In this document: positions 1 to 44,008 of the stretch, piece after piece
Layout: every line of letters starts with the position of its first letter
Numbering within the stretch: position 1 is the first letter of the stretch
Source: a virus
Length of the DNA stretch: 44,008 bases
Strand: one strand, 5' to 3'
Virus record (IMG/VR): IMGVR_UViG_3300031964_000046
Coordinates: 1-44,008 of that record
Position numbers and translations under genes: made by a program
Notes under the pieces: model-generated
Seen by the model: the letters and a program-made list of their open reading frames with translations, nothing else
Database searches by the model: none
Told to the model about the DNA's origin: nothing

Positions 1-128
1 CGATCGGTGCAATAACCCTAACCATCACGCTTTTAAAAATTACGGCGGTCGAGGAATAACATTTTGTAAACGGTGGGACAATTTCCAAGTTTTTCTGGTG
101 GATATGGGTCCGCGTCCTACAAGGACGA
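1..128. repeat. Terminal overlap, left copy (circularity signal)
   Basis: Bases 1-126 are identical to 43881-44006. Base 127 is G here and A at 44007, and base 128 matches again. The repeat lies inside an HNH gene that reads continuously only when the two ends are joined. The simplest reading is that this is the assembly overlap of a circular or circularly permuted genome rather than a biological terminal repeat. The single mismatch is synonymous (ACG/ACA, both Thr). Confidence 0.9.
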
Positions 129-235
129 CTCTTGACCGTATTGAAGTGAATGGAAATTATGAGCCGATCAATTGCCGATGGGCCACTTACAAACAGCAAA
201 GCGGCAATCGCCGAAAGCGAGCAAAGATTCATTAA
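1..235 (+). CDS. HNH homing-type endonuclease, 3' part (5' part at 43573-44008)
   Basis: The reading frame enters at base 2 (base 1 is the last base of a codon) and ends at TAA 233-235. It carries the C-terminal half of an HNH endonuclease: a YGGRGITFC motif, then LDRIEVNGNY and NCRWATYKQQ. Joined to 43573-43880 it gives one 180-residue protein. The motif series (YGGRGI, C..W, LDR, G.Y.P.NCRW.T) also occurs in the HNH protein at 6807-7325, so the two are paralogues. The gene is convergent with the late gene ending at 237, with one base between the two stops. It is probably a selfish free-standing endonuclease; the target site is unknown. Confidence 0.85.
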   Translation, partial: DRCNNPNHHAFKNYGGRGITFCKRWDNFQVFLVDMGPRPTRTTLDRIEVNGNYEPINCRWATYKQQSGNRRKRAKIH

Positions 236-236
236 G

Positions 237-1226
237 TTATCCTGCCAATTCCGAAGCGGGTACCGAGTCGCCGGACCACTGACCTTCGCTGTTGCTGCCG
301 CCATAAAGAGAATTGATGAGGCCGAGATTGCTGATGTTGGAACTCGCCCCGCTGACTGCGCCACCCCACGCGTTTGCAGACCCGACGACGCCAGACGCGT
401 TCGCCGCGCCGGCATTGTTGAGTTGCTGGGCCTGCTGCGCCCCGCTCGTACTCGATAGCTGAGATATGTTGTTCGCCGCGCTCTGCCCGACCGTAGCGAG
501 GTTGTTCGCCGTTGTCTGACCCTCCCCTGATAGAGCGGCTAGGCGGTTGTAGGTATTCGACTGCTGATTCTCATACTGGTTGTAGTTCGAGGCGTAAGTG
601 TTATAGGCGTTGTTGTACGTGTTCTGGTAGTTCGTCGATGCGAGGTTCTGCGCGTAATTGTTGAGCGCCTGGGCTGATCCTCCGGTAAGAAGATTTCCCT
701 GGGCCGCCGCCGACTGCTGAAACGCCTGCTCGCCCATCTGCAACTGCGCTTGCTCGCCTGGAGACTGGAGGGCCTGCTGCGCTGTCGGCGCGGTGAACTG
801 GCCGCCCGGATAAGCTTGGGTCAGCGAACCGAAACTGCCGAGGTTCGGGTTGACCATCGAGCCTAGATTCGTGGTCCCGCTTGTGGCACCGCCAGACGTC
901 GTACCCCCGGTACCGGTAAATGCACCTGCTGAGCCCGAGGACGCGCCGACAGTCGTCGGAGGTGTAATGCCAAGCAAATAGTCTAGGTTGGCCTGCCCTG
1001 CCTCGCCAGACTGAAGGAAAGGGGCTTCGTTGGCCTGAGTCTGACCGTATTCGCCCTCTTGGAAGCCAAGGGCCTGCTGCTCCTGCTGGTATTCAAGTTG
1101 CTGCGCCTGCTGAGCGGAGCTTGCTTGGATACCAGCCGCGGTCGTCGCAGCATTCGAGCCGATAGCCGCCGAGCCAATCGACCCCGCCAGCCCAACTCCT
1201 GCGATAATCCCGCCAGTTACGCTCAT
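237..1226 (-). CDS. Virion DNA-injection (ejection) type protein
   Basis: A 329-residue protein with a Gly/Ala-rich hydrophobic N-terminus (residues about 5-30, GGIIAGVGLAGSIGSAAIGS), then a Gln-rich stretch (QQAQQLEYQQEQQ) and a C-terminal half rich in Asn, Gln, Ser and Ala. This composition is typical of P22 gp7/gp16/gp20-type ejection proteins, which are packaged in the head and released with the DNA. ATG 1226 overlaps the GNAT stop as ATGA, and GGAGG sits 4 bases upstream. On the circular map the next late genes (41960-43558 and 40544-41959) are also injection-like, so the ejection genes form one block broken only by the HNH gene. The function is inferred from composition and position, with no clear catalytic motif. 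Confidence 0.55.
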   Translation of the reverse strand: MSVTGGIIAGVGLAGSIGSAAIGSNAATTAAGIQASSAQQAQQLEYQQEQQALGFQEGEYGQTQANEAPFLQSGEAGQANLDYLLGITPPTTVGASSGSAGAFTGTGGTTSGGATSGTTNLGSMVNPNLGSFGSLTQAYPGGQFTAPTAQQALQSPGEQAQLQMGEQAFQQSAAAQGNLLTGGSAQALNNYAQNLASTNYQNTYNNAYNTYASNYNQYENQQSNTYNRLAALSGEGQTTANNLATVGQSAANNISQLSSTSGAQQAQQLNNAGAANASGVVGSANAWGGAVSGASSNISNLGLINSLYGGSNSEGQWSGDSVPASELAG

Positions 1227-1690
1227 TTTGCCTCCGTCAACAATTTGCTTACAGTGTTGTCCGTGTGCTTCCAGCCCATCAGCTCAAACATTCTCGTGTT
1301 GTCCTCATGGACCTTACTCGAAGCGTGGGCGCGGATCACCCCTCGTTCCTTGAGACCGCGTTCGGACTCCTGAAACATTCGAACCCCGATTCCACCCTTG
1401 CGGTAAGGCTTCATCAGGTAATACATATCCGCCAGCGCGACCGGCCCGGAACTCATGTAGTGCAGATGGTGGGGCATCACGAACCACACCGCATACCCCA
1501 CTAGTTTCCCGTCGTCTCGGACGGTTACAACGTGCATCCGGCCCATCTCATCAAGTAAGCGGTATTGAGCATGGTCCAAATCTCGGGTAAACAGTAGCTT
1601 GTCGAGGGCCAAATCCTGCCAATGGAACGCCGCCACCTCTTCGATTTCGGCATCAATCGCTGCCCAAGTCTCCGTCTTGACCTCGATCAT
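1223..1690 (-). CDS. GNAT-family N-acetyltransferase
   Basis: A 155-residue protein with the GNAT fold pattern. A beta hairpin (VVTVRDDGKLVGYAVWFV, about 54-71) is followed by the MYYLMKPYRKGGIG segment (about 89-102), whose R-K-G-G-I-G matches the acetyl-CoA pyrophosphate-binding R/Q-x-x-G-x-G/A loop. After that comes a helix and a C-terminal part ending MFELMGWKHTDN, as in the usual N..F...GF motif. GNAT enzymes transfer an acyl group from acyl-CoA, or in some families acyl-ACP, to an amine. GNAT genes are common among structural genes of tailed phages, but their substrate there is generally unknown. ATG 1690 overlaps the stop of the acyl-carrier-like gene (ATGA), so the two are probably translationally coupled. 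It could modify a virion protein or a host factor. Confidence 0.8.
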   Translation of the reverse strand: MIEVKTETWAAIDAEIEEVAAFHWQDLALDKLLFTRDLDHAQYRLLDEMGRMHVVTVRDDGKLVGYAVWFVMPHHLHYMSSGPVALADMYYLMKPYRKGGIGVRMFQESERGLKERGVIRAHASSKVHEDNTRMFELMGWKHTDNTVSKLLTEAK

Positions 1691-1860
1691 GCGATTGCCT
1701 GCTGAATGTCGCCCACGGTGACATAATTTCCACTCACATCCGCGCCCAGCGTGAGCAAAAGGTAGAGATATTCAAGAGAATCGACGTTCAGATTCTCCAC
1801 ATGCGTCTCAAGCGTTACCTTCTGCCCGATTTCCTTCTCGATCGTCTTGCAAATGTCCAT
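1687..1860 (-). CDS. Acyl-carrier-protein-like small protein
   Basis: A 57-residue protein read from ATG 1860 to TGA 1687-1689. Its layout is that of an acyl carrier protein: a charged N-terminal helix (ICKTIEKEIGQ, residues 3-13), a loop, the NVDSLEYL motif with the D27-S28-L29 triad at the start of a second helix (S28-G39), and a C-terminal VTVGDIQQAI segment (47-56) resembling helix IV of bacterial ACP. In real ACPs the Ser of DSL carries 4'-phosphopantetheine. The protein is about 20 residues shorter than bacterial ACP, mainly between helices II and IV. The start forms TAATG with the upstream gene and the stop forms ATGA with the GNAT gene. The match is from motif and length only; a chance DSL in a small helical protein is possible. 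Confidence 0.6.
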   Translation of the reverse strand: MDICKTIEKEIGQKVTLETHVENLNVDSLEYLYLLLTLGADVSGNYVTVGDIQQAIA

Positions 1861-2441
1861 TAGGTCGCCGCCGTATAGCTCGTGAGTATGCCGTTCGTGA
1901 AGGTCATGGAGCCGTCTGCGCCGCCCGTCGTTAGCTTGGCAGTCGCAACCACTCCGCTTATCCCGTCGGGCGGAAGTTGCGAATCCGTTATTGCCCCTGT
2001 CAGCGCCGAGAGAGCAGGAACCTGACTCGGAGTAACAGCGCCATTAAGAGCCTCAAGATTCGGCACCTGTGCCGCTGTAAGAGACGGCACCTGCGCTGGA
2101 GTCACGGAGCCCTGCAACTGAGACAGCGGAGGCACCTGGGACGGCGTGGCCTTGCCAGCGATGTCTCCGAAGGATGGCTGTACCAGAAGCGGAGCGCCGT
2201 TGGTCCCAATCGCTGCAATCCACTGATGCGTCACCTGCGAGACCGCCAAGATGCCACCCAAAGCGGAGGCGGTTGGAAATGGAATTGAGTCGGGCGAGAT
2301 ATTTCCTTCAGTCGTAAACGCATTGTTTAGCGCCTGCTGAAGATTTTGCAGCCACTTCGTAAAGGCGAAGGTGGGTTGCCCGGTCTTCGGATCCACCAGT
2401 GGGCCGGATGGAACAAGCTGGGCGAATACGAGCGTGCTCAA
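1860..2441 (-). CDS. Virion protein with P-S-Q-V-P repeats
   Basis: About 193 residues if translation starts at TTG 2441, which overlaps the upstream stop as TTGA; the frame stays open to a GTG at 2489. After a helical N-terminal part (FTKWLQNLQQALNNAF) comes a repeated pattern of TPSQVP/TPAQVP/AAQVP units separated by L-x-x-L-x-G, about residues 98-160, which resembles a fibrous or beta-solenoid repeat. It lies between the gp10-like protein and the ACP/GNAT pair, so it is probably a tail or head-tail component. No family is recognised. Confidence 0.6.
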   Translation of the reverse strand: MSTLVFAQLVPSGPLVDPKTGQPTFAFTKWLQNLQQALNNAFTTEGNISPDSIPFPTASALGGILAVSQVTHQWIAAIGTNGAPLLVQPSFGDIAGKATPSQVPPLSQLQGSVTPAQVPSLTAAQVPNLEALNGAVTPSQVPALSALTGAITDSQLPPDGISGVVATAKLTTGGADGSMTFTNGILTSYTAAT

Positions 2442-4846
2442 ACCTGACCCCCACCACTTGAAATCCTCAAGTATGCGTCCACCACGCACCAGAAAACCGG
2501 GTCTGTCACCACCAACTCATAGACCCTATACCGCGATTGCCCGAGGCGTCTCCAGATAGCTCGTGCGTTGTACTGCCCCGCGAAACCTGTGCCTTGTACG
2601 TGCTGATTGCTCCAAGTCTTGCCCCGATTGTCGCTGAAGCGCAAGACAGCCTGCGGAGGTCGAGGGTTTCCATTTCCGTCAACGAGCGGCGGTTGAGGAC
2701 CATTGCCGGTATCGAAGTCCACGCTGAGTTCCGCATGGTAAATTCTCGCCATCTCTGCGATCACGGTCGGAGCCCGCCGCAAACGCCTGATTGTCTTGCC
2801 GTTGTCGGTGTAATTCGCCGCGCTCATCTGGTACAGGTTTCCGGTCGCCCAGTCGCCCACCAAGTGCTTACCGAAGGCGTAGGTGTGATTCCAGCTTTGG
2901 TGCGGTCCCCACACGCCAAGCTGAGTGTTCCACGTGGAACGTTTATGCCACAAACCTTCTGTCACGTCGTAGCACCATGACCATAAGGATTGCGGAACGT
3001 AAATAACCCAGAAGAGGTGGCCCACGTCCTCATAACTGTATGACACCATTGCGGCGAGGTTCGCGGGTGTGTTCGTTCCCAAGTCCAATTCGACCGCATG
3101 AGTCGAAACCCGCATCGGGACATAGCCGTTCGATCTCCACGCCGAGAGAGCCCCGCGTTCATCCTGGTCGATCCAGAATATCGAATTATCGAGCCGCGCA
3201 GGGGCAAATGTCGCGACGCACCCCTTTTCGATCAGGGTGCCGGGGATGACATCGAAGACTTCATTGCTGCCGGTGTCCTGGTAGGGCTGAGACCGCAGGA
3301 ATCCCATGATCCACGGCTCGCGGTGATTCACGATCAGCGAGGAAATGTTCTCTGCAAATACCTCTACCTCGTTCACCAGCAGTCCGGGCCATGTCGTTCC
3401 GTCGAGCACTTGCGACATCTGGAACTTGTTGCTATTCAAGAACATCACGATAAAGTAACTGTCTGAATAATCAGCCTTGAGTGGCGTTCCGGCCATCTGT
3501 GAGGAGACATTCAGGAGTTGCAGCCCTTTATCCACCCAAAGCAGCGTACCCGTTCCGTCTGGAGTGTTTCCGCCGGCATCGTTGAAGTCAGGTATCGCCG
3601 CGCCAGAGGTTCCGGCGTTGTCGCCGGCTGGACCTTGCTCTGCCCAAACGAGGGTATTTGCGTCCGTCGTATTTCCGGTCTCTTGGAATATCGGCTCTGT
3701 TGTGCCGGAAACACCCGCGTTGGTAGCTAGGCCCTGGTCGGTCCATGTGAGTGTATTGCTGTCGAGAACCGAACCCCCAGCATCATCGAACGTCGGAATA
3801 TCGGCCCCTGACGTTCCCGCCTTGCCGTTCGCGGAGGCTTGGTAGACCCAGAAGAGCGTGGTAAGCGTCGTGCCGTCTGTTGTGGCACCGTAGGAACTCC
3901 ACGCAGGCACCGTGGCCCCCGAGGTTCCTGCATTTCCACCCGACGCGGCTTGGTAGGTCCAAACCAGCGTCCCTGTGCCGTCCGCGGTGACACCCGCGCC
4001 ATTCCACACCGGTGCCGAGGCTCCTGAAGTTCCTGCGGTGGTGACTTGCTGAACATTCCCGTTCGAATCTACGATCTGAAATCCCAGCGCATACGCCGTA
4101 TTGGCCGCCCAAGCGTAGGAGTAAGCTTTCTGGGCGTTTCCGTTGGAGTCGACGATTTCCGCGCCCAAAAGATAGGTCGTATTCGCCACCCACGCAGCCG
4201 CCGAAGCCTTTTGGATATGGTTCGCGGCGTCTACAATTTCCGCGCCGACATTGTAGAGCGTATTCGCGATCCATTTCGCCTGCTCGGCCTGCTGAATGTT
4301 CCCGTTCGGGTCCACGATCTGAGCGCCGATGGCATAGGGCATATTCGCGATCCAAGCAGCTGCGGTGGCCTTCTGGATATGACCTGCCGCGTCCTTGATG
4401 ACCTGCCCTACCGTGTAGACCTTATTCGCAGTCCAGACGCCTGGGGAGAGCGTGTAGCAGTAGCAATAGCCATTGGAGATGACGAGTAGCTGGTTGGTAT
4501 TGTTCACCATCGAAACAGGGTTCCCGTCAGAGGTAACATTGCCGATTTCGTTGCGCGTTCCATCTGCGAAAACTTCGTACAGCGTATCCCCATCTACGGC
4601 GAACAACTGGCTACCGGTCCACCACTGCCCCCGAAGCGGTCCCCCATTTTCGTCAGCCGAAAAGATCGATAAACCTGGGGTGCCATAGTAGCTCTTGACG
4701 CTCGCCGCCGTCTGCCCGCCATAGGGCTTGCTCGGAGCGATAGCAGCCTGCGACTCCAATGTCTCCGCATACCAGTTGATACACTCCTCATCGGCCACGG
4801 CCGTGCTCTTGGAGGTGTACGAAGCTCCGACGAAGCCGATCCTCAT
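2438..4846 (-). CDS. P22 gp10-like packaged-DNA stabilisation / tail protein with repeat insertion
   Basis: An 802-residue protein. The N-terminus (GFVGASYTSKSTAVADEECI, then NWYAE and YGTPGL) and the C-terminal part (HAVELDLGTN, SYEDVGHLFWVIYVPQ, LWHKRSTWNT) resemble P22 gp10, a tail accessory factor that closes the portal channel after packaging. P22 gp10 is 472 residues; this one is far longer because of a repeat block at residues about 138-441. The gene follows the gp4-like gene, as in P22, and starts at ATG 4846, overlapping that stop (ATGA). The insertion may form an external appendage on the tail hub. The family assignment is from remembered sequence pattern and gene order. Confidence 0.7.
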   Translation of the reverse strand: MRIGFVGASYTSKSTAVADEECINWYAETLESQAAIAPSKPYGGQTAASVKSYYGTPGLSIFSADENGGPLRGQWWTGSQLFAVDGDTLYEVFADGTRNEIGNVTSDGNPVSMVNNTNQLLVISNGYCYCYTLSPGVWTANKVYTVGQVIKDAAGHIQKATAAAWIANMPYAIGAQIVDPNGNIQQAEQAKWIANTLYNVGAEIVDAANHIQKASAAAWVANTTYLLGAEIVDSNGNAQKAYSYAWAANTAYALGFQIVDSNGNVQQVTTAGTSGASAPVWNGAGVTADGTGTLVWTYQAASGGNAGTSGATVPAWSSYGATTDGTTLTTLFWVYQASANGKAGTSGADIPTFDDAGGSVLDSNTLTWTDQGLATNAGVSGTTEPIFQETGNTTDANTLVWAEQGPAGDNAGTSGAAIPDFNDAGGNTPDGTGTLLWVDKGLQLLNVSSQMAGTPLKADYSDSYFIVMFLNSNKFQMSQVLDGTTWPGLLVNEVEVFAENISSLIVNHREPWIMGFLRSQPYQDTGSNEVFDVIPGTLIEKGCVATFAPARLDNSIFWIDQDERGALSAWRSNGYVPMRVSTHAVELDLGTNTPANLAAMVSYSYEDVGHLFWVIYVPQSLWSWCYDVTEGLWHKRSTWNTQLGVWGPHQSWNHTYAFGKHLVGDWATGNLYQMSAANYTDNGKTIRRLRRAPTVIAEMARIYHAELSVDFDTGNGPQPPLVDGNGNPRPPQAVLRFSDNRGKTWSNQHVQGTGFAGQYNARAIWRRLGQSRYRVYELVVTDPVFWCVVDAYLRISSGGGQV
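3524..4435 (-). repeat. Two sets of five coding repeats inside the gp10-like gene
   Basis: Residues about 138-270 of the 802-residue protein contain five units of about 27 residues with the pattern W-x-A-N-x-x-Y-x-x-G-x-x-I-x-D, followed by N/H-I/V-Q-K/Q-A. Residues about 271-441 contain five units of about 34 residues of the form A-G-T/V-S-G-x-x-x-P, then D-x-x-T-L-x-W. The units are diverged at DNA level but clear in protein. Similar W/Y-G-rich modules in surface proteins often bind carbohydrate; that role here is inference. Confidence 0.8.
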
Positions 4847-5586
4847 CGAGTCAAACCGTCAAGGAAGGAATAATCAGGACGGCCAGATCCGCTCGAACTC
4901 GGAGCATCTGTCGCCAGCCGCGGCGAGGAGACATTGTTGACCTGCACCGACTTGAGCGCCCGCTTCCACATTCCCACAAGCGTCTGACTCGGTTCGCGCT
5001 CGAAGCTCGGTGCCACGCGGATCGCCAACTCGTACTGAACCGCAGCCCAGTAGCCGGGGGGCATCGAGAACGACTGCGCCACGGTGGTGTATTCGCTCAG
5101 AATCGCCCGAGACTCAAGGTTTACCTGATAGGAGGATGTTGGTACAGGCCAAAAGTAGATGTTGCCCAGAGGCCAATCTGGCGAGTAGTAGTAGTCGGTC
5201 GGAAGAGAGGAGGTAAGCCCCTTGATGCGGTTGTTTGCCCACCAGTCATCGTCCCTGCGGTTCAAAGGCAGTTCAACCCCCGGCGTACCCTGAAGGATGA
5301 GGCCGATGCTATCGATGCTCTGCGGGCGCTGGTTGACATTGAAGTCACCGTTTGGGCCTATCGTCACAGGCACGATGTTCGCGGGCAGCGTGTACTGTGT
5401 GAAATTCACATTGTAGATCATCGGTCGGCGAGCATTCCACTCGTCAATCAGGACCTGGAGATTCTGAAGGCACCACGCCTGATCGTCGTTCGACAATGCC
5501 TCACCAGCGGCGAGCGCCCCAAGATGCTGCGCCGCCGCATTGATGATGGATAGAGCCGTTACCGTGATGGAGTTTGCTGCCGGCAT
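4843..5586 (-). CDS. P22 gp4-like head-completion / tail adaptor protein
   Basis: A 247-residue protein. A helical N-terminal part (LSIINAAAQHLGALA, then LQNLQVLIDEWNARR) is followed by a beta-rich middle (YTLPANIVPVTIGPNGDF, DDDWWANNRIKG, YYYSPDWPLGNIYFWPVP) and a C-terminal helical part (AVQYELAIRVAP). This is the layout of the podovirus adaptor that binds the portal and recruits the gp10-type protein. Its place directly upstream of the gp10-like gene matches the P22 order. Start ATG 5586 follows the preceding TAG with no gap, which suggests coupling. Confidence 0.7.
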   Translation of the reverse strand: MPAANSITVTALSIINAAAQHLGALAAGEALSNDDQAWCLQNLQVLIDEWNARRPMIYNVNFTQYTLPANIVPVTIGPNGDFNVNQRPQSIDSIGLILQGTPGVELPLNRRDDDWWANNRIKGLTSSLPTDYYYSPDWPLGNIYFWPVPTSSYQVNLESRAILSEYTTVAQSFSMPPGYWAAVQYELAIRVAPSFEREPSQTLVGMWKRALKSVQVNNVSSPRLATDAPSSSGSGRPDYSFLDGLTR

Positions 5587-5943
5587 CTAGGCAGCGTGCT
5601 CTTCGGACGGCGGAGGAACTTCGTCAAGACCTTCGCGGTTCGCTTCGTCGTGGTAGTCGGTGTTGTCGGTCAGACCTGCGCCAACGGTCTGAGTCCAATC
5701 CGGCCCTTCGCCGTACCAGCGCTCCGAACCACTGCCGACCGCCTCTACAGGAGTTCCCTCGTATTCCTTGCCTTCGAACTGCTTTCCGGGGGGAAGCTGC
5801 GGGATGTGCGGCTCAACCTTATATCCAAGGTCAAACGCAGCCTTCGCCTCTTCCTCATTGATAACGACCACATACTTGTGCTCCAGCGTTTTATCGACGG
5901 GATGCAAGTACAGCATCTTCGGGTATTCCTGAATCTCTTCCAT
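5587..5943 (-). CDS. Hypothetical protein, paralogue of the gene at 5954-6271
   Basis: A 118-residue protein starting at ATG 5943 with GGAG 5 bases upstream (AAAGGAGccatcATG). Residues 4-27 (EIQEYPKMLYLHP, then DKTLEH) match the neighbouring protein, and the GYKVEPHIPQLPPG stretch aligns with GWRIKPHVPEAKPD there. The tail is acidic and unlike the neighbour's. The two genes are a diverged tandem duplication. Position between coat and adaptor genes suggests a small head or head-tail protein; the function is unknown. Confidence 0.7.
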   Translation of the reverse strand: MEEIQEYPKMLYLHPVDKTLEHKYVVVINEEEAKAAFDLGYKVEPHIPQLPPGKQFEGKEYEGTPVEAVGSGSERWYGEGPDWTQTVGAGLTDNTDYHDEANREGLDEVPPPSEEHAA

Positions 5944-5953
5944 GATGGCTCCT

Positions 5954-6271
5954 TTAAGCTGCTTCGGATTTGGGGGGACGGCCGACACCACGCTTCACTT
6001 CGGAGGGCTCATACTCGAATCCCTCCAACTCAACGTCAGGCTTGGCCTCGGGGACATGCGGCTTGATTCTCCAACCCTTGCTCGTTGCCAACTCCAGCTC
6101 CTCGGAATCAGCAACGATGCGAGTCCGGTGCTCCTGCGTCTTGTCCTTCGGGTGCAGGTAGACCATTTTGGGGTATTCCTGATGGGCGATGGACTTCGAC
6201 GGCGGCTTGTTGATGTCAAGCACCGTCATATTCGGGCTGTCGAGTGCTTCCTGGTCGAGTGCGAAGGGCAT
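5954..6271 (-). CDS. Hypothetical protein, tandem paralogue
   Basis: A 105-residue protein, ATG 6271 with GAGG about 5 bases upstream. The core HQEYPKMVYLHPKDKTQEHR (about 30-49), then SKGWRIKPHVPEAKP, repeats the architecture of the next gene. The C-terminus has a basic GVGRPPKSE segment that looks like a short nucleic-acid-binding tail. The function is unknown. Confidence 0.7.
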   Translation of the reverse strand: MPFALDQEALDSPNMTVLDINKPPSKSIAHQEYPKMVYLHPKDKTQEHRTRIVADSEELELATSKGWRIKPHVPEAKPDVELEGFEYEPSEVKRGVGRPPKSEAA

Positions 6272-6316
6272 GGTTTCCTCAAAAAGATGAGGGCCTATGC
6301 GAGCGCCCTCTCTGGG

Positions 6317-6805
6317 TTAGACGGTTGCGGTGCCAAGCGAGTAGACGGTGTAGGTCGGGAGAGATGTGGAATCCCCCACCTTGGTCACAATCAAGAGAAA
6401 TTCCTTGATCTGACCCGTTGCCACCGTCATGGTCCCACTCGTGGTCCCACCGGTGCCGGCCGCAACGGTGACGGTACCCGCGCCGCTCGACTGAACGAAG
6501 AACCGAATCCCCGAACCGGAGGTTGCGTTCGGAGGTGCGATTCCAGGCAGTCCGCCCTGCGCTCCCTCAATCTGAGGAACGAGCAAAGCAGCGGTCGGAA
6601 GGGTGAGCGTCTGCGCGGCTCCGTTGGTGGAGGTGATGAGACCGCCAAGGACGTCCGAGTAGGTCAGGGTTGTGGCGACCGCGGTGTAGGTGACGGGCGC
6701 ATAATACTGGTTGATGATGCCGCTGAAGCTGAGGTAGTCCTTCTGAGGCGTGAAGGACTGCACCGGAAGAGGAGTTGCTGTCTGATTGGGTCCACCGAAG
6801 GCCAT
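6317..6805 (-). CDS. Putative head decoration / minor virion protein
   Basis: A 162-residue, beta-rich protein full of Gly, Thr and Ser (TLTYSDVLGGLITSTNGAAQ; SGAGTVTVAAGTGGTTSG; GQIKEFLLIVT). It lacks a signal peptide or membrane segment. It lies next to the coat gene, from which it is now separated by an HNH gene. Its SD (AGGAG) lies in the last codons of that HNH gene, 7 bases before ATG 6805, so the HNH insertion preserved or supplied the ribosome-binding site. The decoration role is inferred from position and composition. Confidence 0.55.
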   Translation of the reverse strand: MAFGGPNQTATPLPVQSFTPQKDYLSFSGIINQYYAPVTYTAVATTLTYSDVLGGLITSTNGAAQTLTLPTAALLVPQIEGAQGGLPGIAPPNATSGSGIRFFVQSSGAGTVTVAAGTGGTTSGTMTVATGQIKEFLLIVTKVGDSTSLPTYTVYSLGTATV

Positions 6806-6806
6806 G

Positions 6807-7325
6807 TTATGCTCCTGTGCGCCTCCTGCGAGGACGCTGATTGCTGTTTTGTACCGCGTAGGTAACCCATCGGCAGTTTGAAGGCGAGTAACCGGAATTG
6901 TTATCTCTCCGGTCCACAGTCAACTTACCTTTTCCCAAGATGTGCTCGTATCCATTTTCCTTCGCCCACAAGATGAAGGCTTCTGGATCGTGCCGCCACG
7001 CCTTACAGACTTCAATGCCTCGCCCACCGTAATCAGAATACTTCCTGTTCTTAGGGTTATAGCACCGCTGAATCATGGCTTCCCAGATTGCGTATATCGG
7101 TTCATGGGAAAGACCATGCGTTCTTGCTGTGAAGCGCTCAGCCTTGAGACATCCACAGGATCGGGTGTTGCCATTTCTAAGACTGGCCCCTGACACTGTT
7201 ATGAGTTTCCCGCACTCACAGCGACAATCCCATCGAACACTGCCGCTGCCGTCGCGTACGCTCGCCTTGCTGATTACCTCAAGACGAAAGAATTTCTTGC
7301 CAGTTATGTCGTCAAATCTTCCCAT
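6807..7325 (-). CDS. HNH homing-type endonuclease inserted after the coat gene
   Basis: About 172 residues from ATG 7325 (MGRFDDITGKKFFRL). The N-terminal part has a Zn-binding module (WDCRCECGK, then SCGCLK). The catalytic part has IWEAMIQRCYNP, YGGRGIEVCKAW, LTVDRRDNNSGYSP and NCRWVTYAVQN. It shares this motif series with the endonuclease that crosses the window ends. An in-frame extension to 7439 exists but runs into the coat gene and lacks an SD. The real start codon lies in one arm of a perfect 14-bp inverted repeat with an AAGGA in the loop, so translation is probably controlled by RNA structure. It sits between two late genes as a selfish insertion. Confidence 0.85.
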   Translation of the reverse strand: MGRFDDITGKKFFRLEVISKASVRDGSGSVRWDCRCECGKLITVSGASLRNGNTRSCGCLKAERFTARTHGLSHEPIYAIWEAMIQRCYNPKNRKYSDYGGRGIEVCKAWRHDPEAFILWAKENGYEHILGKGKLTVDRRDNNSGYSPSNCRWVTYAVQNSNQRPRRRRTGA

Positions 7326-7362
7326 CCGTATATTATAACTTGTCCTTGTAATATACGGATGG
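7322..7362 (-). promoter_or_regulatory. Start-codon-sequestering hairpin of the HNH gene
   Basis: Bases 7322-7335 and 7349-7362 form a perfect 14-bp inverted repeat around a 13-base loop. On the minus-strand RNA the HNH start codon (7325-7323) is inside the 3' arm and the only SD-like AAGGA (7347-7343) is in the loop. A TATAAT (7337-7332) overlaps the same stretch and could be a -10 box, but I see no matching -35. The hairpin is expected to repress translation from readthrough late mRNA, as known for several T4 homing endonuclease genes; here that is inference. Confidence 0.7.
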
Positions 7363-7384
7363 CATAAGTGCTTATTTCTTATGC
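7362..7384 (-). terminator. Small hairpin at the coat gene stop
   Basis: GCATAAG (7362-7368) pairs with CTTATGC (7378-7384) around a 9-base loop, overlapping the coat stop codon. There is no strong U-tract, so it may attenuate transcription or protect the coat mRNA 3' end rather than terminate fully. It abuts the HNH hairpin. Confidence 0.4.
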
Positions 7385-8611
7385 ACCTGCAACAGCTACT
7401 GCACCCGCGTCGTTGTACAAGTTGCCGTAGCCCATGCACATGTCAAATCTATTGGTCATCTTCGACTCACGCTGATCCCATGCACGAACGAAGCGAACGG
7501 CGAGTCCGGTGTCCGGATCTTCCGTCTGCTCTGCACGCTCGACCGCCTTCGGAACTTCCAGCTTGCCGCCGCTCATCGCGAAGGCGAACTTGGATAGGCC
7601 GAGGGAAACCGTGCCGCTCACACCGCTTGGTGCGTTCGTTCCGGGCCACAAGGTCAGTGCAGCTCCGTTGGCAGGCAGAGAATCGGTGTTCTGATACTGC
7701 GAGCCAGGGCCATAGATGGCAGGAGACACGTTCAGCGAGTCGGTCCCACCAGTCAGGGTCAGAGGCGTCAGAACGGTGAAGTTCTGTGCGCCCATCGTAC
7801 CTGCACGGCGAGTGGTCGGGTTGACGCCATTGACGTTGGCGATGGAGAACTTGTCACCAACGTTGAACGTCTGCCCTGCCGTTCCGGTGACGCTCAGCAC
7901 ATTGCCGGACTGGTTCGCTCCGGTAATGGTCACACCGCCCGTTGCGGCAGTCCCAACCGTGTGCTCGTAGAGCGAGTTCGAGCGGTACCACTCCCAACCA
8001 GCCGCCGTACCGAGAACGCCGGTGCGGAACATGCGGGAGATTTCCGGGGCCGGGTTGAACTGCGTCACGTTCGCCTGCACATACGACTGCATCAGCGACG
8101 GGCTCAGAATGAGGTGGCGAATCCCCTTGGGGCAAGCCTTCTCATAGAGCCGACGCTCCGCAGCAGCAGCGAAGTTGATCGTGGTCGCGTCCGTGCCGAG
8201 GGTGCCGACGACGTTCGATGTGTTCTGGTAGGCGAACAGTGCAGCGCGAGAATCACACTCCTGCGCCAACTGCCGAGCAGCCGGATACAGGTAGTTCTCC
8301 TCAAGCTCTTCCTGCGAACGCTCCATCTTGACGAGACGCTCGTAGGAGTCCCACTCAAAGTGAATCCCGAACACCTGATCCAAATTGATGGTGGTTGCCA
8401 GACGAGCGATTCCCTGGGGCTGATATCCCAAGCCGTTCGTCACAACCCAGCGCTGCGGAAGTTTGACCTGTACGGACGAGCCTACAGGGAAGTTCTTACC
8501 GAACTCCGACTCCCACTCCGTATTGAAGACACTGGCAACTTCGAGAGCATTCTGCAAAAACCACAGAATCTTCATCGAAACCCAGTTTGTGTCGAGAAAT
8601 TGATTTGCCAT
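7379..8611 (-). CDS. Major capsid (coat) protein, P22 gp5-like
   Basis: A 410-residue protein of the HK97 fold in its P22-like form. The N-terminal arm begins MANQFLDTNWVSMKILWFLQ, followed by NTEWESEFGKNFPVGSSVQV. It has a long E-loop/spine helix region (SYERLVKMERSQEELEE) and an inserted Gly/Thr/Asn-rich domain (about 220-290, with FNVGDKFSIANVNGVNP) like the P22 I-domain. The C-terminal part ends in GLAVRFVRAWDQRESKMTNR. It assembles the procapsid on the scaffold encoded just upstream. Start ATG 8611 has AAAGG about 6 bases upstream. Confidence 0.85.
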   Translation of the reverse strand: MANQFLDTNWVSMKILWFLQNALEVASVFNTEWESEFGKNFPVGSSVQVKLPQRWVVTNGLGYQPQGIARLATTINLDQVFGIHFEWDSYERLVKMERSQEELEENYLYPAARQLAQECDSRAALFAYQNTSNVVGTLGTDATTINFAAAAERRLYEKACPKGIRHLILSPSLMQSYVQANVTQFNPAPEISRMFRTGVLGTAAGWEWYRSNSLYEHTVGTAATGGVTITGANQSGNVLSVTGTAGQTFNVGDKFSIANVNGVNPTTRRAGTMGAQNFTVLTPLTLTGGTDSLNVSPAIYGPGSQYQNTDSLPANGAALTLWPGTNAPSGVSGTVSLGLSKFAFAMSGGKLEVPKAVERAEQTEDPDTGLAVRFVRAWDQRESKMTNRFDMCMGYGNLYNDAGAVAVAGA

Positions 8612-8626
8612 GAGAACCTTTCAGGC

Positions 8627-9541
8627 CTAGCTCTTCAGCTTTGCCAGATATCGGCGGTTGGCTTCCGCTTTGAAGCTACGGAAATCACCCGCCTTTGCCG
8701 CAGATTCCATCCCGTCTGGAGGTGAAGCGGCTTGGCCGCCAACCGTGGAGGGTGGTTTCGGGGCTTGGGTTTTCGGTTTTGCAGGAGCTTCTTCGGTTTT
8801 ACCCGCCAACTCGTCGGCAATCAACGATTCCGTCAACGCAATGTATCGCAGAGCCTTGCCTGGATTGTCCTGCGCCATCTTCGCGAACTTGGAAGCCTCT
8901 TCTTTGCTCCCGCCGATGACTGCAACCAAATCAGGAAAGACATCCGAATCGTTCAGCATATCTTGAACAGCAGGGCTGATCTTGATTGCTGACATTGCTT
9001 CGATGAAACCGTCTCGTGCTGCCTCGAAGTTTTCGTGCCGACCGCTGGCCTCTTCCATCTTCGCTTTGAATTGCTTCGCATGGTTCTCAGCCGCCTGCTC
9101 CCGCTGTTGCGTAGCCCACCGCTGCTCCGCTTTCCAGTCAGCCAACTCCTCGACGTAATCCTCATAGGTCGCAAACTTCGGCGTCCCATCGGCTTTCTTG
9201 TCTTCGGTGGTCGGTTTGGGGCGAGTGAACTGAGTTTCTGGCTTGGTGGGTGACGATTCCACCTTTGGCGTCTCTTTGCCAGCTCCCTTACGAATCTTGT
9301 CGATGGTCGATTCCAGCTCGGCGATGCGCTCTTCCGCAGTCTTCGCCTTCTTTGCCGGTTTCTCCTGCACTTCTGGTGTCTTGACTTCTGTCGAGGCTGC
9401 CGCTTCCTCGGGTTTCGGCAATTCTCCAGTCTTGCGGAATTCGGTTCGCTGATCGCCCGTAAGGTTGACCAAAGGACCGCGCTCGACCTGCATCTCTACG
9501 GTGGTTGGCGATTCCACAACAGCCGCCTGTGCTTCATTCAT
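8627..9541 (-). CDS. Scaffolding protein
   Basis: A 304-residue, highly charged protein rich in Lys, Glu, Ala and Pro, with predicted coiled coil (AKTAEERIAELESTIDKIRK, about 75-94, and a Gln/Glu-rich helix about 140-170) and a basic helical C-terminus (FKAEANRRYLAKLKS). Scaffold proteins bind coat through a basic C-terminal helix-turn-helix. Position between portal and coat is canonical for P22-like phages. The SD GAGG lies 7 bases before ATG 9541. Confidence 0.75.
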   Translation of the reverse strand: MNEAQAAVVESPTTVEMQVERGPLVNLTGDQRTEFRKTGELPKPEEAAASTEVKTPEVQEKPAKKAKTAEERIAELESTIDKIRKGAGKETPKVESSPTKPETQFTRPKPTTEDKKADGTPKFATYEDYVEELADWKAEQRWATQQREQAAENHAKQFKAKMEEASGRHENFEAARDGFIEAMSAIKISPAVQDMLNDSDVFPDLVAVIGGSKEEASKFAKMAQDNPGKALRYIALTESLIADELAGKTEEAPAKPKTQAPKPPSTVGGQAASPPDGMESAAKAGDFRSFKAEANRRYLAKLKS

Positions 9542-9556
9542 TGTGTTACCTCGTCC

Positions 9557-11719
9557 TTACGCCGGACCGGCGGAATCTTGTTGTTGGGCAGCTTCCTGTG
9601 CGCTCTGCTGGCTCTGTGCGTCTGCCTGCTGCGCCTGAAGGTCTTGCTGCTGCCCGGCCTCCTGTGAAGACTGTGCAGACTGGTTTGCGGCTTGCTGCTG
9701 CTGCAACTGTTGCTGCTGGTCGGCCTGCGCGGCTTCCATTGCAGCCTCGTGAGACTGCTGATGGAACTGCGCTTCCAAATCCTTGACCGCAGCTTCACGA
9801 TCCGCAAGAATCTGAGCCTTCGTGTTGATCTGGGCAACCGCAATCTGCGTGGCAAGTTTCTTGTCCTCAAGCGACATATCAGCCTGAAACTTCGCCTGAA
9901 TCTCCTGCAACTTGCCTTGCGTCTCCCACATCTTTCCATGCTTCTCAAGTGACAGCTGCTGTGCGGTTGCCATCGCATGTTGTGCCTGAGCCTGGGCCTG
10001 CTGAATTGCCTGTTGCGCCTGGGGTGGTAGCGGCTGACCGTCTCCGTCCGGGTCGATAATCTTCGACATCGCATCGCCAATCGGGCCGATATCCTTGAGA
10101 GTAATCGCCATCGAAAGAAGCTTCGCCTTCGCTCCGGGTGCGATCGGCAACTCGCCAAGCTCGCTAATCAGAGTGTCCGCAAAGTCCGACGCCGCCTCGC
10201 GCTGAGACTGATAACTCATGCCAGTGGAGATGGTTACGTCAAAATCACCCTTCGCCGGGTCGAAGACATCATCGGGGTTGGGAGGAGCCTGCCCTGGTGT
10301 AGCTTGTGGCATCTGCCCACCCGGCGCTACCGGCATTAAGGTGTGTGAATCGTCCGGGTTCCGCGTTCCAACCTGCCGAGGCGTGTCCATCACCTTCGTA
10401 ATCAGCTCATCCAACTGCCGGCCGCAGTTCTCAATCGCACGGTCGAAGTTGTCTGTAAAGTGAAACGAGCCAATCGCCTGCTGTGACTGAATCTTGTCCA
10501 GCGCAATTCCCGACTTCTCGTTCTGCCGCTGCGCTGCGGTGGGTAATGGTGTAATCCCCATCGCAGACTGAATCGACCGTCTCCAGCGCTCGAAACCGAC
10601 CTCATACGCCTGTGTGTTTGGCGAGAATGGAGCACGTACCGGCAGAGGGAGGGTATTACCACCTGCACCGTCCACGATCGGGTCCACCTGGATGTAAGCG
10701 CGAGGAACTCGGTTCAACTCGTCCCAAGCATCCTTGTCCGTCTCGAACTGCCCCACGTAGCCCATCACAGGAGCCCGCGGGGCCATGCCGTACTCTTCGG
10801 CTTCCTGCGACGCGATATACGCCAGCATCATCTGCGGACCACGCGCCTTGCGGATCATCGAGTAGTACATCCGCTTCATCTCGCCACCGGACGGCACGTA
10901 CACCTTCTTTCCGGTCACCGTGATAATCGGTATCCACGATCCTGGCCACGCTGTCTTTTCGAGAATCTCGACGCCATTGGTGATGTACTGCGTCACCGTG
11001 CCGCCCTCACCGTTCTCGTCGTAGTCATCGATGCGCCAATACTCGGCAACAACGATGTTTTCCGCCGCAAACCAGTCAGGAGCCACCGTCGTATCGTCTG
11101 CGGTGAAGCTCTTCTTCTCTGCCTTGGGGTATTTCTTGGCAAAGTCCCGCTGCCGCATGATATCCAGCACGAAACAGCGCTTCTGGTCTGAGAAGTCAGC
11201 TTCCTTTGAGTTCGGGTCCAGCAGCACCGAAAGCGGGTTCTCGATGATCTTGATGCGGGGCTCGACCTCGTTATCCTTCGAAATAATCTTGGTCGTTACC
11301 CGAAAGAATCCCATGCCGCAGTTGATTGCGTTCTCAAAGGCGTTGGTATACGCGCTCTGAGCATTCGAGGCATACTCAATCCCACGAATGACTGCCGATC
11401 GCTTCTCGGCGTCCGCATCGTTCGCCCCAGACCCCTTGGGATTGACCTTGATCGCCCGTTTGTTCTGCCGCAGATTGTTGATCGTGGCATTGAGGTACTG
11501 GTCGAGCTCATCAGGGCACAGGACGGGACGGTTATTGTCCTCGCGCAGCATCCGGTCGGCAGGCTCCCACGGATCGCCGGCCACGAAGCGAAGGTCAATC
11601 TTGGCCTCGGAATGGTTTTCGCGCCAGAAGTCTTTGAAATACGAAAAGTCCTCCCGAATATCTCTCAGGAGTTCATCGTTGCCCTTGGCAGGATCTGTGC
11701 GGACCGGCTCTGATTGCAC
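9557..11719 (-). CDS. Portal protein, P22-like
   Basis: A 720-residue protein, about the length of P22 gp1 (725). Recognisable stretches are DIREDFSYFKDFWRENHSEA, RFVAGDPWEP, LNATINNLRQNKRAIKVNP and the helical stem/crown region with GSFHFTDNFDRAIENCGRQL. The last 150 residues are a Gln/Ala-rich coiled coil (QQLQQQQAANQSAQ...), equivalent to the long P22 barrel that extends into the head. The portal is the dodecameric DNA channel. It starts at GTG 11719, one base overlapping the upstream TAG (TAGTG). Confidence 0.85.
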   Translation of the reverse strand: MQSEPVRTDPAKGNDELLRDIREDFSYFKDFWRENHSEAKIDLRFVAGDPWEPADRMLREDNNRPVLCPDELDQYLNATINNLRQNKRAIKVNPKGSGANDADAEKRSAVIRGIEYASNAQSAYTNAFENAINCGMGFFRVTTKIISKDNEVEPRIKIIENPLSVLLDPNSKEADFSDQKRCFVLDIMRQRDFAKKYPKAEKKSFTADDTTVAPDWFAAENIVVAEYWRIDDYDENGEGGTVTQYITNGVEILEKTAWPGSWIPIITVTGKKVYVPSGGEMKRMYYSMIRKARGPQMMLAYIASQEAEEYGMAPRAPVMGYVGQFETDKDAWDELNRVPRAYIQVDPIVDGAGGNTLPLPVRAPFSPNTQAYEVGFERWRRSIQSAMGITPLPTAAQRQNEKSGIALDKIQSQQAIGSFHFTDNFDRAIENCGRQLDELITKVMDTPRQVGTRNPDDSHTLMPVAPGGQMPQATPGQAPPNPDDVFDPAKGDFDVTISTGMSYQSQREAASDFADTLISELGELPIAPGAKAKLLSMAITLKDIGPIGDAMSKIIDPDGDGQPLPPQAQQAIQQAQAQAQHAMATAQQLSLEKHGKMWETQGKLQEIQAKFQADMSLEDKKLATQIAVAQINTKAQILADREAAVKDLEAQFHQQSHEAAMEAAQADQQQQLQQQQAANQSAQSSQEAGQQQDLQAQQADAQSQQSAQEAAQQQDSAGPA

Positions 11720-11856
11720 TACTTGGCAATCCTCGTCATTACCTGCTTCTTCGGGCGCTTGTGGTCATACTCGTTCATCGTTGCCTTGTACTTGCCCTTC
11801 GGCACGGCCGGCATCTTCGGGTTCGGCAACTCGTCCGCTCGCATCTGCTTCTTCAT
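11719..11856 (-). CDS. Small basic hypothetical protein
   Basis: A 45-residue protein from ATG 11856 (TAATG overlap, GAGG 5 bases upstream). It is Lys/Met-rich (MKKQMRADELPNPKMP ... YDHKRPKKQVMTRIAK) with no recognised domain. An upstream extension to 11943 is a read-back into the previous gene. Basic small proteins between terminase and portal genes are common in such phages; the function is unknown. Confidence 0.6.
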   Translation of the reverse strand: MKKQMRADELPNPKMPAVPKGKYKATMNEYDHKRPKKQVMTRIAK

Positions 11857-12188
11857 TAGTTCCTCACTTCGTGGATTCGTGATTCCGGCATCAAAATCTT
11901 GCCCACCTTCGCCTGCTCTTGGTAGATCGGCTGAACCCCGCACTGACGAGCCGCTTCCGCATTCATGTACGCCTCAAGGGTAAGCGCCTTGAAATGAAGG
12001 TAAGGCCGCATCGCATCCAGCTTGCCTTTCCTAGCCTCGATGTTCGACTCCGTCAACAGCTTCTCCCGCAAGTGGTCGTGGTCCTGGATCAGCGTTGCCA
12101 GAAACGCCAGCATATCCGCGTCCTCAATATCCTTGAGCGGACAGACGATGGCGAAGTTCTCAACGCGGCGTTGCTCGTCTAGTTCCAT
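11856..12188 (-). CDS. Hypothetical protein
   Basis: A 110-residue, mostly helical acidic protein (DIEDADMLAFLATLIQDHDH, LREKLLTESNIEARKGK). The start at ATG 12188 has a strong SD (GGAGG, 8 bases). It lies in the packaging gene block. No domain is recognised. Confidence 0.65.
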   Translation of the reverse strand: MELDEQRRVENFAIVCPLKDIEDADMLAFLATLIQDHDHLREKLLTESNIEARKGKLDAMRPYLHFKALTLEAYMNAEAARQCGVQPIYQEQAKVGKILMPESRIHEVRN

Positions 12189-12307
12189 CGCCCATTCCTC
12201 CGATATCGTAATTCCTTAAAAATAACCACCATCGCTTTTGCTGCTAGCCAATAAGCGGATAAAACTGCTGGGCCTACTATCGCCAAAGCTATCTTATGCA
12301 CAATCAT
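12179..12307 (-). CDS. Small single-span membrane protein
   Basis: A 42-residue protein with one hydrophobic segment (IALAIVGPAVLSAYWLAAKA, about 6-25) and a basic C-terminus (KELRYRRNGRW). The start overlaps the previous stop as ATGA, and the end overlaps the next start. Its C-terminal coding region supplies the SD of the next gene. The function is unknown; a membrane-acting peptide in the packaging operon is unusual. Confidence 0.5.
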   Translation of the reverse strand: MIVHKIALAIVGPAVLSAYWLAAKAMVVIFKELRYRRNGRWN

Positions 12308-12441
12308 TTGAGCAGTCCGTTCATTTGGAGTTGGATGGTGGTTGGCCGACCGTCAGCGCATGTGGCCGCGAGAGCGCGAAACGAAGCCATGCGAATCGCG
12401 TAAGAGTCCGCTCCTTCAATGGGAACGTAGCGATACGCCAT
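12304..12441 (-). CDS. Small hypothetical protein
   Basis: A 45-residue protein (MAYRYVPIEGADSYAIRMAS...) in an ATGA chain on both sides. No domain is recognised. Support comes from the tight coupling and from filling an otherwise empty 370-base interval. Confidence 0.5.
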   Translation of the reverse strand: MAYRYVPIEGADSYAIRMASFRALAATCADGRPTTIQLQMNGLLK

Positions 12442-12569
12442 CAGTTTGCCGCCCCCGCTGCGGAGTCCTTATCGTACTTGACGCCCATCATCTTGTTCGC
12501 CTTGATCCGGACCTTGGTAGCCTGCGCCTTGGTCAGCACATCCTTCGGGATTGTCTTCTTCGGCTTCAT
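12441..12569 (-). CDS. Small Lys-rich hypothetical protein
   Basis: A 42-residue basic protein (MKPKKTIPKDVLTKAQATKV...). ATG 12569 overlaps the upstream stop as ATGA, and the stop overlaps the next ATG. It could bind nucleic acid; no family is recognised. Confidence 0.5.
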   Translation of the reverse strand: MKPKKTIPKDVLTKAQATKVRIKANKMMGVKYDKDSAAGAAN

Positions 12570-12913
12570 ATCGTGTTCGCTCCGTCCTCGTACACAATGT
12601 CCAACACATCGCCGGCGGTCCCGTTGACATACCAGCTCCCGAGGTCACGACCGACACCGGTTGCGGGTCCGACATAGAACGCACCGCCTGGAGTCGCAAC
12701 GCTGAGTCCGCGGGTGGTGCTGATATTCGCGTCTCCGATCCGCATGACGTGGGCTGCATTGTTCTGAAACAGCATCCAAATTGCGTTCAGGTGAGCGCCT
12801 GGGCTCAGAACGGCGGTATTCCCAGCCCCGATGGTAACCTGCATGGTTTTGACAGCTGCGTGGGCCTGCAATGGCAGGAATAGCGCAGCCGCGACAAGTA
12901 TTTTCTTCATCAT
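12566..12913 (-). CDS. Secreted or virion beta-rich protein with signal peptide
   Basis: 115 residues from ATG 12913, which overlaps the terL stop (ATGA) and has GGAG 9 bases upstream. The N-terminus is a textbook Sec signal peptide (MMKKILVAAALFLPLQAHA, cleavage after AHA). The mature part is beta-rich, with an IWMLFQNNAAHVMRIGD motif and a terminal WYVNGTAGDVLDIVYE motif. A signal peptide directly after terL is odd for a phage protein. It may be exported to the envelope or, like the fibre genes at 34-40 kb, be a virion protein carrying a leader. No named family is recognised. Confidence 0.65.
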   Translation of the reverse strand: MMKKILVAAALFLPLQAHAAVKTMQVTIGAGNTAVLSPGAHLNAIWMLFQNNAAHVMRIGDANISTTRGLSVATPGGAFYVGPATGVGRDLGSWYVNGTAGDVLDIVYEDGANTI

Positions 12914-15363
12914 GCCCATCCACTCCTTCTCGCTGGCGGTGCAACTGGTTTAGGTTTCGGCGGCGCAATCTTCACTGCAAACGTCATCGCCCACGCATCT
13001 CCGAAGTCTGGCGAATCCACTCCCCGCGATCGCATCTCGTCTTTGCTCTCAAGCACTATGCAATTCCTCGTAGGGTGGTATCCGTAATCCGGTGCCGTCA
13101 AATCTGTGTCTATCTCTGGATCATCGGGTATCTGTCCACCTTCGAGCCAGTCCTTTCCTTCGCCCCAAATCTCTGTGCGCCGATTGAAATACTTTTGCGG
13201 GTCTTGCGCCGCTGCACCACCGTGGAACTCGAATAAGATCATCTTGCGTCCGTCTGGCCAAATGATCTTGTCATAGCGGCGAGCGACGAGGTAATCGACT
13301 ACCGCCCCGCCAATGCCGTCTCCGTCAATCACTACGGCGTCCGGTCGCTCCCGATCAATTGCTTCCTGAACCATGCCACCAAGCTTCTGAGTGTCCATGC
13401 CGTAGAAGACGCCTTTGGGCTTTCCTCCACATATTTCTGCTTTTCGTCCCTGGCGCTTGAATATGACGCTTCGGTTATCTCCGAATCGAGCAACGTCCAC
13501 GGCGAGGATGACAGGGCTTGATTGGTAGCCATCGACGATTCGCTTTCGCGCTGCTGATACGAGATCGCCGGATATGAATTGCGTAGATCCACCGCGAGGA
13601 AATTCTCCGCGTATTCTGACTCTTGCTCTGTCGGAGTCTTCGCCCCATCCCCTGATTTGGGCGTCGAGGAGCGATTTGTTGGTGCCTTCGACGGTGCGGG
13701 AGTCGATTTGACGCTTGACCCAGCGGTTCGCGCCGGTGATGGCTTTGTAGAACTCGCCGGTGTTGCGCGTTGGGTTTCCGAACGCGATCCAGATGATTTC
13801 CGTGTCTTCATCGCTTAGAACTCCCTCAGCCACTTCCCAGATGATGTCGTCAATTGAGCTAGCCTCGTCGAAGATGATGACGATTCGCTTGCCCTGATTG
13901 TGAAGTCCTGCGAAACCTTCCGTCTTCTGCACCGACCACGTAATAAAGTCGGCTCGCCACATCGCCTGATGCTCAGGGTCTTTGACCCGTATCGACGTGG
14001 CATTGATGTCCCACCAGTGTGCATTGATGCCGTGCCGAAACCACTTCTGCACTTCCGGGGCTGTCTTCGTGGAGAGCTGTACACCAGTTCCAGCCGTGAC
14101 TACTACCTTGCAGTCCTCGCAGGTGCTCATGGCCCAATCAATCACCATGCCAATCTCGGCACTGTTGTGCGTCACAATGAAATCGGAGGTTTGATACAGC
14201 CCTCCGTCCACCTCAAAGCAAATGCCTGGACCCGACTCTATTTCCTCAATTGAATCAATCCACTTAGCCGTGTATCTCGATTCTGCGGCGATCAGACGGC
14301 TTTGCTTTCGAGCAATCTTGAAAAGCTGTGTTACGCCGTCCCAAGTTATATGCGTCTGCCAACTTCCGGCAAATTGATTGGCCTTGAAACTCTCCGCCCT
14401 TGCTCTCAAACCTAACGATCTGGCCAGTTCGATAACGTCTTTGGTGAGCTGACGGGATGCGCTGGCAAACGCTGCTCCTCCGCATTGCTCTACCCAGCCA
14501 TCCGTATCGAGCAATCCTTGAAGAACCTCTAGGCGTTCAGATGACTCGATGTAGCGACGGTCTACCTTTGCGTTATACGTGGTGCAACCAAATAGGCCAG
14601 CCTTGCGAAGATGTTTCTTTAGTCCATATAGGGTACGACAGACGCCTTGCCCACGGTGGGGATACGCCACGTTATCCCAAACTTCTGGGTCGATGTTCGT
14701 TACGCCTCCGCCATCCTTTGTCCCATCTCCGAGCCACACGCCATACGTGTATGGGTCAACGGGTAGCATAGCTTTGGCGTATTGAACTGCGCCAGAGGCA
14801 GGTATCTCCCATTGCCTAGACAAAGAAACTCCGTTGGCCCTCAGAACTCCAGCGTTCACGATATCGAGCGTTGAAACTACCTTCCACCCAGTTCCGTTCC
14901 GCCTAGCTTGTCTGTCCCGCGTCTTCCACAAATGACCGGATGAAACATTGACGGCCGTTCCATCAGAAAAGCGAACTCGATAGAAAGGGCATGACTCGTA
15001 AAACCTCATCGCTCGAATCAAAGCCGGCGATCCATCTTCGCCAAACAGATAATCTCCCACACGCATGGTAGAGATTTGGCGTAAACCGTCAGGCGTAGGC
15101 AGATAATCTTGAGGGCTCTGAGCCTTCCCAATGCCGTGGCCCGATGCGACCGCGATCTGCAATGGCTGATGCCGCGTCTCAGGGCTTGCGAAGTGATCCC
15201 GGATCAGCGTGTTGATGTCGTTCTGCCACGTTCGAGGTCCGCTCGCCGGCAGCTTCTCCGACTCCCAAGGGAAGTTGTACCGCATGAAGCCGACCGGATC
15301 GAGCGAGTAAGCCCCGATGTCCTGGGCAAGGGCTAGTTCTTCCTCTGCCAAGCCGCCCTTCAT
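12910..15363 (-). CDS. terL: Terminase large subunit interrupted by an intein
   Basis: The frame encodes 817 residues: an 80-residue N-extein, a 320-residue intein (81-400) and a 417-residue C-extein, giving a 497-residue mature terminase. Walker A is split: GHGIGK (75-80) is followed after splicing by S401. Walker B is IVIIFDEA (493-500), followed by the coupling motif FGNPTR (529-534). The RuvC-like nuclease shows AVDVARFGD (D623), VVIDGDG (D680) and SPDFGDAWA (D786/D789). The protein pumps DNA into the procapsid and cuts concatemers. ATG 15363 overlaps the RHH ORF stop (ATGA). The host P-loop is useless until the intein is removed, so splicing is essential for packaging. Confidence 0.93.
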   Translation of the reverse strand: MKGGLAEEELALAQDIGAYSLDPVGFMRYNFPWESEKLPASGPRTWQNDINTLIRDHFASPETRHQPLQIAVASGHGIGKAQSPQDYLPTPDGLRQISTMRVGDYLFGEDGSPALIRAMRFYESCPFYRVRFSDGTAVNVSSGHLWKTRDRQARRNGTGWKVVSTLDIVNAGVLRANGVSLSRQWEIPASGAVQYAKAMLPVDPYTYGVWLGDGTKDGGGVTNIDPEVWDNVAYPHRGQGVCRTLYGLKKHLRKAGLFGCTTYNAKVDRRYIESSERLEVLQGLLDTDGWVEQCGGAAFASASRQLTKDVIELARSLGLRARAESFKANQFAGSWQTHITWDGVTQLFKIARKQSRLIAAESRYTAKWIDSIEEIESGPGICFEVDGGLYQTSDFIVTHNSAEIGMVIDWAMSTCEDCKVVVTAGTGVQLSTKTAPEVQKWFRHGINAHWWDINATSIRVKDPEHQAMWRADFITWSVQKTEGFAGLHNQGKRIVIIFDEASSIDDIIWEVAEGVLSDEDTEIIWIAFGNPTRNTGEFYKAITGANRWVKRQIDSRTVEGTNKSLLDAQIRGWGEDSDRARVRIRGEFPRGGSTQFISGDLVSAARKRIVDGYQSSPVILAVDVARFGDNRSVIFKRQGRKAEICGGKPKGVFYGMDTQKLGGMVQEAIDRERPDAVVIDGDGIGGAVVDYLVARRYDKIIWPDGRKMILFEFHGGAAAQDPQKYFNRRTEIWGEGKDWLEGGQIPDDPEIDTDLTAPDYGYHPTRNCIVLESKDEMRSRGVDSPDFGDAWAMTFAVKIAPPKPKPVAPPARRSGWA
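14164..15123 (-). mobile_element. Class 3 (WCT) intein with LAGLIDADG endonuclease
   Basis: 320 residues inserted in the terL P-loop between Lys80 and Ser401. The first residue is Ala, not Cys/Ser (AQSPQDYLPTPDG). The class 3 triplet is complete: Trp146 in block B (SSGHLW, two residues after the block B His144), Cys382 in block F (GICFEV), and Thr398 just before the terminal His399-Asn400 (FIVTHN). Class 3 inteins splice through the block F Cys instead of residue 1. The centre holds two LAGLIDADG-type motifs, GVWLGDGTKDG (block C) and LQGLLDTDGWV (block E), so it may be an active homing element targeting the conserved Walker A codons of intein-free relatives. Confidence 0.9.
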
Positions 15364-15590
15364 TTAGCCCCACAGAGAGAACATTTGCAGCGCGGGTGAT
15401 GCCCTTGCGTTTTGGAGCGGGGGGAAGGAATCGAACCTTCGACCTGCGGACTGGAAGGCCGCTGCTCTTCCTCTGAGCTACCCCTGCGGATCAAATCCAC
15501 CGCAACCCAATTGCGACTGCGTTGAAGCCTCACACCTTCTTCGTCCAGCCGGGCCACCAATTCGTCAGGTATTCGAAGCGATATCACCAT
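15360..15590 (-). CDS. Ribbon-helix-helix protein whose frame contains a tRNA gene
   Basis: A 76-codon frame from ATG 15590. The first 37 residues are an RHH (CopG/Arc) domain: beta strand MVISLRIP, helix DELVARLDEEGV, turn, and helix RSRNWVAVDLI. The frame then passes without a stop through the whole tRNA-Gly gene (25 codons, giving GSSEEEQRPSSPQVEGSIP) and ends with a CKCSLCGAK tail, overlapping the terL start as ATGA. The RHH part is convincing; whether the rest is translated is unclear, since tRNA processing would cut this mRNA. It could be an autoregulator of the packaging operon. Confidence 0.55.
   Translation of the reverse strand: MVISLRIPDELVARLDEEGVRLQRSRNWVAVDLIRRGSSEEEQRPSSPQVEGSIPSPRSKTQGHHPRCKCSLCGAK
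15413..15487 (-). tRNA. tRNA-Gly(TCC)
   Basis: A 75-nt cloverleaf with encoded CCA. Acceptor is GCAGGGG/CCCCCGC with one A-C mismatch at pair 3-70. The D arm is GCTC/GAGC with loop AGAGGAA. The anticodon arm is GCGGC/TCCGC, with the inner C-T pair unpaired, and loop CTTCCAG giving anticodon TCC. The variable loop is 5 nt. The T arm is GAAGG/CCTTC with canonical loop TTCGATT. It reads GGA codons. It lies between terS and terL, wholly inside the reading frame of an RHH ORF on the same strand. Phage tRNAs usually supplement host codon supply; tRNA genes are also common recombination sites. Confidence 0.88.
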
Positions 15591-15602
15591 GACTACATTG
15601 TA

Positions 15603-16142
15603 CTACTTCCCAGCCCTCTTCCGAGCCTCGGCAATCGTGTCTGCCAAGGTAAGACTGCCGGATACCTCCAACTTGTCCGTAAACAGCCGTAAGTGCTTGC
15701 CTAGCAGCTCCAAGGACTCACGCTTCGGTGCCAGCTTGAACTTCGTGCGTAGGACCAACTTGCGCTCTCCGTCCCCTACACCACCCGCTGTATCGACCGT
15801 AATCTCTTGAATCGCAGCGGTTTGTTCCCGAGTCATCTGCGAATAGTCAAACTCTTGGAGCCTTCCTTCGGAGTCAAACGCGAAGTAATCTCCCATGTTC
15901 GCAAAGCCCATCATCGCCAGTTCATTCAAGACTCGTTCGGCGGTGATCTCAAGCCTTGCGAGTCTCGGAAGGTGTTTCTTTTCAATGGCTTTCTGCACTT
16001 CAGGCTTCGTCAGGTTTTCTTGACCGATGGAGTACGCTGTCTGCTTGCTGTAACCTGCTGATTCTGCGGCCTTTGTTGCATTGAGGCCGTTCGCAAGATA
16101 GTGAGCTACAAACAACTCCTGTTTCGGGGTCAGTTTTGCCAC
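15603..16142 (-). CDS. terS: Terminase small subunit (Terminase_2 type)
   Basis: About 179 residues from GTG 16142 (reading M-AKLTPKQELFVAHYL), starting 1 base after the upstream TGA; a TTG at 16172 would add 10 residues. The N-terminal helix-turn-helix segment (LNATKAAESAGYSKQTAYSI, about 19-38) is the classic DNA-binding part of this family. A central oligomerisation region and a C-terminal helix (SGSLTLADTIAEARKRAG) follow. The protein recognises the pac site and loads TerL. It lies immediately upstream of the RHH/tRNA/terL group, as expected. Confidence 0.85.
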   Translation of the reverse strand: MAKLTPKQELFVAHYLANGLNATKAAESAGYSKQTAYSIGQENLTKPEVQKAIEKKHLPRLARLEITAERVLNELAMMGFANMGDYFAFDSEGRLQEFDYSQMTREQTAAIQEITVDTAGGVGDGERKLVLRTKFKLAPKRESLELLGKHLRLFTDKLEVSGSLTLADTIAEARKRAGK

Positions 16143-16143
16143 G

Positions 16144-16431
16144 TCAAGCCTGCGCCTGAGACTTAGAGTCAACGAACCGGTTAGCCTGTGATACCAGAGT
16201 CCAGTTGGTCTCCCGGTCGAAGGTAATACCGGGGATCTCAGCTACTGAGAGAGGTTCACGTACCTTAGCCTGCACATTACGGGCTGCAATTGATTCTGCA
16301 AGACTTAGGTCGCGCACCGATACGCCTTCTTCGAGCCAAACACACGAGCAGTTCTCAATGCCTCGGAAGGCTTGAGAGGGCTTGAGCCAGTAATTGCGGG
16401 TGATATTGAGGATTCTCTTGTTGGATGCCAT
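16144..16431 (-). CDS. Hypothetical phage protein, first gene of the late operon
   Basis: 95 residues from ATG 16431 (MASNKRILNITRNYWLKP...). Conserved-looking stretches are QAFRGIENCSCVWLEEGVSV and SLAESIAARNVQAKVREPL. The frame is open to 16506, but the predicted late promoter would start transcription near 16503, so the longer versions are unlikely. SD evidence is weak for every candidate start. It precedes terS with one base between stop and GTG. The function is unknown. Confidence 0.6.
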   Translation of the reverse strand: MASNKRILNITRNYWLKPSQAFRGIENCSCVWLEEGVSVRDLSLAESIAARNVQAKVREPLSVAEIPGITFDRETNWTLVSQANRFVDSKSQAQA

Positions 16432-16509
16432 AGAGACGGTAAAGCCTTGGCCGAAATGGAGCCCGACATTGTTGCCTGTGTCCGGCATCAGTGAAGCAGG
16501 GTGCAATTC

Positions 16510-16537
16510 GTTATAGCACAGTGGGTTGAGAGTGCAA
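16510..16537 (-). promoter_or_regulatory. Predicted late-operon promoter
   Basis: On the minus strand TTGCAC (16537-16532) and TATAAC (16515-16510) are separated by 16 bases, a reasonable sigma70-like match. It lies just upstream of the long leftward late operon that begins with the hypothetical gene at 16431. The predicted start site is near 16503. Confidence 0.5.
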
Positions 16538-16582
16538 AGGATTATTTGCCTAATAACGCAAGTGAGCCGGTCATACCACGAA

Positions 16583-16840
16583 TTAGTTTATGAGTCCGCC
16601 CACATATGTTTTGTTGCGCCAGTATCGAGGCCAAGGGCTATATTCTCCCCAGGTTTTAGTAATCTTCCACATTCCTACTCCCATTCTATTCATCGGAGGA
16701 ACGTGTTTCCTGATTAGAAAACCCTCTGCTTCTCGACGTGCGTCATGATCTCGCACGATTACATGGCGAATAGAGTCTGCGCCCCACTGGACAAAAGCTC
16801 GGCGCATGTTGTGGTGTCGTAAACGATTCCTGATGTTCAC
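16583..16840 (-). pseudogene. Truncated GIY-YIG endonuclease remnant
   Basis: An 85-codon frame, GTG 16840, with the C-terminal half of a GIY-YIG domain: NIRNRLRHH, then FVQWGADSIRHVIVRD, ARREAEGFLIRK and HVPPMN (catalytic Glu and terminal Asn positions present). It aligns with RLFEHSRRMQFLCLGADS, then AMEKQLQRFYKPP in the intact protein at 23455-23901. The GIY and YIG strands are missing; the frame upstream reads ATGRS in place of YVGQS and meets a TAG at about 16878. Hence it is probably a decayed copy rather than an active nuclease. A short expressed protein cannot be excluded. Confidence 0.45.
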
Positions 16841-16935
16841 GGAACGGCCAGTGGCACGACCATCCTTGCGAATAGCCTAACGTGTCATTCACCCAATTGG
16901 ACCAAAGAGAAAGTCAAGAAAGCAAAGGAGATAAA

Positions 16936-17292
16936 TTGAATCCATACGAAATATACCAGCAAGCCCTTCGTGATCGAGCAGAATGCCAGAGGTGGGCAGC
17001 ACTCATCGGCAAGCAATCGAACGCCACAGCGCCTCACCGGGGAGCAATTACAGGCGTATCGGGTCATTTCGCGATTCATTTTCAGCCCAGTGACGGCGCA
17101 ACGAACTACCATGATTCTCCGAAGATCTTCGATGCGGTATTGGCTGATGTAATGAAGGATCATTCCAAGATGCTCATCGAAGAAACTCTGGCGGTGTTCG
17201 TTCGGCGCGAGAATGACGCCTTGGTCAAGTGCAAGTCATTTGCCGAGGCGATGCTCAAAGAAATATCTGATCTTGAATCTCCATCACTCTAA
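16936..17292 (+). CDS. Hypothetical early protein
   Basis: 118 residues from TTG 16936, chosen because AAAGGAG lies 6 bases upstream; the frame is open back to a GTG at 16882 without an SD. It starts LNPYEIYQQALRDRAECQRW, and the C-terminal half is helical (AVLADVMKDHSKMLIEETLA, KSFAEAMLKEISDLE). First gene of the rightward group, facing away from the late operon. No family is recognised. Confidence 0.6.
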   Translation: MNPYEIYQQALRDRAECQRWAALIGKQSNATAPHRGAITGVSGHFAIHFQPSDGATNYHDSPKIFDAVLADVMKDHSKMLIEETLAVFVRRENDALVKCKSFAEAMLKEISDLESPSL

Positions 17293-17324
17293 CCGCAGCA
17301 CAACAGCCTGGAGGCTGAAAAAAA

Positions 17325-17792
17325 ATGGATATTTTGAACGCAATCGGCACTGTCTTGTTCACGTCTGCCGCAACGATCCTCAAAGATGCGGTTGTTGAAG
17401 CGGTCTCTAAACGAGCCGACCTGCGCGGAGCCAACCTGCGCGGAGCCAACCTGCGCGGAGCCAACCTGTACGGAGCCGACCTGCGCGGAGCCGACCTGCG
17501 CGGAAAGAAAATCCAAGCGCTTCGCGTATTCACCGGACTGTACGAGTATCAGGTGTGGTCTATTCTATTCGCCGACGGTACACGATGGGTTAAGATGGGT
17601 TGCCTATTCTACGACCTAACCGAATGGGAGAAGATTGGCGTACGCGAGAGCAATCTATCGGAGTTCCCGAATGACGGAAGCTCAAAGTGTGAGGAGCGCG
17701 TGGCAGCATTCGAGTTTGCCAAGGGAGTTGCGGAGCGGTTTGTGTTCGTCGAGGAGAAAGTCGAGGCACCCACCAACAGCGAAGCCCCGTAA
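17325..17792 (+). CDS. Pentapeptide-repeat protein with N-terminal hydrophobic segment
   Basis: 155 residues, ATG 17325 with GGAGG about 9 bases upstream. Residues 1-28 (MDILNAIGTVLFTSAATILK...) are mildly hydrophobic. Residues 30-59 contain six A-D/N-L-R/Y-G units, the pentapeptide-repeat signature that folds as a right-handed quadrilateral helix. The rest (YEYQVWSILFADGTRWVKMG) is beta-rich, with an acidic C-terminus. Some pentapeptide proteins mimic DNA and inhibit gyrase, but six units make only one and a half coils, so this may be a small scaffold. The stop lies in a hairpin (17782-17799). Confidence 0.7.
   Translation: MDILNAIGTVLFTSAATILKDAVVEAVSKRADLRGANLRGANLRGANLYGADLRGADLRGKKIQALRVFTGLYEYQVWSILFADGTRWVKMGCLFYDLTEWEKIGVRESNLSEFPNDGSSKCEERVAAFEFAKGVAERFVFVEEKVEAPTNSEAP
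17413..17502 (+). repeat. 15-bp tandem repeat, 6 units
   Basis: Six consecutive units of the form GAGCC[A/G]ACCTGCGCG, with a TACG variant ending unit 4. They encode the pentapeptide units. Near-identity at DNA level indicates recent slippage expansion, so unit number probably varies among relatives. Confidence 0.85.
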
Positions 17793-17799
17793 GGGGCTT
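17782..17799 (+). terminator. Hairpin at the end of the pentapeptide gene
   Basis: AAGCCCC (17782-17788), loop GTAA, GGGGCTT (17793-17799), overlapping the stop codon. A perfect 7-bp stem with GNRA-like tetraloop but no U-tract: an imperfect terminator or 3' end stabiliser. Confidence 0.45.
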
Positions 17800-17847
17800 G
17801 TGCTGTGCTTGGAGGCAGGGTTCCGATGCACGCCGGGTTCCATGAAC

Positions 17848-17876
17848 AATATACGCGGATGCTATACTATATGCAA
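17848..17876. promoter_or_regulatory. Candidate promoter cluster upstream of the DUF1376 gene
   Basis: On the minus strand TTGCAT (17876-17871) and TATATT (17853-17848) are 17 bases apart. On the plus strand TATACT (17863-17868) could be a -10 box for the structured leader that follows, with only a weak TTCCAT (17838-17843, 19-base spacer) as -35. The two overlap, so this could be a divergent pair or only one may be real. Confidence 0.35.
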
Positions 17877-17898
17877 GATCGCTTAGGCGATTGGCAAA

Positions 17899-17975
17899 CA
17901 GTTGGGTAGCTCCCAACTGCAGTGGAGCCGGAGGGACTTGAAGACCTCTGGCTCCTGCCTCACTTCAAGGGGGAA
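17899..17975 (+). promoter_or_regulatory. Structured leader with hairpin and predicted H-type pseudoknot
   Basis: First, CAGTTGGG (17899-17906) pairs perfectly with CCCAACTG (17912-17919) around TAGCT. Second, 17925-17934 pairs with 17945-17954 over 10 bp (one G-U) around a 10-base loop. Third, seven loop bases CTTGAAG (17937-17943) are fully complementary to CTTCAAG (17963-17969), which overlaps the AAGGGGGA SD of the DUF1376 gene (start TTG 17980). Stem 2 therefore forms a pseudoknot that covers the SD. This is the geometry of autoregulatory operators such as that of T4 gene 32. No protein or small-molecule ligand is known here. Confidence 0.6.
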
Positions 17976-17979
17976 CACG

Positions 17980-18462
17980 TTGAAAGCACCAGCCTTCCAG
18001 TTTTACGCTGCTGAATACCTTGCCGACGAAAAAGTACAGTTGATGTCTCTTGAGGAAGAGGGATGTTACATACGCCTAATGGCGTTCTGTTGGCGCGAGG
18101 GCAGCATCCCATGTGATCACGAAAAGCTATCCAGACTATGTAAGGGTGCTTCATTCACCCTACTAGCGGTGGTTATGGAGTGCTTTCAGACTTGCGATGA
18201 CAATCCCGACAGGTTGATTCATAAAAGGCTTGAGGCTGAGCGCCGGAAGCAAGCCGAGTGGCGGGAGAAGTCGTCAGCCGGGGGTAAAAAGGGCGCGGAG
18301 TCAAGAAAACTAGCAAGGGTGGTTGAACCAACCAATCAACCACAAGGCAACACTGCATTTGCTTCTGCACTTGCTTCTTCGTCTTTGTCTTCTTCTTCCT
18401 TAAGTACAAATACTTCCGTAAATGAATACTTCTCTAAGGAGGCTTTTGTTAATGAACCCTAA
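17980..18462 (+). CDS. DUF1376 (YdaU-like) replication-type protein
   Basis: 160 residues from TTG 17980, preceded by AAGGGGGA. The N-terminal KAPAFQFYAAEYLADEKVQL followed by LEEEGCYIRLMAFCWREGSI is the DUF1376 signature (F/Y-x-x-D-Y/F-L-x-D, then E-x-G-x-Y-x-x-L). Such proteins are found in prophage replication modules and are thought to be replisome organisers or helicase-loader partners. The C-terminal third is a Lys/Arg/Glu-rich helix followed by a Ser-rich low-complexity tail. The gene is preceded by a predicted pseudoknot, suggesting translational control. Confidence 0.7.
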   Translation: MKAPAFQFYAAEYLADEKVQLMSLEEEGCYIRLMAFCWREGSIPCDHEKLSRLCKGASFTLLAVVMECFQTCDDNPDRLIHKRLEAERRKQAEWREKSSAGGKKGAESRKLARVVEPTNQPQGNTAFASALASSSLSSSSLSTNTSVNEYFSKEAFVNEP

Positions 18463-18862
18463 GCGCCGATATCAGGAATATCTCGCGAGCGATCACTGGG
18501 CGGCGATGAAATTCTTCAAAGCTCAGATGGATGTTGTTCAATGCGTGGCGTGTTTGGCAACCGACGACATCGACCTACACCACATGGTCTATACCAACCC
18601 CCTAGAGGACGCCCAGCTCGAAGACACTTGCTGGTTATGCCATTATTGCCACGGATTGTTCCACCATAAGGCCGGTACAGTGCTGAAGGGTGTTCCACGT
18701 CACTTGCTCATCGCGGAGACCGTACGGGTCATCCTGACATACAATCCGATCGATCCTCCTTGCGACCAAGAACTTTTGTTGGGAAGAAGGACGCTAAATA
18801 GCCTCGGCGTGAATCCTGACCACTACGAGGCAACTCTCAAATTCACCAAGAAAGCAGTATAG
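18452..18862 (+). CDS. HNH nuclease-like protein
   Basis: 136 residues from ATG 18452 (AAGGAGG 9 bases upstream), overlapping the previous gene by 11 bases. It shows an HNH/zinc core: CVAC, then DIDLHHMVYTNP (His-His), then CWLCHYCHGLFHH. Two CxxC pairs bracket the active site, as in HNH proteins with a structural zinc. The C-terminal region (NSLGVNPDHYEATLKFTKKA) is unassigned. It is probably a free-standing nuclease in the early operon rather than a homing insertion, as it fits the coupled gene order. Confidence 0.75.
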   Translation: MNPKRRYQEYLASDHWAAMKFFKAQMDVVQCVACLATDDIDLHHMVYTNPLEDAQLEDTCWLCHYCHGLFHHKAGTVLKGVPRHLLIAETVRVILTYNPIDPPCDQELLLGRRTLNSLGVNPDHYEATLKFTKKAV

Positions 18863-18867
18863 CAACC

Positions 18868-18894
18868 GTCACTGTGACAGATTCAAAGCGTCAC
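18868..18894 (+). promoter_or_regulatory. GTCAC inverted/direct repeat cluster
   Basis: GTCAC-T-GTGAC (18868-18878) is a perfect 5-bp inverted repeat, and a third GTCAC follows at 18890-18894, about two helical turns from the first, immediately before the AAGGAGG SD of the next gene. It may be an operator or an RNA element; it is short enough to be chance. Confidence 0.3.
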
Positions 18895-18907
18895 AAGGAG
18901 GTTTTAT

Positions 18908-19144
18908 ATGGAAGTCCGGAAATGTCCTGTATGTAGCAAAGAGTTTACGGTGGACCCCACAAAACATGACGATGCGGCGAAAAGGTATTGCACGAAGCGC
19001 CACAAAGAACGAGCAAAGAGGCTGCGTAGAGGGATCGCAGTTGAGCGCAGAGGCCCCAGGTTGTCGCTTTCAACGCAGATGTATACGGCAGATGCCTATA
19101 AGCACTTCTGCCCCACCTGCGCTGAATTAGGCATTGAAGAGTAG
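18908..19144 (+). CDS. Small zinc-finger protein
   Basis: 78 residues with KCPVCSKEFTVDP (CxxC) and RYCTKRHKERAKR at the N-terminal end, and HFCPTCAELG (CxxC) at the C-terminus. The first pair resembles bacterial treble-clef fingers that sense or bind nucleic acid. Strong SD (AAGGAGG, 7 bases). The exact role is unknown. Confidence 0.7.
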   Translation: MEVRKCPVCSKEFTVDPTKHDDAAKRYCTKRHKERAKRLRRGIAVERRGPRLSLSTQMYTADAYKHFCPTCAELGIEE

Positions 19145-19186
19145 GGTTTAGCTATCAAATACGCTAATGAAGGGAAGGAATGAAAA

Positions 19187-19489
19187 ATGAGCGCACTGAA
19201 TCTGGAATCCGCCTACGAAGAGCTTCTCCGCGAATCGTGCCAAACAATCGTAGATCTTCGGTTTGAATTGAGTCAGCAGAAAGAGATTCTGGAATCCTGG
19301 CAGAAGCGCACGAAAGAGTTAAATGCCATCGTGAATGGCTCGCTTATGGTTGATGCGATGTCGGACGATTTTACGGAAGACGATTGGTCTTGGCTGTGGC
19401 CAGAGGAGTATGAAACTTCGTGCTGCGGGGCTCCGTGCTCAAAAGATAGAGCAGAAAACGGCGGACGTTGCGGCATGCCTTGCATTTAA
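19187..19489 (+). CDS. Hypothetical coiled-coil / Cys-rich protein
   Basis: 100 residues. The N-terminal half is helical (ESAYEELLRESCQTIVDLRF, LSQQKEILESWQKRTKE), and the C-terminus holds five cysteines (SCCGAPC, CGMPC) that could bind a metal. AAGGAA precedes ATG 19187. No family is recognised. Confidence 0.6.
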   Translation: MSALNLESAYEELLRESCQTIVDLRFELSQQKEILESWQKRTKELNAIVNGSLMVDAMSDDFTEDDWSWLWPEEYETSCCGAPCSKDRAENGGRCGMPCI

Positions 19490-19529
19490 CCCATTTCAAC
19501 GATGCAATGAAGCAGCACAAAGGAGAAGC

Positions 19530-19832
19530 ATGAGCGAACTTATGAAGAAGCTGGCAGAGATGATGCCTAAACGCAATACTGAACCTGCTCCATCGGGAAG
19601 GCAAATGATATCCTTCCTCCTTGAGCCCATACGCCAGCATGCCAACCAGTTCGATCCGTGTTGCCCAATGCTCCCTAAAACACAGGACGAGATGGTAGCA
19701 ATGTTGTGGGTATTTGGCGAGCAGATCGCAGGCGAAATGGAAAATCGGATGAACTACGCTTTGAATATGGCCAACGATGCCATAAATACTCAGAAACCCA
19801 CAATTGTTTACTCCCCTGAAAAGCCATCCTAA
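19530..19832 (+). CDS. Hypothetical protein
   Basis: 100 residues from ATG 19530 with AGGAG 4 bases upstream; a longer frame from 19335 overlaps the previous gene and is rejected. Helical, Met-rich, with no recognised domain. Last gene of the rightward group; its stop overlaps the stop of the convergent gene at 19829 by 4 bases. Confidence 0.6.
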   Translation: MSELMKKLAEMMPKRNTEPAPSGRQMISFLLEPIRQHANQFDPCCPMLPKTQDEMVAMLWVFGEQIAGEMENRMNYALNMANDAINTQKPTIVYSPEKPS

Positions 19833-20077
19833 GGCTTATTCTGTAGCTCGCCCTTGCGCTTAGCCGCCGCTTCCTTGAGCCGCTCGAGCAGTTCGGTATC
19901 CCCGGATGCTTTAGCGGCTTTCGCTGGCACCTGGAACCTGTAGGCAAGTATTTCGAGGGTCCGTGCGTGTCGGATGGAGTGAAGGGCTGTCACTTGGGCA
20001 ATGAGGTCCGCAACCTTGACGAACTGCTCTGGGTTGGCACGGACTTCGGCTATGTAGGCGTGGGGATCGAAGTTCAT
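19829..20077 (-). CDS. Hypothetical protein
   Basis: 82 residues (MNFDPHAYIAEVRANPEQFV...). Almost entirely helical, with a basic C-terminal helix (ERLKEAAAKRKGELQNK). Last gene of the leftward early cluster. No domain is recognised. Confidence 0.6.
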   Translation of the reverse strand: MNFDPHAYIAEVRANPEQFVKVADLIAQVTALHSIRHARTLEILAYRFQVPAKAAKASGDTELLERLKEAAAKRKGELQNKP

Positions 20078-20079
20078 GA

Positions 20080-20262
20080 CTACACCTGGTCCGTAGCTGC
20101 GGGCTGCGCTTTAGGCCAAATCAATCCACATCTTTCGCATAAACGCGCCTCTTCGGTTTCGGGGTATCTCCCCATTAAGAATTCAAAGCTGATGACGATT
20201 CTCTGATACGTGGAAAAGGGGCCGCATCCCTCTACCTTACAAAGCAAATCTCGAATTCTCAT
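20080..20262 (-). CDS. Small Cys-containing hypothetical protein
   Basis: 60 residues with C8-x4-C13 and CERC (41-44) pairs, which could bind one zinc. ATG 20262 overlaps the preceding stop (ATGA). Unknown role. Confidence 0.55.
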   Translation of the reverse strand: MRIRDLLCKVEGCGPFSTYQRIVISFEFLMGRYPETEEARLCERCGLIWPKAQPAATDQV

Positions 20263-20507
20263 ACTGCAACCGCCTTCCGCTGCTCTGCCTCTGGACGTGT
20301 AAGTTCGCCAGGGCAGAAACCATCGTTGAAATCATCGTCGTCCATCGCAGCGTAACATTCGTTGTGCATCCGCCAGTCTTGCCATTCGTTGGACCACATG
20401 CCGTGGAAGTACTTGTGCTGCTCACCCTTGGGAATGCCTTCATAACAGGCAATGCACCGGTGGTCTTTCCTGCCTACGATGTCTACCGTTTCCCCTAGAT
20501 CGCTCAT
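20259..20507 (-). CDS. Small putative zinc-binding protein
   Basis: 82 residues with HRCIACYEGIPKGEQHKYFH, a CxxC plus His pattern, then MHNECYAAMDDDD. It resembles short phage proteins with a single zinc site. It is coupled to the helicase gene by ATGA at both ends. The role is unknown. Confidence 0.6.
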   Translation of the reverse strand: MSDLGETVDIVGRKDHRCIACYEGIPKGEQHKYFHGMWSNEWQDWRMHNECYAAMDDDDFNDGFCPGELTRPEAEQRKAVAV

Positions 20508-22060
20508 GCTGTCACCGCTCTCTTAGATTCTGCCTCTTTCGACTTGGCGTACCTGATGCGTGAGTGCTTCTCAAAGCCAATGACCGCCCGTTCTGGCATG
20601 GCTGGCATATCGAGCAACTTGTCCGGCCAGCATTGAAACTTTTCCCGATAAAGGTTGGACGCGCGGCCCCTGACTTCTCGCACATCATCCGTCTTTTTGC
20701 GATCCATAAGCAACCCGATGAGTTGCGAGTAAAACGCTTGCTTCTGATCCATCGAGTATTTCTCCTTCGGCTCTTTCTTAGCCTCGCGCTTCACCAGCGT
20801 TCCGTCAACGGTCTCCACATTGCAGACTACCGGACGCTCGCCACACTTAGGGCAGACGCTTGTGCGGGGGGGTAGCAACATGCGGCACTTGCCACACTTC
20901 TTTGGCTTCGGCGGTTCCTTCTCTCCAGCGTATGCGTCACCCTTCTCTTTCGGATCGGAAGAGTCCAGGTGGTCGTAGGAATAGTCTTCCGGCATCCCCA
21001 GAGCCTCGATGTTGCCGCCGTGGTCGTTGACCCACCCTACCTGCTTCCCGTTTGCCACACGTCGAAGGCGCCCCAAATCCTGCTCAAGCTTCATGCGTGA
21101 GCGAGTGAGATAGGCGAGGCTTATGCCGCGGACATCTTCATCTATCCCTGTACCAAGGCAACCGACCGAGAACATCACGTGGATGTCCATGCGACGGTAC
21201 CGGCAGAATAGAGCTTCTGAGTTAGGGTCTTCGCTATCCCGCTCTTCCGAAGGGGTATCCGCGTCAATGTACCCGCACCGCACACCTTTGTCCTCGAAAG
21301 ACTTCATCAGCATCTTGGCATGGTTGCAGTTCTGCCCGAAGACGAACCATCTTGCCTTCGATCCTCTCTCCTGCCACATCTTGTACACATCCGCAACCAA
21401 CGTCTTGTCGGACATCTCCGCTTCGGCTTGAGAGTCGGAGAACTCGCCGGCCACGATCTTGAGTTTCTTTCGGTTCGGGATGTGCTCGGGCTCGTAGACC
21501 TCCAAAGGGGATAGACGGCCTTTATGCTCCAAGGTAGCGTAGCTGGGTCCGATGATGAGATTGGTCCAGTGCCGTCCCATTCCTTTGGCGTAGGGAGTAG
21601 CAGACAACCCAATGAAGATCGTGCGAGTGTCTCGCGCCATCCACTGATACATCTCGGCATGTTGCTCATGGCACTCATCTACGATCACCAGATCAAACCC
21701 CTGCATGAGCTGCGGACGCCGCGTAAGAGTTTGCATACTGGCTACCTGAACGCGGGCCTGATGGTTCGTTCTGGGATGGTTGCGCTGGATGACGCCAATG
21801 TCGGTGATGCCCTGCTCCTCGAAGCCGCGCACCGTCTTATTGAGCAAAGACAGGATCGGCACGATGAACAAGACCAAGCGATTCCGCATCAAAGCCTGCC
21901 CAATCATGTTTGCCGCGATGATCGTCTTTCCGCCTCCGGTAACGAGTTTGAGAACCGGCCTCGTTTGACGGTTCGAGATGCTCGCTCGTAGATCGGCGTA
22001 GCACTCCTGCTGGTAGTCGTACATGGGTTTTAGAGCTAGATCCAATGGAAGCAAACTCAT
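20504..22060 (-). CDS. Superfamily 2 DEAD/DEAH-box helicase
   Basis: 518 residues. Motifs in order: Q-tip region YDYQQECYADLR, motif I TGGGKT (41-46), motif Ia IVPILSLLNK, motif II DECH (about 127-130), motif III SATPYAKG, motif V SVGCLGTGIDED and motif VI QDLGRLRR. A C-terminal zinc ribbon follows (KKCGKCRMLLPP, CPKCGE). These are ATP-driven DNA translocases/helicases of the RecQ/UvsW-like broad group; phage relatives act at replication forks or in recombination restart. It is the only helicase-like gene in the window, and there is no polymerase, so host replication proteins must be used. Confidence 0.88.
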   Translation of the reverse strand: MSLLPLDLALKPMYDYQQECYADLRASISNRQTRPVLKLVTGGGKTIIAANMIGQALMRNRLVLFIVPILSLLNKTVRGFEEQGITDIGVIQRNHPRTNHQARVQVASMQTLTRRPQLMQGFDLVIVDECHEQHAEMYQWMARDTRTIFIGLSATPYAKGMGRHWTNLIIGPSYATLEHKGRLSPLEVYEPEHIPNRKKLKIVAGEFSDSQAEAEMSDKTLVADVYKMWQERGSKARWFVFGQNCNHAKMLMKSFEDKGVRCGYIDADTPSEERDSEDPNSEALFCRYRRMDIHVMFSVGCLGTGIDEDVRGISLAYLTRSRMKLEQDLGRLRRVANGKQVGWVNDHGGNIEALGMPEDYSYDHLDSSDPKEKGDAYAGEKEPPKPKKCGKCRMLLPPRTSVCPKCGERPVVCNVETVDGTLVKREAKKEPKEKYSMDQKQAFYSQLIGLLMDRKKTDDVREVRGRASNLYREKFQCWPDKLLDMPAMPERAVIGFEKHSRIRYAKSKEAESKRAVTA

Positions 22061-22425
22061 GCCGACCTCCCAAGATGTGATGGCACTTCAAAGAAGCCCA
22101 ACTGCCCTCGTAAGGGAATGAATGGGATCGGATGAGGTCTTGCCAGGGTGAACCCGTAGTCGCCGTAGAACCACTTGCTCTCCGATTCCGTTACGCATCC
22201 GGTAACCGTAGCCTCTCCGACGATGCCTCCAAGTTCAAAGGCTTCTGGCAAAGGTACCTCCGGATAGGCTTTGCGGATGTAATCAATAGCGTCCTTGTCG
22301 AGTTTCTTGCCAGCATGGACGTAAATGCGCCCACGGAAACGGGTTGGCCAGTCGCGATTCTCGATGTCTTTATGGCCGTTTACGATCAACCATGCCCAAG
22401 GCTGCTGGATGCTCAAAGCCTTCAT
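22057..22425 (-). CDS. ASCH-domain protein
   Basis: 122 residues from ATG 22425 (GAGGAGC, 6 bases). It begins MKALSIQQPWAWLIVNGHKD, then IENRDWPTRFRGRIYVHAG, the hallmark of ASCH-fold proteins (PUA-like RNA/nucleotide-binding beta barrel), and ends with FIPLRGQLGFFEVP. Such phage proteins are thought to bind RNA or modified nucleotides; the activity is unproven here. Confidence 0.8.
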   Translation of the reverse strand: MKALSIQQPWAWLIVNGHKDIENRDWPTRFRGRIYVHAGKKLDKDAIDYIRKAYPEVPLPEAFELGGIVGEATVTGCVTESESKWFYGDYGFTLARPHPIPFIPLRGQLGFFEVPSHLGRSA

Positions 22426-22631
22426 TGGAAGCTCCTCAATACCTGCGTGACGACATTCCGGTGAATCCCCAGGCGCTTTGCTGCATTGCCCTTGTGACCG
22501 CCTGATGATTTCAGCGCTGCACGGACGATAGCCTTCCGCGCGTGCGCCTCGATCTCGTAAAGGGTATAGCCGTTGGCTAGGGCCGTGCTGGCCGAGTAGA
22601 AGGAAGGGATGGTCCTCATTTGGGTGGGCAT
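22422..22631 (-). CDS. Fis-like helix-turn-helix DNA-binding protein
   Basis: 69 residues from ATG 22631 (GGAG 5 bases upstream). The C-terminal half AIVRAALKSSGGHKGNAAKR, then LGIHRNVVTQVLRSF, is a Fis/HTH_8-type helix-turn-helix. It could regulate transcription or architecture at a phage origin. A much longer frame back to 22985 is a shadow of the HNH gene. Confidence 0.75.
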   Translation of the reverse strand: MPTQMRTIPSFYSASTALANGYTLYEIEAHARKAIVRAALKSSGGHKGNAAKRLGIHRNVVTQVLRSFQ

Positions 22632-22924
22632 GGCTTCTCCATCGAAGGACCACAGGCATGAAATTCGCGATGGCATGCGCCGCAGAGAGTTTCCACGTTG
22701 GCAAGGTTGTCGCCGCCGACCGCCTTCGCACGGATGTGGCTCATATGATAGGAAAACATCCAGAAGTGTGGTGCGTCGAAGGATGTCAATACGCCGCATC
22801 TTTGACAGTGCCCTCCGTCGCGATCCCAGCAATCCTGACGAAGCTCGGCCAGTTCTTCGCCTTGCAATCTGCCGTCGTTGACCTGCCTTGGACGCTTCTT
22901 TGACTTGGGGTAGGCAAGGGTCAT
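22616..22924 (-). CDS. HNH endonuclease domain protein
   Basis: 102 residues from ATG 22924. Core: DCWDRDGGHCQRCGVLTSF (CxxC), MSHIRAKAVGGDNLANVETL (His general base and Asn), CGACHREFHACG (second CxxC and His). This is a compact HNH fold like those in packaging or restriction nucleases. It is coupled to its neighbours (ATGA at 22921-22924; 16-base overlap at the 3' end). Confidence 0.8.
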   Translation of the reverse strand: MTLAYPKSKKRPRQVNDGRLQGEELAELRQDCWDRDGGHCQRCGVLTSFDAPHFWMFSYHMSHIRAKAVGGDNLANVETLCGACHREFHACGPSMEKPCPPK

Positions 22925-23175
22925 GGGCGCACCTCGGCGACACGGTAGAAGCACCCTTCCTCGTGCTCAGGAAGCAAGCTTGCACATGACCCGCATCGGC
23001 TCAAACGCTCTACGTCCCGGACTGCCTTGCGGTAGTCTGCGATGAGGGCAAGGATGGCGTCCGGAGATGCCAGTTGAGCAAAGTTTTCTTCGTTCACATA
23101 TCTCTGGAAGGTGGATGCCGATCTCTTAGCAAGATTTGCTGCCTGCTCTAACTGATCTAGGGCCTCGGGTGTCAT
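22921..23175 (-). CDS. Hypothetical helical protein with Cys motif
   Basis: 84 residues. Helical (LDQLEQAANLAKRSASTFQR), then a C-terminal CGSCASLLPEHEEGCFYR with CxxC and a further Cys and His nearby. Coupled by ATGA on both sides. Unknown function. Confidence 0.6.
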   Translation of the reverse strand: MTPEALDQLEQAANLAKRSASTFQRYVNEENFAQLASPDAILALIADYRKAVRDVERLSRCGSCASLLPEHEEGCFYRVAEVRP

Positions 23176-23315
23176 AAGCTTTTATTCTCCTTCGCGCGGT
23201 TGCACACCGCACAGTAATCGCTCTTGTTCGACTGCCGCAGAATGGTAGGGCAACGCAAGCATCTGCGACGGTAGGTTGAGGCTGCGCTCTGCCATTGCAG
23301 ATAGAGGTAGGTCAT
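23172..23315 (-). CDS. Small zinc-finger-like protein
   Basis: 47 residues from ATG 23315 with RRCLRCPTILR (CxxC) and YCAVCNRAK (CxxC), a likely four-Cys zinc site. The start and stop both form ATGA overlaps, which supports this frame over the longer competing frame at 23182-23397. Confidence 0.6.
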   Translation of the reverse strand: MTYLYLQWQSAASTYRRRCLRCPTILRQSNKSDYCAVCNRAKENKSL

Positions 23316-23458
23316 AAACCACGCTCCTGCAAGAAATCTTCCGCAGCATCTTGAAGGTCTGCCGCAAGTTCCTGAATCGTTTCCAGAGAGGCATCATAGG
23401 GGAGAAAGAAACGCGCCAAGTCCTCGCACTTTGGGTCGTAGAGGCGAAGGGGTTTCAT
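23312..23458 (-). CDS. Small acidic hypothetical protein
   Basis: 48 residues from ATG 23458 (MKPLRLYDPKCEDLARFFL..., then LQDAAEDFLQERGL). The start overlaps the GIY-YIG stop as ATGA, and the stop overlaps the next ATG. Helical, no domain recognised. Confidence 0.6.
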   Translation of the reverse strand: MKPLRLYDPKCEDLARFFLPYDASLETIQELAADLQDAAEDFLQERGL

Positions 23459-23901
23459 TTCGGCACCGCCCGATAGCTGACAACTCGCTCAAGTCCCATA
23501 CCCCTCAACAGCATCGCCCCTGGCTCCCGCTTTGCAATAATGGTGTCCGACAATTCTCGGTACTGCAGCGATTTGGGGCTAACCTCTTCACACCATGCCC
23601 AATCCACACTTTTGTATTCGGCATCAACACACAAAGGAGGTTTGTAGAATCGCTGCAACTGCTTTTCCATAGCCCTTCGAGCCCACATATCGTCACAAGG
23701 AATTATCTGTACCGAATCCGCTCCTAAGCAAAGGAACTGCATCCTGCGACTGTGCTCAAATAGGCGAGTTTGCATGCGACATGATTGACCTACGTACAGC
23801 ACAGTGGAACCGGACTTGACAATATACACCCCTCCTTTTGAGCTAAATTCTGGTAGTTTAGACCTCCAAGCCAAGCCGCGCCTGTTTTGAATATTTTTCA
23901 C
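23455..23901 (-). CDS. GIY-YIG endonuclease family protein
   Basis: 148 residues. N-terminal GIY-YIG core: GGVYIVKSGSTVLYVGQS, RLFEHSRRMQF, then WARRAMEKQLQRFYKPPLC, with the catalytic Arg, Glu and the terminal motif (Cys in place of the usual Asn). About 45 residues follow without a recognised DNA-binding module. It overlaps the next GIY-YIG gene by ATGA, so the two are a coupled pair. It could be a homing, repair or host-DNA-degrading nuclease. Confidence 0.8.
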   Translation of the reverse strand: MKNIQNRRGLAWRSKLPEFSSKGGVYIVKSGSTVLYVGQSCRMQTRLFEHSRRMQFLCLGADSVQIIPCDDMWARRAMEKQLQRFYKPPLCVDAEYKSVDWAWCEEVSPKSLQYRELSDTIIAKREPGAMLLRGMGLERVVSYRAVPK

Positions 23902-24233
23902 GCAACCCTCTCCTTCTTTGCTGTTTGCCGCATTTTCTTGACAATCATTTTTTCGTCACAACGTTCGAAATTCCGAATTCCTGAAGGTCTGGTAAGCAGA
24001 GAGCATCCCGCTCTACGTTGTTTGTTTAGTGCAGGTTGGTAAAGGTCAATCGCGCTCTGCTCTTCCGACTTCAGGTCGCGCCAAAGACATTCCTTCCACC
24101 GAACTTCATCGAACTCTTTATGTCTGCGGTGATTTTTTACCCTGCGTCCCATCTCGGTAGACTGTCCAACATAAACACATATTCCCTTGAGGTATAACCG
24201 GTAAATCCCGGAAGCCTCCGGAGGAAGAATCAT
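23898..24233 (-). CDS. GIY-YIG endonuclease family protein (second copy)
   Basis: 111 residues with an N-terminal GIY-YIG core: SGIYRLYLKGICVYVGQSTE, MGRRVKNHRRHK, then SEEQSAIDLYQPALN with catalytic Glu and terminal Asn. The C-terminal 35 residues are basic (DEKMIVKKMRQTAKKE), probably contacting DNA. It is more canonical than its neighbour at 23455. It follows the RHH regulator gene by ATGA. Confidence 0.82.
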   Translation of the reverse strand: MILPPEASGIYRLYLKGICVYVGQSTEMGRRVKNHRRHKEFDEVRWKECLWRDLKSEEQSAIDLYQPALNKQRRAGCSLLTRPSGIRNFERCDEKMIVKKMRQTAKKERVA

Positions 24234-24388
24234 TTTGTCAGCCCCCTTGTCGCTTTGCGTAGCGCAAACCGTAAAGCTGCACTGTTGGATACGGCCCCCT
24301 GCGTTCGCTTCAGGTGAGCCACTATACGAGCCAAGGCCTTCTGGTCGTCCGAGTCGAGATCAATACTGTACTTCCTTGTCTGTTCCAT
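24230..24388 (-). CDS. Ribbon-helix-helix regulator
   Basis: 52 residues from ATG 24388 (MEQTRKYSIDLDSDDQKALA...). The pattern beta strand RKYSIDLD, helix DQKALARIVAHLKR, turn, helix SNSAALRFALRKA fits the RHH fold. It is the first gene of the leftward cluster and faces a divergent promoter region containing an 11-bp direct repeat 20 bp apart, the arrangement expected for an RHH dimer-of-dimers operator. I infer it represses one or both directions. The -10 TATACT lies so close to the ATG that its mRNA may be nearly leaderless. Confidence 0.65.
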   Translation of the reverse strand: MEQTRKYSIDLDSDDQKALARIVAHLKRTQGAVSNSAALRFALRKATRGLTK

Positions 24389-24440
24389 AATCAGAATAGT
24401 ATAGGCATATTATTTATTTGGCAAATATATTATTTATCGC
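24389..24440. promoter_or_regulatory. AT-rich divergent control region with 11-bp direct repeats
   Basis: ATATTATTTAT occurs at 24407-24417 and again at 24427-24437, exactly 20 bp apart. The leftward -10 TATACT (minus strand, 24403-24398) lies beside the first copy, and the rightward -35 begins at 24441, directly after the second. The region is far more AT-rich than its surroundings. It could be an operator for the RHH protein or part of an origin. Confidence 0.6.
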
Positions 24441-24469
24441 TTGACGCGCCATCCGTTGTCCCCTATATT
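24441..24469 (+). promoter_or_regulatory. Early rightward promoter
   Basis: TTGACG (24441-24446), 17-base spacer, TATATT (24464-24469): a strong sigma70-type promoter. The expected start is near 24476, 16 bases before the first ATG of the operon. The -35 sits directly beside the direct repeat, so a bound repressor would block polymerase. Confidence 0.75.
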
Positions 24470-24491
24470 CATTTCAGCGCATGGAGGCGCG

Positions 24492-24728
24492 ATGCAAATG
24501 ACCCTAGAAAAGTTTGATCTTGAGAAGGCGCTGGCAGGTTGGCCGGTCGTCACACGGCAGGAGATGCCGATTCGCAAAGTGGTGGGATTCTTCCCTGAGA
24601 TTGCCGATACGCAGAAGCTCGTCGTCATCGACCACGAAGGTGACCTGCTGACCTACAGCGCAGAGGGAATCTTCAGCGCCGATTCGATTGATGGATGCCT
24701 CGACCTATTTATGGCGGTGACGGCATGA
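24492..24728 (+). CDS. Hypothetical early protein
   Basis: 78 residues from ATG 24492 with GGAGG 5 bases upstream. Acidic and beta-rich (VVGFFPEIADTQKLVVIDHE). First gene of the rightward early operon, hence among the first phage proteins made; host-takeover proteins often lie here, but no family is recognised. Confidence 0.65.
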   Translation: MQMTLEKFDLEKALAGWPVVTRQEMPIRKVVGFFPEIADTQKLVVIDHEGDLLTYSAEGIFSADSIDGCLDLFMAVTA

Positions 24729-24925
24729 CCTGCAAACACTGCAATGCAACCATCGCTCCGGGCACGTACATTTGGGTCGGCGTCAATACCGATATCAGCA
24801 ACACCTACGCCTGCCCCGCTGGAAAGTTTCATGAGCCGCAAGGTCTTGAGTATGTACAGCTAACTCCGGAGCAGCGCGAGGATTATGCGTCTTCGATGGG
24901 ATTCTCTGTTGTGGGAGGCGACTGA
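24725..24925 (+). CDS. Small hypothetical protein with CxxC
   Basis: 66 residues from ATG 24725 (ATGA overlap): MTCKHCNATIAPGTYIWVGV..., with CKHC at the N-terminus and a later Cys and His (YACPAGKFH), which may bind zinc. Coupled at both ends (stop overlaps ATG 24925). Confidence 0.6.
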   Translation: MTCKHCNATIAPGTYIWVGVNTDISNTYACPAGKFHEPQGLEYVQLTPEQREDYASSMGFSVVGGD

Positions 24926-25101
24926 TGCGGACTATGACCTACACCATCCTGCTCTTCGCCTCGCACCAGACCGCGGCATTCATCTTACTGGCGGGTGCCG
25001 TTCTTTTCCTATGCGTTGCCACGGTAGAATCCTGCTCCAATGACATCACCAAGATGCGGAACCAACTGGCGGAAGCCGAAAGGAAGAGCAATGGCAAGTG
25101 A
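24925..25101 (+). CDS. Small membrane protein
   Basis: 58 residues from ATG 24925. One long hydrophobic segment (ILLFASHQTAAFILLAGAVL and onward, about 7-35) is followed by a charged tail (SNDITKMRNQLAEAERKSNG). Topology resembles an Rz/spanin-like or superinfection-exclusion peptide; its early-operon position favours exclusion or host modulation over lysis. It overlaps the ERF gene by 11 bases. Confidence 0.55.
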   Translation: MRTMTYTILLFASHQTAAFILLAGAVLFLCVATVESCSNDITKMRNQLAEAERKSNGK

Positions 25102-25813
25102 ACTTACCGTGCAGCAGAACGTTACGCCCATGCAGTTGATGCAGCTCGCCATCGAAAAGGAAGGCTCAATCGACGTGATCGAGCGCTTGGCGAAGTTGCA
25201 GATGCAGTTTACCGACCGCGACGACAAGATTGCCTTTCGTGGGGCAATGACGAAGTTCAAAGAGGAACTGCCCAGAATCATCCGCAGCCGTCCCATCGTG
25301 GACAAGGAAGGCAAAGAGAAGTACAAGGTTGTGGCGCTCGAAGACGTAGCCGATCCTGTTATGAAGGCATTGGTGAAGCTGGGTATCACCTACCGCTACA
25401 AGACTGCCGACTTGCCGGACGGGCGTATCCGCGTGACGTGCATTCTCGGCATGCAAGGCACCGCCTACGAGGAGGAAGGTGCTACGCTTGCCGCACCGCC
25501 CGACACTGCCGGCGGAAAAGACCCGCTCAAGGCCGTAGGGTCTACCGTTTCGTATCTGGAGAAGTACACCCTCTTGGCTTCGGTCGGTATGCACGTTTAC
25601 GGAGCAGACCCCGAGGCGGTTTCCCCACACTTGCCGGAAGAGGTAACGCGCACAATCCTGGCGATGATGGATGCCGAGACGCTGGACGAGTTGCAAGCGC
25701 TCTACAAGCCTGCGTATAGCGCCGCATTTGGCTCAGGCGACTCCGCCTCTGGTAAGGCATTGCTAGGGGCCAAGGATAAGAGAAAGGCGGAATTGATGGG
25801 GGATGAAGCATGA
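25091..25813 (+). CDS. ERF-family single-strand annealing recombinase
   Basis: 240 residues from ATG 25091 (AGGAAGAG upstream); an upstream in-frame ATG at 25040 lies in the previous gene. ERF signature: FRGAMTKFKEELPRIIRS, KYKVVALEDVADPVMKAL, GITYRYKTADLPDGRIRVTC, then GSTVSYLEKYTLLASVGM. ERF proteins (P22 Erf) anneal complementary ssDNA and circularise or concatemerise phage DNA. The exonuclease partner lies 520 bases downstream with an HNH gene between them. This pair replaces RecA-dependent recombination. Confidence 0.88.
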   Translation: MASELTVQQNVTPMQLMQLAIEKEGSIDVIERLAKLQMQFTDRDDKIAFRGAMTKFKEELPRIIRSRPIVDKEGKEKYKVVALEDVADPVMKALVKLGITYRYKTADLPDGRIRVTCILGMQGTAYEEEGATLAAPPDTAGGKDPLKAVGSTVSYLEKYTLLASVGMHVYGADPEAVSPHLPEEVTRTILAMMDAETLDELQALYKPAYSAAFGSGDSASGKALLGAKDKRKAELMGDEA

Positions 25814-26337
25814 AAAGGCATAAACCTCTTACCAAAGAGCAAATTTTAGATGTTCTTGACGTCGATATCGAAACCGGTATTTGCGTTTGGAAGAACGTAT
25901 CCAAATTTCACAAAGAAAAAAATGGGAAGGAAGCGGGTACCGTTCAGGCAGGAGGAGCTAGGGGGAATCGGTGCAATATCATGATCGGGAAAGTTCCATA
26001 TCGACGCTACCGGCTTATTTTCATGGTTGCGTATGGATGGTGGCCAGATTTGATAGATCATATTGACGGCGATAGCCTAAACGACCGCGCTTCAAATTTG
26101 CGTCCAGCAACATCTCTTGAAAACGCTAGGAATCATAAACCCCATAGGAAGACTCTTGATTTACCTCCGGGCGTAAGACTAACCCCCAAGGGAAGATTTA
26201 CTGCTCGCTTAGGATACGACAGGAAAATGTTAACCATTGGGACTTTTGATACTAAAGATGAAGCCTCGCTTGCTTATAAGAGCAAGCGCCTTGAACTTTT
26301 TGGGGAATACTGCCCCTCGCATAGAGAGGTGGCATGA
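25810..26337 (+). CDS. HNH-AP2 homing endonuclease
   Basis: 175 residues, ATGA-coupled at both ends. N-terminal HNH domain: RLIFMVAYGWWPDLIDHIDG, then NDRASNLRPATSLENARNHK. C-terminal AP2-type DNA-binding domain: GVRLTPKGRFTARLGYD, LTIGTFDTKDEASLAYKSKR. This HNH-AP2 pairing is typical of free-standing homing endonucleases. It separates two genes that usually sit together (ERF and exonuclease). Base composition is visibly more AT-rich than its neighbours, suggesting recent arrival. Confidence 0.88.
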   Translation: MKRHKPLTKEQILDVLDVDIETGICVWKNVSKFHKEKNGKEAGTVQAGGARGNRCNIMIGKVPYRRYRLIFMVAYGWWPDLIDHIDGDSLNDRASNLRPATSLENARNHKPHRKTLDLPPGVRLTPKGRFTARLGYDRKMLTIGTFDTKDEASLAYKSKRLELFGEYCPSHREVA

Positions 26338-27008
26338 TGAATTTACTGAATGTTGAACAGCATTCAAATGCGTGGTGGCAAGCCAGACTTGGTAATTGCA
26401 CCGGGTCTCGCGTTGCTGATGCCTTGTCGATGCTCAAACGGGCCAGCAATGGCCGCGTGGCTGGCGATTCCTCTCAGGCGCGTCTCGACTACATGCTGGA
26501 ATTGGCGCTTGGAAGGATAACGGGCATCGTTCCTGAACATTTCGTCACGGCTGCAATGGAATGGGGAATCGAGAACGAGAAGTTTGCCGTTGCCGCCTAT
26601 GAAGTTGTGAGCGGCAACGAGACCAGCAGGGTTGGCATTGCCGCACACCCGCGCATTGAGCGTTTTCTCGCCTCTCCTGACCGGTACGTGAATCATGACG
26701 GAGTTCTGGAGGTCAAGGCACCGAACTCTACCACGCACATCGCTTACCTCAAGGCAGGCGTCATTCCCTCAGAGTATGAGTATCAGTGCATGGCCGAACT
26801 GGCTTGTTCTGGACGGGAATACCTTGATTTCGTGTCGTTTGACCCTCGCTTTCCGGTGAAACTCCAAGTCTTCATCGCCCCGCGCATGTACCACAGCGAA
26901 TGGGCCGAGAAGATCGCAATTATGGAGGATGGGGTACGCAAGTTCCTCGCCGAGACCGAAACCCTAACCGCAGAGCTACAGCAGCTCGCAGAAAGACGGA
27001 AATTCTAA
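26334..27008 (+). CDS. YqaJ / lambda-type exonuclease
   Basis: 224 residues from ATG 26334. Family motifs: WWQARLGNCTGSRVADAL (G-x-S), AAMEWGIENEKFAVAAYE (Glu), FLASPDRYVNHDG (catalytic Asp), LEVKAP (E-x-K) and YQCMAEL (Gln). These form the metal-binding active site of processive 5'-3' dsDNA exonucleases that make 3' overhangs for the annealing protein. The start overlaps the HNH stop. Confidence 0.88.
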   Translation: MMNLLNVEQHSNAWWQARLGNCTGSRVADALSMLKRASNGRVAGDSSQARLDYMLELALGRITGIVPEHFVTAAMEWGIENEKFAVAAYEVVSGNETSRVGIAAHPRIERFLASPDRYVNHDGVLEVKAPNSTTHIAYLKAGVIPSEYEYQCMAELACSGREYLDFVSFDPRFPVKLQVFIAPRMYHSEWAEKIAIMEDGVRKFLAETETLTAELQQLAERRKF

Positions 27009-28144
27009 TGGAAACCGGCATCGCAATCATCTCGAAAGTAAGTGAAATCGTACCCGCTCAGTTCTTCTCCGAGGGAGGTTCTAAGTCTTTCCTTGAATCA
27101 GTGAAGGCTCAAGTCCGCGAACAGGCCAGCAAGCTTGATATCTCAACGAAACAGGGCAGAGATGATATCGCTTCGTTGGCATACCAGGTCGCACGGACAT
27201 CCACAGGAATTGACGATTTGGGCAAAGAACTGGTCGAAGGATGGAAGACGCAGGCCAAGGTTGTGGATCTGGAACGGAAGTTCACTCGCGATGAACTAGC
27301 GGCCCTGAAAATTGAGATTCGCAAGCCTCTGACCGATTGGGAGAATGCGGATAAGATTCGCGTGGAAGGCTTGGAGGCGAAGGTCAAGCTGATGGGAGAA
27401 ATTGGCCTATTGCCTTACGGGGCGAACGTGTCGGATATCGAGGCGCGGATCGCAGCTCTCGACGCCGTGGACCTGAGCAATATGCAGGAGTTCACGTCTC
27501 GTTCGGAATTGGCAGCACGGGCAGTTCGCAAGGTTCTGTTCGGGGCGCTCGAAGAAGCGAAGCGGCGCGAAGCTGAGGCAATCGAGACCGCCCGTTTACG
27601 CGCAGAAGCAGCAGAGCGTGAGCAACGTGCAAGGGATGAGCGGATCGCTCAGGAAGCACGCGAGAAGGCCCAGCGTGAGGCCGAGGCAGAGCGCAAGCGG
27701 ATCGAGCAGGCGCAGTTCGCAGCAGAGGCCAAGGCAAAGCAGGAAGAGGCGTCTCGCATCGAATCGGAACGTCTTGCTGAGGTCCGGCGCATTGAGGCCG
27801 AGGCTAAGGCTAAGCGCGATGCTGAAGAGGCTGAGGAGAGGCACAAGCAAGCGATTGCGGCGGCTGCAAAGAAGGCAGAGGAGGACCGCATAGCAGCAGA
27901 GGCCAAGGCAAAGAGAGACGCTCAGTTAGCAGTGGAGGCCGAACAGGCTCGCGTTGCGGCAGAGGTAAAGAGGATTGCTGCGGAGACCGCCGCTCGGGAG
28001 AAAGACAAAGCGCACAAGGCAGAGATTCACAGCGCCGCTATGCTGGCCGTTGCGTCAATCCATGGAATCACCAAGGAACACGCCAAGGCTATTGTCATCG
28101 CCATTGCTAAAGGCGACATCCCCAACGTAAAGATCAGCTATTAG
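27008..28144 (+). CDS. Coiled-coil phage protein of the recombination module
   Basis: 378 residues from ATG 27008 (TAATG with the exonuclease stop). The N-terminal region about 1-150 is globular (KQGRDDIASLAYQVARTSTG, IDDLGKELVEGWKTQAK). Then about 150 residues of almost uninterrupted Ala/Glu/Lys/Arg coiled coil (about 190-345) lead to a small C-terminal domain (AAMLAVASIHGITKEHAKAI). Proteins of this architecture commonly accompany phage recombinases. The role may be an accessory or structural factor for recombination; no enzymatic motif is seen. Confidence 0.7.
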   Translation: METGIAIISKVSEIVPAQFFSEGGSKSFLESVKAQVREQASKLDISTKQGRDDIASLAYQVARTSTGIDDLGKELVEGWKTQAKVVDLERKFTRDELAALKIEIRKPLTDWENADKIRVEGLEAKVKLMGEIGLLPYGANVSDIEARIAALDAVDLSNMQEFTSRSELAARAVRKVLFGALEEAKRREAEAIETARLRAEAAEREQRARDERIAQEAREKAQREAEAERKRIEQAQFAAEAKAKQEEASRIESERLAEVRRIEAEAKAKRDAEEAEERHKQAIAAAAKKAEEDRIAAEAKAKRDAQLAVEAEQARVAAEVKRIAAETAAREKDKAHKAEIHSAAMLAVASIHGITKEHAKAIVIAIAKGDIPNVKISY

Positions 28145-28156
28145 CCTGGAGGCGAG

Positions 28157-28399
28157 ATGACTAAGGAAGCAGAAGACTACGTAAAGACCAAGGAACTTCT
28201 GGAGCAGTCCATTGCAAACAACATCGCGCACCATGCAGAGGAGCAGCGGCTCAATGCCGAACTCACCCTGCTCCGTAAGCGGGATGAGGAGGCAAGACGG
28301 TTGCTAACGGATGCAGCTTTTGAATTCCGTAAGGACGGGCGCCCAGTTCGGGCATTTCGCATCGAATCCTTCCTCTCGGCGCAGAAGGAGGGAGCGTGA
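28157..28399 (+). CDS. Small helical hypothetical protein
   Basis: 80 residues, ATG 28157 with GGAGG 4 bases upstream. Charged coiled-coil-like helix (HHAEEQRLNAELTLLRKRDE). The stop overlaps the next GTG. Unknown. Confidence 0.65.
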   Translation: MTKEAEDYVKTKELLEQSIANNIAHHAEEQRLNAELTLLRKRDEEARRLLTDAAFEFRKDGRPVRAFRIESFLSAQKEGA

Positions 28400-28665
28400 A
28401 ATCCTCAGATTACCTTTACGACATACTGAAGAAATCCCCTATAGACGGGTATGTGATCGCTGGCAAACGGTACTGTATCGGGACCATGCGCGTAGGTGGC
28501 AAGTGGCTCTATTCTGTCTGTCGCATGAGGCGAGATCAAGTGTTCTCTATCACGCCATTCTTCGGTACCGATGAGGAGGCTTGGGTATCTTTCCTGAGCG
28601 ACAACCACCCCAAGATTCTCGATCTTTGGGTAAAACTGGAAACCGCGCCACCCTCAAGCAAGTAA
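28396..28665 (+). CDS. Hypothetical protein
   Basis: 89 residues from GTG 28396 (GTGA overlap). Mixed alpha/beta with aromatic-rich stretches (YVIAGKRYCIGTMRVGGKWL, FGTDEEAWVSFLSDNHPKI). No family is recognised. Confidence 0.6.
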   Translation: MKSSDYLYDILKKSPIDGYVIAGKRYCIGTMRVGGKWLYSVCRMRRDQVFSITPFFGTDEEAWVSFLSDNHPKILDLWVKLETAPPSSK

Positions 28666-28678
28666 GGAGCCGCACAGC

Positions 28679-28792
28679 ATGATGCCAAAAGGACTCCAAT
28701 CGTGGCAAAGGAAAGCGATTCGATTAGCGTGGCAGCATTCCCGAATGGAGCAAAATATACGCTTCAATGGGTCTTTCGGCTTCGGCTCGTGA
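28679..28792 (+). CDS. Small basic hypothetical protein
   Basis: 37 residues from ATG 28679 (or 28682) with AAGGAG 9 bases upstream: MMPKGLQSWQRKAIRLAWQH and onward. The SD context AGGAGCCGCACA is repeated before the next gene (28850-28861), which supports real translation. Unknown. Confidence 0.45.
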   Translation: MMPKGLQSWQRKAIRLAWQHSRMEQNIRFNGSFGFGS

Positions 28793-28859
28793 TTCCGCTG
28801 TAATGGCTGTCAAGTTTTATCACCGAGCATTTCCTAGAGAAAGCGAATAGGAGCCGCAC

Positions 28860-29429
28860 ATGGACAAGCAGGAATGGACACCGGAAGAACGCAAAGCAGC
28901 AGAGGAAAGAATCTGCATCGGGGGAAAAGCCGACGGCGCGGACTTCTTCAGAAGACACCCTGAGTTGGGGTTTGGAATCGCATCAGACCTCCAGTGCGAG
29001 CTAACCTCCGTGCAAGCGCAACTGGCCGCAATGACAGAGGATCGTGACCTTTGGCAGGATGCCCACGGCGAAGATTGTCCTTACATGATCCGTGCCAAAG
29101 CCGCCGAATCCCGCATCGCCGCTCAGACGTCGTACAAGGGAGAGAGGCCGGAACTGCATGTGGCGGGATGGATGAATGTCGAACACTATTTGCGTGAGGA
29201 CGTAGACCCGATCCTCGACCGCGCCTACGCCACGAATGAATATCTCAAGTGGTTACTGGAACGAGTGCTGAGGACTCTGAGCCGATTCCGCAAACAGCCG
29301 TGCGACGATGACGCGGGTCTCGAATGGGACATCCAGATCGCGCTCTATGGCAAGAGGGACGAGGGTCTATCTGCGGACGCCCTGAAGGCGGGGAAGGACG
29401 TGCAGGTATGCCCACAGGTGACGCGATGA
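28860..29429 (+). CDS. Hypothetical protein
   Basis: 189 residues from ATG 28860 (AGGAG 8 bases upstream). The N-terminal part is charged and helical, with a middle coiled-coil stretch (LQCELTSVQAQLAAMTEDRD). No catalytic motif. A mosaic of short helical segments like phage hypothetical proteins that vary between relatives. Confidence 0.65.
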   Translation: MDKQEWTPEERKAAEERICIGGKADGADFFRRHPELGFGIASDLQCELTSVQAQLAAMTEDRDLWQDAHGEDCPYMIRAKAAESRIAAQTSYKGERPELHVAGWMNVEHYLREDVDPILDRAYATNEYLKWLLERVLRTLSRFRKQPCDDDAGLEWDIQIALYGKRDEGLSADALKAGKDVQVCPQVTR

Positions 29430-29587
29430 CGCCATTTGAACGCTATCAGGCGCAGTTCGACCGCTGCTTCAGGCCCCTCCCGAAGAAGCCTGCACAAGTC
29501 GTCAAACCCCTAACCGGAATCGAGAAGCACTTCCTAGAGGCAGATGAGGCCCGAGAGATGTGGGAAGAATTGGAGCGCGAGCCATGA
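29426..29587 (+). CDS. Small hypothetical protein
   Basis: 53 residues from ATG 29426 (ATGA overlap): MTPFERYQAQFDRCFRPLPK, ending with an acidic helix ADEAREMWEELEREP. The stop overlaps the next ATG (29584). Unknown. Confidence 0.55.
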   Translation: MTPFERYQAQFDRCFRPLPKKPAQVVKPLTGIEKHFLEADEAREMWEELEREP

Positions 29588-29781
29588 GAGAGATATGCCA
29601 AAGACGCTGCATTGATGATCTTTGCCGACTCGGACCCACTCTATGCGGGCAAGAGTTCTGTGAGGCATGCGGTGAGGCATGCGTGTTCGACCAGACCGTT
29701 TGCGACGCTTGCCTAGAGAAGTACGAAGATTTCTACGATGATGGCGAGAACGACTCGATAGAGCAGGATGGATACGCATGA
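29584..29781 (+). CDS. Cys-rich small protein
   Basis: 65 residues with eight cysteines (CQRRC, C, C, CEACGEAC, CDAC), then an acidic tail (YDDGENDSIEQDG). Likely binds two zinc ions. Coupled by ATGA on both sides. Role unknown. Confidence 0.6.
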   Translation: MREICQRRCIDDLCRLGPTLCGQEFCEACGEACVFDQTVCDACLEKYEDFYDDGENDSIEQDGYA

Positions 29782-30131
29782 GGAAAAACACTCTCAGCCC
29801 TGAAGGCGTCGTCAAGAAAGAGATTGGCGATTACCTCAAGCAGAAGGGCTACACGTATTTCCGCATGCAAGCGGGACGGATTCGCGTGCGCGGTGGCATC
29901 ATGCACCTTTGCATGCCAGGGACGGCAGATTTCCTCGTGTGCCTTCAGGCTGGCTGGAATGTTTGGATCGAGTGCAAATCCCCCAAGGGCATCACCGCCA
30001 AAGAGCAGCTTGACGTACAGGCTGCATTTCGGTTGCGAGTCGAGGCTTTGGGGCATGCTTACACGCGCTGTCGCTCAGTCGAAGAGGTACAGCAGTTTCT
30101 TAGCTTTCAGCATGGCATGGAGGAACGATGA
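29778..30131 (+). CDS. VRR-NUC domain nuclease
   Basis: 117 residues. The core PGTADFLVCLQAGWNVWIEC, then KSPKGITAKEQLDVQAAFRL, matches the VRR-NUC fold of the PD-(D/E)xK superfamily: Asp in GTADFLV, Glu-x-Lys in IECK and a following Gln. Phage single-domain VRR-NUC proteins are thought to cleave branched DNA such as Holliday junctions, fitting the recombination role of this operon. Confidence 0.85.
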   Translation: MRKNTLSPEGVVKKEIGDYLKQKGYTYFRMQAGRIRVRGGIMHLCMPGTADFLVCLQAGWNVWIECKSPKGITAKEQLDVQAAFRLRVEALGHAYTRCRSVEEVQQFLSFQHGMEER

Positions 30132-30388
30132 TCTGGATTATCGAAGAGTCGCCCAATCCGGGAATATGGAACGTGTTGCAGTCTCGGGGAATCTACAAAT
30201 CCCAGAAACGTGCGGACCATGCTGCAAAAGAGTTGACCCGATGGCATTGTGAGAACTTGCAGCCGGACAATCCGAGCTTTGGATTTCGGCATCGGGCCAC
30301 GGCCTATGCTCCGCTAGACAAGCCGTTAGCCTCTCGCAAGCCTTGGTCTGCTCCTGCGGTCACTAAGGTAGGGAAGGTGGGTAAATGA
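30128..30388 (+). CDS. Hypothetical protein
   Basis: 86 residues (MIWIIEESPNPGIWNVLQSR...), ATGA-coupled. Basic, with a Pro/Lys C-terminal tail. No family is recognised. Confidence 0.6.
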   Translation: MIWIIEESPNPGIWNVLQSRGIYKSQKRADHAAKELTRWHCENLQPDNPSFGFRHRATAYAPLDKPLASRKPWSAPAVTKVGKVGK

Positions 30389-30573
30389 GATGGGCACGAG
30401 TGGATGATTGGATCTATGACATTGCTTGTCCGGTGTGCGGAGCCCCAGCAGATGCTTTCTGCGAAGATCGTCGCAAGTGTCGTGCAGGTCACCCCGGATG
30501 GGGGCATGTAAAACCTCACAGAGAAAGAATCGTCGCAGCAAGGGTCGCGCCTACGCGAGAGGGAGCACTATGA
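30385..30573 (+). CDS. Small zinc-binding protein
   Basis: 62 residues with CPVCGAPADAFCEDRRKC and a following His-rich HPGWGHVKPH. The CxxC-x9-C plus His pattern resembles a small zinc finger found in many phage and bacterial short proteins. ATGA-coupled at both ends. Confidence 0.65.
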   Translation: MRWARVDDWIYDIACPVCGAPADAFCEDRRKCRAGHPGWGHVKPHRERIVAARVAPTREGAL

Positions 30574-30884
30574 AAAAGATTGTCGCAGCACTGATCGTAT
30601 CAATGATGGCCGGAAGCCTAGTAGCGCAACTTCAACCAGGGCAGTACGAAGAAATGATGGCGAAACTGGAACGAGTTCGCGAAGCGTTTGATTCTGCAAT
30701 GTGGGCTCCGAACCTTCGGGATGCAGAACTCCGAACGAAAGAAGGCAAGCGTTGCGATTCTTTGAATTGGCCGGTAAATGATAGTGGTTGCCGTAGCATA
30801 GCTATGGCTGCTGGAGTTATTATGCTCCGCGAATCCAAAGCTAACGGCGACATTTTGACGCGAGAGGGAGCAAAGGGAAAATGA
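30570..30884 (+). CDS. Exported early protein
   Basis: 104 residues from ATG 30570, overlapping the previous stop. N-terminal Sec signal peptide MKKIVAALIVSMMAGSLVAQ (cleavage likely after VAQ or SLVA). The mature part is helical with two Cys (KRCDSLNWPVNDSGCRS) that could form a disulphide in the periplasm. An exported protein in the early operon could act in superinfection exclusion or envelope modification; this is inference. Confidence 0.6.
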   Translation: MKKIVAALIVSMMAGSLVAQLQPGQYEEMMAKLERVREAFDSAMWAPNLRDAELRTKEGKRCDSLNWPVNDSGCRSIAMAAGVIMLRESKANGDILTREGAKGK

Positions 30885-31132
30885 CACGTATAGAGAGAGT
30901 TTTGGCCTCCAAATTCTTGGAGATCGCCGCCGACAGTTTTGACAATCACGGATGTAACGACGTGGACGAGGACACGCTCTACGGCATTACGGAAAACCAG
31001 CGCAAGGCTTTAGAGGTTGGATGGAACGATTGGAATTCCGGGGGCGATCCCGACGAGCACGTTCCTTTCCTTCACATCGGGGACTCCTCTTGGATGTCGT
31101 ATCTTTCGCACAAACTTAAGGAAGACTCCTAG
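30881..31132 (+). CDS. Hypothetical protein
   Basis: 83 residues, ATGA-coupled. Acidic, helical N-terminus (MTRIERVLASKFLEIAADSF), then WNDWNSGGDPDEHVPFLHIG. No domain is recognised. Confidence 0.6.
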   Translation: MTRIERVLASKFLEIAADSFDNHGCNDVDEDTLYGITENQRKALEVGWNDWNSGGDPDEHVPFLHIGDSSWMSYLSHKLKEDS

Positions 31133-31334
31133 AATTAGGAAACGCAGGTAATGGTGGCTGTCGGCAGAAGCGATTGCACGATTCCGAGCAACTGCCCAGC
31201 CACCGCTCTAGCAGTCCTGCACTCCGTCCAACTCCGCAAAGATGTGCGCCAGGATGTAGCGGATGGCTTTACGCATGGCAATAGTATGCCACAAGTTTAC
31301 CAGGGTTGCGACCTACGCAAGAAAGCAGGGCAAT
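31133..31334. other. Low-evidence interval between early genes
   Basis: A 65-codon plus-strand frame (31151-31348, ATG, no convincing SD) and a 22-codon minus-strand frame (ATG 31276 to TAG 31208, MRKAIRYILAHIFAELDGVQ...) are present. Neither is persuasive, though the latter looks protein-like. GGCAATAGTATGCC near 31276-31289 is a small inverted repeat. Confidence 0.4.
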
Positions 31335-31616
31335 ATGTACGATCGTGATTTCGAGAGCAAATTGCAGCAGCAGGCAGCGAACAACTACAACACCGCGAAG
31401 ATGGAATCTCCCGACATTTGCGGGGCTTCGGTACAGGGCTCTATTGGGCAGACCCCGAGCCGATACCGTTCGGCGCCGCTGGAGGAGATGGAGAATCAGC
31501 AGGCGTCCATTGCCAAGGACTTCGACCTGCGGAATCAGGGTATCAACTTCCTTCGGGAAAACCCTGCGTTCAATGAGTTCATCCGTCTTATCCGCATGGG
31601 TGCAATCAGCATCTAG
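31335..31616 (+). CDS. Hypothetical phage protein
   Basis: 93 residues from ATG 31335 (AGGG upstream). The C-terminal half (ENQQASIAKDFDLRNQGINF, then LRENPAFNEFIRLIRMGAIS) has the look of a conserved phage protein I have seen in many podo- and siphovirus early regions, without a known function. Last gene of the rightward operon, followed by the terminator shared with the late genes. Confidence 0.65.
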   Translation: MYDRDFESKLQQQAANNYNTAKMESPDICGASVQGSIGQTPSRYRSAPLEEMENQQASIAKDFDLRNQGINFLRENPAFNEFIRLIRMGAISI

Positions 31617-31629
31617 TGTTCCGAGCAAA

Positions 31630-31656
31630 CAGAAAGGCCCTCCAATCGGAGGGCTT
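31630..31656 (-). terminator. Intrinsic terminator between converging operons
   Basis: GCCCTCC (31637-31643), loop AATC, GGAGGGC (31648-31654). On the minus strand the stem is followed by CTTTCTGTTT, a reasonable U-rich tract, so it terminates the leftward late operon. On the plus strand the tail GCTTCGC is poor, so termination of the early operon would be weaker. Confidence 0.75.
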
Positions 31657-31684
31657 CGCTGCGTTATGGATTATATCCCCGATT

Positions 31685-31927
31685 TTAGGATGGCGGTGCA
31701 AAGATGCCGTTCAGTTTGGAGAACAACATTCCCTCTTCCGCAAAGGGGTGCTTGTGGACCGTAACGGCGATGCGGGCAGGATCAGGAAACTCCCAAGAGA
31801 TATCCCATCCCGACTCATCAGCCTCGCCGGGCTTCGTGGTGTCGATTGCAACGCCGTGAGCCTTAAGCATGTTTTCAAGGTCCACGAGCTGCGATTCCGT
31901 GCAGGGGTAGGTGCGGGTGTCGCTCAT
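31685..31927 (-). CDS. Hypothetical protein, last gene of the late operon
   Basis: 80 residues from ATG 31927 (ATGA overlap). TYPCTESQLVDLENMLKAHG, then a beta-rich ISWEFPDPARIAVTVHKHPF. No family is recognised. The stop is followed by the terminator at 31630-31656. Confidence 0.65.
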   Translation of the reverse strand: MSDTRTYPCTESQLVDLENMLKAHGVAIDTTKPGEADESGWDISWEFPDPARIAVTVHKHPFAEEGMLFSKLNGIFAPPS

Positions 31928-32148
31928 GCTTTCCTCCAAAGTACATCGCCCAGGGAAGCCTGAAAGGTGTCCCCATTTGCGTGATATTGAAAATACCCGT
32001 TGCCCCAATCGTCCTTAGCCGTGCAGCGCCATACTGCATCCACTTCTCGCCTCGCCGTTGTGTCATAGCTAGGCCGCAAGAGGATGATACGGAAGCTTCC
32101 GATATCGGGCGTGGGCGCGGTGAATGCGGTCCAGATTACGGGGTTCAT
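31924..32148 (-). CDS. Hypothetical protein
   Basis: 74 residues from ATG 32148 (TAATG overlap): beta-rich MNPVIWTAFTAPTPDIGSFR..., then GYFQYHANGDTFQASLGDVL. Unknown. Confidence 0.6.
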   Translation of the reverse strand: MNPVIWTAFTAPTPDIGSFRIILLRPSYDTTARREVDAVWRCTAKDDWGNGYFQYHANGDTFQASLGDVLWRKA

Positions 32149-32585
32149 TAGAGCACGATGCCGATCGCCTTGAAGTCGGCAACGATGACTCCATCCCCGG
32201 CCTTGACGGCGGCAATGAGCGCATTGATGTCCGACACCACTGCCGCATCGAGGGCGACGTTGACGCCTCCAGCCTCGGCCGCCGCGGTGCCGTCTTTGAC
32301 GGATGTGACGGCCGCATTGAATACGGCGATCATGGCGGCGCGGGTCTGCGTGCTGGAGATTATTGCCCAGACAGCCTTGGCTTTGGTGACGACCGACTTG
32401 GCATCGTTCCAGAACGTCTTGAGGTCGGTCTCTACGGTGGTAAGAACGGTTTCTGCGCTCATTTGCGGCTCCTGTGCTGCTGGGGTTGAGGGTTGGCTTG
32501 CTACTTGCGGGATGGGTGCTGCGGCAGGTTCTGGGGAGGGAACTTTGGTGGACGTGACAAGGTGACGCGCAAAGGGCCAGATCAT
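32148..32585 (-). CDS. Late hypothetical protein
   Basis: 145 residues from ATG 32585 (ATGA). The N-terminal 40 residues are Pro/Ala/Gln-rich (linker-like), and the rest is Ala/Val/Thr-rich helix (TVETDLKTFWNDAKSVVTKA, AAMIAVFNAAVTSVKDGTAA). This resembles a tail- or lysis-associated helical protein of many phages; the function is unassigned. Confidence 0.6.
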   Translation of the reverse strand: MIWPFARHLVTSTKVPSPEPAAAPIPQVASQPSTPAAQEPQMSAETVLTTVETDLKTFWNDAKSVVTKAKAVWAIISSTQTRAAMIAVFNAAVTSVKDGTAAAEAGGVNVALDAAVVSDINALIAAVKAGDGVIVADFKAIGIVL

Positions 32586-32866
32586 TTCACCACCGGAGGA
32601 ATCTGCGTGGTGGTCTCGACGCTGGCAACCTGCTTTGAGCCTGGGGGAAGGTCTGCCGGATCCGGCTTCGTTACGTCCTTTCCCACTACCAAGGTCGAAG
32701 CAATGGCAATAAGGGCAGAGACGAGGCCGGTGCCGGATACCAGAGCCGCAATGCGGAGGCTAGGGTCCATGCGGGATTCAGCAAAGAGGAAGACCATCAA
32801 CCCAATCGCCCCAATAATGCAGATCAGGGCGATGAAGTTGTTCGTATTGATAGTCTTCCCGGTCAT
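32582..32866 (-). CDS. Two-span membrane protein, holin candidate
   Basis: 94 residues from ATG 32866. Two hydrophobic segments: FIALICIIGAIGLMVFLFA and IAALVSGTGLVSALIAIAST, with a short charged turn (ESRMDPSLR) and a hydrophilic Pro/Lys C-terminus. This is class II holin-like topology next to the lysozyme gene. The lysozyme lacks a signal, so some holin is required. The start SD is weak. Confidence 0.6.
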   Translation of the reverse strand: MTGKTINTNNFIALICIIGAIGLMVFLFAESRMDPSLRIAALVSGTGLVSALIAIASTLVVGKDVTKPDPADLPPGSKQVASVETTTQIPPVVK

Positions 32867-32889
32867 GCCCACATGATACCCGAATACCC

Positions 32890-32994
32890 TTGACAGGTCA
32901 CGACAATTGCGCCTATGGTTTCGCCGTGCTCAAATACACCATTTCGTGGCTCGGCGTGTTGGCGATCCTTCTAGGCGCTTGCGCTATCAAATAG
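32890..32994 (+). promoter_or_regulatory. Plus-strand promoter with possible leaderless lipopeptide ORF
   Basis: TTGACA (32890-32895), 18-base spacer, TATGGT (32914-32919). The expected start coincides with GTG 32926, which opens a 22-codon frame (stop 32992-32994) encoding a hydrophobic peptide with a lipobox-like LLGAC. It runs antisense to the late genes and overlaps the 3' end of the lysozyme gene. It may be an antisense RNA promoter or a tiny membrane peptide. Confidence 0.35.
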
Positions 32995-33402
32995 CGACTT
33001 CTCTGCCTTGCGCCTGCGCTGGAGTCCGGCGTTGATGTTCCCGTCCGTGCGAGTCCATGAAAGAAATTGCGCGCTTGCGCCGGCATATGCCTTCTGCTGA
33101 AGCAGGCTAACCAACGTGGAGTGCAGGAAAGCCGATGCCCCGATATTGAAGCAGAGGCTCACCAAAGAGTCGTACTGGTTTTGATCGAGCGGCACGGCGA
33201 TTTGGTTCACAGCGTGTTCAGCGACAGCCAGGTCCTCTGCGAGCCACTGATCAGCCTGCTCGGCAGTGCAGGTATCTCCCATCTGGACGCCTAACGTATG
33301 ACCCCAACCTAGAGTGGCGATGCCTCGCTGATCCCTGTACGCCTTCAGGCTCAAAGACTCGAAGCTCTCGATTAGCTTTCTCCCGTTACTTGAAGTCGTC
33401 AT
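32971..33402 (-). CDS. Endolysin, GH24 (T4-type) lysozyme
   Basis: 143 residues. Glu15, Asp24 and Thr30 in LIESFESLSLKAYRDQRGIA and onward have exactly the spacing of the T4 lysozyme catalytic residues (Glu11, Asp20, Thr26). It continues TLGWGHTLGVQMGD, then YDSLVSLCFNIGASAF and INAGLQRRRKAEKSLF. It hydrolyses the MurNAc-GlcNAc bond of peptidoglycan. No signal or SAR domain is present, so it needs a holin. ATG 33402 overlaps the previous stop (ATGA). Confidence 0.93.
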   Translation of the reverse strand: MTTSSNGRKLIESFESLSLKAYRDQRGIATLGWGHTLGVQMGDTCTAEQADQWLAEDLAVAEHAVNQIAVPLDQNQYDSLVSLCFNIGASAFLHSTLVSLLQQKAYAGASAQFLSWTRTDGNINAGLQRRRKAEKSLFDSASA

Positions 33403-33692
33403 TGCTGCTCCACTTTTCGGTCTATTCTATCCTGCCGCCAGTTCCTATATCCGTGTCGTATCTGTCTGCGGCACCCTAAAAACTCGACGTCCAAAGATGG
33501 CAGCGATACCCGAATATTGAGCCCGAACGCAGCCACGCAGTCCACGAATAGGCGGTACACGGCATGGAGCAGGGGGTGGCGTCTCAGCAGTTCGTGCCGG
33601 GGCAGCACGTTCGCCAGGGCCGCATTGAGCGCAATGAAGACGCACACCCGTCGAAAGTCATGCTGAAGGTAGATCCACGTTTCGTGATTCAT
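33399..33692 (-). CDS. Lysis-cassette hypothetical protein
   Basis: 97 residues from ATG 33692 (ATGA overlap): MNHETWIYLQHDFRRVCVFI, then a His/Arg/Leu-rich middle with a moderately hydrophobic stretch (YRLFVDCVAAFGLNIRVSL). It lies between a membrane protein and the lysozyme, which suggests a lysis accessory role. No family is assigned; the longer frame from 33818 is a shadow. Confidence 0.55.
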   Translation of the reverse strand: MNHETWIYLQHDFRRVCVFIALNAALANVLPRHELLRRHPLLHAVYRLFVDCVAAFGLNIRVSLPSLDVEFLGCRRQIRHGYRNWRQDRIDRKVEQQ

Positions 33693-34033
33693 GGCGTCTT
33701 CTTCCTGACCTGAATCACGATCGAGACGCCTGACAAGAGGGCAAGGATCGAACCGATGATGCGCTGCTCCCCCTGCATTCCTGCGATGTCGATGGAGTTC
33801 TTCTGGATTGCCTCCCACTGCCGAGACATCTGCGCTTCGGTGCTCTCGACGTGCTTATCTGTCGACTCCAGATGCTTGTCAATCTCATTCATGCGGTAGA
33901 CGCTAATCTCTGGCACCTGCTGGGCATGGACAGGAGGGTTCCGACCGTCAAAGACAATCGCCAGACAGACAAGCGCGAACGATCCTTGGCAGAAGAGAAA
34001 GCAGAATCCCCTCCATGTACGTCTATTTGCCAC
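33689..34033 (-). CDS. Membrane protein with coiled coil, lysis candidate
   Basis: 114 residues from GTG 34033 (GGAG 10 bases upstream); ATG 34054 is an alternative. N-terminal hydrophobic segment GFCFLFCQGSFALVCLAIVF, a helical stretch EIDKHLESTDKHVESTEAQM, and a C-terminal hydrophobic segment IIGSILALLSGVSIVIQVRK. The topology (membrane, coiled coil, membrane) suits a holin or spanin-like component. The start overlaps the preceding small gene by 11 bases. Confidence 0.6.
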   Translation of the reverse strand: MANRRTWRGFCFLFCQGSFALVCLAIVFDGRNPPVHAQQVPEISVYRMNEIDKHLESTDKHVESTEAQMSRQWEAIQKNSIDIAGMQGEQRIIGSILALLSGVSIVIQVRKKTP

Positions 34034-34160
34034 AGTTTTGCATCTCCGCTGCATGTTCGATTCGTTGGCCGTAAAAGATTGAAGTGAAGGCGTAAAGCGA
34101 CCATATCAACAGGACGAAAAGGGCGGTTTTGGCGAAGTTGCTAGGCTCGGGTTTGCTCAA
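34023..34160 (-). CDS. Small membrane protein
   Basis: 45 residues from TTG 34160 (GGGGA about 7 bases upstream): SKPEPSNFAKTALFVLLIWS, then LYAFTSIFYGQRIEHAAEMQ. One clear membrane span with a short charged tail. The TTG start forms TTGA with a preceding short frame. A lysis or membrane role is likely from context. Confidence 0.5.
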   Translation of the reverse strand: MSKPEPSNFAKTALFVLLIWSLYAFTSIFYGQRIEHAAEMQNCGK

Positions 34161-34367
34161 CTCAGTATCCCCACGGTGAGAGTAAGCAACAACGATGTTC
34201 CGTCTCGGCCATTACTGCCGCGCTGCATCTGTATCATACTTCCATGCGCCCCGTTGACATAGCAATCTTCGCCCTCAGCCAAGCCGCTAATCTGGCGGTG
34301 TGGTCGGGACTCGTCTACCGCAAGGGATGGAGGACGATGCCTTGGGTTGCGGGCGAGAGGGGATTCC
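34161..34367. other. Interval without a confident gene
   Basis: A minus-strand 26-codon frame (starting MIQMQRGSNGRDGTSLLLTL, ending at the TTGA overlap with the gene at 34160) and a plus-strand 43-codon frame (34244-34375, starting MRPVDIAIFALSQAANLAVW) are both open. Neither has a good SD. Confidence 0.4.
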
Positions 34368-36194
34368 CTAATTAGAGATGCCCTGTAGCCATTGACGGTA
34401 TCCCTTGTACATCTTTTTTGCATAGAAGAGTACGCCAGGAGGAGTGGGGTGTGTCCCGTCTGATGAAACAATGTACGTTCCTCCATTCCCGGGATTGATC
34501 CATGGACCGTCAGGGTCATTTGTAATGGGAATAAATATCGAGTTGGGGTCTCCCCACGTCGAGTAGGCGGTTTGGAGTGCCGCCTCCAAAGTGGTCGAGA
34601 AGTCGAAGGTATAGCTCGTGGTGGTTTGAATCCCGAAAATTAGAATTGGTGTGTTCGGAGCATTCGCGCGGATTTTCTGCCAGGTAGTAAGCGCTGCCGC
34701 CCCAATTGTCGTATCGTATCCGGCGTCGTTGACACTCCCGAGAATCACGATAAGATCGCACGACTGCCGCAGGACATCATTTGCGCGGTATATGCTCGTC
34801 CACGCGTAGTTCGTCCCTCCACTGTTGATATACCCCGTCCCTCCGACGGAAAGAAGATAGGGATGGAGACCGGCCAAAGTGGCGAACTGCATGGCAGTAT
34901 TCTCAGCGCCAAAGCTGCCCGCTGCTCCTCCATTGAAGTAGCTGTCGCCAAACATGCAGGCATTGACACGGTTCGCCTCAGATGCTTTCCAAACGGAACC
35001 GGGAGCGTACACGTAGAGATGTTGTAAAAGCATATTGCCCTGAAGTTCGATTCTAACCTTGTGAATGCTCGCCGTGCTGAAGGTGATCGGGATACAATTC
35101 CCCGCACCCACCGTGCTGACAGTTGATGTTTGGTAAGAATCATCCACGGCGACACGGTAGAGTGCTGGCGAGACACCGTTGGTGTAGAGGCATTGCATTA
35201 TGCTGGGGAGCGTTGAAGTGATGGTCTCGGAGCTTATTGTGGCCTGGGCGAGACTTAGGGTGTAGGTACCGGCCCCTCCCGTTCCGGTTCCGAGCGCGGT
35301 GATATAAACAGGGCCAACCGTCCCAACACCGCTAAGGTACTGCCCGACAGCGAGAGTCCCTGATGCACATGCCGCGACCGTGTAGGTGGTTGCGGAGATA
35401 GAGCCAGTACAGACGGCGGGAACGATAAAATTGGCAGCGTCTGTGTAGAATTCAAAATATTTCGGGGTGGGTGCATTTGTGGGAGCCGTGGGAGGGTTCA
35501 CATAGTTTCCCGCCGTAGACCCAGAAACTCCAGCATTTCCGCCGTAGCTCTGAATCACGCCTCCGGCCACATCCACCAATTGCGTGAAAGCCTGCGTAGG
35601 GAGGGCGGAGGTGGTCCCCATCGCAGACTTCGAGATCGTGATTGTTGCGGAGGTGACTGCGGTTACTACAGACCCCATCGGAATATAACTCGGGTATGCG
35701 GCATATGCTGCATTTTCCACGAATGGCATCCCTACAACAACCGGATAGGTGCAACTTTTACCGGTGAGTAGATTGCTTCCCGACGTGGTGTTCACCACGC
35801 AATCCGATGCGAATCCGGTCGTCGCGGGCAAGATGTTGGTGTAGCCTGTTGTCGGCAATGCGACGGACGGACTATCGACGACAGCCATACTGGTGACTGG
35901 GTTGTCAACTAGATTAGAGGCATCCGCTTTGGCGGCGGAAGCGCGCATTTTGCGGATGGCGGCGGACGGCTGAGAAGTGAGTGCTGCGATTGCGGCACCA
36001 GTTGGGTCATATACGCCTGACCCGATGACCGACTGAACTTGCGAACTTGTCGCACTAACTGCCGTTCCAGAAGAGTTGGTGGCTACGACCGGCACAGATG
36101 GAGGGAGAACGGCACTGCCGCCAGTGTTCGGCGGAACGTATTGCCCGAGAGCGGTGCCGCCTGTCAACATCAAAAATAGAAGAATGCGCTTCAT
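34368..36194 (-). CDS. Tailspike/fibre with SGNH esterase domain and signal peptide
   Basis: 608 residues, ATG 36194 with AAGGAG 7 bases upstream. N-terminal signal peptide [18 protein letters not shown] helix-rich beta/Thr-rich shaft follows. The C-terminal 200 residues are an SGNH/GDSL hydrolase: block [10 protein letters not shown] (Ser418), block II VGGTGY, block III ILGSVND (Gly486, Asn489), block [10 protein letters not shown] (Asp579, His582). Such domains on tailspikes remove O-acetyl or other acyl groups from surface polysaccharide. All catalytic residues are present. Confidence 0.8.
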
Positions 36195-36222
36195 ATAGTG
36201 CTCCTTAGTTGTGGTGGAAACT

Positions 36223-39200
36223 CTAGTGGTTGGTCAGCTGCGTTGCAGCCACGCGCAGATCATAGGTGGGGAATGATCCGCCACCAGAAGTGGTACTCAC
36301 GGTTATCGCGCTGCCGGATTGCATATTTGCGGAACCTGAGATATAGACCGGAGATCCCAAGGTTGTGCAGGTGAGGTCTACCTCAAAGTTTTGCGACTGT
36401 CCCTGAGTATCCGTGTAGTTCACCACCGTAGGCACGGAGAGGCCTGACCCCGAACTACGGCAGTTCTCGGCCAGATCGATCCTGTAGAGCCCCGCCGTGG
36501 GAGTCGTTAGCACAGAAGCGGTGGAGACTGCGGAGGTGAGGCTGGATCCCACGTAACTTCCCGTCACGCCGCCGCCCGATCCTGTTGCGGTGACCGTGAC
36601 AGTTCCGGTTCCACCCGAGGGCGACAAAGAGATGCCGGTGCCCGCCACAAGCTGCGTCACGCCACCGGAGGATGCTGGGCAGTTGCTGCCGTTCAACTGG
36701 CAGACAGGGTTTCCGCTCACTTCGAGCGAGGTGAAGTTACCCGGCGCAGGTGTCGTCGCCCCGATCTCAATGTTGTTGATTGCCGATACAGAGCCGGCGA
36801 CTCCATCAGTAACCGTCATCAACCCGTTTGGAATCTGCGGAACATTGAGAACATTGGTGGTGAAGTTTCCAGTGATGAGGTTGTTAATCAGAAAACTCTG
36901 GATCGTCGGCTCGAACGTAATGTCCTGCTCGCCGTAGGTTCCCGATCCCTTATAGCGAAATACTGAGAAAGCGTGTCCGTCGTCGAACGGCGAGGGAAGA
37001 GCGGGATCATTAGAAATAGAAGGCCCGACCGACAGGAGCGCGAATCCCGGCTCGGGGGACCACTGAGTATCGATCAGGTTCGAGAACGCTCCCAACGATT
37101 CTACTGCGGTTGGAGCTCCCAGCGTGCCGCCGTGACCTTGGAGATCTGCCGTGGGAAGGAAGTTCTGCCATGAAATCGCGTGTGCCTCGTTAGAGCCTAG
37201 ACCAACACCATGCATTTCGATGTTGATCGGGACGCTGGGCGCTCCGTAATCGGGAGTGTTCTTGTTGGCCGAGATGCCGATTCCGTTGACCCAAGAGACT
37301 GGATAGGCGGGGTTTTGCAGGATGTCCCCGCTTGACCACGCGACGGTGTTCGGCTCACATGGGATGGAATTTCCCTGCATCGGTCCGGAGATCGTGCAGT
37401 AGGGGTAAAGATGAACATTGTTCACATTGGGAATGGTGACGATGGCCGTCGTGCTCGGTGTGGTCACCGCGGTGGCTGTAGATTCCTGACACGTAGCTCC
37501 TATCACCTGAGTGGAATTAAAGAGGGTCTTGACTCCAGTGCAGGTGCCGTCCATAGTAGGCGTCGAACCTGAGCCCGAAATAGTTACGGATGCTTGCCCT
37601 CCGGTCAGAATTCCCCCATTCGCGTAGAAGGTCACGAGCCCGGTACTGTCGCGAGTCATGGAGTAAGGAGTAACCGGAGCGATATAGTAATGAAGGGTAT
37701 TCCCGTTCGTGTTGCCGAGCGCGTTGACGCTATAGGCGATGTGGGACGAGTCAATGGCACCCACCGCCTGGAACGCTTGAGGCCACCCGTCTCGGGCAAC
37801 GTTGCGATCAAGATTGATATCGTAATTCGCTAGACCGCCTTGCCATAGGGAGGTGTTTCCAGCCGACTCCGGGAACTTGTAGGTGACGGTGACTCCCTGC
37901 AATCCTCCGCTTACCGATCCCGCGACGATGTTCACCTGTTCGATGAAGTTGTTTCCAGCCAATGTCGCTACGCCAGTCGTAAATGCTCCCGACCCGGGAC
38001 CGAGCGTCAAGGTAAAATTGGCTGTCGAACTCAACCCCGAGTTCGGCTGATTGAACGGCGCAGAGGTGGTGCCGTAGGCTGTCGATACTGGAAGCGTGCA
38101 TCCCGACACCGGTGCCGAGTATACGTTTGATCCACTAATGACAGGCGTGGTGCTCAGGTCAGAACCGGAGATGGCGCAAGTCAATGCATGGGCTGGATTT
38201 TGATCCTCTAGGAAAGAATCCTGGCTCGGATACTTTGCCACTCCCGTCGAGGTAACGGGCAGAAGAGTTGCTCCCGTAGACACTCCCGAGCTGGCGGTTC
38301 CCGCCCATATCCCTCCGCCTTCATCTAGCTCAGGCTGACCAATGTGGATTCCGAGGGCCTTGGTGCTCTCGTCTGACTGTGCTGTTGCGCCGCCGTTGTC
38401 AAACCCATACCAATACCCCAGCGTGAAGTCCCCGGCGGCATATTTGTTTCGGTAAATAGTCATCGTCTCGGCGATCCCCGAGGACTGCACATCCCCATAC
38501 AGTTGCAGAAGATGGCTACCCGACCAATCCTCGCCACCTCCTTGGGCAGAGCCGCCGATATTGCCGAGAGAAAATCCGTGCGGCGGGGCGAACAGGTCGA
38601 ACATTTCCAAGCCCCCGGAGAAGGGGTAGGTGGCCGAAGTATTAATGAAATTCTGTACATTGCAATCTGCGCTTGCCGAAGGGCAGGCCGCGTAGCTCAT
38701 CCCGTAGGTCGCTGGGCGGAGATCCCACACCACGACATTCTGCGGGATCGTCAGGGATGCCACGTTCTCAGTCGAGGTCGAGGTCGCTGGTATGACAATT
38801 GTGCAGCTAATCGAGGCACAGCTTGTCGCTATGAGGTTAGCGACACCGTTGTTTCCCCCGCCGCTGATCGCGGAATCGGAGTTGTAAGTTCCGAGGAAGC
38901 TTCCCGCCGTCCCTGCTCCGCAGGCCGCGCCAGCGTCGCCTAGAGTGGTCCCCGTTACCCAACTAGCACAATGACCCGCCGTAATAGCGCCGCTCGGATG
39001 AACGGCCGCGTTCGCAATGGTCAAGGCAGTATTGGCGGTAGTCACTGCACCGTCCCATGCGATGACGTTGGCCGTGGTGGGTAGCGCATGGCCCGAATCT
39101 ACCCCAACCGTCAGAGCGGGAGTTGTAGTTGGGCTCGTGACCGAGGTGGTAATGCCAGAGGTGCCTGTAGCGGAGAAATTGCTGATCCCCCCGCCGCCGC

Positions 39201-39285
39201 TGCCGCCGATCTGCACGCCCTTGCTCAACTGCACCTGGGCCGAGAGAGAAGTGGCGAACAGGAAAATCAATGCAATCTTTTTCAT
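36223..39285 (-). CDS. Large tail fibre/spike protein with signal peptide
   Basis: 1020 residues, ATG 39285 with GAGGA 5 bases upstream. N-terminal signal peptide [17 protein letters not shown]. The body is beta-rich, full of Gly, Thr, Ser and Asn, with [10 protein letters not shown]-like Cys pairs and [20 protein letters not shown], resembling the start of a right-handed beta-helix spike. A Gly/Val-rich segment ([20 protein letters not shown]) precedes a C-terminal domain. It probably binds or cleaves host surface glycan. No catalytic motif can be named from the sequence. Confidence 0.7.
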
Positions 39286-39293
39286 GTCAATCC

Positions 39294-40505
39294 TCAGAAA
39301 GTCGTTTCATACCAGCTTGCGGGAGTGCTTCCGACCGTTCCGGAAACGACGATTTTGTAATAGAAACCGGGCGGCACCATGCAGACGAAGCCCGCTGCGG
39401 CACCGGAAACCGAAGCTGTGGATTCGTTGAAATAGACCGTGTACACCGGGGTAGCCGCTGGGCCGTTGAGGCAGGCCACGCTTCCCGTACTGCTGCCTCC
39501 GGTAGTCATGTTGCCCGAGACAAACATCAATTGGGCGGTGGTGTTTTGGTAAACCGTGCCGGCGACGCGAGAGCCTGTGAGATTCGCGCTCTGTGCGACG
39601 TTGGCACCGGCCGCAATTCCTGAGTCCACGGTATTTCCATTGGCATCGAACTTCGCGAAATTCCCGCTTGCTGCCGTGCCGGAGGAGTGCTGTACCAGCG
39701 TTCCTGTGCCCTGGTTGCCCGTCATGGCCGTTCCGGTGGCTAGTTTGAGGCTCAGCGGGTTGATTGCGCCCGGAGCCGCCACGTAGGCTGTGCTAGCGGG
39801 ATTTGTGCTGTTGTCGCTTGGAGTCTGTGTGGCTACCGTGATTCCTGCCGGAAGAACCGAAGACCCGCCAATGACAGACCCGCTCGCCGGGTAAATGGCG
39901 ATCTGATTCACCGTACCCGAACCGATCGAACCTGCTCCGAGAGAAGCTAGGGCAGTTGCAGGGGTTGTGGTGTCGAATGTCCACGTGGTAGGCGTTCCGT
40001 TGGCCCCGATGGTGACGTGCGCCGTAGTGAGAGTGCCAACGTTGATTGTGTGGGCGCTCGGGTTGATGGTGATGGTGGCATCGCAGGAAAGACCCGTAAC
40101 CGCTGTATTGGCAATCTGGATTGAGTTTGCAGGTCCGCAGGGGAAAATTCCACCACCGCCACTAACGTTATCGACGGTAAAAACCGTATTTCCCGAAGCG
40201 TCGATGAGAACGAACTTGTAGGAGTTCAGCCCCATCCATATTGCGCCCGAGCTGCCGCTGGGGGTAAGCGGTCCTCCATCTGCTCCGAGGATGATGGGAT
40301 TGGTGTTTTGTGAGGTCCCGGTAGCGTCGGTGTAGGTTGGTTGCGGCGTTGTCGATCCCGCTTGGTAACTGTAGAGCGAGCATCCGGCGCAGGCTAGCCC
40401 CACGGCATTATTGAAGACCATGTGAGGTTGCGTAATGGGAGAAACTGGAACCTGCGCCATGCACGGTAGCGCAAATAGCAGCCAAAGGGCGTATCGTTTC
40501 ATCAT
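39294..40505 (-). CDS. Tail fibre protein with signal peptide
   Basis: 403 residues from ATG 40505 (MMKRYALWLLFALPCMAQ, signal peptide); the frame is open to ATG 40520. The mature part is collagen-free, Gly/Ser/Thr/Asn-rich beta structure with repeated short G-T/N-x-V segments and several Cys. The C-terminus VVSGTVGSTPASWYETTF resembles a fibre tip. It is the first of three signal-bearing fibre genes. No good SD is seen for any start. Confidence 0.6.
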   Translation of the reverse strand: MMKRYALWLLFALPCMAQVPVSPITQPHMVFNNAVGLACAGCSLYSYQAGSTTPQPTYTDATGTSQNTNPIILGADGGPLTPSGSSGAIWMGLNSYKFVLIDASGNTVFTVDNVSGGGGIFPCGPANSIQIANTAVTGLSCDATITINPSAHTINVGTLTTAHVTIGANGTPTTWTFDTTTPATALASLGAGSIGSGTVNQIAIYPASGSVIGGSSVLPAGITVATQTPSDNSTNPASTAYVAAPGAINPLSLKLATGTAMTGNQGTGTLVQHSSGTAASGNFAKFDANGNTVDSGIAAGANVAQSANLTGSRVAGTVYQNTTAQLMFVSGNMTTGGSSTGSVACLNGPAATPVYTVYFNESTASVSGAAAGFVCMVPPGFYYKIVVSGTVGSTPASWYETTF

Positions 40506-40543
40506 GTTTGAAATGCTCATAAGCGGCTATGCTCTCGCGTACA

Positions 40544-41959
40544 TCACTGTGAGGGTGGTGGAGTGGTTTCTTGAGCGGAGTTGTCGGAAGCAGAACTCGC
40601 CTGAGATGCGGCAACTGTGGCTCCAAGACTTGATGCGTAGGCATTCACGCGACTCGTGGCCGTGGAAATAGGAATCTTCTGCGCTTTGCTTACTGCAATC
40701 GCAAGCCTGGACTTCACGTTCGGATTGTCCAGAACCCCCTTCAGCACCATCGCCACCCGTCCCACGCTCGTGCTTCCTGTTAGAGCTGCGGCCGCCTCTC
40801 CTGCGATGGGTGTCCCGATTCCGATGGCCTGATGGTTTGAGATTCGGTTGACTGCCCGCTCTAGAACAGGCTGCAAATCCAGCAAACGGGATTCCGATGC
40901 GTTGAGGTTATTGATTTCCGGAAACTGTTTGGCAATTTCCTCTTTCAATCCCCTCGCGAGAGCTTTTTGAGCTTCTACCGAGGCACTGCCCTGCTCTCCA
41001 AACTTGCCCTTTAGCACCCGGTAGGTGCCCTGCTTCATCGCCTGAGCATCGGCAGCTCCCATAGGTGGCGCAGGTTGGGCTGGAGTGCCAGCAGTCATGA
41101 TGGGGTTTCCCTGAGCATCAAGGATTCCGGTAGGCTTGGGAGGGATAGCTGGCGTCCTGCCTTGCTCGTCCAAAAACTGCTGTTTCGAGGCTTCGATAGC
41201 CTTTAGGTCCGGTTGAGCATTGACTTGATTCGCGAACCTTGCTTTCGCCGCATCCGCCCGCGTCGCTACCGCGTTCGGGTCAATCGGGCGGTTAGGATCT
41301 GCTGCAATCTTGTCTTTGATCTTCTGATTTAGTGTGTCGATCAAATCTCCCAGTTTCTCAACGCCTGCCTTAGACACTGGCACCGCATTCTCAAGACCTG
41401 TTTGGATCATCGAGGAACGTTGTGCGGGGCTTAGAACGGTAGAGGGCTTAAGAGCGCTTTCGTATGCCGCCTCCGGGGTCTTGCCAAGCAGCGCAGCCTT
41501 CCCCAAGGCGGGGACGACCTTTGGTGCGACCGCGCTTACGCCTTCTCCTGCGACATCGCCAGCAACCGAACCTACGGCCGTCTGACCAATGGCGTTGCCG
41601 ATGAACTTGCTCGGGTCGGAGCGCAACGCATCCACTTCAGCGTGAGCCGTATCCAGCGGATGAGCGACCGCATGAGCCATCGACGATAGGGTATCTAGCG
41701 GATGAGCGATCGCGCTGACAGCCTGAGCCCCGCCCTGACCGACGTTCGCGACAAATCCCTTTACAGCCCCATCTCCCGGCTGAGCGCCCTGCGTGGCAGC
41801 GTTGAAATTGGCCTTTGCCCTATCCCACAGGCTAGGCGCTTCTGCTGGAGTGGCCGGAGTTGCTCCATGCTGGGCCGCCAAGGCGTCGTAGTCCACTGCG
41901 GCAGGGGTAGCGCCATGCTGCTTCGCCAGCGCGTCGTAATCAATCGCAGGGCTGCCCAT
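40544..41959 (-). CDS. Internal virion / injection protein
   Basis: 471 residues starting at ATG 41959, directly after the upstream TAA. Two N-terminal repeats D-Y-D-A-L-A-x-Q-H-G-A-T-P (about 7-19 and 23-35). Then largely Ala-rich amphipathic helices (AHPLDTLSSMAHAVAHPLDT, VLSPAQRSSMIQTGLENAV). No catalytic residues are recognised. Composition and location match the large helical ejection proteins of podoviruses (P22 gp16/gp20 class). Confidence 0.6.
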   Translation of the reverse strand: MGSPAIDYDALAKQHGATPAAVDYDALAAQHGATPATPAEAPSLWDRAKANFNAATQGAQPGDGAVKGFVANVGQGGAQAVSAIAHPLDTLSSMAHAVAHPLDTAHAEVDALRSDPSKFIGNAIGQTAVGSVAGDVAGEGVSAVAPKVVPALGKAALLGKTPEAAYESALKPSTVLSPAQRSSMIQTGLENAVPVSKAGVEKLGDLIDTLNQKIKDKIAADPNRPIDPNAVATRADAAKARFANQVNAQPDLKAIEASKQQFLDEQGRTPAIPPKPTGILDAQGNPIMTAGTPAQPAPPMGAADAQAMKQGTYRVLKGKFGEQGSASVEAQKALARGLKEEIAKQFPEINNLNASESRLLDLQPVLERAVNRISNHQAIGIGTPIAGEAAAALTGSTSVGRVAMVLKGVLDNPNVKSRLAIAVSKAQKIPISTATSRVNAYASSLGATVAASQASSASDNSAQETTPPPSQ

Positions 41960-43558
41960 TTACTGAATACCTGCGGCTTTCTTGAACGCATCGGCGGACG
42001 CCTGATCTTTGAAGGAATAGGCTTTGCCATTGGGTGCGGTTACAGTGAGAGGACTTGACGCTTGTTGGCCTGACGGGGAGCCATACATGCGCTTCAGGAC
42101 TGAGTTATTGCCGATACGGGAATCAATTTGAGATTGGGCCGATGTCCTGATTCCATTTACGGCGGAAGCCCTTGCTTCAGGGCTGGCATTTGCCTTGATG
42201 AGATCGACTGCCTGCTGACGAGCTGTGTCGCTGCCCGTTCCACCTCCCATAACCTTCGCATAATCGTCGGCAACACCCACAACCTTTGCAGCGTATTCTG
42301 CCAACGGGCCACTACCGGTCGCAGCCTTTTTCCAATCCGCAATTGTATTGAAGGCTGGTATCTGGCTGCTCGGCAGTTTCTTCCCGAGCTTTAGTAACTG
42401 GTCTAAGTTGCCGCCAGGATCGGTGAGAGATTTGGCAGACCCGAAGAACTTGTTGTTGTCTTCCGACTTGGCAACTTGGAACTCAGCGTCCGCAGCCATA
42501 GCGTTGTACTGACCACCACTTATTTGATGGGCTGCCGTAAGGGTCTTCTCAATGAACTCAGGTGTCGCGCCCCTCGCCTTCAACTCTGAAAGTGTCGCAT
42601 CCTTATTCACAAGCAACTGAGCCGCTGCGTTCGGGTCACCCTGGGACAATGCCTGGCGCTGACGAGCAAGCGCCATCTCCCCCGGCATACGGGCATTCTC
42701 TTCCGCGCCAGCCTTAGCCGCTGCCTGCGATACAGCGAAATCAGCCGGCCCCTTACCCGGATGCTTCGCCAGCCAATCGTTCTGCTGCTGCACCTCGACC
42801 GGCACTCCCGGAGCACCGCCGTTCTTCTGGTAGTAACCAACCTCTGCGTTGGTCTTCGCCGTGGTTGCGTTCGCTTCGGCAGTCTGCGCCGCGTCCTTCA
42901 GGATTCCCGCCTGCTTTGCCGCTTGCTCCGTAATCTGCGACTGCGCCATAAGCGTGTTGCGGAACTGCATGACGCCTTCCCTGATCTTGGTTGGGTCGCC
43001 GGATTGGGCCAACTGTGCCGCTGCCTGAGCGTGCTGAGGGTCTAACGCTCCCTGCTGCGTAAGGCTCTGCACCGTTTGAAGCAGCATTTGCGGCAGTTGG
43101 GCATCAGGAACCGATTTCGGATCAGCCAACGGCGAAAGCGCACCGTTTACGAGGTCGTTTTGCTTCAGTTTAGCCGTAATTTGCGACTCTGCTGCCGCGC
43201 CATTGTTTTTGGCTGCCAACGCGATATCCGCCTGCTGCTTGAGGACACTTGTCTTCAGCCCAATCACGGCCTGTGCGTCTCCGCCGTTCTTCAGGATTGC
43301 GGGGTAGAGCTGGTTGTAGTCTTTGCCGTCCCAATCGGTCATTGCCTTGGTAACGGCTTGCTGATTCTTCTGCTGCTGCTGTTTCTCCTGAAGATCAATC
43401 GCTCCCGACTGCACCTGCTGTTGGGCGGCCTGCTGCTGCAACGGAGCGTTCTGCTGCTGTTGCTTGATCTGCATGAGACGCGAGTATTGGTCCAGCATGT
43501 TGGGCTGGGGTGTGGGAGGATTGACCGAAAGTGCGGGGAGAGGAATAGAGCTACCCAT
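41960..43558 (-). CDS. Internal virion / injection protein, Gln-rich
   Basis: 532 residues, ATG 43558 with GGGAG about 9 bases upstream. The N-terminal half is a Gln/Ala coiled coil (MQIKQQQQNAPLQQQAAQQQ...), and the rest is helical. C-terminal stretches are NSVLKRMYGSPSGQQ and APNGKAYSFKDQASADAF. On the circular map it is separated from the injection protein at 237-1226 by the HNH gene. It is divergent from that HNH gene with only 14 bases between starts. Confidence 0.6.
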   Translation of the reverse strand: MGSSIPLPALSVNPPTPQPNMLDQYSRLMQIKQQQQNAPLQQQAAQQQVQSGAIDLQEKQQQQKNQQAVTKAMTDWDGKDYNQLYPAILKNGGDAQAVIGLKTSVLKQQADIALAAKNNGAAAESQITAKLKQNDLVNGALSPLADPKSVPDAQLPQMLLQTVQSLTQQGALDPQHAQAAAQLAQSGDPTKIREGVMQFRNTLMAQSQITEQAAKQAGILKDAAQTAEANATTAKTNAEVGYYQKNGGAPGVPVEVQQQNDWLAKHPGKGPADFAVSQAAAKAGAEENARMPGEMALARQRQALSQGDPNAAAQLLVNKDATLSELKARGATPEFIEKTLTAAHQISGGQYNAMAADAEFQVAKSEDNNKFFGSAKSLTDPGGNLDQLLKLGKKLPSSQIPAFNTIADWKKAATGSGPLAEYAAKVVGVADDYAKVMGGGTGSDTARQQAVDLIKANASPEARASAVNGIRTSAQSQIDSRIGNNSVLKRMYGSPSGQQASSPLTVTAPNGKAYSFKDQASADAFKKAAGIQ

Positions 43559-43572
43559 GATATACTCCCTCT

Positions 43573-44008
43573 ATGGCTAGCACACTGCGTGATTTATCTG
43601 GCAAGCGTTTTGGGAATCTCATAGTTTTAAACCGCTCCTCGGCTGTTGGAGAAGGTCGCCCACGATGGCGCTGTCTCTGTGATTGTGGCACTGAAAAGCT
43701 CGTTATGGGAGATGATCTGAGAAAGCCCAAACCCAGAGGTATAGTTAGCTGCGGATGTATTCAGCGCTCCCATATGGCAGCTCAAGCAGAGAGATGCAAA
43801 GGTAATCTGGGAAATCATCGCATTCACGGCGCTTCGGGAAACAAGCGAACGCCCGAGTATGGAAGCTGGGCTCATGCTCGCGATCGGTGCAATAACCCTA
43901 ACCATCACGCTTTTAAAAATTACGGCGGTCGAGGAATAACATTTTGTAAACGGTGGGACAATTTCCAAGTTTTTCTGGTGGATATGGGTCCGCGTCCTAC
44001 AAGGACAA
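43573..44008 (+). CDS. HNH homing-type endonuclease, 5' part (continues at 1-235)
   Basis: ATG 43573 opens a frame that runs off the window and continues at base 2. The N-terminal part has FGNLIVLNRSSAVG, then a Zn-binding WRCLCDCGTEK and SCGCIQRS. The catalytic region follows (YGSWAHARDRCNNPNHHAFK, then YGGRGITFCKRW). The full protein is 180 residues. It is inserted between two injection-protein genes in the opposite orientation to them, so it is not simply coupled to late translation. Confidence 0.88.
   Translation, partial: MASTLRDLSGKRFGNLIVLNRSSAVGEGRPRWRCLCDCGTEKLVMGDDLRKPKPRGIVSCGCIQRSHMAAQAERCKGNLGNHRIHGASGNKRTPEYGSWAHARDRCNNPNHHAFKNYGGRGITFCKRWDNFQVFLVDMGPRPTRT
43881..44008. repeat. 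Terminal overlap, right copy
   Basis: 43881-44006 equals 1-126 exactly, with one synonymous mismatch at 44007 (A for G). See the left copy. Confidence 0.9.

Follow-up and report, generated by a model that had tools for sequence, protein, structure and literature searches.

Why would a short-tailed phage carry a gene resembling that of an acyl carrier protein (ACP) next to a GNAT acyltransferase gene, within its virion gene string? We analysed this locus in the window, the whole 44,008-nucleotide stretch of IMG/VR record IMGVR_UViG_3300031964_000046. The results suggest that the phage chemically modifies some protein, perhaps part of its own injection machinery, in a way not previously described for phages.

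Genome setting

The window carries a terminal repeat of ~128 bases (1–128 and 43881–44008), and in sister contigs the sequence continues through the joint, so it looks like a circularised complete genome. Judged from the sequence of the genes around the ACP–GNAT pair, the phage is a P22-like podophage. The coat gene matches PF11651 (E 1.5e-21) and the portal gene PF16510 (E 2.7e-107) in Pfam, and the pair lies between the head-closure and DNA-ejection genes, inside the virion gene string (Table 1). The initial annotation had described a 57-residue ORF with a DSL motif (Ser28) and a VTVGDIQQAI segment, overlapping a GNAT gene by ATGA and lying next to injection proteins; all of these features were recovered, the enzyme through its Acetyltransf_1 match and the neighbour through a 'DNA ejection' family. 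The 209-aa ORF upstream of the ACP gene found no family in Pfam or PHROG scans.

Table 1. Features of the ACP–GNAT locus, in window coordinates
Feature	Coordinates	Strand	Evidence
P22 gp7-like DNA-ejection protein, 329 aa, N-terminus MSVTGG, candidate acceptor	237..1226	-	phrog_598 E 4e-10
GNAT acyltransferase, 155 aa	1223..1690	-	PF00583 (Acetyltransf_1) E 3.7e-9, over cut-off; phrog_1249 E 1.2e-10
ACP stop codon overlapping GNAT start codon (ATGA)	1687..1690	-	sequence (reverse complement)
ACP, shortened form of 57 aa with pI 4.20, predicted 4'-phosphopantetheine site Ser28 (DSL)	1687..1860	-	homologue profiles, AF2 model, conservation
Virion-region ORF upstream of ACP, 209 aa, same gene string	1860..2489	-	an ORF resembling it precedes the ACP gene in L028, L029 and L083
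Head-closure Hc3 / P22 gp10-like protein	2438..4846	-	phrog_578 E 3.5e-81

Several other features of the genome were recorded. The head-closure protein has 802 aa, against 511–543 aa in several relatives and 1125 aa in L012; its extra length is an insert of degenerate repeats resembling AWxANTxYxxGxxIVDxxGxxQ, which were not detected as tandem DNA repeats. The terminase large subunit (12910–15363, minus strand, 817 aa) contains a LAGLIDADG/Hom_end match at residues 274–329 with terminase halves on either side, by its sequence a probable intein. Two homing-endonuclease-like ORFs, one at 6807–7439 (minus strand), directly behind the coat gene, and the other across the contig joint (43573–44007 with 1–235, plus strand), antisense among the ejection genes, carry NCRWVT/NCRWAT motifs near their ends and matched no curated family above cut-off. 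A tail protein (34368–36194, minus strand) ends in a GDSL lipase/acylhydrolase domain (PF13472, E 1.5e-11), which possibly removes acyl groups from host polysaccharide. A defence-system reading was discarded after a PADLOC scan gave none.

A shortened acyl carrier protein

The ACP ORF encodes MDICKTIEKEIGQKVTLETHVENLNVDSLEYLYLLLTLGADVSGNYVTVGDIQQAIA, with D27-S28-L29 present and the VTVGDIQQAI segment starting at V47. Taken alone, this sequence has no useful match in Pfam, PHROGs or NCBIfam, and tblastn retrieved no relatives of it from annotated phages. The expected profile match to ACPs emerged instead from its homologues: 16 of 18 match PF00550 (PP-binding) with E-values of 0.01 or lower, the best being 7e-12. 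Several score above the gathering threshold, and two of the first three scanned had already reached or passed it. Longer homologues also match phrog_5934 'acyl carrier protein' (E down to 5e-12), and many match NCBIfam ACP models below the curated cut-offs. Searched against the PDB, a profile of the 18 homologues matched 112 distinct sequences (best E 1.3e-14); the 60 of these listed are ACPs or ACP-type subunits, and Ser28 aligns with the DSL serine of 2EHS. Across the 18-sequence alignment, in which identity to the window protein ranges from 19% to 62%, Asp27 and Ser28 are the sole positions without any variation, and L29 comes close. The homologues are likewise acidic (pI 4.05–4.52, n = 16 measured).

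The structural model agrees with this assignment in part. AlphaFold2 (AF2), given an alignment of the window and viral-contig rows only, returned a confident model (pLDDT 91.1, pTM 0.71) with helices at residues 3–11, 21–24, 28–38 and 49–56 and with canonical helix III absent. Nearly every structure that Foldseek places near it is an acyl or peptidyl carrier protein (TM, normalised by query length, reaching 0.82), with no E-value below 0.2, which is expected for a protein of 57 residues. The helix III region is partly or wholly missing in the window and its nearest relatives (57–59 aa; 62 aa in L076) and is kept in L083, L082, L061 and L036 (69–76 aa). The ACP layout initially proposed thus holds for family and conserved Ser28, and the modelled fold resembles carrier proteins, but in a shortened form in place of the full four-helix arrangement. 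Homologue profiles, conservation and model identify ORF 1687–1860 as a true, if shortened, ACP family member.

The GNAT enzyme

The GNAT is modelled with high confidence (pLDDT 93.6) as a standard single domain. Its nearest folds are RimI and AAC(6') (Foldseek E 7e-9), the nearest solved structures use acetyl-CoA, and N-alpha/RimI-type acetyltransferases are among its profile and fold neighbours; weak AAC(6') similarity was seen as well. The pyrophosphate P-loop R97-K-G-G-I-G102 fits R/Q-x-x-G-x-G/A, so the window enzyme may use CoA. The loop is degenerate in several GNAT relatives, both linked and not linked to an ACP, and is therefore not diagnostic of the donor. Other positions separate the two groups: Gly82 (an insertion), Met89, Ser124 and Asp144 occur in 12/12 ACP-linked sequences and in 0–1 of 14 non-linked ones. 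In the window the last of these forms Thr143-Asp144, with Glu at the Asp144 position in non-linked enzymes, and a later-found ACP-linked member (L083) has Ile at the Met89 position.

Conserved pairing of ACP and GNAT genes

GNAT relatives were gathered from viral contigs and annotated phages; two scans of bacterial genomes yielded none. In 18 distinct phage loci, the window among them, the GNAT gene is immediately preceded by an ACP gene. In the 15 pairs measured, the reading frames overlap by 4–20 nt, mostly as ATGA, an arrangement that likely couples translation of the two proteins. When an ACP profile was run on the loci, every GNAT of the ACP-linked type had an ACP beside it (18/18), bearing out the co-occurrence anticipated from the single locus, and none was found near the other 17–18 GNAT relatives. 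A PF00550 search of whole records gave the same division, with hits in 12/14 ACP-type phage records versus 0/11 records of related GNATs without ACP; the two misses, the window and L027, both have the 57-residue form.

The pairing follows the phylogeny of the enzyme. In a first GNAT tree, ACP-linked members fell on one side of a branch with support 93/90 (12 versus 18, zero exceptions). Members found later (L067, L070, L075, L076, L082 and L083) had an ACP in 6/6 cases, a modest check on data outside the first tree. When a very distant outgroup is included, the ACP label needs two changes on the tree, and the ACP-linked GNATs could, on these sequences, be a paraphyletic ancestral group from which the ACP was lost once. 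ACP and GNAT distances are correlated (r 0.54, 0/5000 permutations), to which shared phage ancestry also contributes.

Many related GNATs have an Asp/Asn beta-hydroxylase gene (PF05118) upstream in place of the ACP (six tested, E 6e-12 to 2e-17). Such genes lie directly upstream of homologous GNATs in L032 (3432–4004), L041, L049, L052, L057 and L059, the isolates Pseudomonas phage PfAn1 and Limnohabitans phage DC33 included. The ACP and hydroxylase arrangements never occurred together among the loci examined. The hydroxylase seems to serve this GNAT family as an alternative partner, and its replacement of the ACP in related phages may point to different chemistries at one slot. The record of phage DC33 (PQ492659.1, L057; 39 kb) files it under Inoviridae, an apparent taxonomy error, as its GNAT and hydroxylase resemble those of tailed phages. 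Judged by the head-closure protein, the nearest isolates are Rhodoferax P26218 and DSL-LC05; neither has an ACP or a GNAT annotated in that slot.

Ejection proteins as candidate acceptors

The gene after the GNAT encodes a phrog_598 gp7-like ejection protein in the relatives tested, and this adjacency in the relatives checked favours, without proving, a virion target. In the window this protein has zero Lys, zero Cys and a single Arg. Acylation of Lys or Cys in it is thereby ruled out and, if it is the acceptor, the site would be the N-terminus or a hydroxyl. The gp7-like proteins start with MS or MG, and in ACP-type phages a frequent N-terminus of the second ejection protein is M[G/A]xIPLPAL. 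From composition and weak similarity, the N-terminus of an ejection protein would be the most likely acylation site.

Proposed mechanism and alternative explanations

We favour a dedicated phage acyl-carrier/acyltransferase module in which an acyl-ACP charged by the host would serve the GNAT in modifying a protein, most plausibly an ejection protein. The transfer is an inference, as are the acyl group and its acceptor, and we give the scheme nearly, though not quite, even weight. Host AcpS would attach 4'-phosphopantetheine to Ser28: an ACPS-type phosphopantetheinyl transferase (PF01648) was found in none of 14 phage records, several of them fragments, so host AcpS presumably activates the carrier. 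Host fatty-acid enzymes would then load an acyl group, the phage GNAT would bind this acyl-ACP in place of acyl-CoA or in preference to it, and would acylate an amine, most likely the N-terminus of a co-produced ejection protein. The modification may help the protein to insert into membranes during DNA delivery. A dedicated system of the IacP/SipB-like or HlyC-like kind is supported by the conserved linkage of carrier, enzyme and candidate target, with ACP and GNAT together in all 18 loci and phrog_598 downstream where tested. A more specific version, ACP-dependent N-terminal lipidation, would have the GNAT move a fatty acyl group from the phage ACP to an exposed Gly, Ala or Ser of ejection proteins, an analogue of eukaryotic N-myristoylation serving membrane insertion; in that exact form we regard it as unlikely.

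Several observations speak against the favoured scheme: the window ACP has no helix III, which usually forms part of the acyl pocket; the GNAT keeps the canonical CoA-pyrophosphate loop, and its nearest solved structures use acetyl-CoA; and GNAT relatives occupying this genomic slot function with no ACP. The retained R-x-x-G-x-G loop and the acetyl-CoA enzymes among the fold neighbours would also suit a GNAT that loads or unloads the phosphopantetheine thiol of the phage ACP with acetyl- or acyl-CoA, the charged or blocked carrier then feeding or disturbing host fatty-acid or lipid synthesis. Other GNAT-type domains are known in general to act on ACP-bound groups. Further precedents are YiiD, reported in a paper on malonyl-ACP decarboxylase activity to allow FabH-independent initiation of fatty-acid synthesis (PMC8666670), and acpP, a presumed auxiliary gene of roseobacter prophages (PMC8224337). 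Action on the ACP nevertheless seems improbable to us, because the pair occupies a late position among virion genes, not metabolic genes, in the relatives examined, no further fatty-acid gene was present among the window ORFs searched, and the related GNATs of that slot lack an ACP that could be their substrate.

The acyl-ACP might otherwise be spent on a host protein or small molecule, in a Rac-like takeover or on an N-acyl amino acid or aminoglycoside-like target, with the virion neighbourhood reflecting late timing only. The weak AAC(6') similarity is compatible with such a target, and a dedicated ACP with an N-acyl synthase (FeeL/FeeM) is known from bacterial clones. We rate a host target as rather doubtful: the slot beside gp7-like ejection genes is conserved across divergent phages, and the fold search gave RimI/AAC(6')-like enzymes and, among the best 50 matches, no LuxI or FeeM. 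Rac, a GNAT of phiKMV-like phages, does act on the alpha subunit of host RNA polymerase, but its gene has a different position, next to that of the phage RNA polymerase (PMC7552054). The shortened fold of the window lineage, together with the use of ACPs as structural subunits elsewhere (complex I, for example, among the PDB matches), could also mean that the small protein is an ACP-fold subunit that regulates or chaperones the GNAT or the ejection protein and takes no part in acyl chemistry. A non-catalytic adaptor would need no DSL serine, yet among the homologues nothing but Ser28 and Asp27 is invariant at such divergence, which makes a purely structural role quite improbable. That the ORF is spurious or a chance look-alike, as the poor database matches of the window protein alone might suggest, has a negligible probability and is already refuted by conservation, PF00550 and PDB matches: 18 homologues occupy the same place and most match PF00550, dN is 0.34–0.41 with dS saturated or about 2.6, and the AF2 model is confident.

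Relation to known systems

Bacterial ACPs (PF00550; AcpP, PDB 2EHS) share with the window protein the DSL serine, the small acidic helical build, the TVGDI segment and, in the model, a similar fold; the window form differs in its 57-residue length, its missing helix III and its place with a GNAT in a virion gene string rather than among fatty-acid genes. Homologues of the window ACP match the same family (phrog_5934) as the ACPs of phages pf16, GAP32, Caulobacter CcrMagneto and Prochlorococcus P-HM2, but these are carried by phages of 158–359 kb, and no GNAT is annotated beside the ACP in pf16 or CcrMagneto. A functional parallel is IacP, a dedicated ACP whose gene adjoins the injection apparatus and which acylates SipB of the Salmonella SPI-1 translocon, promoting membrane insertion (PMC5279801). 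No acyltransferase is known in that system and the acceptor is Cys, whereas the window has a paired GNAT and a neighbouring ejection protein without Cys. Rac is likewise a phage GNAT; it differs in its host RNA polymerase target, its genomic position and the lack of any mention of an ACP. The hydroxylase-linked podophages PfAn1 and DC33 have homologous GNATs, in PfAn1 in the same slot before internal virion proteins, preceded by PF05118 and not by an ACP.

The ACP–GNAT pair was absent from the annotated phage records searched. The open-access literature searched treats phage and prophage ACPs as auxiliary genes and held no report combining phage, ACP, GNAT and virion, an absence that is not proof. 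Phage ACPs are thus already known, from large phages and roseobacter prophages, and the pair in a virion operon appears new among the annotated phages and open-access literature searched.

Implications

One GNAT type inherited together with an ACP makes a directly testable two-gene system, and the exchange of ACP for Asp/Asn hydroxylase among related GNATs offers a natural comparison. If the proposed module is real, covalent acylation of virion proteins through a dedicated carrier protein would add a new layer to phage biology and might help to explain how short-tailed phages insert their ejection proteins into the host envelope.

Follow-up and report, generated by a model that had tools for sequence, protein, structure and literature searches.

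Small riboswitches such as preQ1 and SAM-II have an H-type geometry whose 3′ strand reaches the Shine-Dalgarno (SD) sequence, and riboswitches of this size often draw the SD into a compact pseudoknot. In phage T4, the gene 32 operator begins with a pseudoknot at its 5′ end; the ribosome-binding site (RBS) lies downstream, within a weakly structured stretch of more than 40 nt that bears UUAAA/UAAA repeats (PMC535899). Leader RNA pseudoknots also switch the translation of replication initiators in plasmids of the IncI complex (ColIb-P9 repY-repZ, IncB/K) (PMC8125031) and, likewise, of the rep gene in IncL/M plasmids (repB-repA) (PMC10724649). In these plasmids, repA expression needs the pseudoknot as well as translational coupling to a leader peptide, and is blocked by antisense RNA (PMC8125031, PMC10724649).

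A structured leader ahead of a phage DUF1376 gene

We analyzed a 44,008-nt stretch of viral DNA (IMG/VR record IMGVR_UViG_3300031964_000046, hereafter the window), in which a structured leader precedes a DUF1376 gene, a putative replication gene and a relative of Rac prophage ydaU (Table 1). The sequence-only reading had proposed a pseudoknot covering the RBS of this gene, and its individual elements are real. The perfect 8-bp hairpin that it described (hairpin 1) is read directly from the sequence. Its second element is indeed a stem-loop, although the stem has 11 bp, including one G-U, rather than 10, and closes a loop of 10 nt (hairpin 2). Seven bases of this loop, CTTGAAG, are the exact reverse complement of the SD-overlapping CTTCAAG, as it had claimed, with TGCCTCA standing between hairpin 2 and CTTCAAG. 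A third hairpin, hairpin 0, and the extended −10-like element just ahead of it were absent from that reading. Given the position of the SD, stem 2 covers its first three of seven bases, which counts against a loop/SD switch. The predicted mini-hairpin would present CTTCAAG in its loop and hold the SD core in its stem.

Table 1. Features of the DUF1376 leader in the window
Feature	Position	Strand	Basis
Extended −10-like promoter element, TGCTATACT	17861..17869	+	sequence; putative, good −35 absent
Hairpin 0, GATCGC-TTAG-GCGATT, 6 bp, −5.5 kcal/mol	17877..17892	+	sequence, fold
Hairpin 1, CAGTTGGG-TAGCT-CCCAACTG, perfect 8 bp, −11.9 kcal/mol	17899..17919	+	sequence, fold
Hairpin 2 (pseudoknot stem 1), GGAGCCGGAGG-GACTTGAAGA-CCTCTGGCTCC, −21.8 kcal/mol	17924..17955	+	sequence, fold
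Proposed stem 2, 5′ strand CTTGAAG, inside hairpin 2 loop	17937..17943	+	H-type scan
Proposed stem 2, 3′ strand CTTCAAG	17963..17969	+	H-type scan, fold
Shine-Dalgarno AAGGGGG	17967..17973	+	sequence
Putative mini-hairpin CCTC-(A)CTTCAA(G)-GGGG, about −3 to −4 kcal/mol	17958..17973	+	prediction
DUF1376 (PF07120; YdaU-like), 160 aa, TTG start	17980..18462	+	profile match, alignment of relatives

The TTG start that the leader elements were said to precede is sound, because all aligned relatives begin with MKAPAFQFY at this position and the product matches PF07120 (E 1.1e-7). The protein has 160 aa, against 230-340 aa in most relatives, whose longer C-terminal part is missing from it. An HNH-like gene without a Pfam match (18422-18862, + strand) overlaps the 3′ end of the DUF1376 gene and looks as though it replaces this C-terminal part. 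Upstream of the leader, sequence reading places the end of a pentapeptide-repeat gene at 17792, and short, near-identical DNA repeats (CCTGCGCGGAGCCAA) occur within this gene (window 17400-17510). Farther upstream, an 817-aa terminase large subunit-like ORF (window 12910-15363, − strand) is split by an intein-like insert, which bears LAGLIDADG homing endonuclease signatures (PF14528, PF05204), and a tRNA-Gly (TCC; window 15413-15487, − strand) lies between the terminase genes.

If TGCTATACT acts as a promoter, it would place the transcript start at about 17872-17877; a consensus scan reported no full sigma-70 site. No convincing leader ORF was found in the window leader, where the SD-less candidates start at TTG 17902 (in the DUF1376 frame) and at GTG 17922 (in another frame, running about 30 nt beyond the start), and no intrinsic terminator or attenuator was found. 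A −1 frameshift pseudoknot was rejected: AACTGCAGT stands before stem 1, with no slippery heptamer 5-9 nt upstream in a reading frame.

Compared with the described systems, the leader, with its predicted pseudoknot ahead of a phage gene of DNA metabolism, resembles that of T4 and RB69 gene 32. In T4, however, the pseudoknot serves as a 5′ nucleation site, whereas the proposed window pairing sits on the SD itself; the end of stem 2 is 10 nt from the start, 17956-17979 contains no UUAAA, and the product is a DUF1376 protein and not an SSB. The gene 32-like geometry suggested by the sequence-only reading thus does not hold, and its other analogy, the small riboswitch, is not supported. The leader does share with preQ1 and SAM-II the predicted H-type geometry with an SD-reaching 3′ strand, but it has no second genomic context, and the Rfam 15 covariance models gave no match at gathering thresholds and no meaningful E-value at permissive ones. 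What survives is a structured leader that probably regulates translation, backed by its fold statistics and its position at the RBS. As in the IncI-complex and IncL/M plasmids, a hairpin loop is complementary to a segment at the RBS (CTTGAAG/CTTCAAG) of a putative replication gene. In contrast, the plasmid pseudoknot activates translation and works with a coupled leader peptide and an antisense RNA; a consensus promoter scan found no antisense promoter opposite the window hairpins. The window leader is best described as a possible variant of SD-pairing pseudoknot control.

Fold stability and the likelihood of a chance match

The leader as a whole exceeds chance, while the pseudoknot itself is less secure. 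The fold of 17870-17990 has an energy of −53.1 kcal/mol (z −4.58), with none of 200 shuffles as stable, and 17872-17979 gave a z of −4.6 with 1 of 1,000 shuffles as stable. The leader also ranked first in over-stability among the 53 SD-preceded ORF leaders of the window, a comparison that superseded a sliding-window z scan whose 25 shuffles were too noisy for ranking the site. An H-type scan of both strands (minimum of 8 bp in stem 1 and 6 Watson-Crick pairs in stem 2, loop of 8-16) returned four candidates in the window. The leader pseudoknot was clearly the best and lies on an RBS, with a stacking energy of −36.3 kcal/mol against −25.7 for the next candidate (loop penalties not included). 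This energy was reached somewhere in 62 of 1,000 whole-window shuffles, which counts against a loop/SD switch, although the count ignores the further coincidence that the pairing falls on an SD. Given the hairpin, a 7-base loop match within the 24 bases before the start has a P of 0.002 by mononucleotide shuffle, about 0.005 by 7-mer frequency and 0.03 by downstream dinucleotide shuffle.

These figures bear directly on the strongest rival explanation, in which the hairpins are functional RNA, acting in mRNA stability or as a put-like RNA on RNA polymerase, and the loop/SD complementarity is coincidental. We consider this doubtful but worth serious attention. The significance of the hairpins far exceeds that of the pseudoknot, they stand directly after a promoter-like element at an operon head, and CTTGAAG/CTTCAAG are close to CTTSAAG palindromes, making self-complementarity likelier by chance; on the other hand, the 7-nt match at that place overlaps the SD and has a conditional P of 0.2-3%. 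It is improbable that the inverted repeats are instead DNA operator sites for a repressor, with the RNA fold arising as a side effect. Shortly after the promoter-like element comes the near-perfect 21-bp palindrome CAGTTGGGTAGCTCCCAACTG, as an operator might, but the window holds no second good copy (one other site, with three mismatches, is at about chance level), and three different successive repeats, one of them a long asymmetric-loop hairpin, would be unusual for operators.

Alternative pairings and proposed mechanism

Pairing of CTTCAAG with the hairpin 2 loop would form seven Watson-Crick pairs with about −10.5 kcal/mol of stacking, and both strands can be released from their other pairings in the fold for only about 1.4 kcal/mol. 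CTTCAAG has an alternative partner in the start-codon region, TTGAAAG (17980-17986), and the predicted UUCAA/UUGAA hairpin (−4.7 kcal/mol) would hold the UUG in its stem. Since start-codon pairing excludes loop pairing, the pseudoknot could also work by exposing the start codon. The CCUC/GGGG mini-hairpin is compatible with loop pairing of CTTCAAG, and the two together are predicted to form a kissing complex that would occupy the entire SD. Opening of 17970-17985 costs 5.1 kcal/mol with the stem-2 strands blocked versus 6.5 kcal/mol otherwise, steric occlusion being ignored in this calculation. The direction of control is thus inferred, and even its sign may be read either way.

From its fold statistics and its position on the RBS, the structured leader probably controls DUF1376 translation. 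That it does so as a functional cis-acting element using the loop/SD pairing is, in our estimate, an evenly balanced proposition. The leader, next to the promoter-like element and first in an early phage operon, carries three stable hairpins; under this model, the loop of hairpin 2 would pair with CTTCAAG, either as an H-type pseudoknot or as a kissing complex with the CCUC/GGGG mini-hairpin. This pairing would change the access of the 30S subunit to AAGGGGG...UUG. In the likeliest direction, the paired state would hold down DUF1376 translation until released by a factor, a competing antisense RNA or folding kinetics; with the opposite sign, pairing would release the UUG that the start-codon hairpin holds. 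Should the pairing prove real, the leader would act as a compact RNA switch for a phage replication gene and offer a simple model of RBS-occluding pseudoknots.

Relatives of the leader and a double-pseudoknot RNA in other DUF1376 operons

The window leader was also present in three IMG/VR contigs, each matching the window at 100% identity across the 11.1-11.9 kb that were compared. All copies are thus identical and represent one virus, which counts against the loop/SD switch. A DNA search of INPHARED phages gave no match, and a degenerate stem/loop pattern matched 18 IMG/VR contigs, with the leader in the three identical copies only and the remaining contigs without the full architecture. Among the DUF1376 relatives searched, the leader was seen in none except the identical copies, and the downstream HNH-like gene used as bait recovered the same virus only. 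No such leader precedes the gene in the closest protein relatives (63-65% identity), whose start overlaps or adjoins an upstream stop, which also counts against the switch. A generic H-type scan of the relatives' leaders was noisy, and structured comparison alone was informative.

Other DUF1376 genes (FYADDF-type subfamily) are found in many phages in early operons headed by a leader RNA of about 130-150 nt. It consists, in order, of a 5′ hairpin A with segment W in its loop, a segment P immediately before a leader ORF, and a long hairpin B, whose 3′ half carries P′ and then W′. Examples of W are GTGAGAA, GTAGGAA, GTCGCAT, TTGAATCC, GTAGAACC and CTAGACA, and W′ lies 28-37 nt from the start in the leaders measured. 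In 16 divergent leaders, W/W′ complementarity averaged 7.1 nt for own pairs and 3.8 for swapped pairs; P/P′ complementarity averaged 6.5 and 4.3, respectively. For each, 0 of 200,000 permutations reached the observed value; these figures are somewhat optimistic because the hairpins were chosen partly by complementarity. Furthermore, an alignment of 15 close leaders (A2; including L089:834-984, L092:836-984, L101, L108:64-217, L126 and others) fits the double-pseudoknot structure with 97.9% standard pairs, compared with 36-43% in slid controls, and shows double-sided changes at 13 pairs. Divergent forms occur in L013, L014, L048, L068, L070, L072, L073, L081, L082, L084, L097, L099, L110, L119, L009:2654-2774 and L010:2641-2777.

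The leader ORF, of 30-56 codons and usually but not universally present, spans hairpin B. Its TGA overlaps the ATG of the next gene (ATGA) in eight tabulated leaders, and other leader ORFs stop 1-3 nt ahead of the start or run 26 nt beyond it. No ATG-started leader ORF was found in L065 and L068, the former having a GTG-started one. Between the leader RNA and DUF1376 stands a C5 DNA methyltransferase gene in L085, L108, L117 and L121 and a small ORF in L009, L010, L102, L106, L107, L130 and L142, so the RNA belongs to the operon head and not to one gene. By its layout, which matches the IncI-complex and IncL/M leaders far better than the window leader does, this RNA resembles plasmid rep pseudoknot control. 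It gave no Rfam 15 match in the leaders tested and is apparently undescribed so far.

Covariance model R1 finds the double-pseudoknot RNA in many loci and gave no match in the window up to E = 1. This result largely refutes the idea, which we hold to be very improbable, that the window element is a minimal relative of that RNA. The two do share their position at an operon head, a putative replication gene, the logic of pairing a loop with a segment before the start, and a similar UNR-containing loop. However, the window leader has no P/P′, no long hairpin B and no coupled leader ORF ending on the start, and its partner segment lies 10 nt before the start instead of 28-37 nt; we thus do not place it in the same family. 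A ligand-binding riboswitch of an undescribed class is less credible still, since all that favors it is that compact pseudoknots of small riboswitches often take up the SD, while no Rfam match was obtained and the degenerate pattern found no copies in other genomic contexts.

The common position and logic raise the prior for the window pairing without proving it, and RNA control at DUF1376 operon heads appears recurrent, because the other operons have an independent, covariation-supported leader. We tentatively suggest, while regarding it as somewhat speculative, that pseudoknotted leader RNAs, in two or more unrelated designs, generally act as switches of phage DUF1376 early operons. The compact, SD-pairing design would use one heptamer with two mutually exclusive partners, the loop or the start codon. 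The double-pseudoknot design would be widespread and undescribed, with a coupled leader ORF, in the manner of IncI and IncL/M rep genes. The covariation-backed RNA of DUF1376 early operons occurs in many environmental phages and would bring plasmid-style pseudoknot/leader-peptide control of replication genes to phages, a proposal that is directly testable. As a minor observation, one of these loci (L014:2592-2690) carries a second, truncated DUF1376 start (MKAPAFQFYADDFIGGTVVLTAEDVGAYG), which lacks the leader RNA and precedes the intact gene by about 400 nt.

Follow-up and report, generated by a model that had tools for sequence, protein, structure and literature searches.

On a contig of a tailed phage, three consecutive genes encode fibre proteins, each of which begins with a segment resembling a signal peptide of the Sec pathway. 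The question is whether these leaders serve for export by the host and, if so, whether the exported proteins still become part of the virion. The preliminary description of the locus offered two answers: either the leader acts as a virion anchor, or the proteins go to the envelope and join the particles late. From the evidence given below, we consider it rather likely that the three genes form the receptor-binding cassette of a P22-like podovirus encoding tailspike/fibre proteins, and that their leaders are working Sec signal peptides.

Genomic setting of the fibre cassette

The window, as the whole analysed stretch of DNA is called here, is the 44,008-nt IMG/VR record IMGVR_UViG_3300031964_000046, and the phage belongs to the P22-like podoviruses. 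Its late genes, which are encoded on the minus strand and run across both contig ends, follow the order small terminase, large terminase (12910-15363), portal (PHROG 156), scaffold, coat (PHROG 283), gp10-type hub, DNA ejection protein (PHROG 598), two presumed ejection genes, fibres 1-3 and lysozyme. The identical order is found contiguous in related contigs. The tail hub (2438-4846, minus strand; PHROG 578, E 3.5e-81), of the P22 gp10 kind (head closure Hc3), is the expected docking partner of the spikes. Directly upstream of the fibre cassette are the two presumed ejection proteins (41960-43558 and 40544-41959, both minus strand), whose role is assigned by position and which have neither leader nor cysteine. 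The cassette is closed by the endolysin, a phage lysozyme (32971-33402, minus strand; Pfam PF00959, E 7.1e-39), which is leaderless, as is the hub. The relatives described below suggest that the host is probably a member of the Acidobacteriota. The tRNA-Gly of the window is not host-informative, as its best match reaches 87% among 199 Acidobacteriota genomes vs 84% among 200 Proteobacteria genomes over only about 60 bases.

Some other features of the window are also worth recording. The tRNA-Gly(TCC) gene (15413-15487, minus strand) sits between the terminase genes. The large terminase carries an apparent intein within its Walker A motif (SGHGIGK / S), with Ala as its first residue, VTHN as its end before Ser, and a LAGLIDADG homing-endonuclease domain (Pfam E 1e-4). 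Beside the lysozyme gene, 33689-34054 (minus strand) encodes 121 aa with an N-terminal hydrophobic segment ending in VHAQQ and a C-terminal membrane segment; this protein is a candidate spanin or holin. Another leader is found on a small early-region gene (30570-30884, plus strand), for which the best in-frame start is internal to the reading frame as listed (MKKIVAALIVSMMAGSLVAQLQPGQ).

Leaders of the three fibre proteins

Fibre 1 (34368-36194, minus strand; 608 aa) comprises a leader, a tail-fibre-like segment and a C-terminal GDSL esterase. Fibre 2 (36223-39285, minus strand; 1020 aa) has a leader followed by the conserved mature start QVQL(S/G)K(G/N)VQIGG. Fibre 3 (39294-40520, minus strand) is a short tailspike/adaptor of 408 aa, or of 403 aa if translation starts at the ATG at position 40505. 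The leader of fibre 1 has 17 residues (36144-36194) and ends at the predicted cut ALG/Q, that of fibre 2 has 16 (39238-39285) and ends at LSA/Q, and that of fibre 3 (40455-40505) reads MMKRYALWLLFALPCMA, with the cut at CMA/Q. Each combines a charged n-region and a hydrophobic core with a small residue at -1, and lacks both a lipobox and a Tat motif. By hydropathy window, the leaders of fibres 1 and 2 are too short for a membrane span.

The signal-peptide scores were obtained with a home-made rule set, for which six known signals and three cytoplasmic proteins served as a check. Fibres 1, 2 and 3 score 7.5, 7.2 and 6.5-6.6, and six known E. coli Sec signals score 5.9-8.9. Among 2000 shuffled N-termini for each protein, the leader score is reached 5, 16 and 119 times, so that the leader of fibre 3, which bears cysteine and tryptophan, is the weakest. 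The same scorer finds no internal segment of fibres 1-3 that scores as high as their leaders. Ribosome-binding sites at the leader ATG are good for fibre 1 (AGGAG) and fibre 2 (GAGG), and a weak GAG only is present for fibre 3; no well-placed alternative ATG is found just downstream of the leader in any of the three. Thus, the claim of three consecutive minus-strand reading frames (34368-40505) with Sec-type leaders is borne out. The cut sites had also been described as of Ala-x-Ala/AQ type. What stands of this is the small -1 residue and the Gln at +1 common to all three, the -3/-1 pairs being A/G, L/A and C/A.

Strict Ala-x-Ala occurs only in a fourth protein, which was said to share the feature. 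This protein of 117 aa adjoins the terminase (12566-12919, minus strand; start at 12919, 12913 or 12910) and has a Sec leader with the cut AHA/AVK and a score of 8.6. It holds no cysteines, and it has no homologue among the relatives except copies of the same phage. It is, therefore, a separate case, and the leader is its sole tie to the fibres.

Tailspike features of fibre 3 and the esterase domain of fibre 1

The mature part of fibre 3 gives the clearest indication of its role. Residues 18-125 (40131-40454, minus strand), which start exactly at the predicted cut and contain a CAGC motif (C39/C42), align with the head-binding domain of the tailspikes of cyanophages Pam1 and Pan3 (E 5e-16 and 5e-15; PDB 7eeq, E 5.4e-16, and 9vyg/9vyh). 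An AF2 model of this domain (pLDDT 74) matches Pan3, P22 (1lkt, Z 9.8), Sf6 and Pam1. After the phage head-binding domains, the next structural match is to WceF, a bacterial enzyme that is exported and has a tailspike fold. The full-length model of fibre 3, built from five sequences, reached a pLDDT of 40, and structure matching was thus confined to the head-binding domain. Since a P22-type head-binding domain stands at the mature start, fibre 3 appears to be a tailspike preceded by a signal peptide.

Fibre 1 is the only one of the three fibres with a GDSL lipase/acylhydrolase domain (residues 415-587; 34434-34952, minus strand; Pfam PF13472, E 1.5e-11), and it also matches a tail-fibre family (phrog_38233, E 1.8e-10). 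Both features fit a spike with an esterase. That fibre 3 is a virion part is supported by its head-binding domain along with the encoded gp10-like hub. For fibres 1 and 2, in which no virion-attachment domain was recognised, the same role is supported only by gene position.

Conservation of the leaders

Relatives were gathered by portal-based and fibre-based searches, with portal identities ranging from 100% down to about 41%. In these, nearly all the cassette genes, which are flanked by the ejection genes and the lysozyme, bear leaders. The fibre 3 homologues in related phages are 49-58% identical and have the leader. Among 14 leader-bearing fibre 3 homologues compared, Ala is present at -1 in 13 and Gln at +1 in all, while the hydrophobic core varies freely. 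Such a pattern is that of a working site for signal peptidase I (SPase I) and not of an anchor helix. As close relatives of fibres 1 and 2 are few, the conservation of their leaders is read from gene position and the N-terminal motif of fibre 2.

The head-binding domain with a leader and Gln at +1 is found in Acidobacteriota contigs (Acidiferrales, Sulfopaludibacter and an Acidobacteria MAG), and likewise in two further Acidobacteriota genomes of a 396-genome sample. One closed Acidobacteriota chromosome of 6.4 Mb (G263) shows the layout of the window: ejection-like genes are followed by three leader genes in a row, whose mature products hold 8, 2 and 24 cysteines, and then by a lysozyme-like gene. 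This cassette resembles the remnant of a prophage. Leader fibres are also carried by a Sulfopaludibacter prophage, on a contig of 446 kb, and by an Acidiferrales prophage, whose fibre locus adjoins apparent lipid A genes. The preliminary description had proposed checking whether relatives keep the leader; it is indeed kept, down to about 41% portal identity, in two Acidobacteriota prophages and in the G263 cassette.

The domain stands without a leader in nearly all Proteobacteria homologues (Burkholderia, Gluconacetobacter, Ramlibacter, Rhodoferax), and also in numerous further viral contigs, for most of which the host is not known. In the leaderless homologues, it mostly begins within about ten residues of the initiator Met. 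No leader was found in the controls, namely the spike/fibre genes of Shigella phage Sf6 and the tailspike part of Bacteroides phage crAss001. There are exceptions to this division: a leaderless homologue on an Acidobacteriota-binned contig (G215), a leader on a homologue in a betaproteobacterial MAG contig (L068), a virus with a leader without Gln (L129) and a 'Bathyarchaeota' bin with leaderless spikes. The last of these probably holds foreign viral contigs, as two of its contigs (L060, L062) carry P22-like portals along with leaderless spikes.

A tree built from 60 rows and 107 columns of the domain requires at least two changes for the leaders (2-4 in the bootstrap). As it is poorly resolved and one row (L174, a prophage with the same gene as L072) was wrongly entered as leaderless, repeated gain of leaders is not claimed. 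Portal searches in about 400 genomes per phylum gave one Acidobacteriota prophage and six Proteobacteria ones, which are too few for a test of prevalence.

Leaders were also observed outside the cassette. In distant relatives, the gene right after the major capsid protein has a Sec leader and encodes 236-326 aa with four cysteines in each case (L049:10244-10954, L052:8076-9005, L054:5881-6858, L056:11459-12439); the product is possibly an exported head decoration protein. At this position, the close clade carries a leaderless gene of 161 aa that is unrelated. Small leader genes on the opposite strand lie just before the fibre cassette in two relatives (L039:7549-8043, minus strand, and L091:9661-9963, minus strand; cuts PAFA/QSPE and PAIA/QPSP).

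Cysteine parity

Should the leaders direct the proteins into an oxidising compartment, their cysteines would be expected in pairs. The preference for even cysteine numbers is an accepted mark of exported proteins (PMC7678975). Several cysteines per fibre had been noted earlier, and the mature counts are indeed 8, 16 and 6 for fibres 1, 2 and 3. Among the leader-bearing genes of the window and its relatives (n=58), 52 have an even number of mature cysteines, 4 an odd number and 2 none. The leaderless genes of the same contigs (n=328) comprise 104 even and 118 odd, and the difference has a Fisher p of 4e-11, which, like all gene-level values here, is inflated by shared ancestry. When one representative per family is taken, a test that addresses this ancestry, the leader-bearing proteins are 23 even and 3 odd (p 4e-5). 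The three odd representatives resemble errors of the scorer: a membrane-type segment, a start inside a coat gene and another membrane protein. With at least four mature cysteines, the number is even in 51 of 53 leader-bearing proteins vs 50 of 99 leaderless proteins of the same phages. The starts and cut sites were chosen without the use of cysteines, and the result holds across score cut-offs from 5.5 to 8.

Leader-bearing adaptor fibres contain 2.05 Cys per 100 aa and have a CxxC in 11 of 17, compared with 0.92 and none of 37 for the leaderless ones. The CxxC of the leader homologues stands at the LxGG position of the leaderless ones. An odd count is found in the fibre of the Sulfopaludibacter prophage, the portal of which has an in-frame stop. 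Parity is weak among the proteins with predicted signal peptides in two Acidobacteriota genomes (18 even and 20 odd; 14 even and 14 odd), membrane proteins being among those counted. The phage spikes thus appear richer in paired cysteines than the typical exports of the host. Even-cysteine parity, which is the strongest evidence available, indicates that the leader-bearing proteins would fold oxidatively after export.

Fit of the leaders to the probable host

At the predicted cut, Gln is exposed as the mature N-terminus in all three fibres. Across the predicted signal-peptide proteins of two Acidobacteriota genomes, Gln occurs at +1 more often than any other residue, though not in the majority (17 of 56 and 10 of 36, which are lower bounds because the sets contain membrane proteins), and in a small proteobacterial control it occurs in 2 of 17. 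The so-called Q-rule, with pyroglutamate, has been reported as specific to Bacteroidetes (PMC5837995); the present counts suggest that it may extend to the Acidobacteriota. A type I glutaminyl cyclase (PF05096) is present in 20 of 80 Acidobacteriota genomes, including G263. VKOR, a disulfide-forming enzyme, is found in both G263 and G303, two hosts of leader cassettes.

A possible route of assembly and its alternatives

Taken at the level of sequence, it is well supported that the leaders would act as Sec signals and that the mature proteins would fold in an oxidised state. In the route proposed here, the host Sec machinery would export the spikes, and SPase I would cleave the leaders, exposing Gln, which may then be cyclised to pyroglutamate. 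Disulfides would be formed by host enzymes in the periplasm. Heads and tails, meanwhile, would be assembled in the cytoplasm. Opening of the cell by holin and endolysin would then allow the folded spikes to dock on the gp10-like hub and complete the virion. P22 spikes bind finished heads in vitro, and late docking is therefore chemically reasonable. Of the envelope route put forward in the preliminary description, export is upheld, and so is the place of fibre 3 in the virion, with its head-binding domain directly after the cut; the late joining at lysis is something that we infer.

The same evidence of export would also apply if the proteins skip the virion and act on the producing cell, either as depolymerases/esterases that loosen its surface polysaccharide for release or by masking receptors against superinfection. 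The GDSL esterase in fibre 1 suits such a role, and so does the match to WceF of Pantoea stewartii (PMC7949094). There are precedents as well: a signal-peptide esterase of Xanthomonas phage PBR31 adjoins its lysis genes (PMC10975493), and Q-rule proteins of Porphyromonas gingivalis phages have been interpreted as modifiers of the host surface (PMC10367356). However, fibre 3 retains the P22-type head-binding domain and the gp10-like hub is encoded, and no leaderless spike gene was recognised in the window, so that a virion without fibres 1-3 would have no receptor-binding protein. This explanation is, therefore, considered unlikely.

Two other explanations are far less probable. If the leaders exported only a part of the protein, disulfides could form outside after release and stabilise the exposed fibres in soil, since aerobic surroundings would yield them too. 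But parity is not seen in the leaderless proteins encoded by the same phages, which include many virion parts, and leaderless fibres elsewhere are 14 even and 20 odd; parity thus tracks the leader and not exposure, which makes post-lysis oxidation very unlikely. An uncleaved leader, retained as a hydrophobic virion anchor or assembly tag on a protein that remains cytoplasmic, would agree with the usual assembly of virion proteins in the cytoplasm and with the N-terminal attachment of the P22 spike. Against this anchor, the other option of the preliminary description, stand the length of 16-17 residues, the conserved SPase I site, the restriction of even-cysteine parity to leader-bearing proteins, and the homologues that attach via the same domain without any leader. 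It is accordingly disfavoured, and we regard it as the most improbable of all.

Export followed by late joining is thus the reading preferred here. It is about an even call whether it extends to a whole lineage of Acidobacteriota tailed phages with two-compartment assembly, in which head and tail would be made in the cytoplasm and the entire receptor-binding cassette in the periplasm (with SPase I cleavage, paired cysteines and perhaps pyroglutamate), to be joined only at lysis.

Comparison with known systems

The phages P22, Sf6, Pam1 and Pan3 share with the window the mature N-terminal domain of the tailspike, by sequence and fold (7eeq, E 5e-16; 1lkt, Z 9.8), the hub family, and the order terminase, portal, scaffold, coat, hub, ejection and spike. 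Their spikes, however, have no signal peptide and begin directly with the domain (that of Sf6 is leaderless), whereas a Sec leader precedes it in fibre 3, and the LxGG segment is replaced by an invariant CxxC in the close clade of the window. Coat proteins of filamentous phages are, like the window fibres, virion proteins with Sec signal peptides, but these phages assemble at the membrane and are extruded without lysis, and their proteins and virion type are unrelated. WceF (PDB 6tgf) is likewise a tailspike fold exported from the cytoplasm, but it is encoded by a bacterial gene, has a Tat signal and acts as a biofilm glycan enzyme and not as a virion part. The Q-rule proteins of P. gingivalis phages (PMC10367356) have tailed-phage signal peptides that expose a host-matched Gln at +1; they differ in being proteins of unknown function, thought to alter the surface of a Bacteroidota host. 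Host Sec also exports the SAR or signal-peptide endolysins of tailed phages (PMC4640515), which are lysis enzymes rather than virion parts, and the endolysin of the window is leaderless.

Implications

P22-type tailspikes, Sec-exported phage proteins and virion proteins with signal peptides (in filamentous phages) are all known already. In the open-access literature searched, no earlier report was found of tailspikes with Sec leaders, nor of a tailspike cassette in a tailed phage that is exported en bloc, its cysteines paired and its cut site matched to the host, and this is what appears to be new. If the proposed route is true, annotators should take care not to dismiss such leaders as misassigned starts or to label the proteins as secreted by the host. 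The view that the virion proteins of tailed phages fold and assemble in the cytoplasm only would then fail for soil phages of a widespread group. Such a route would also account for disulfide-rich receptor-binding proteins with up to 36 cysteines, and it would raise the question of how the spikes avoid blocking the receptors of their own host before lysis. Further, spike genes whose leader is followed by Gln at +1 may help in assigning phages to Acidobacteriota hosts.
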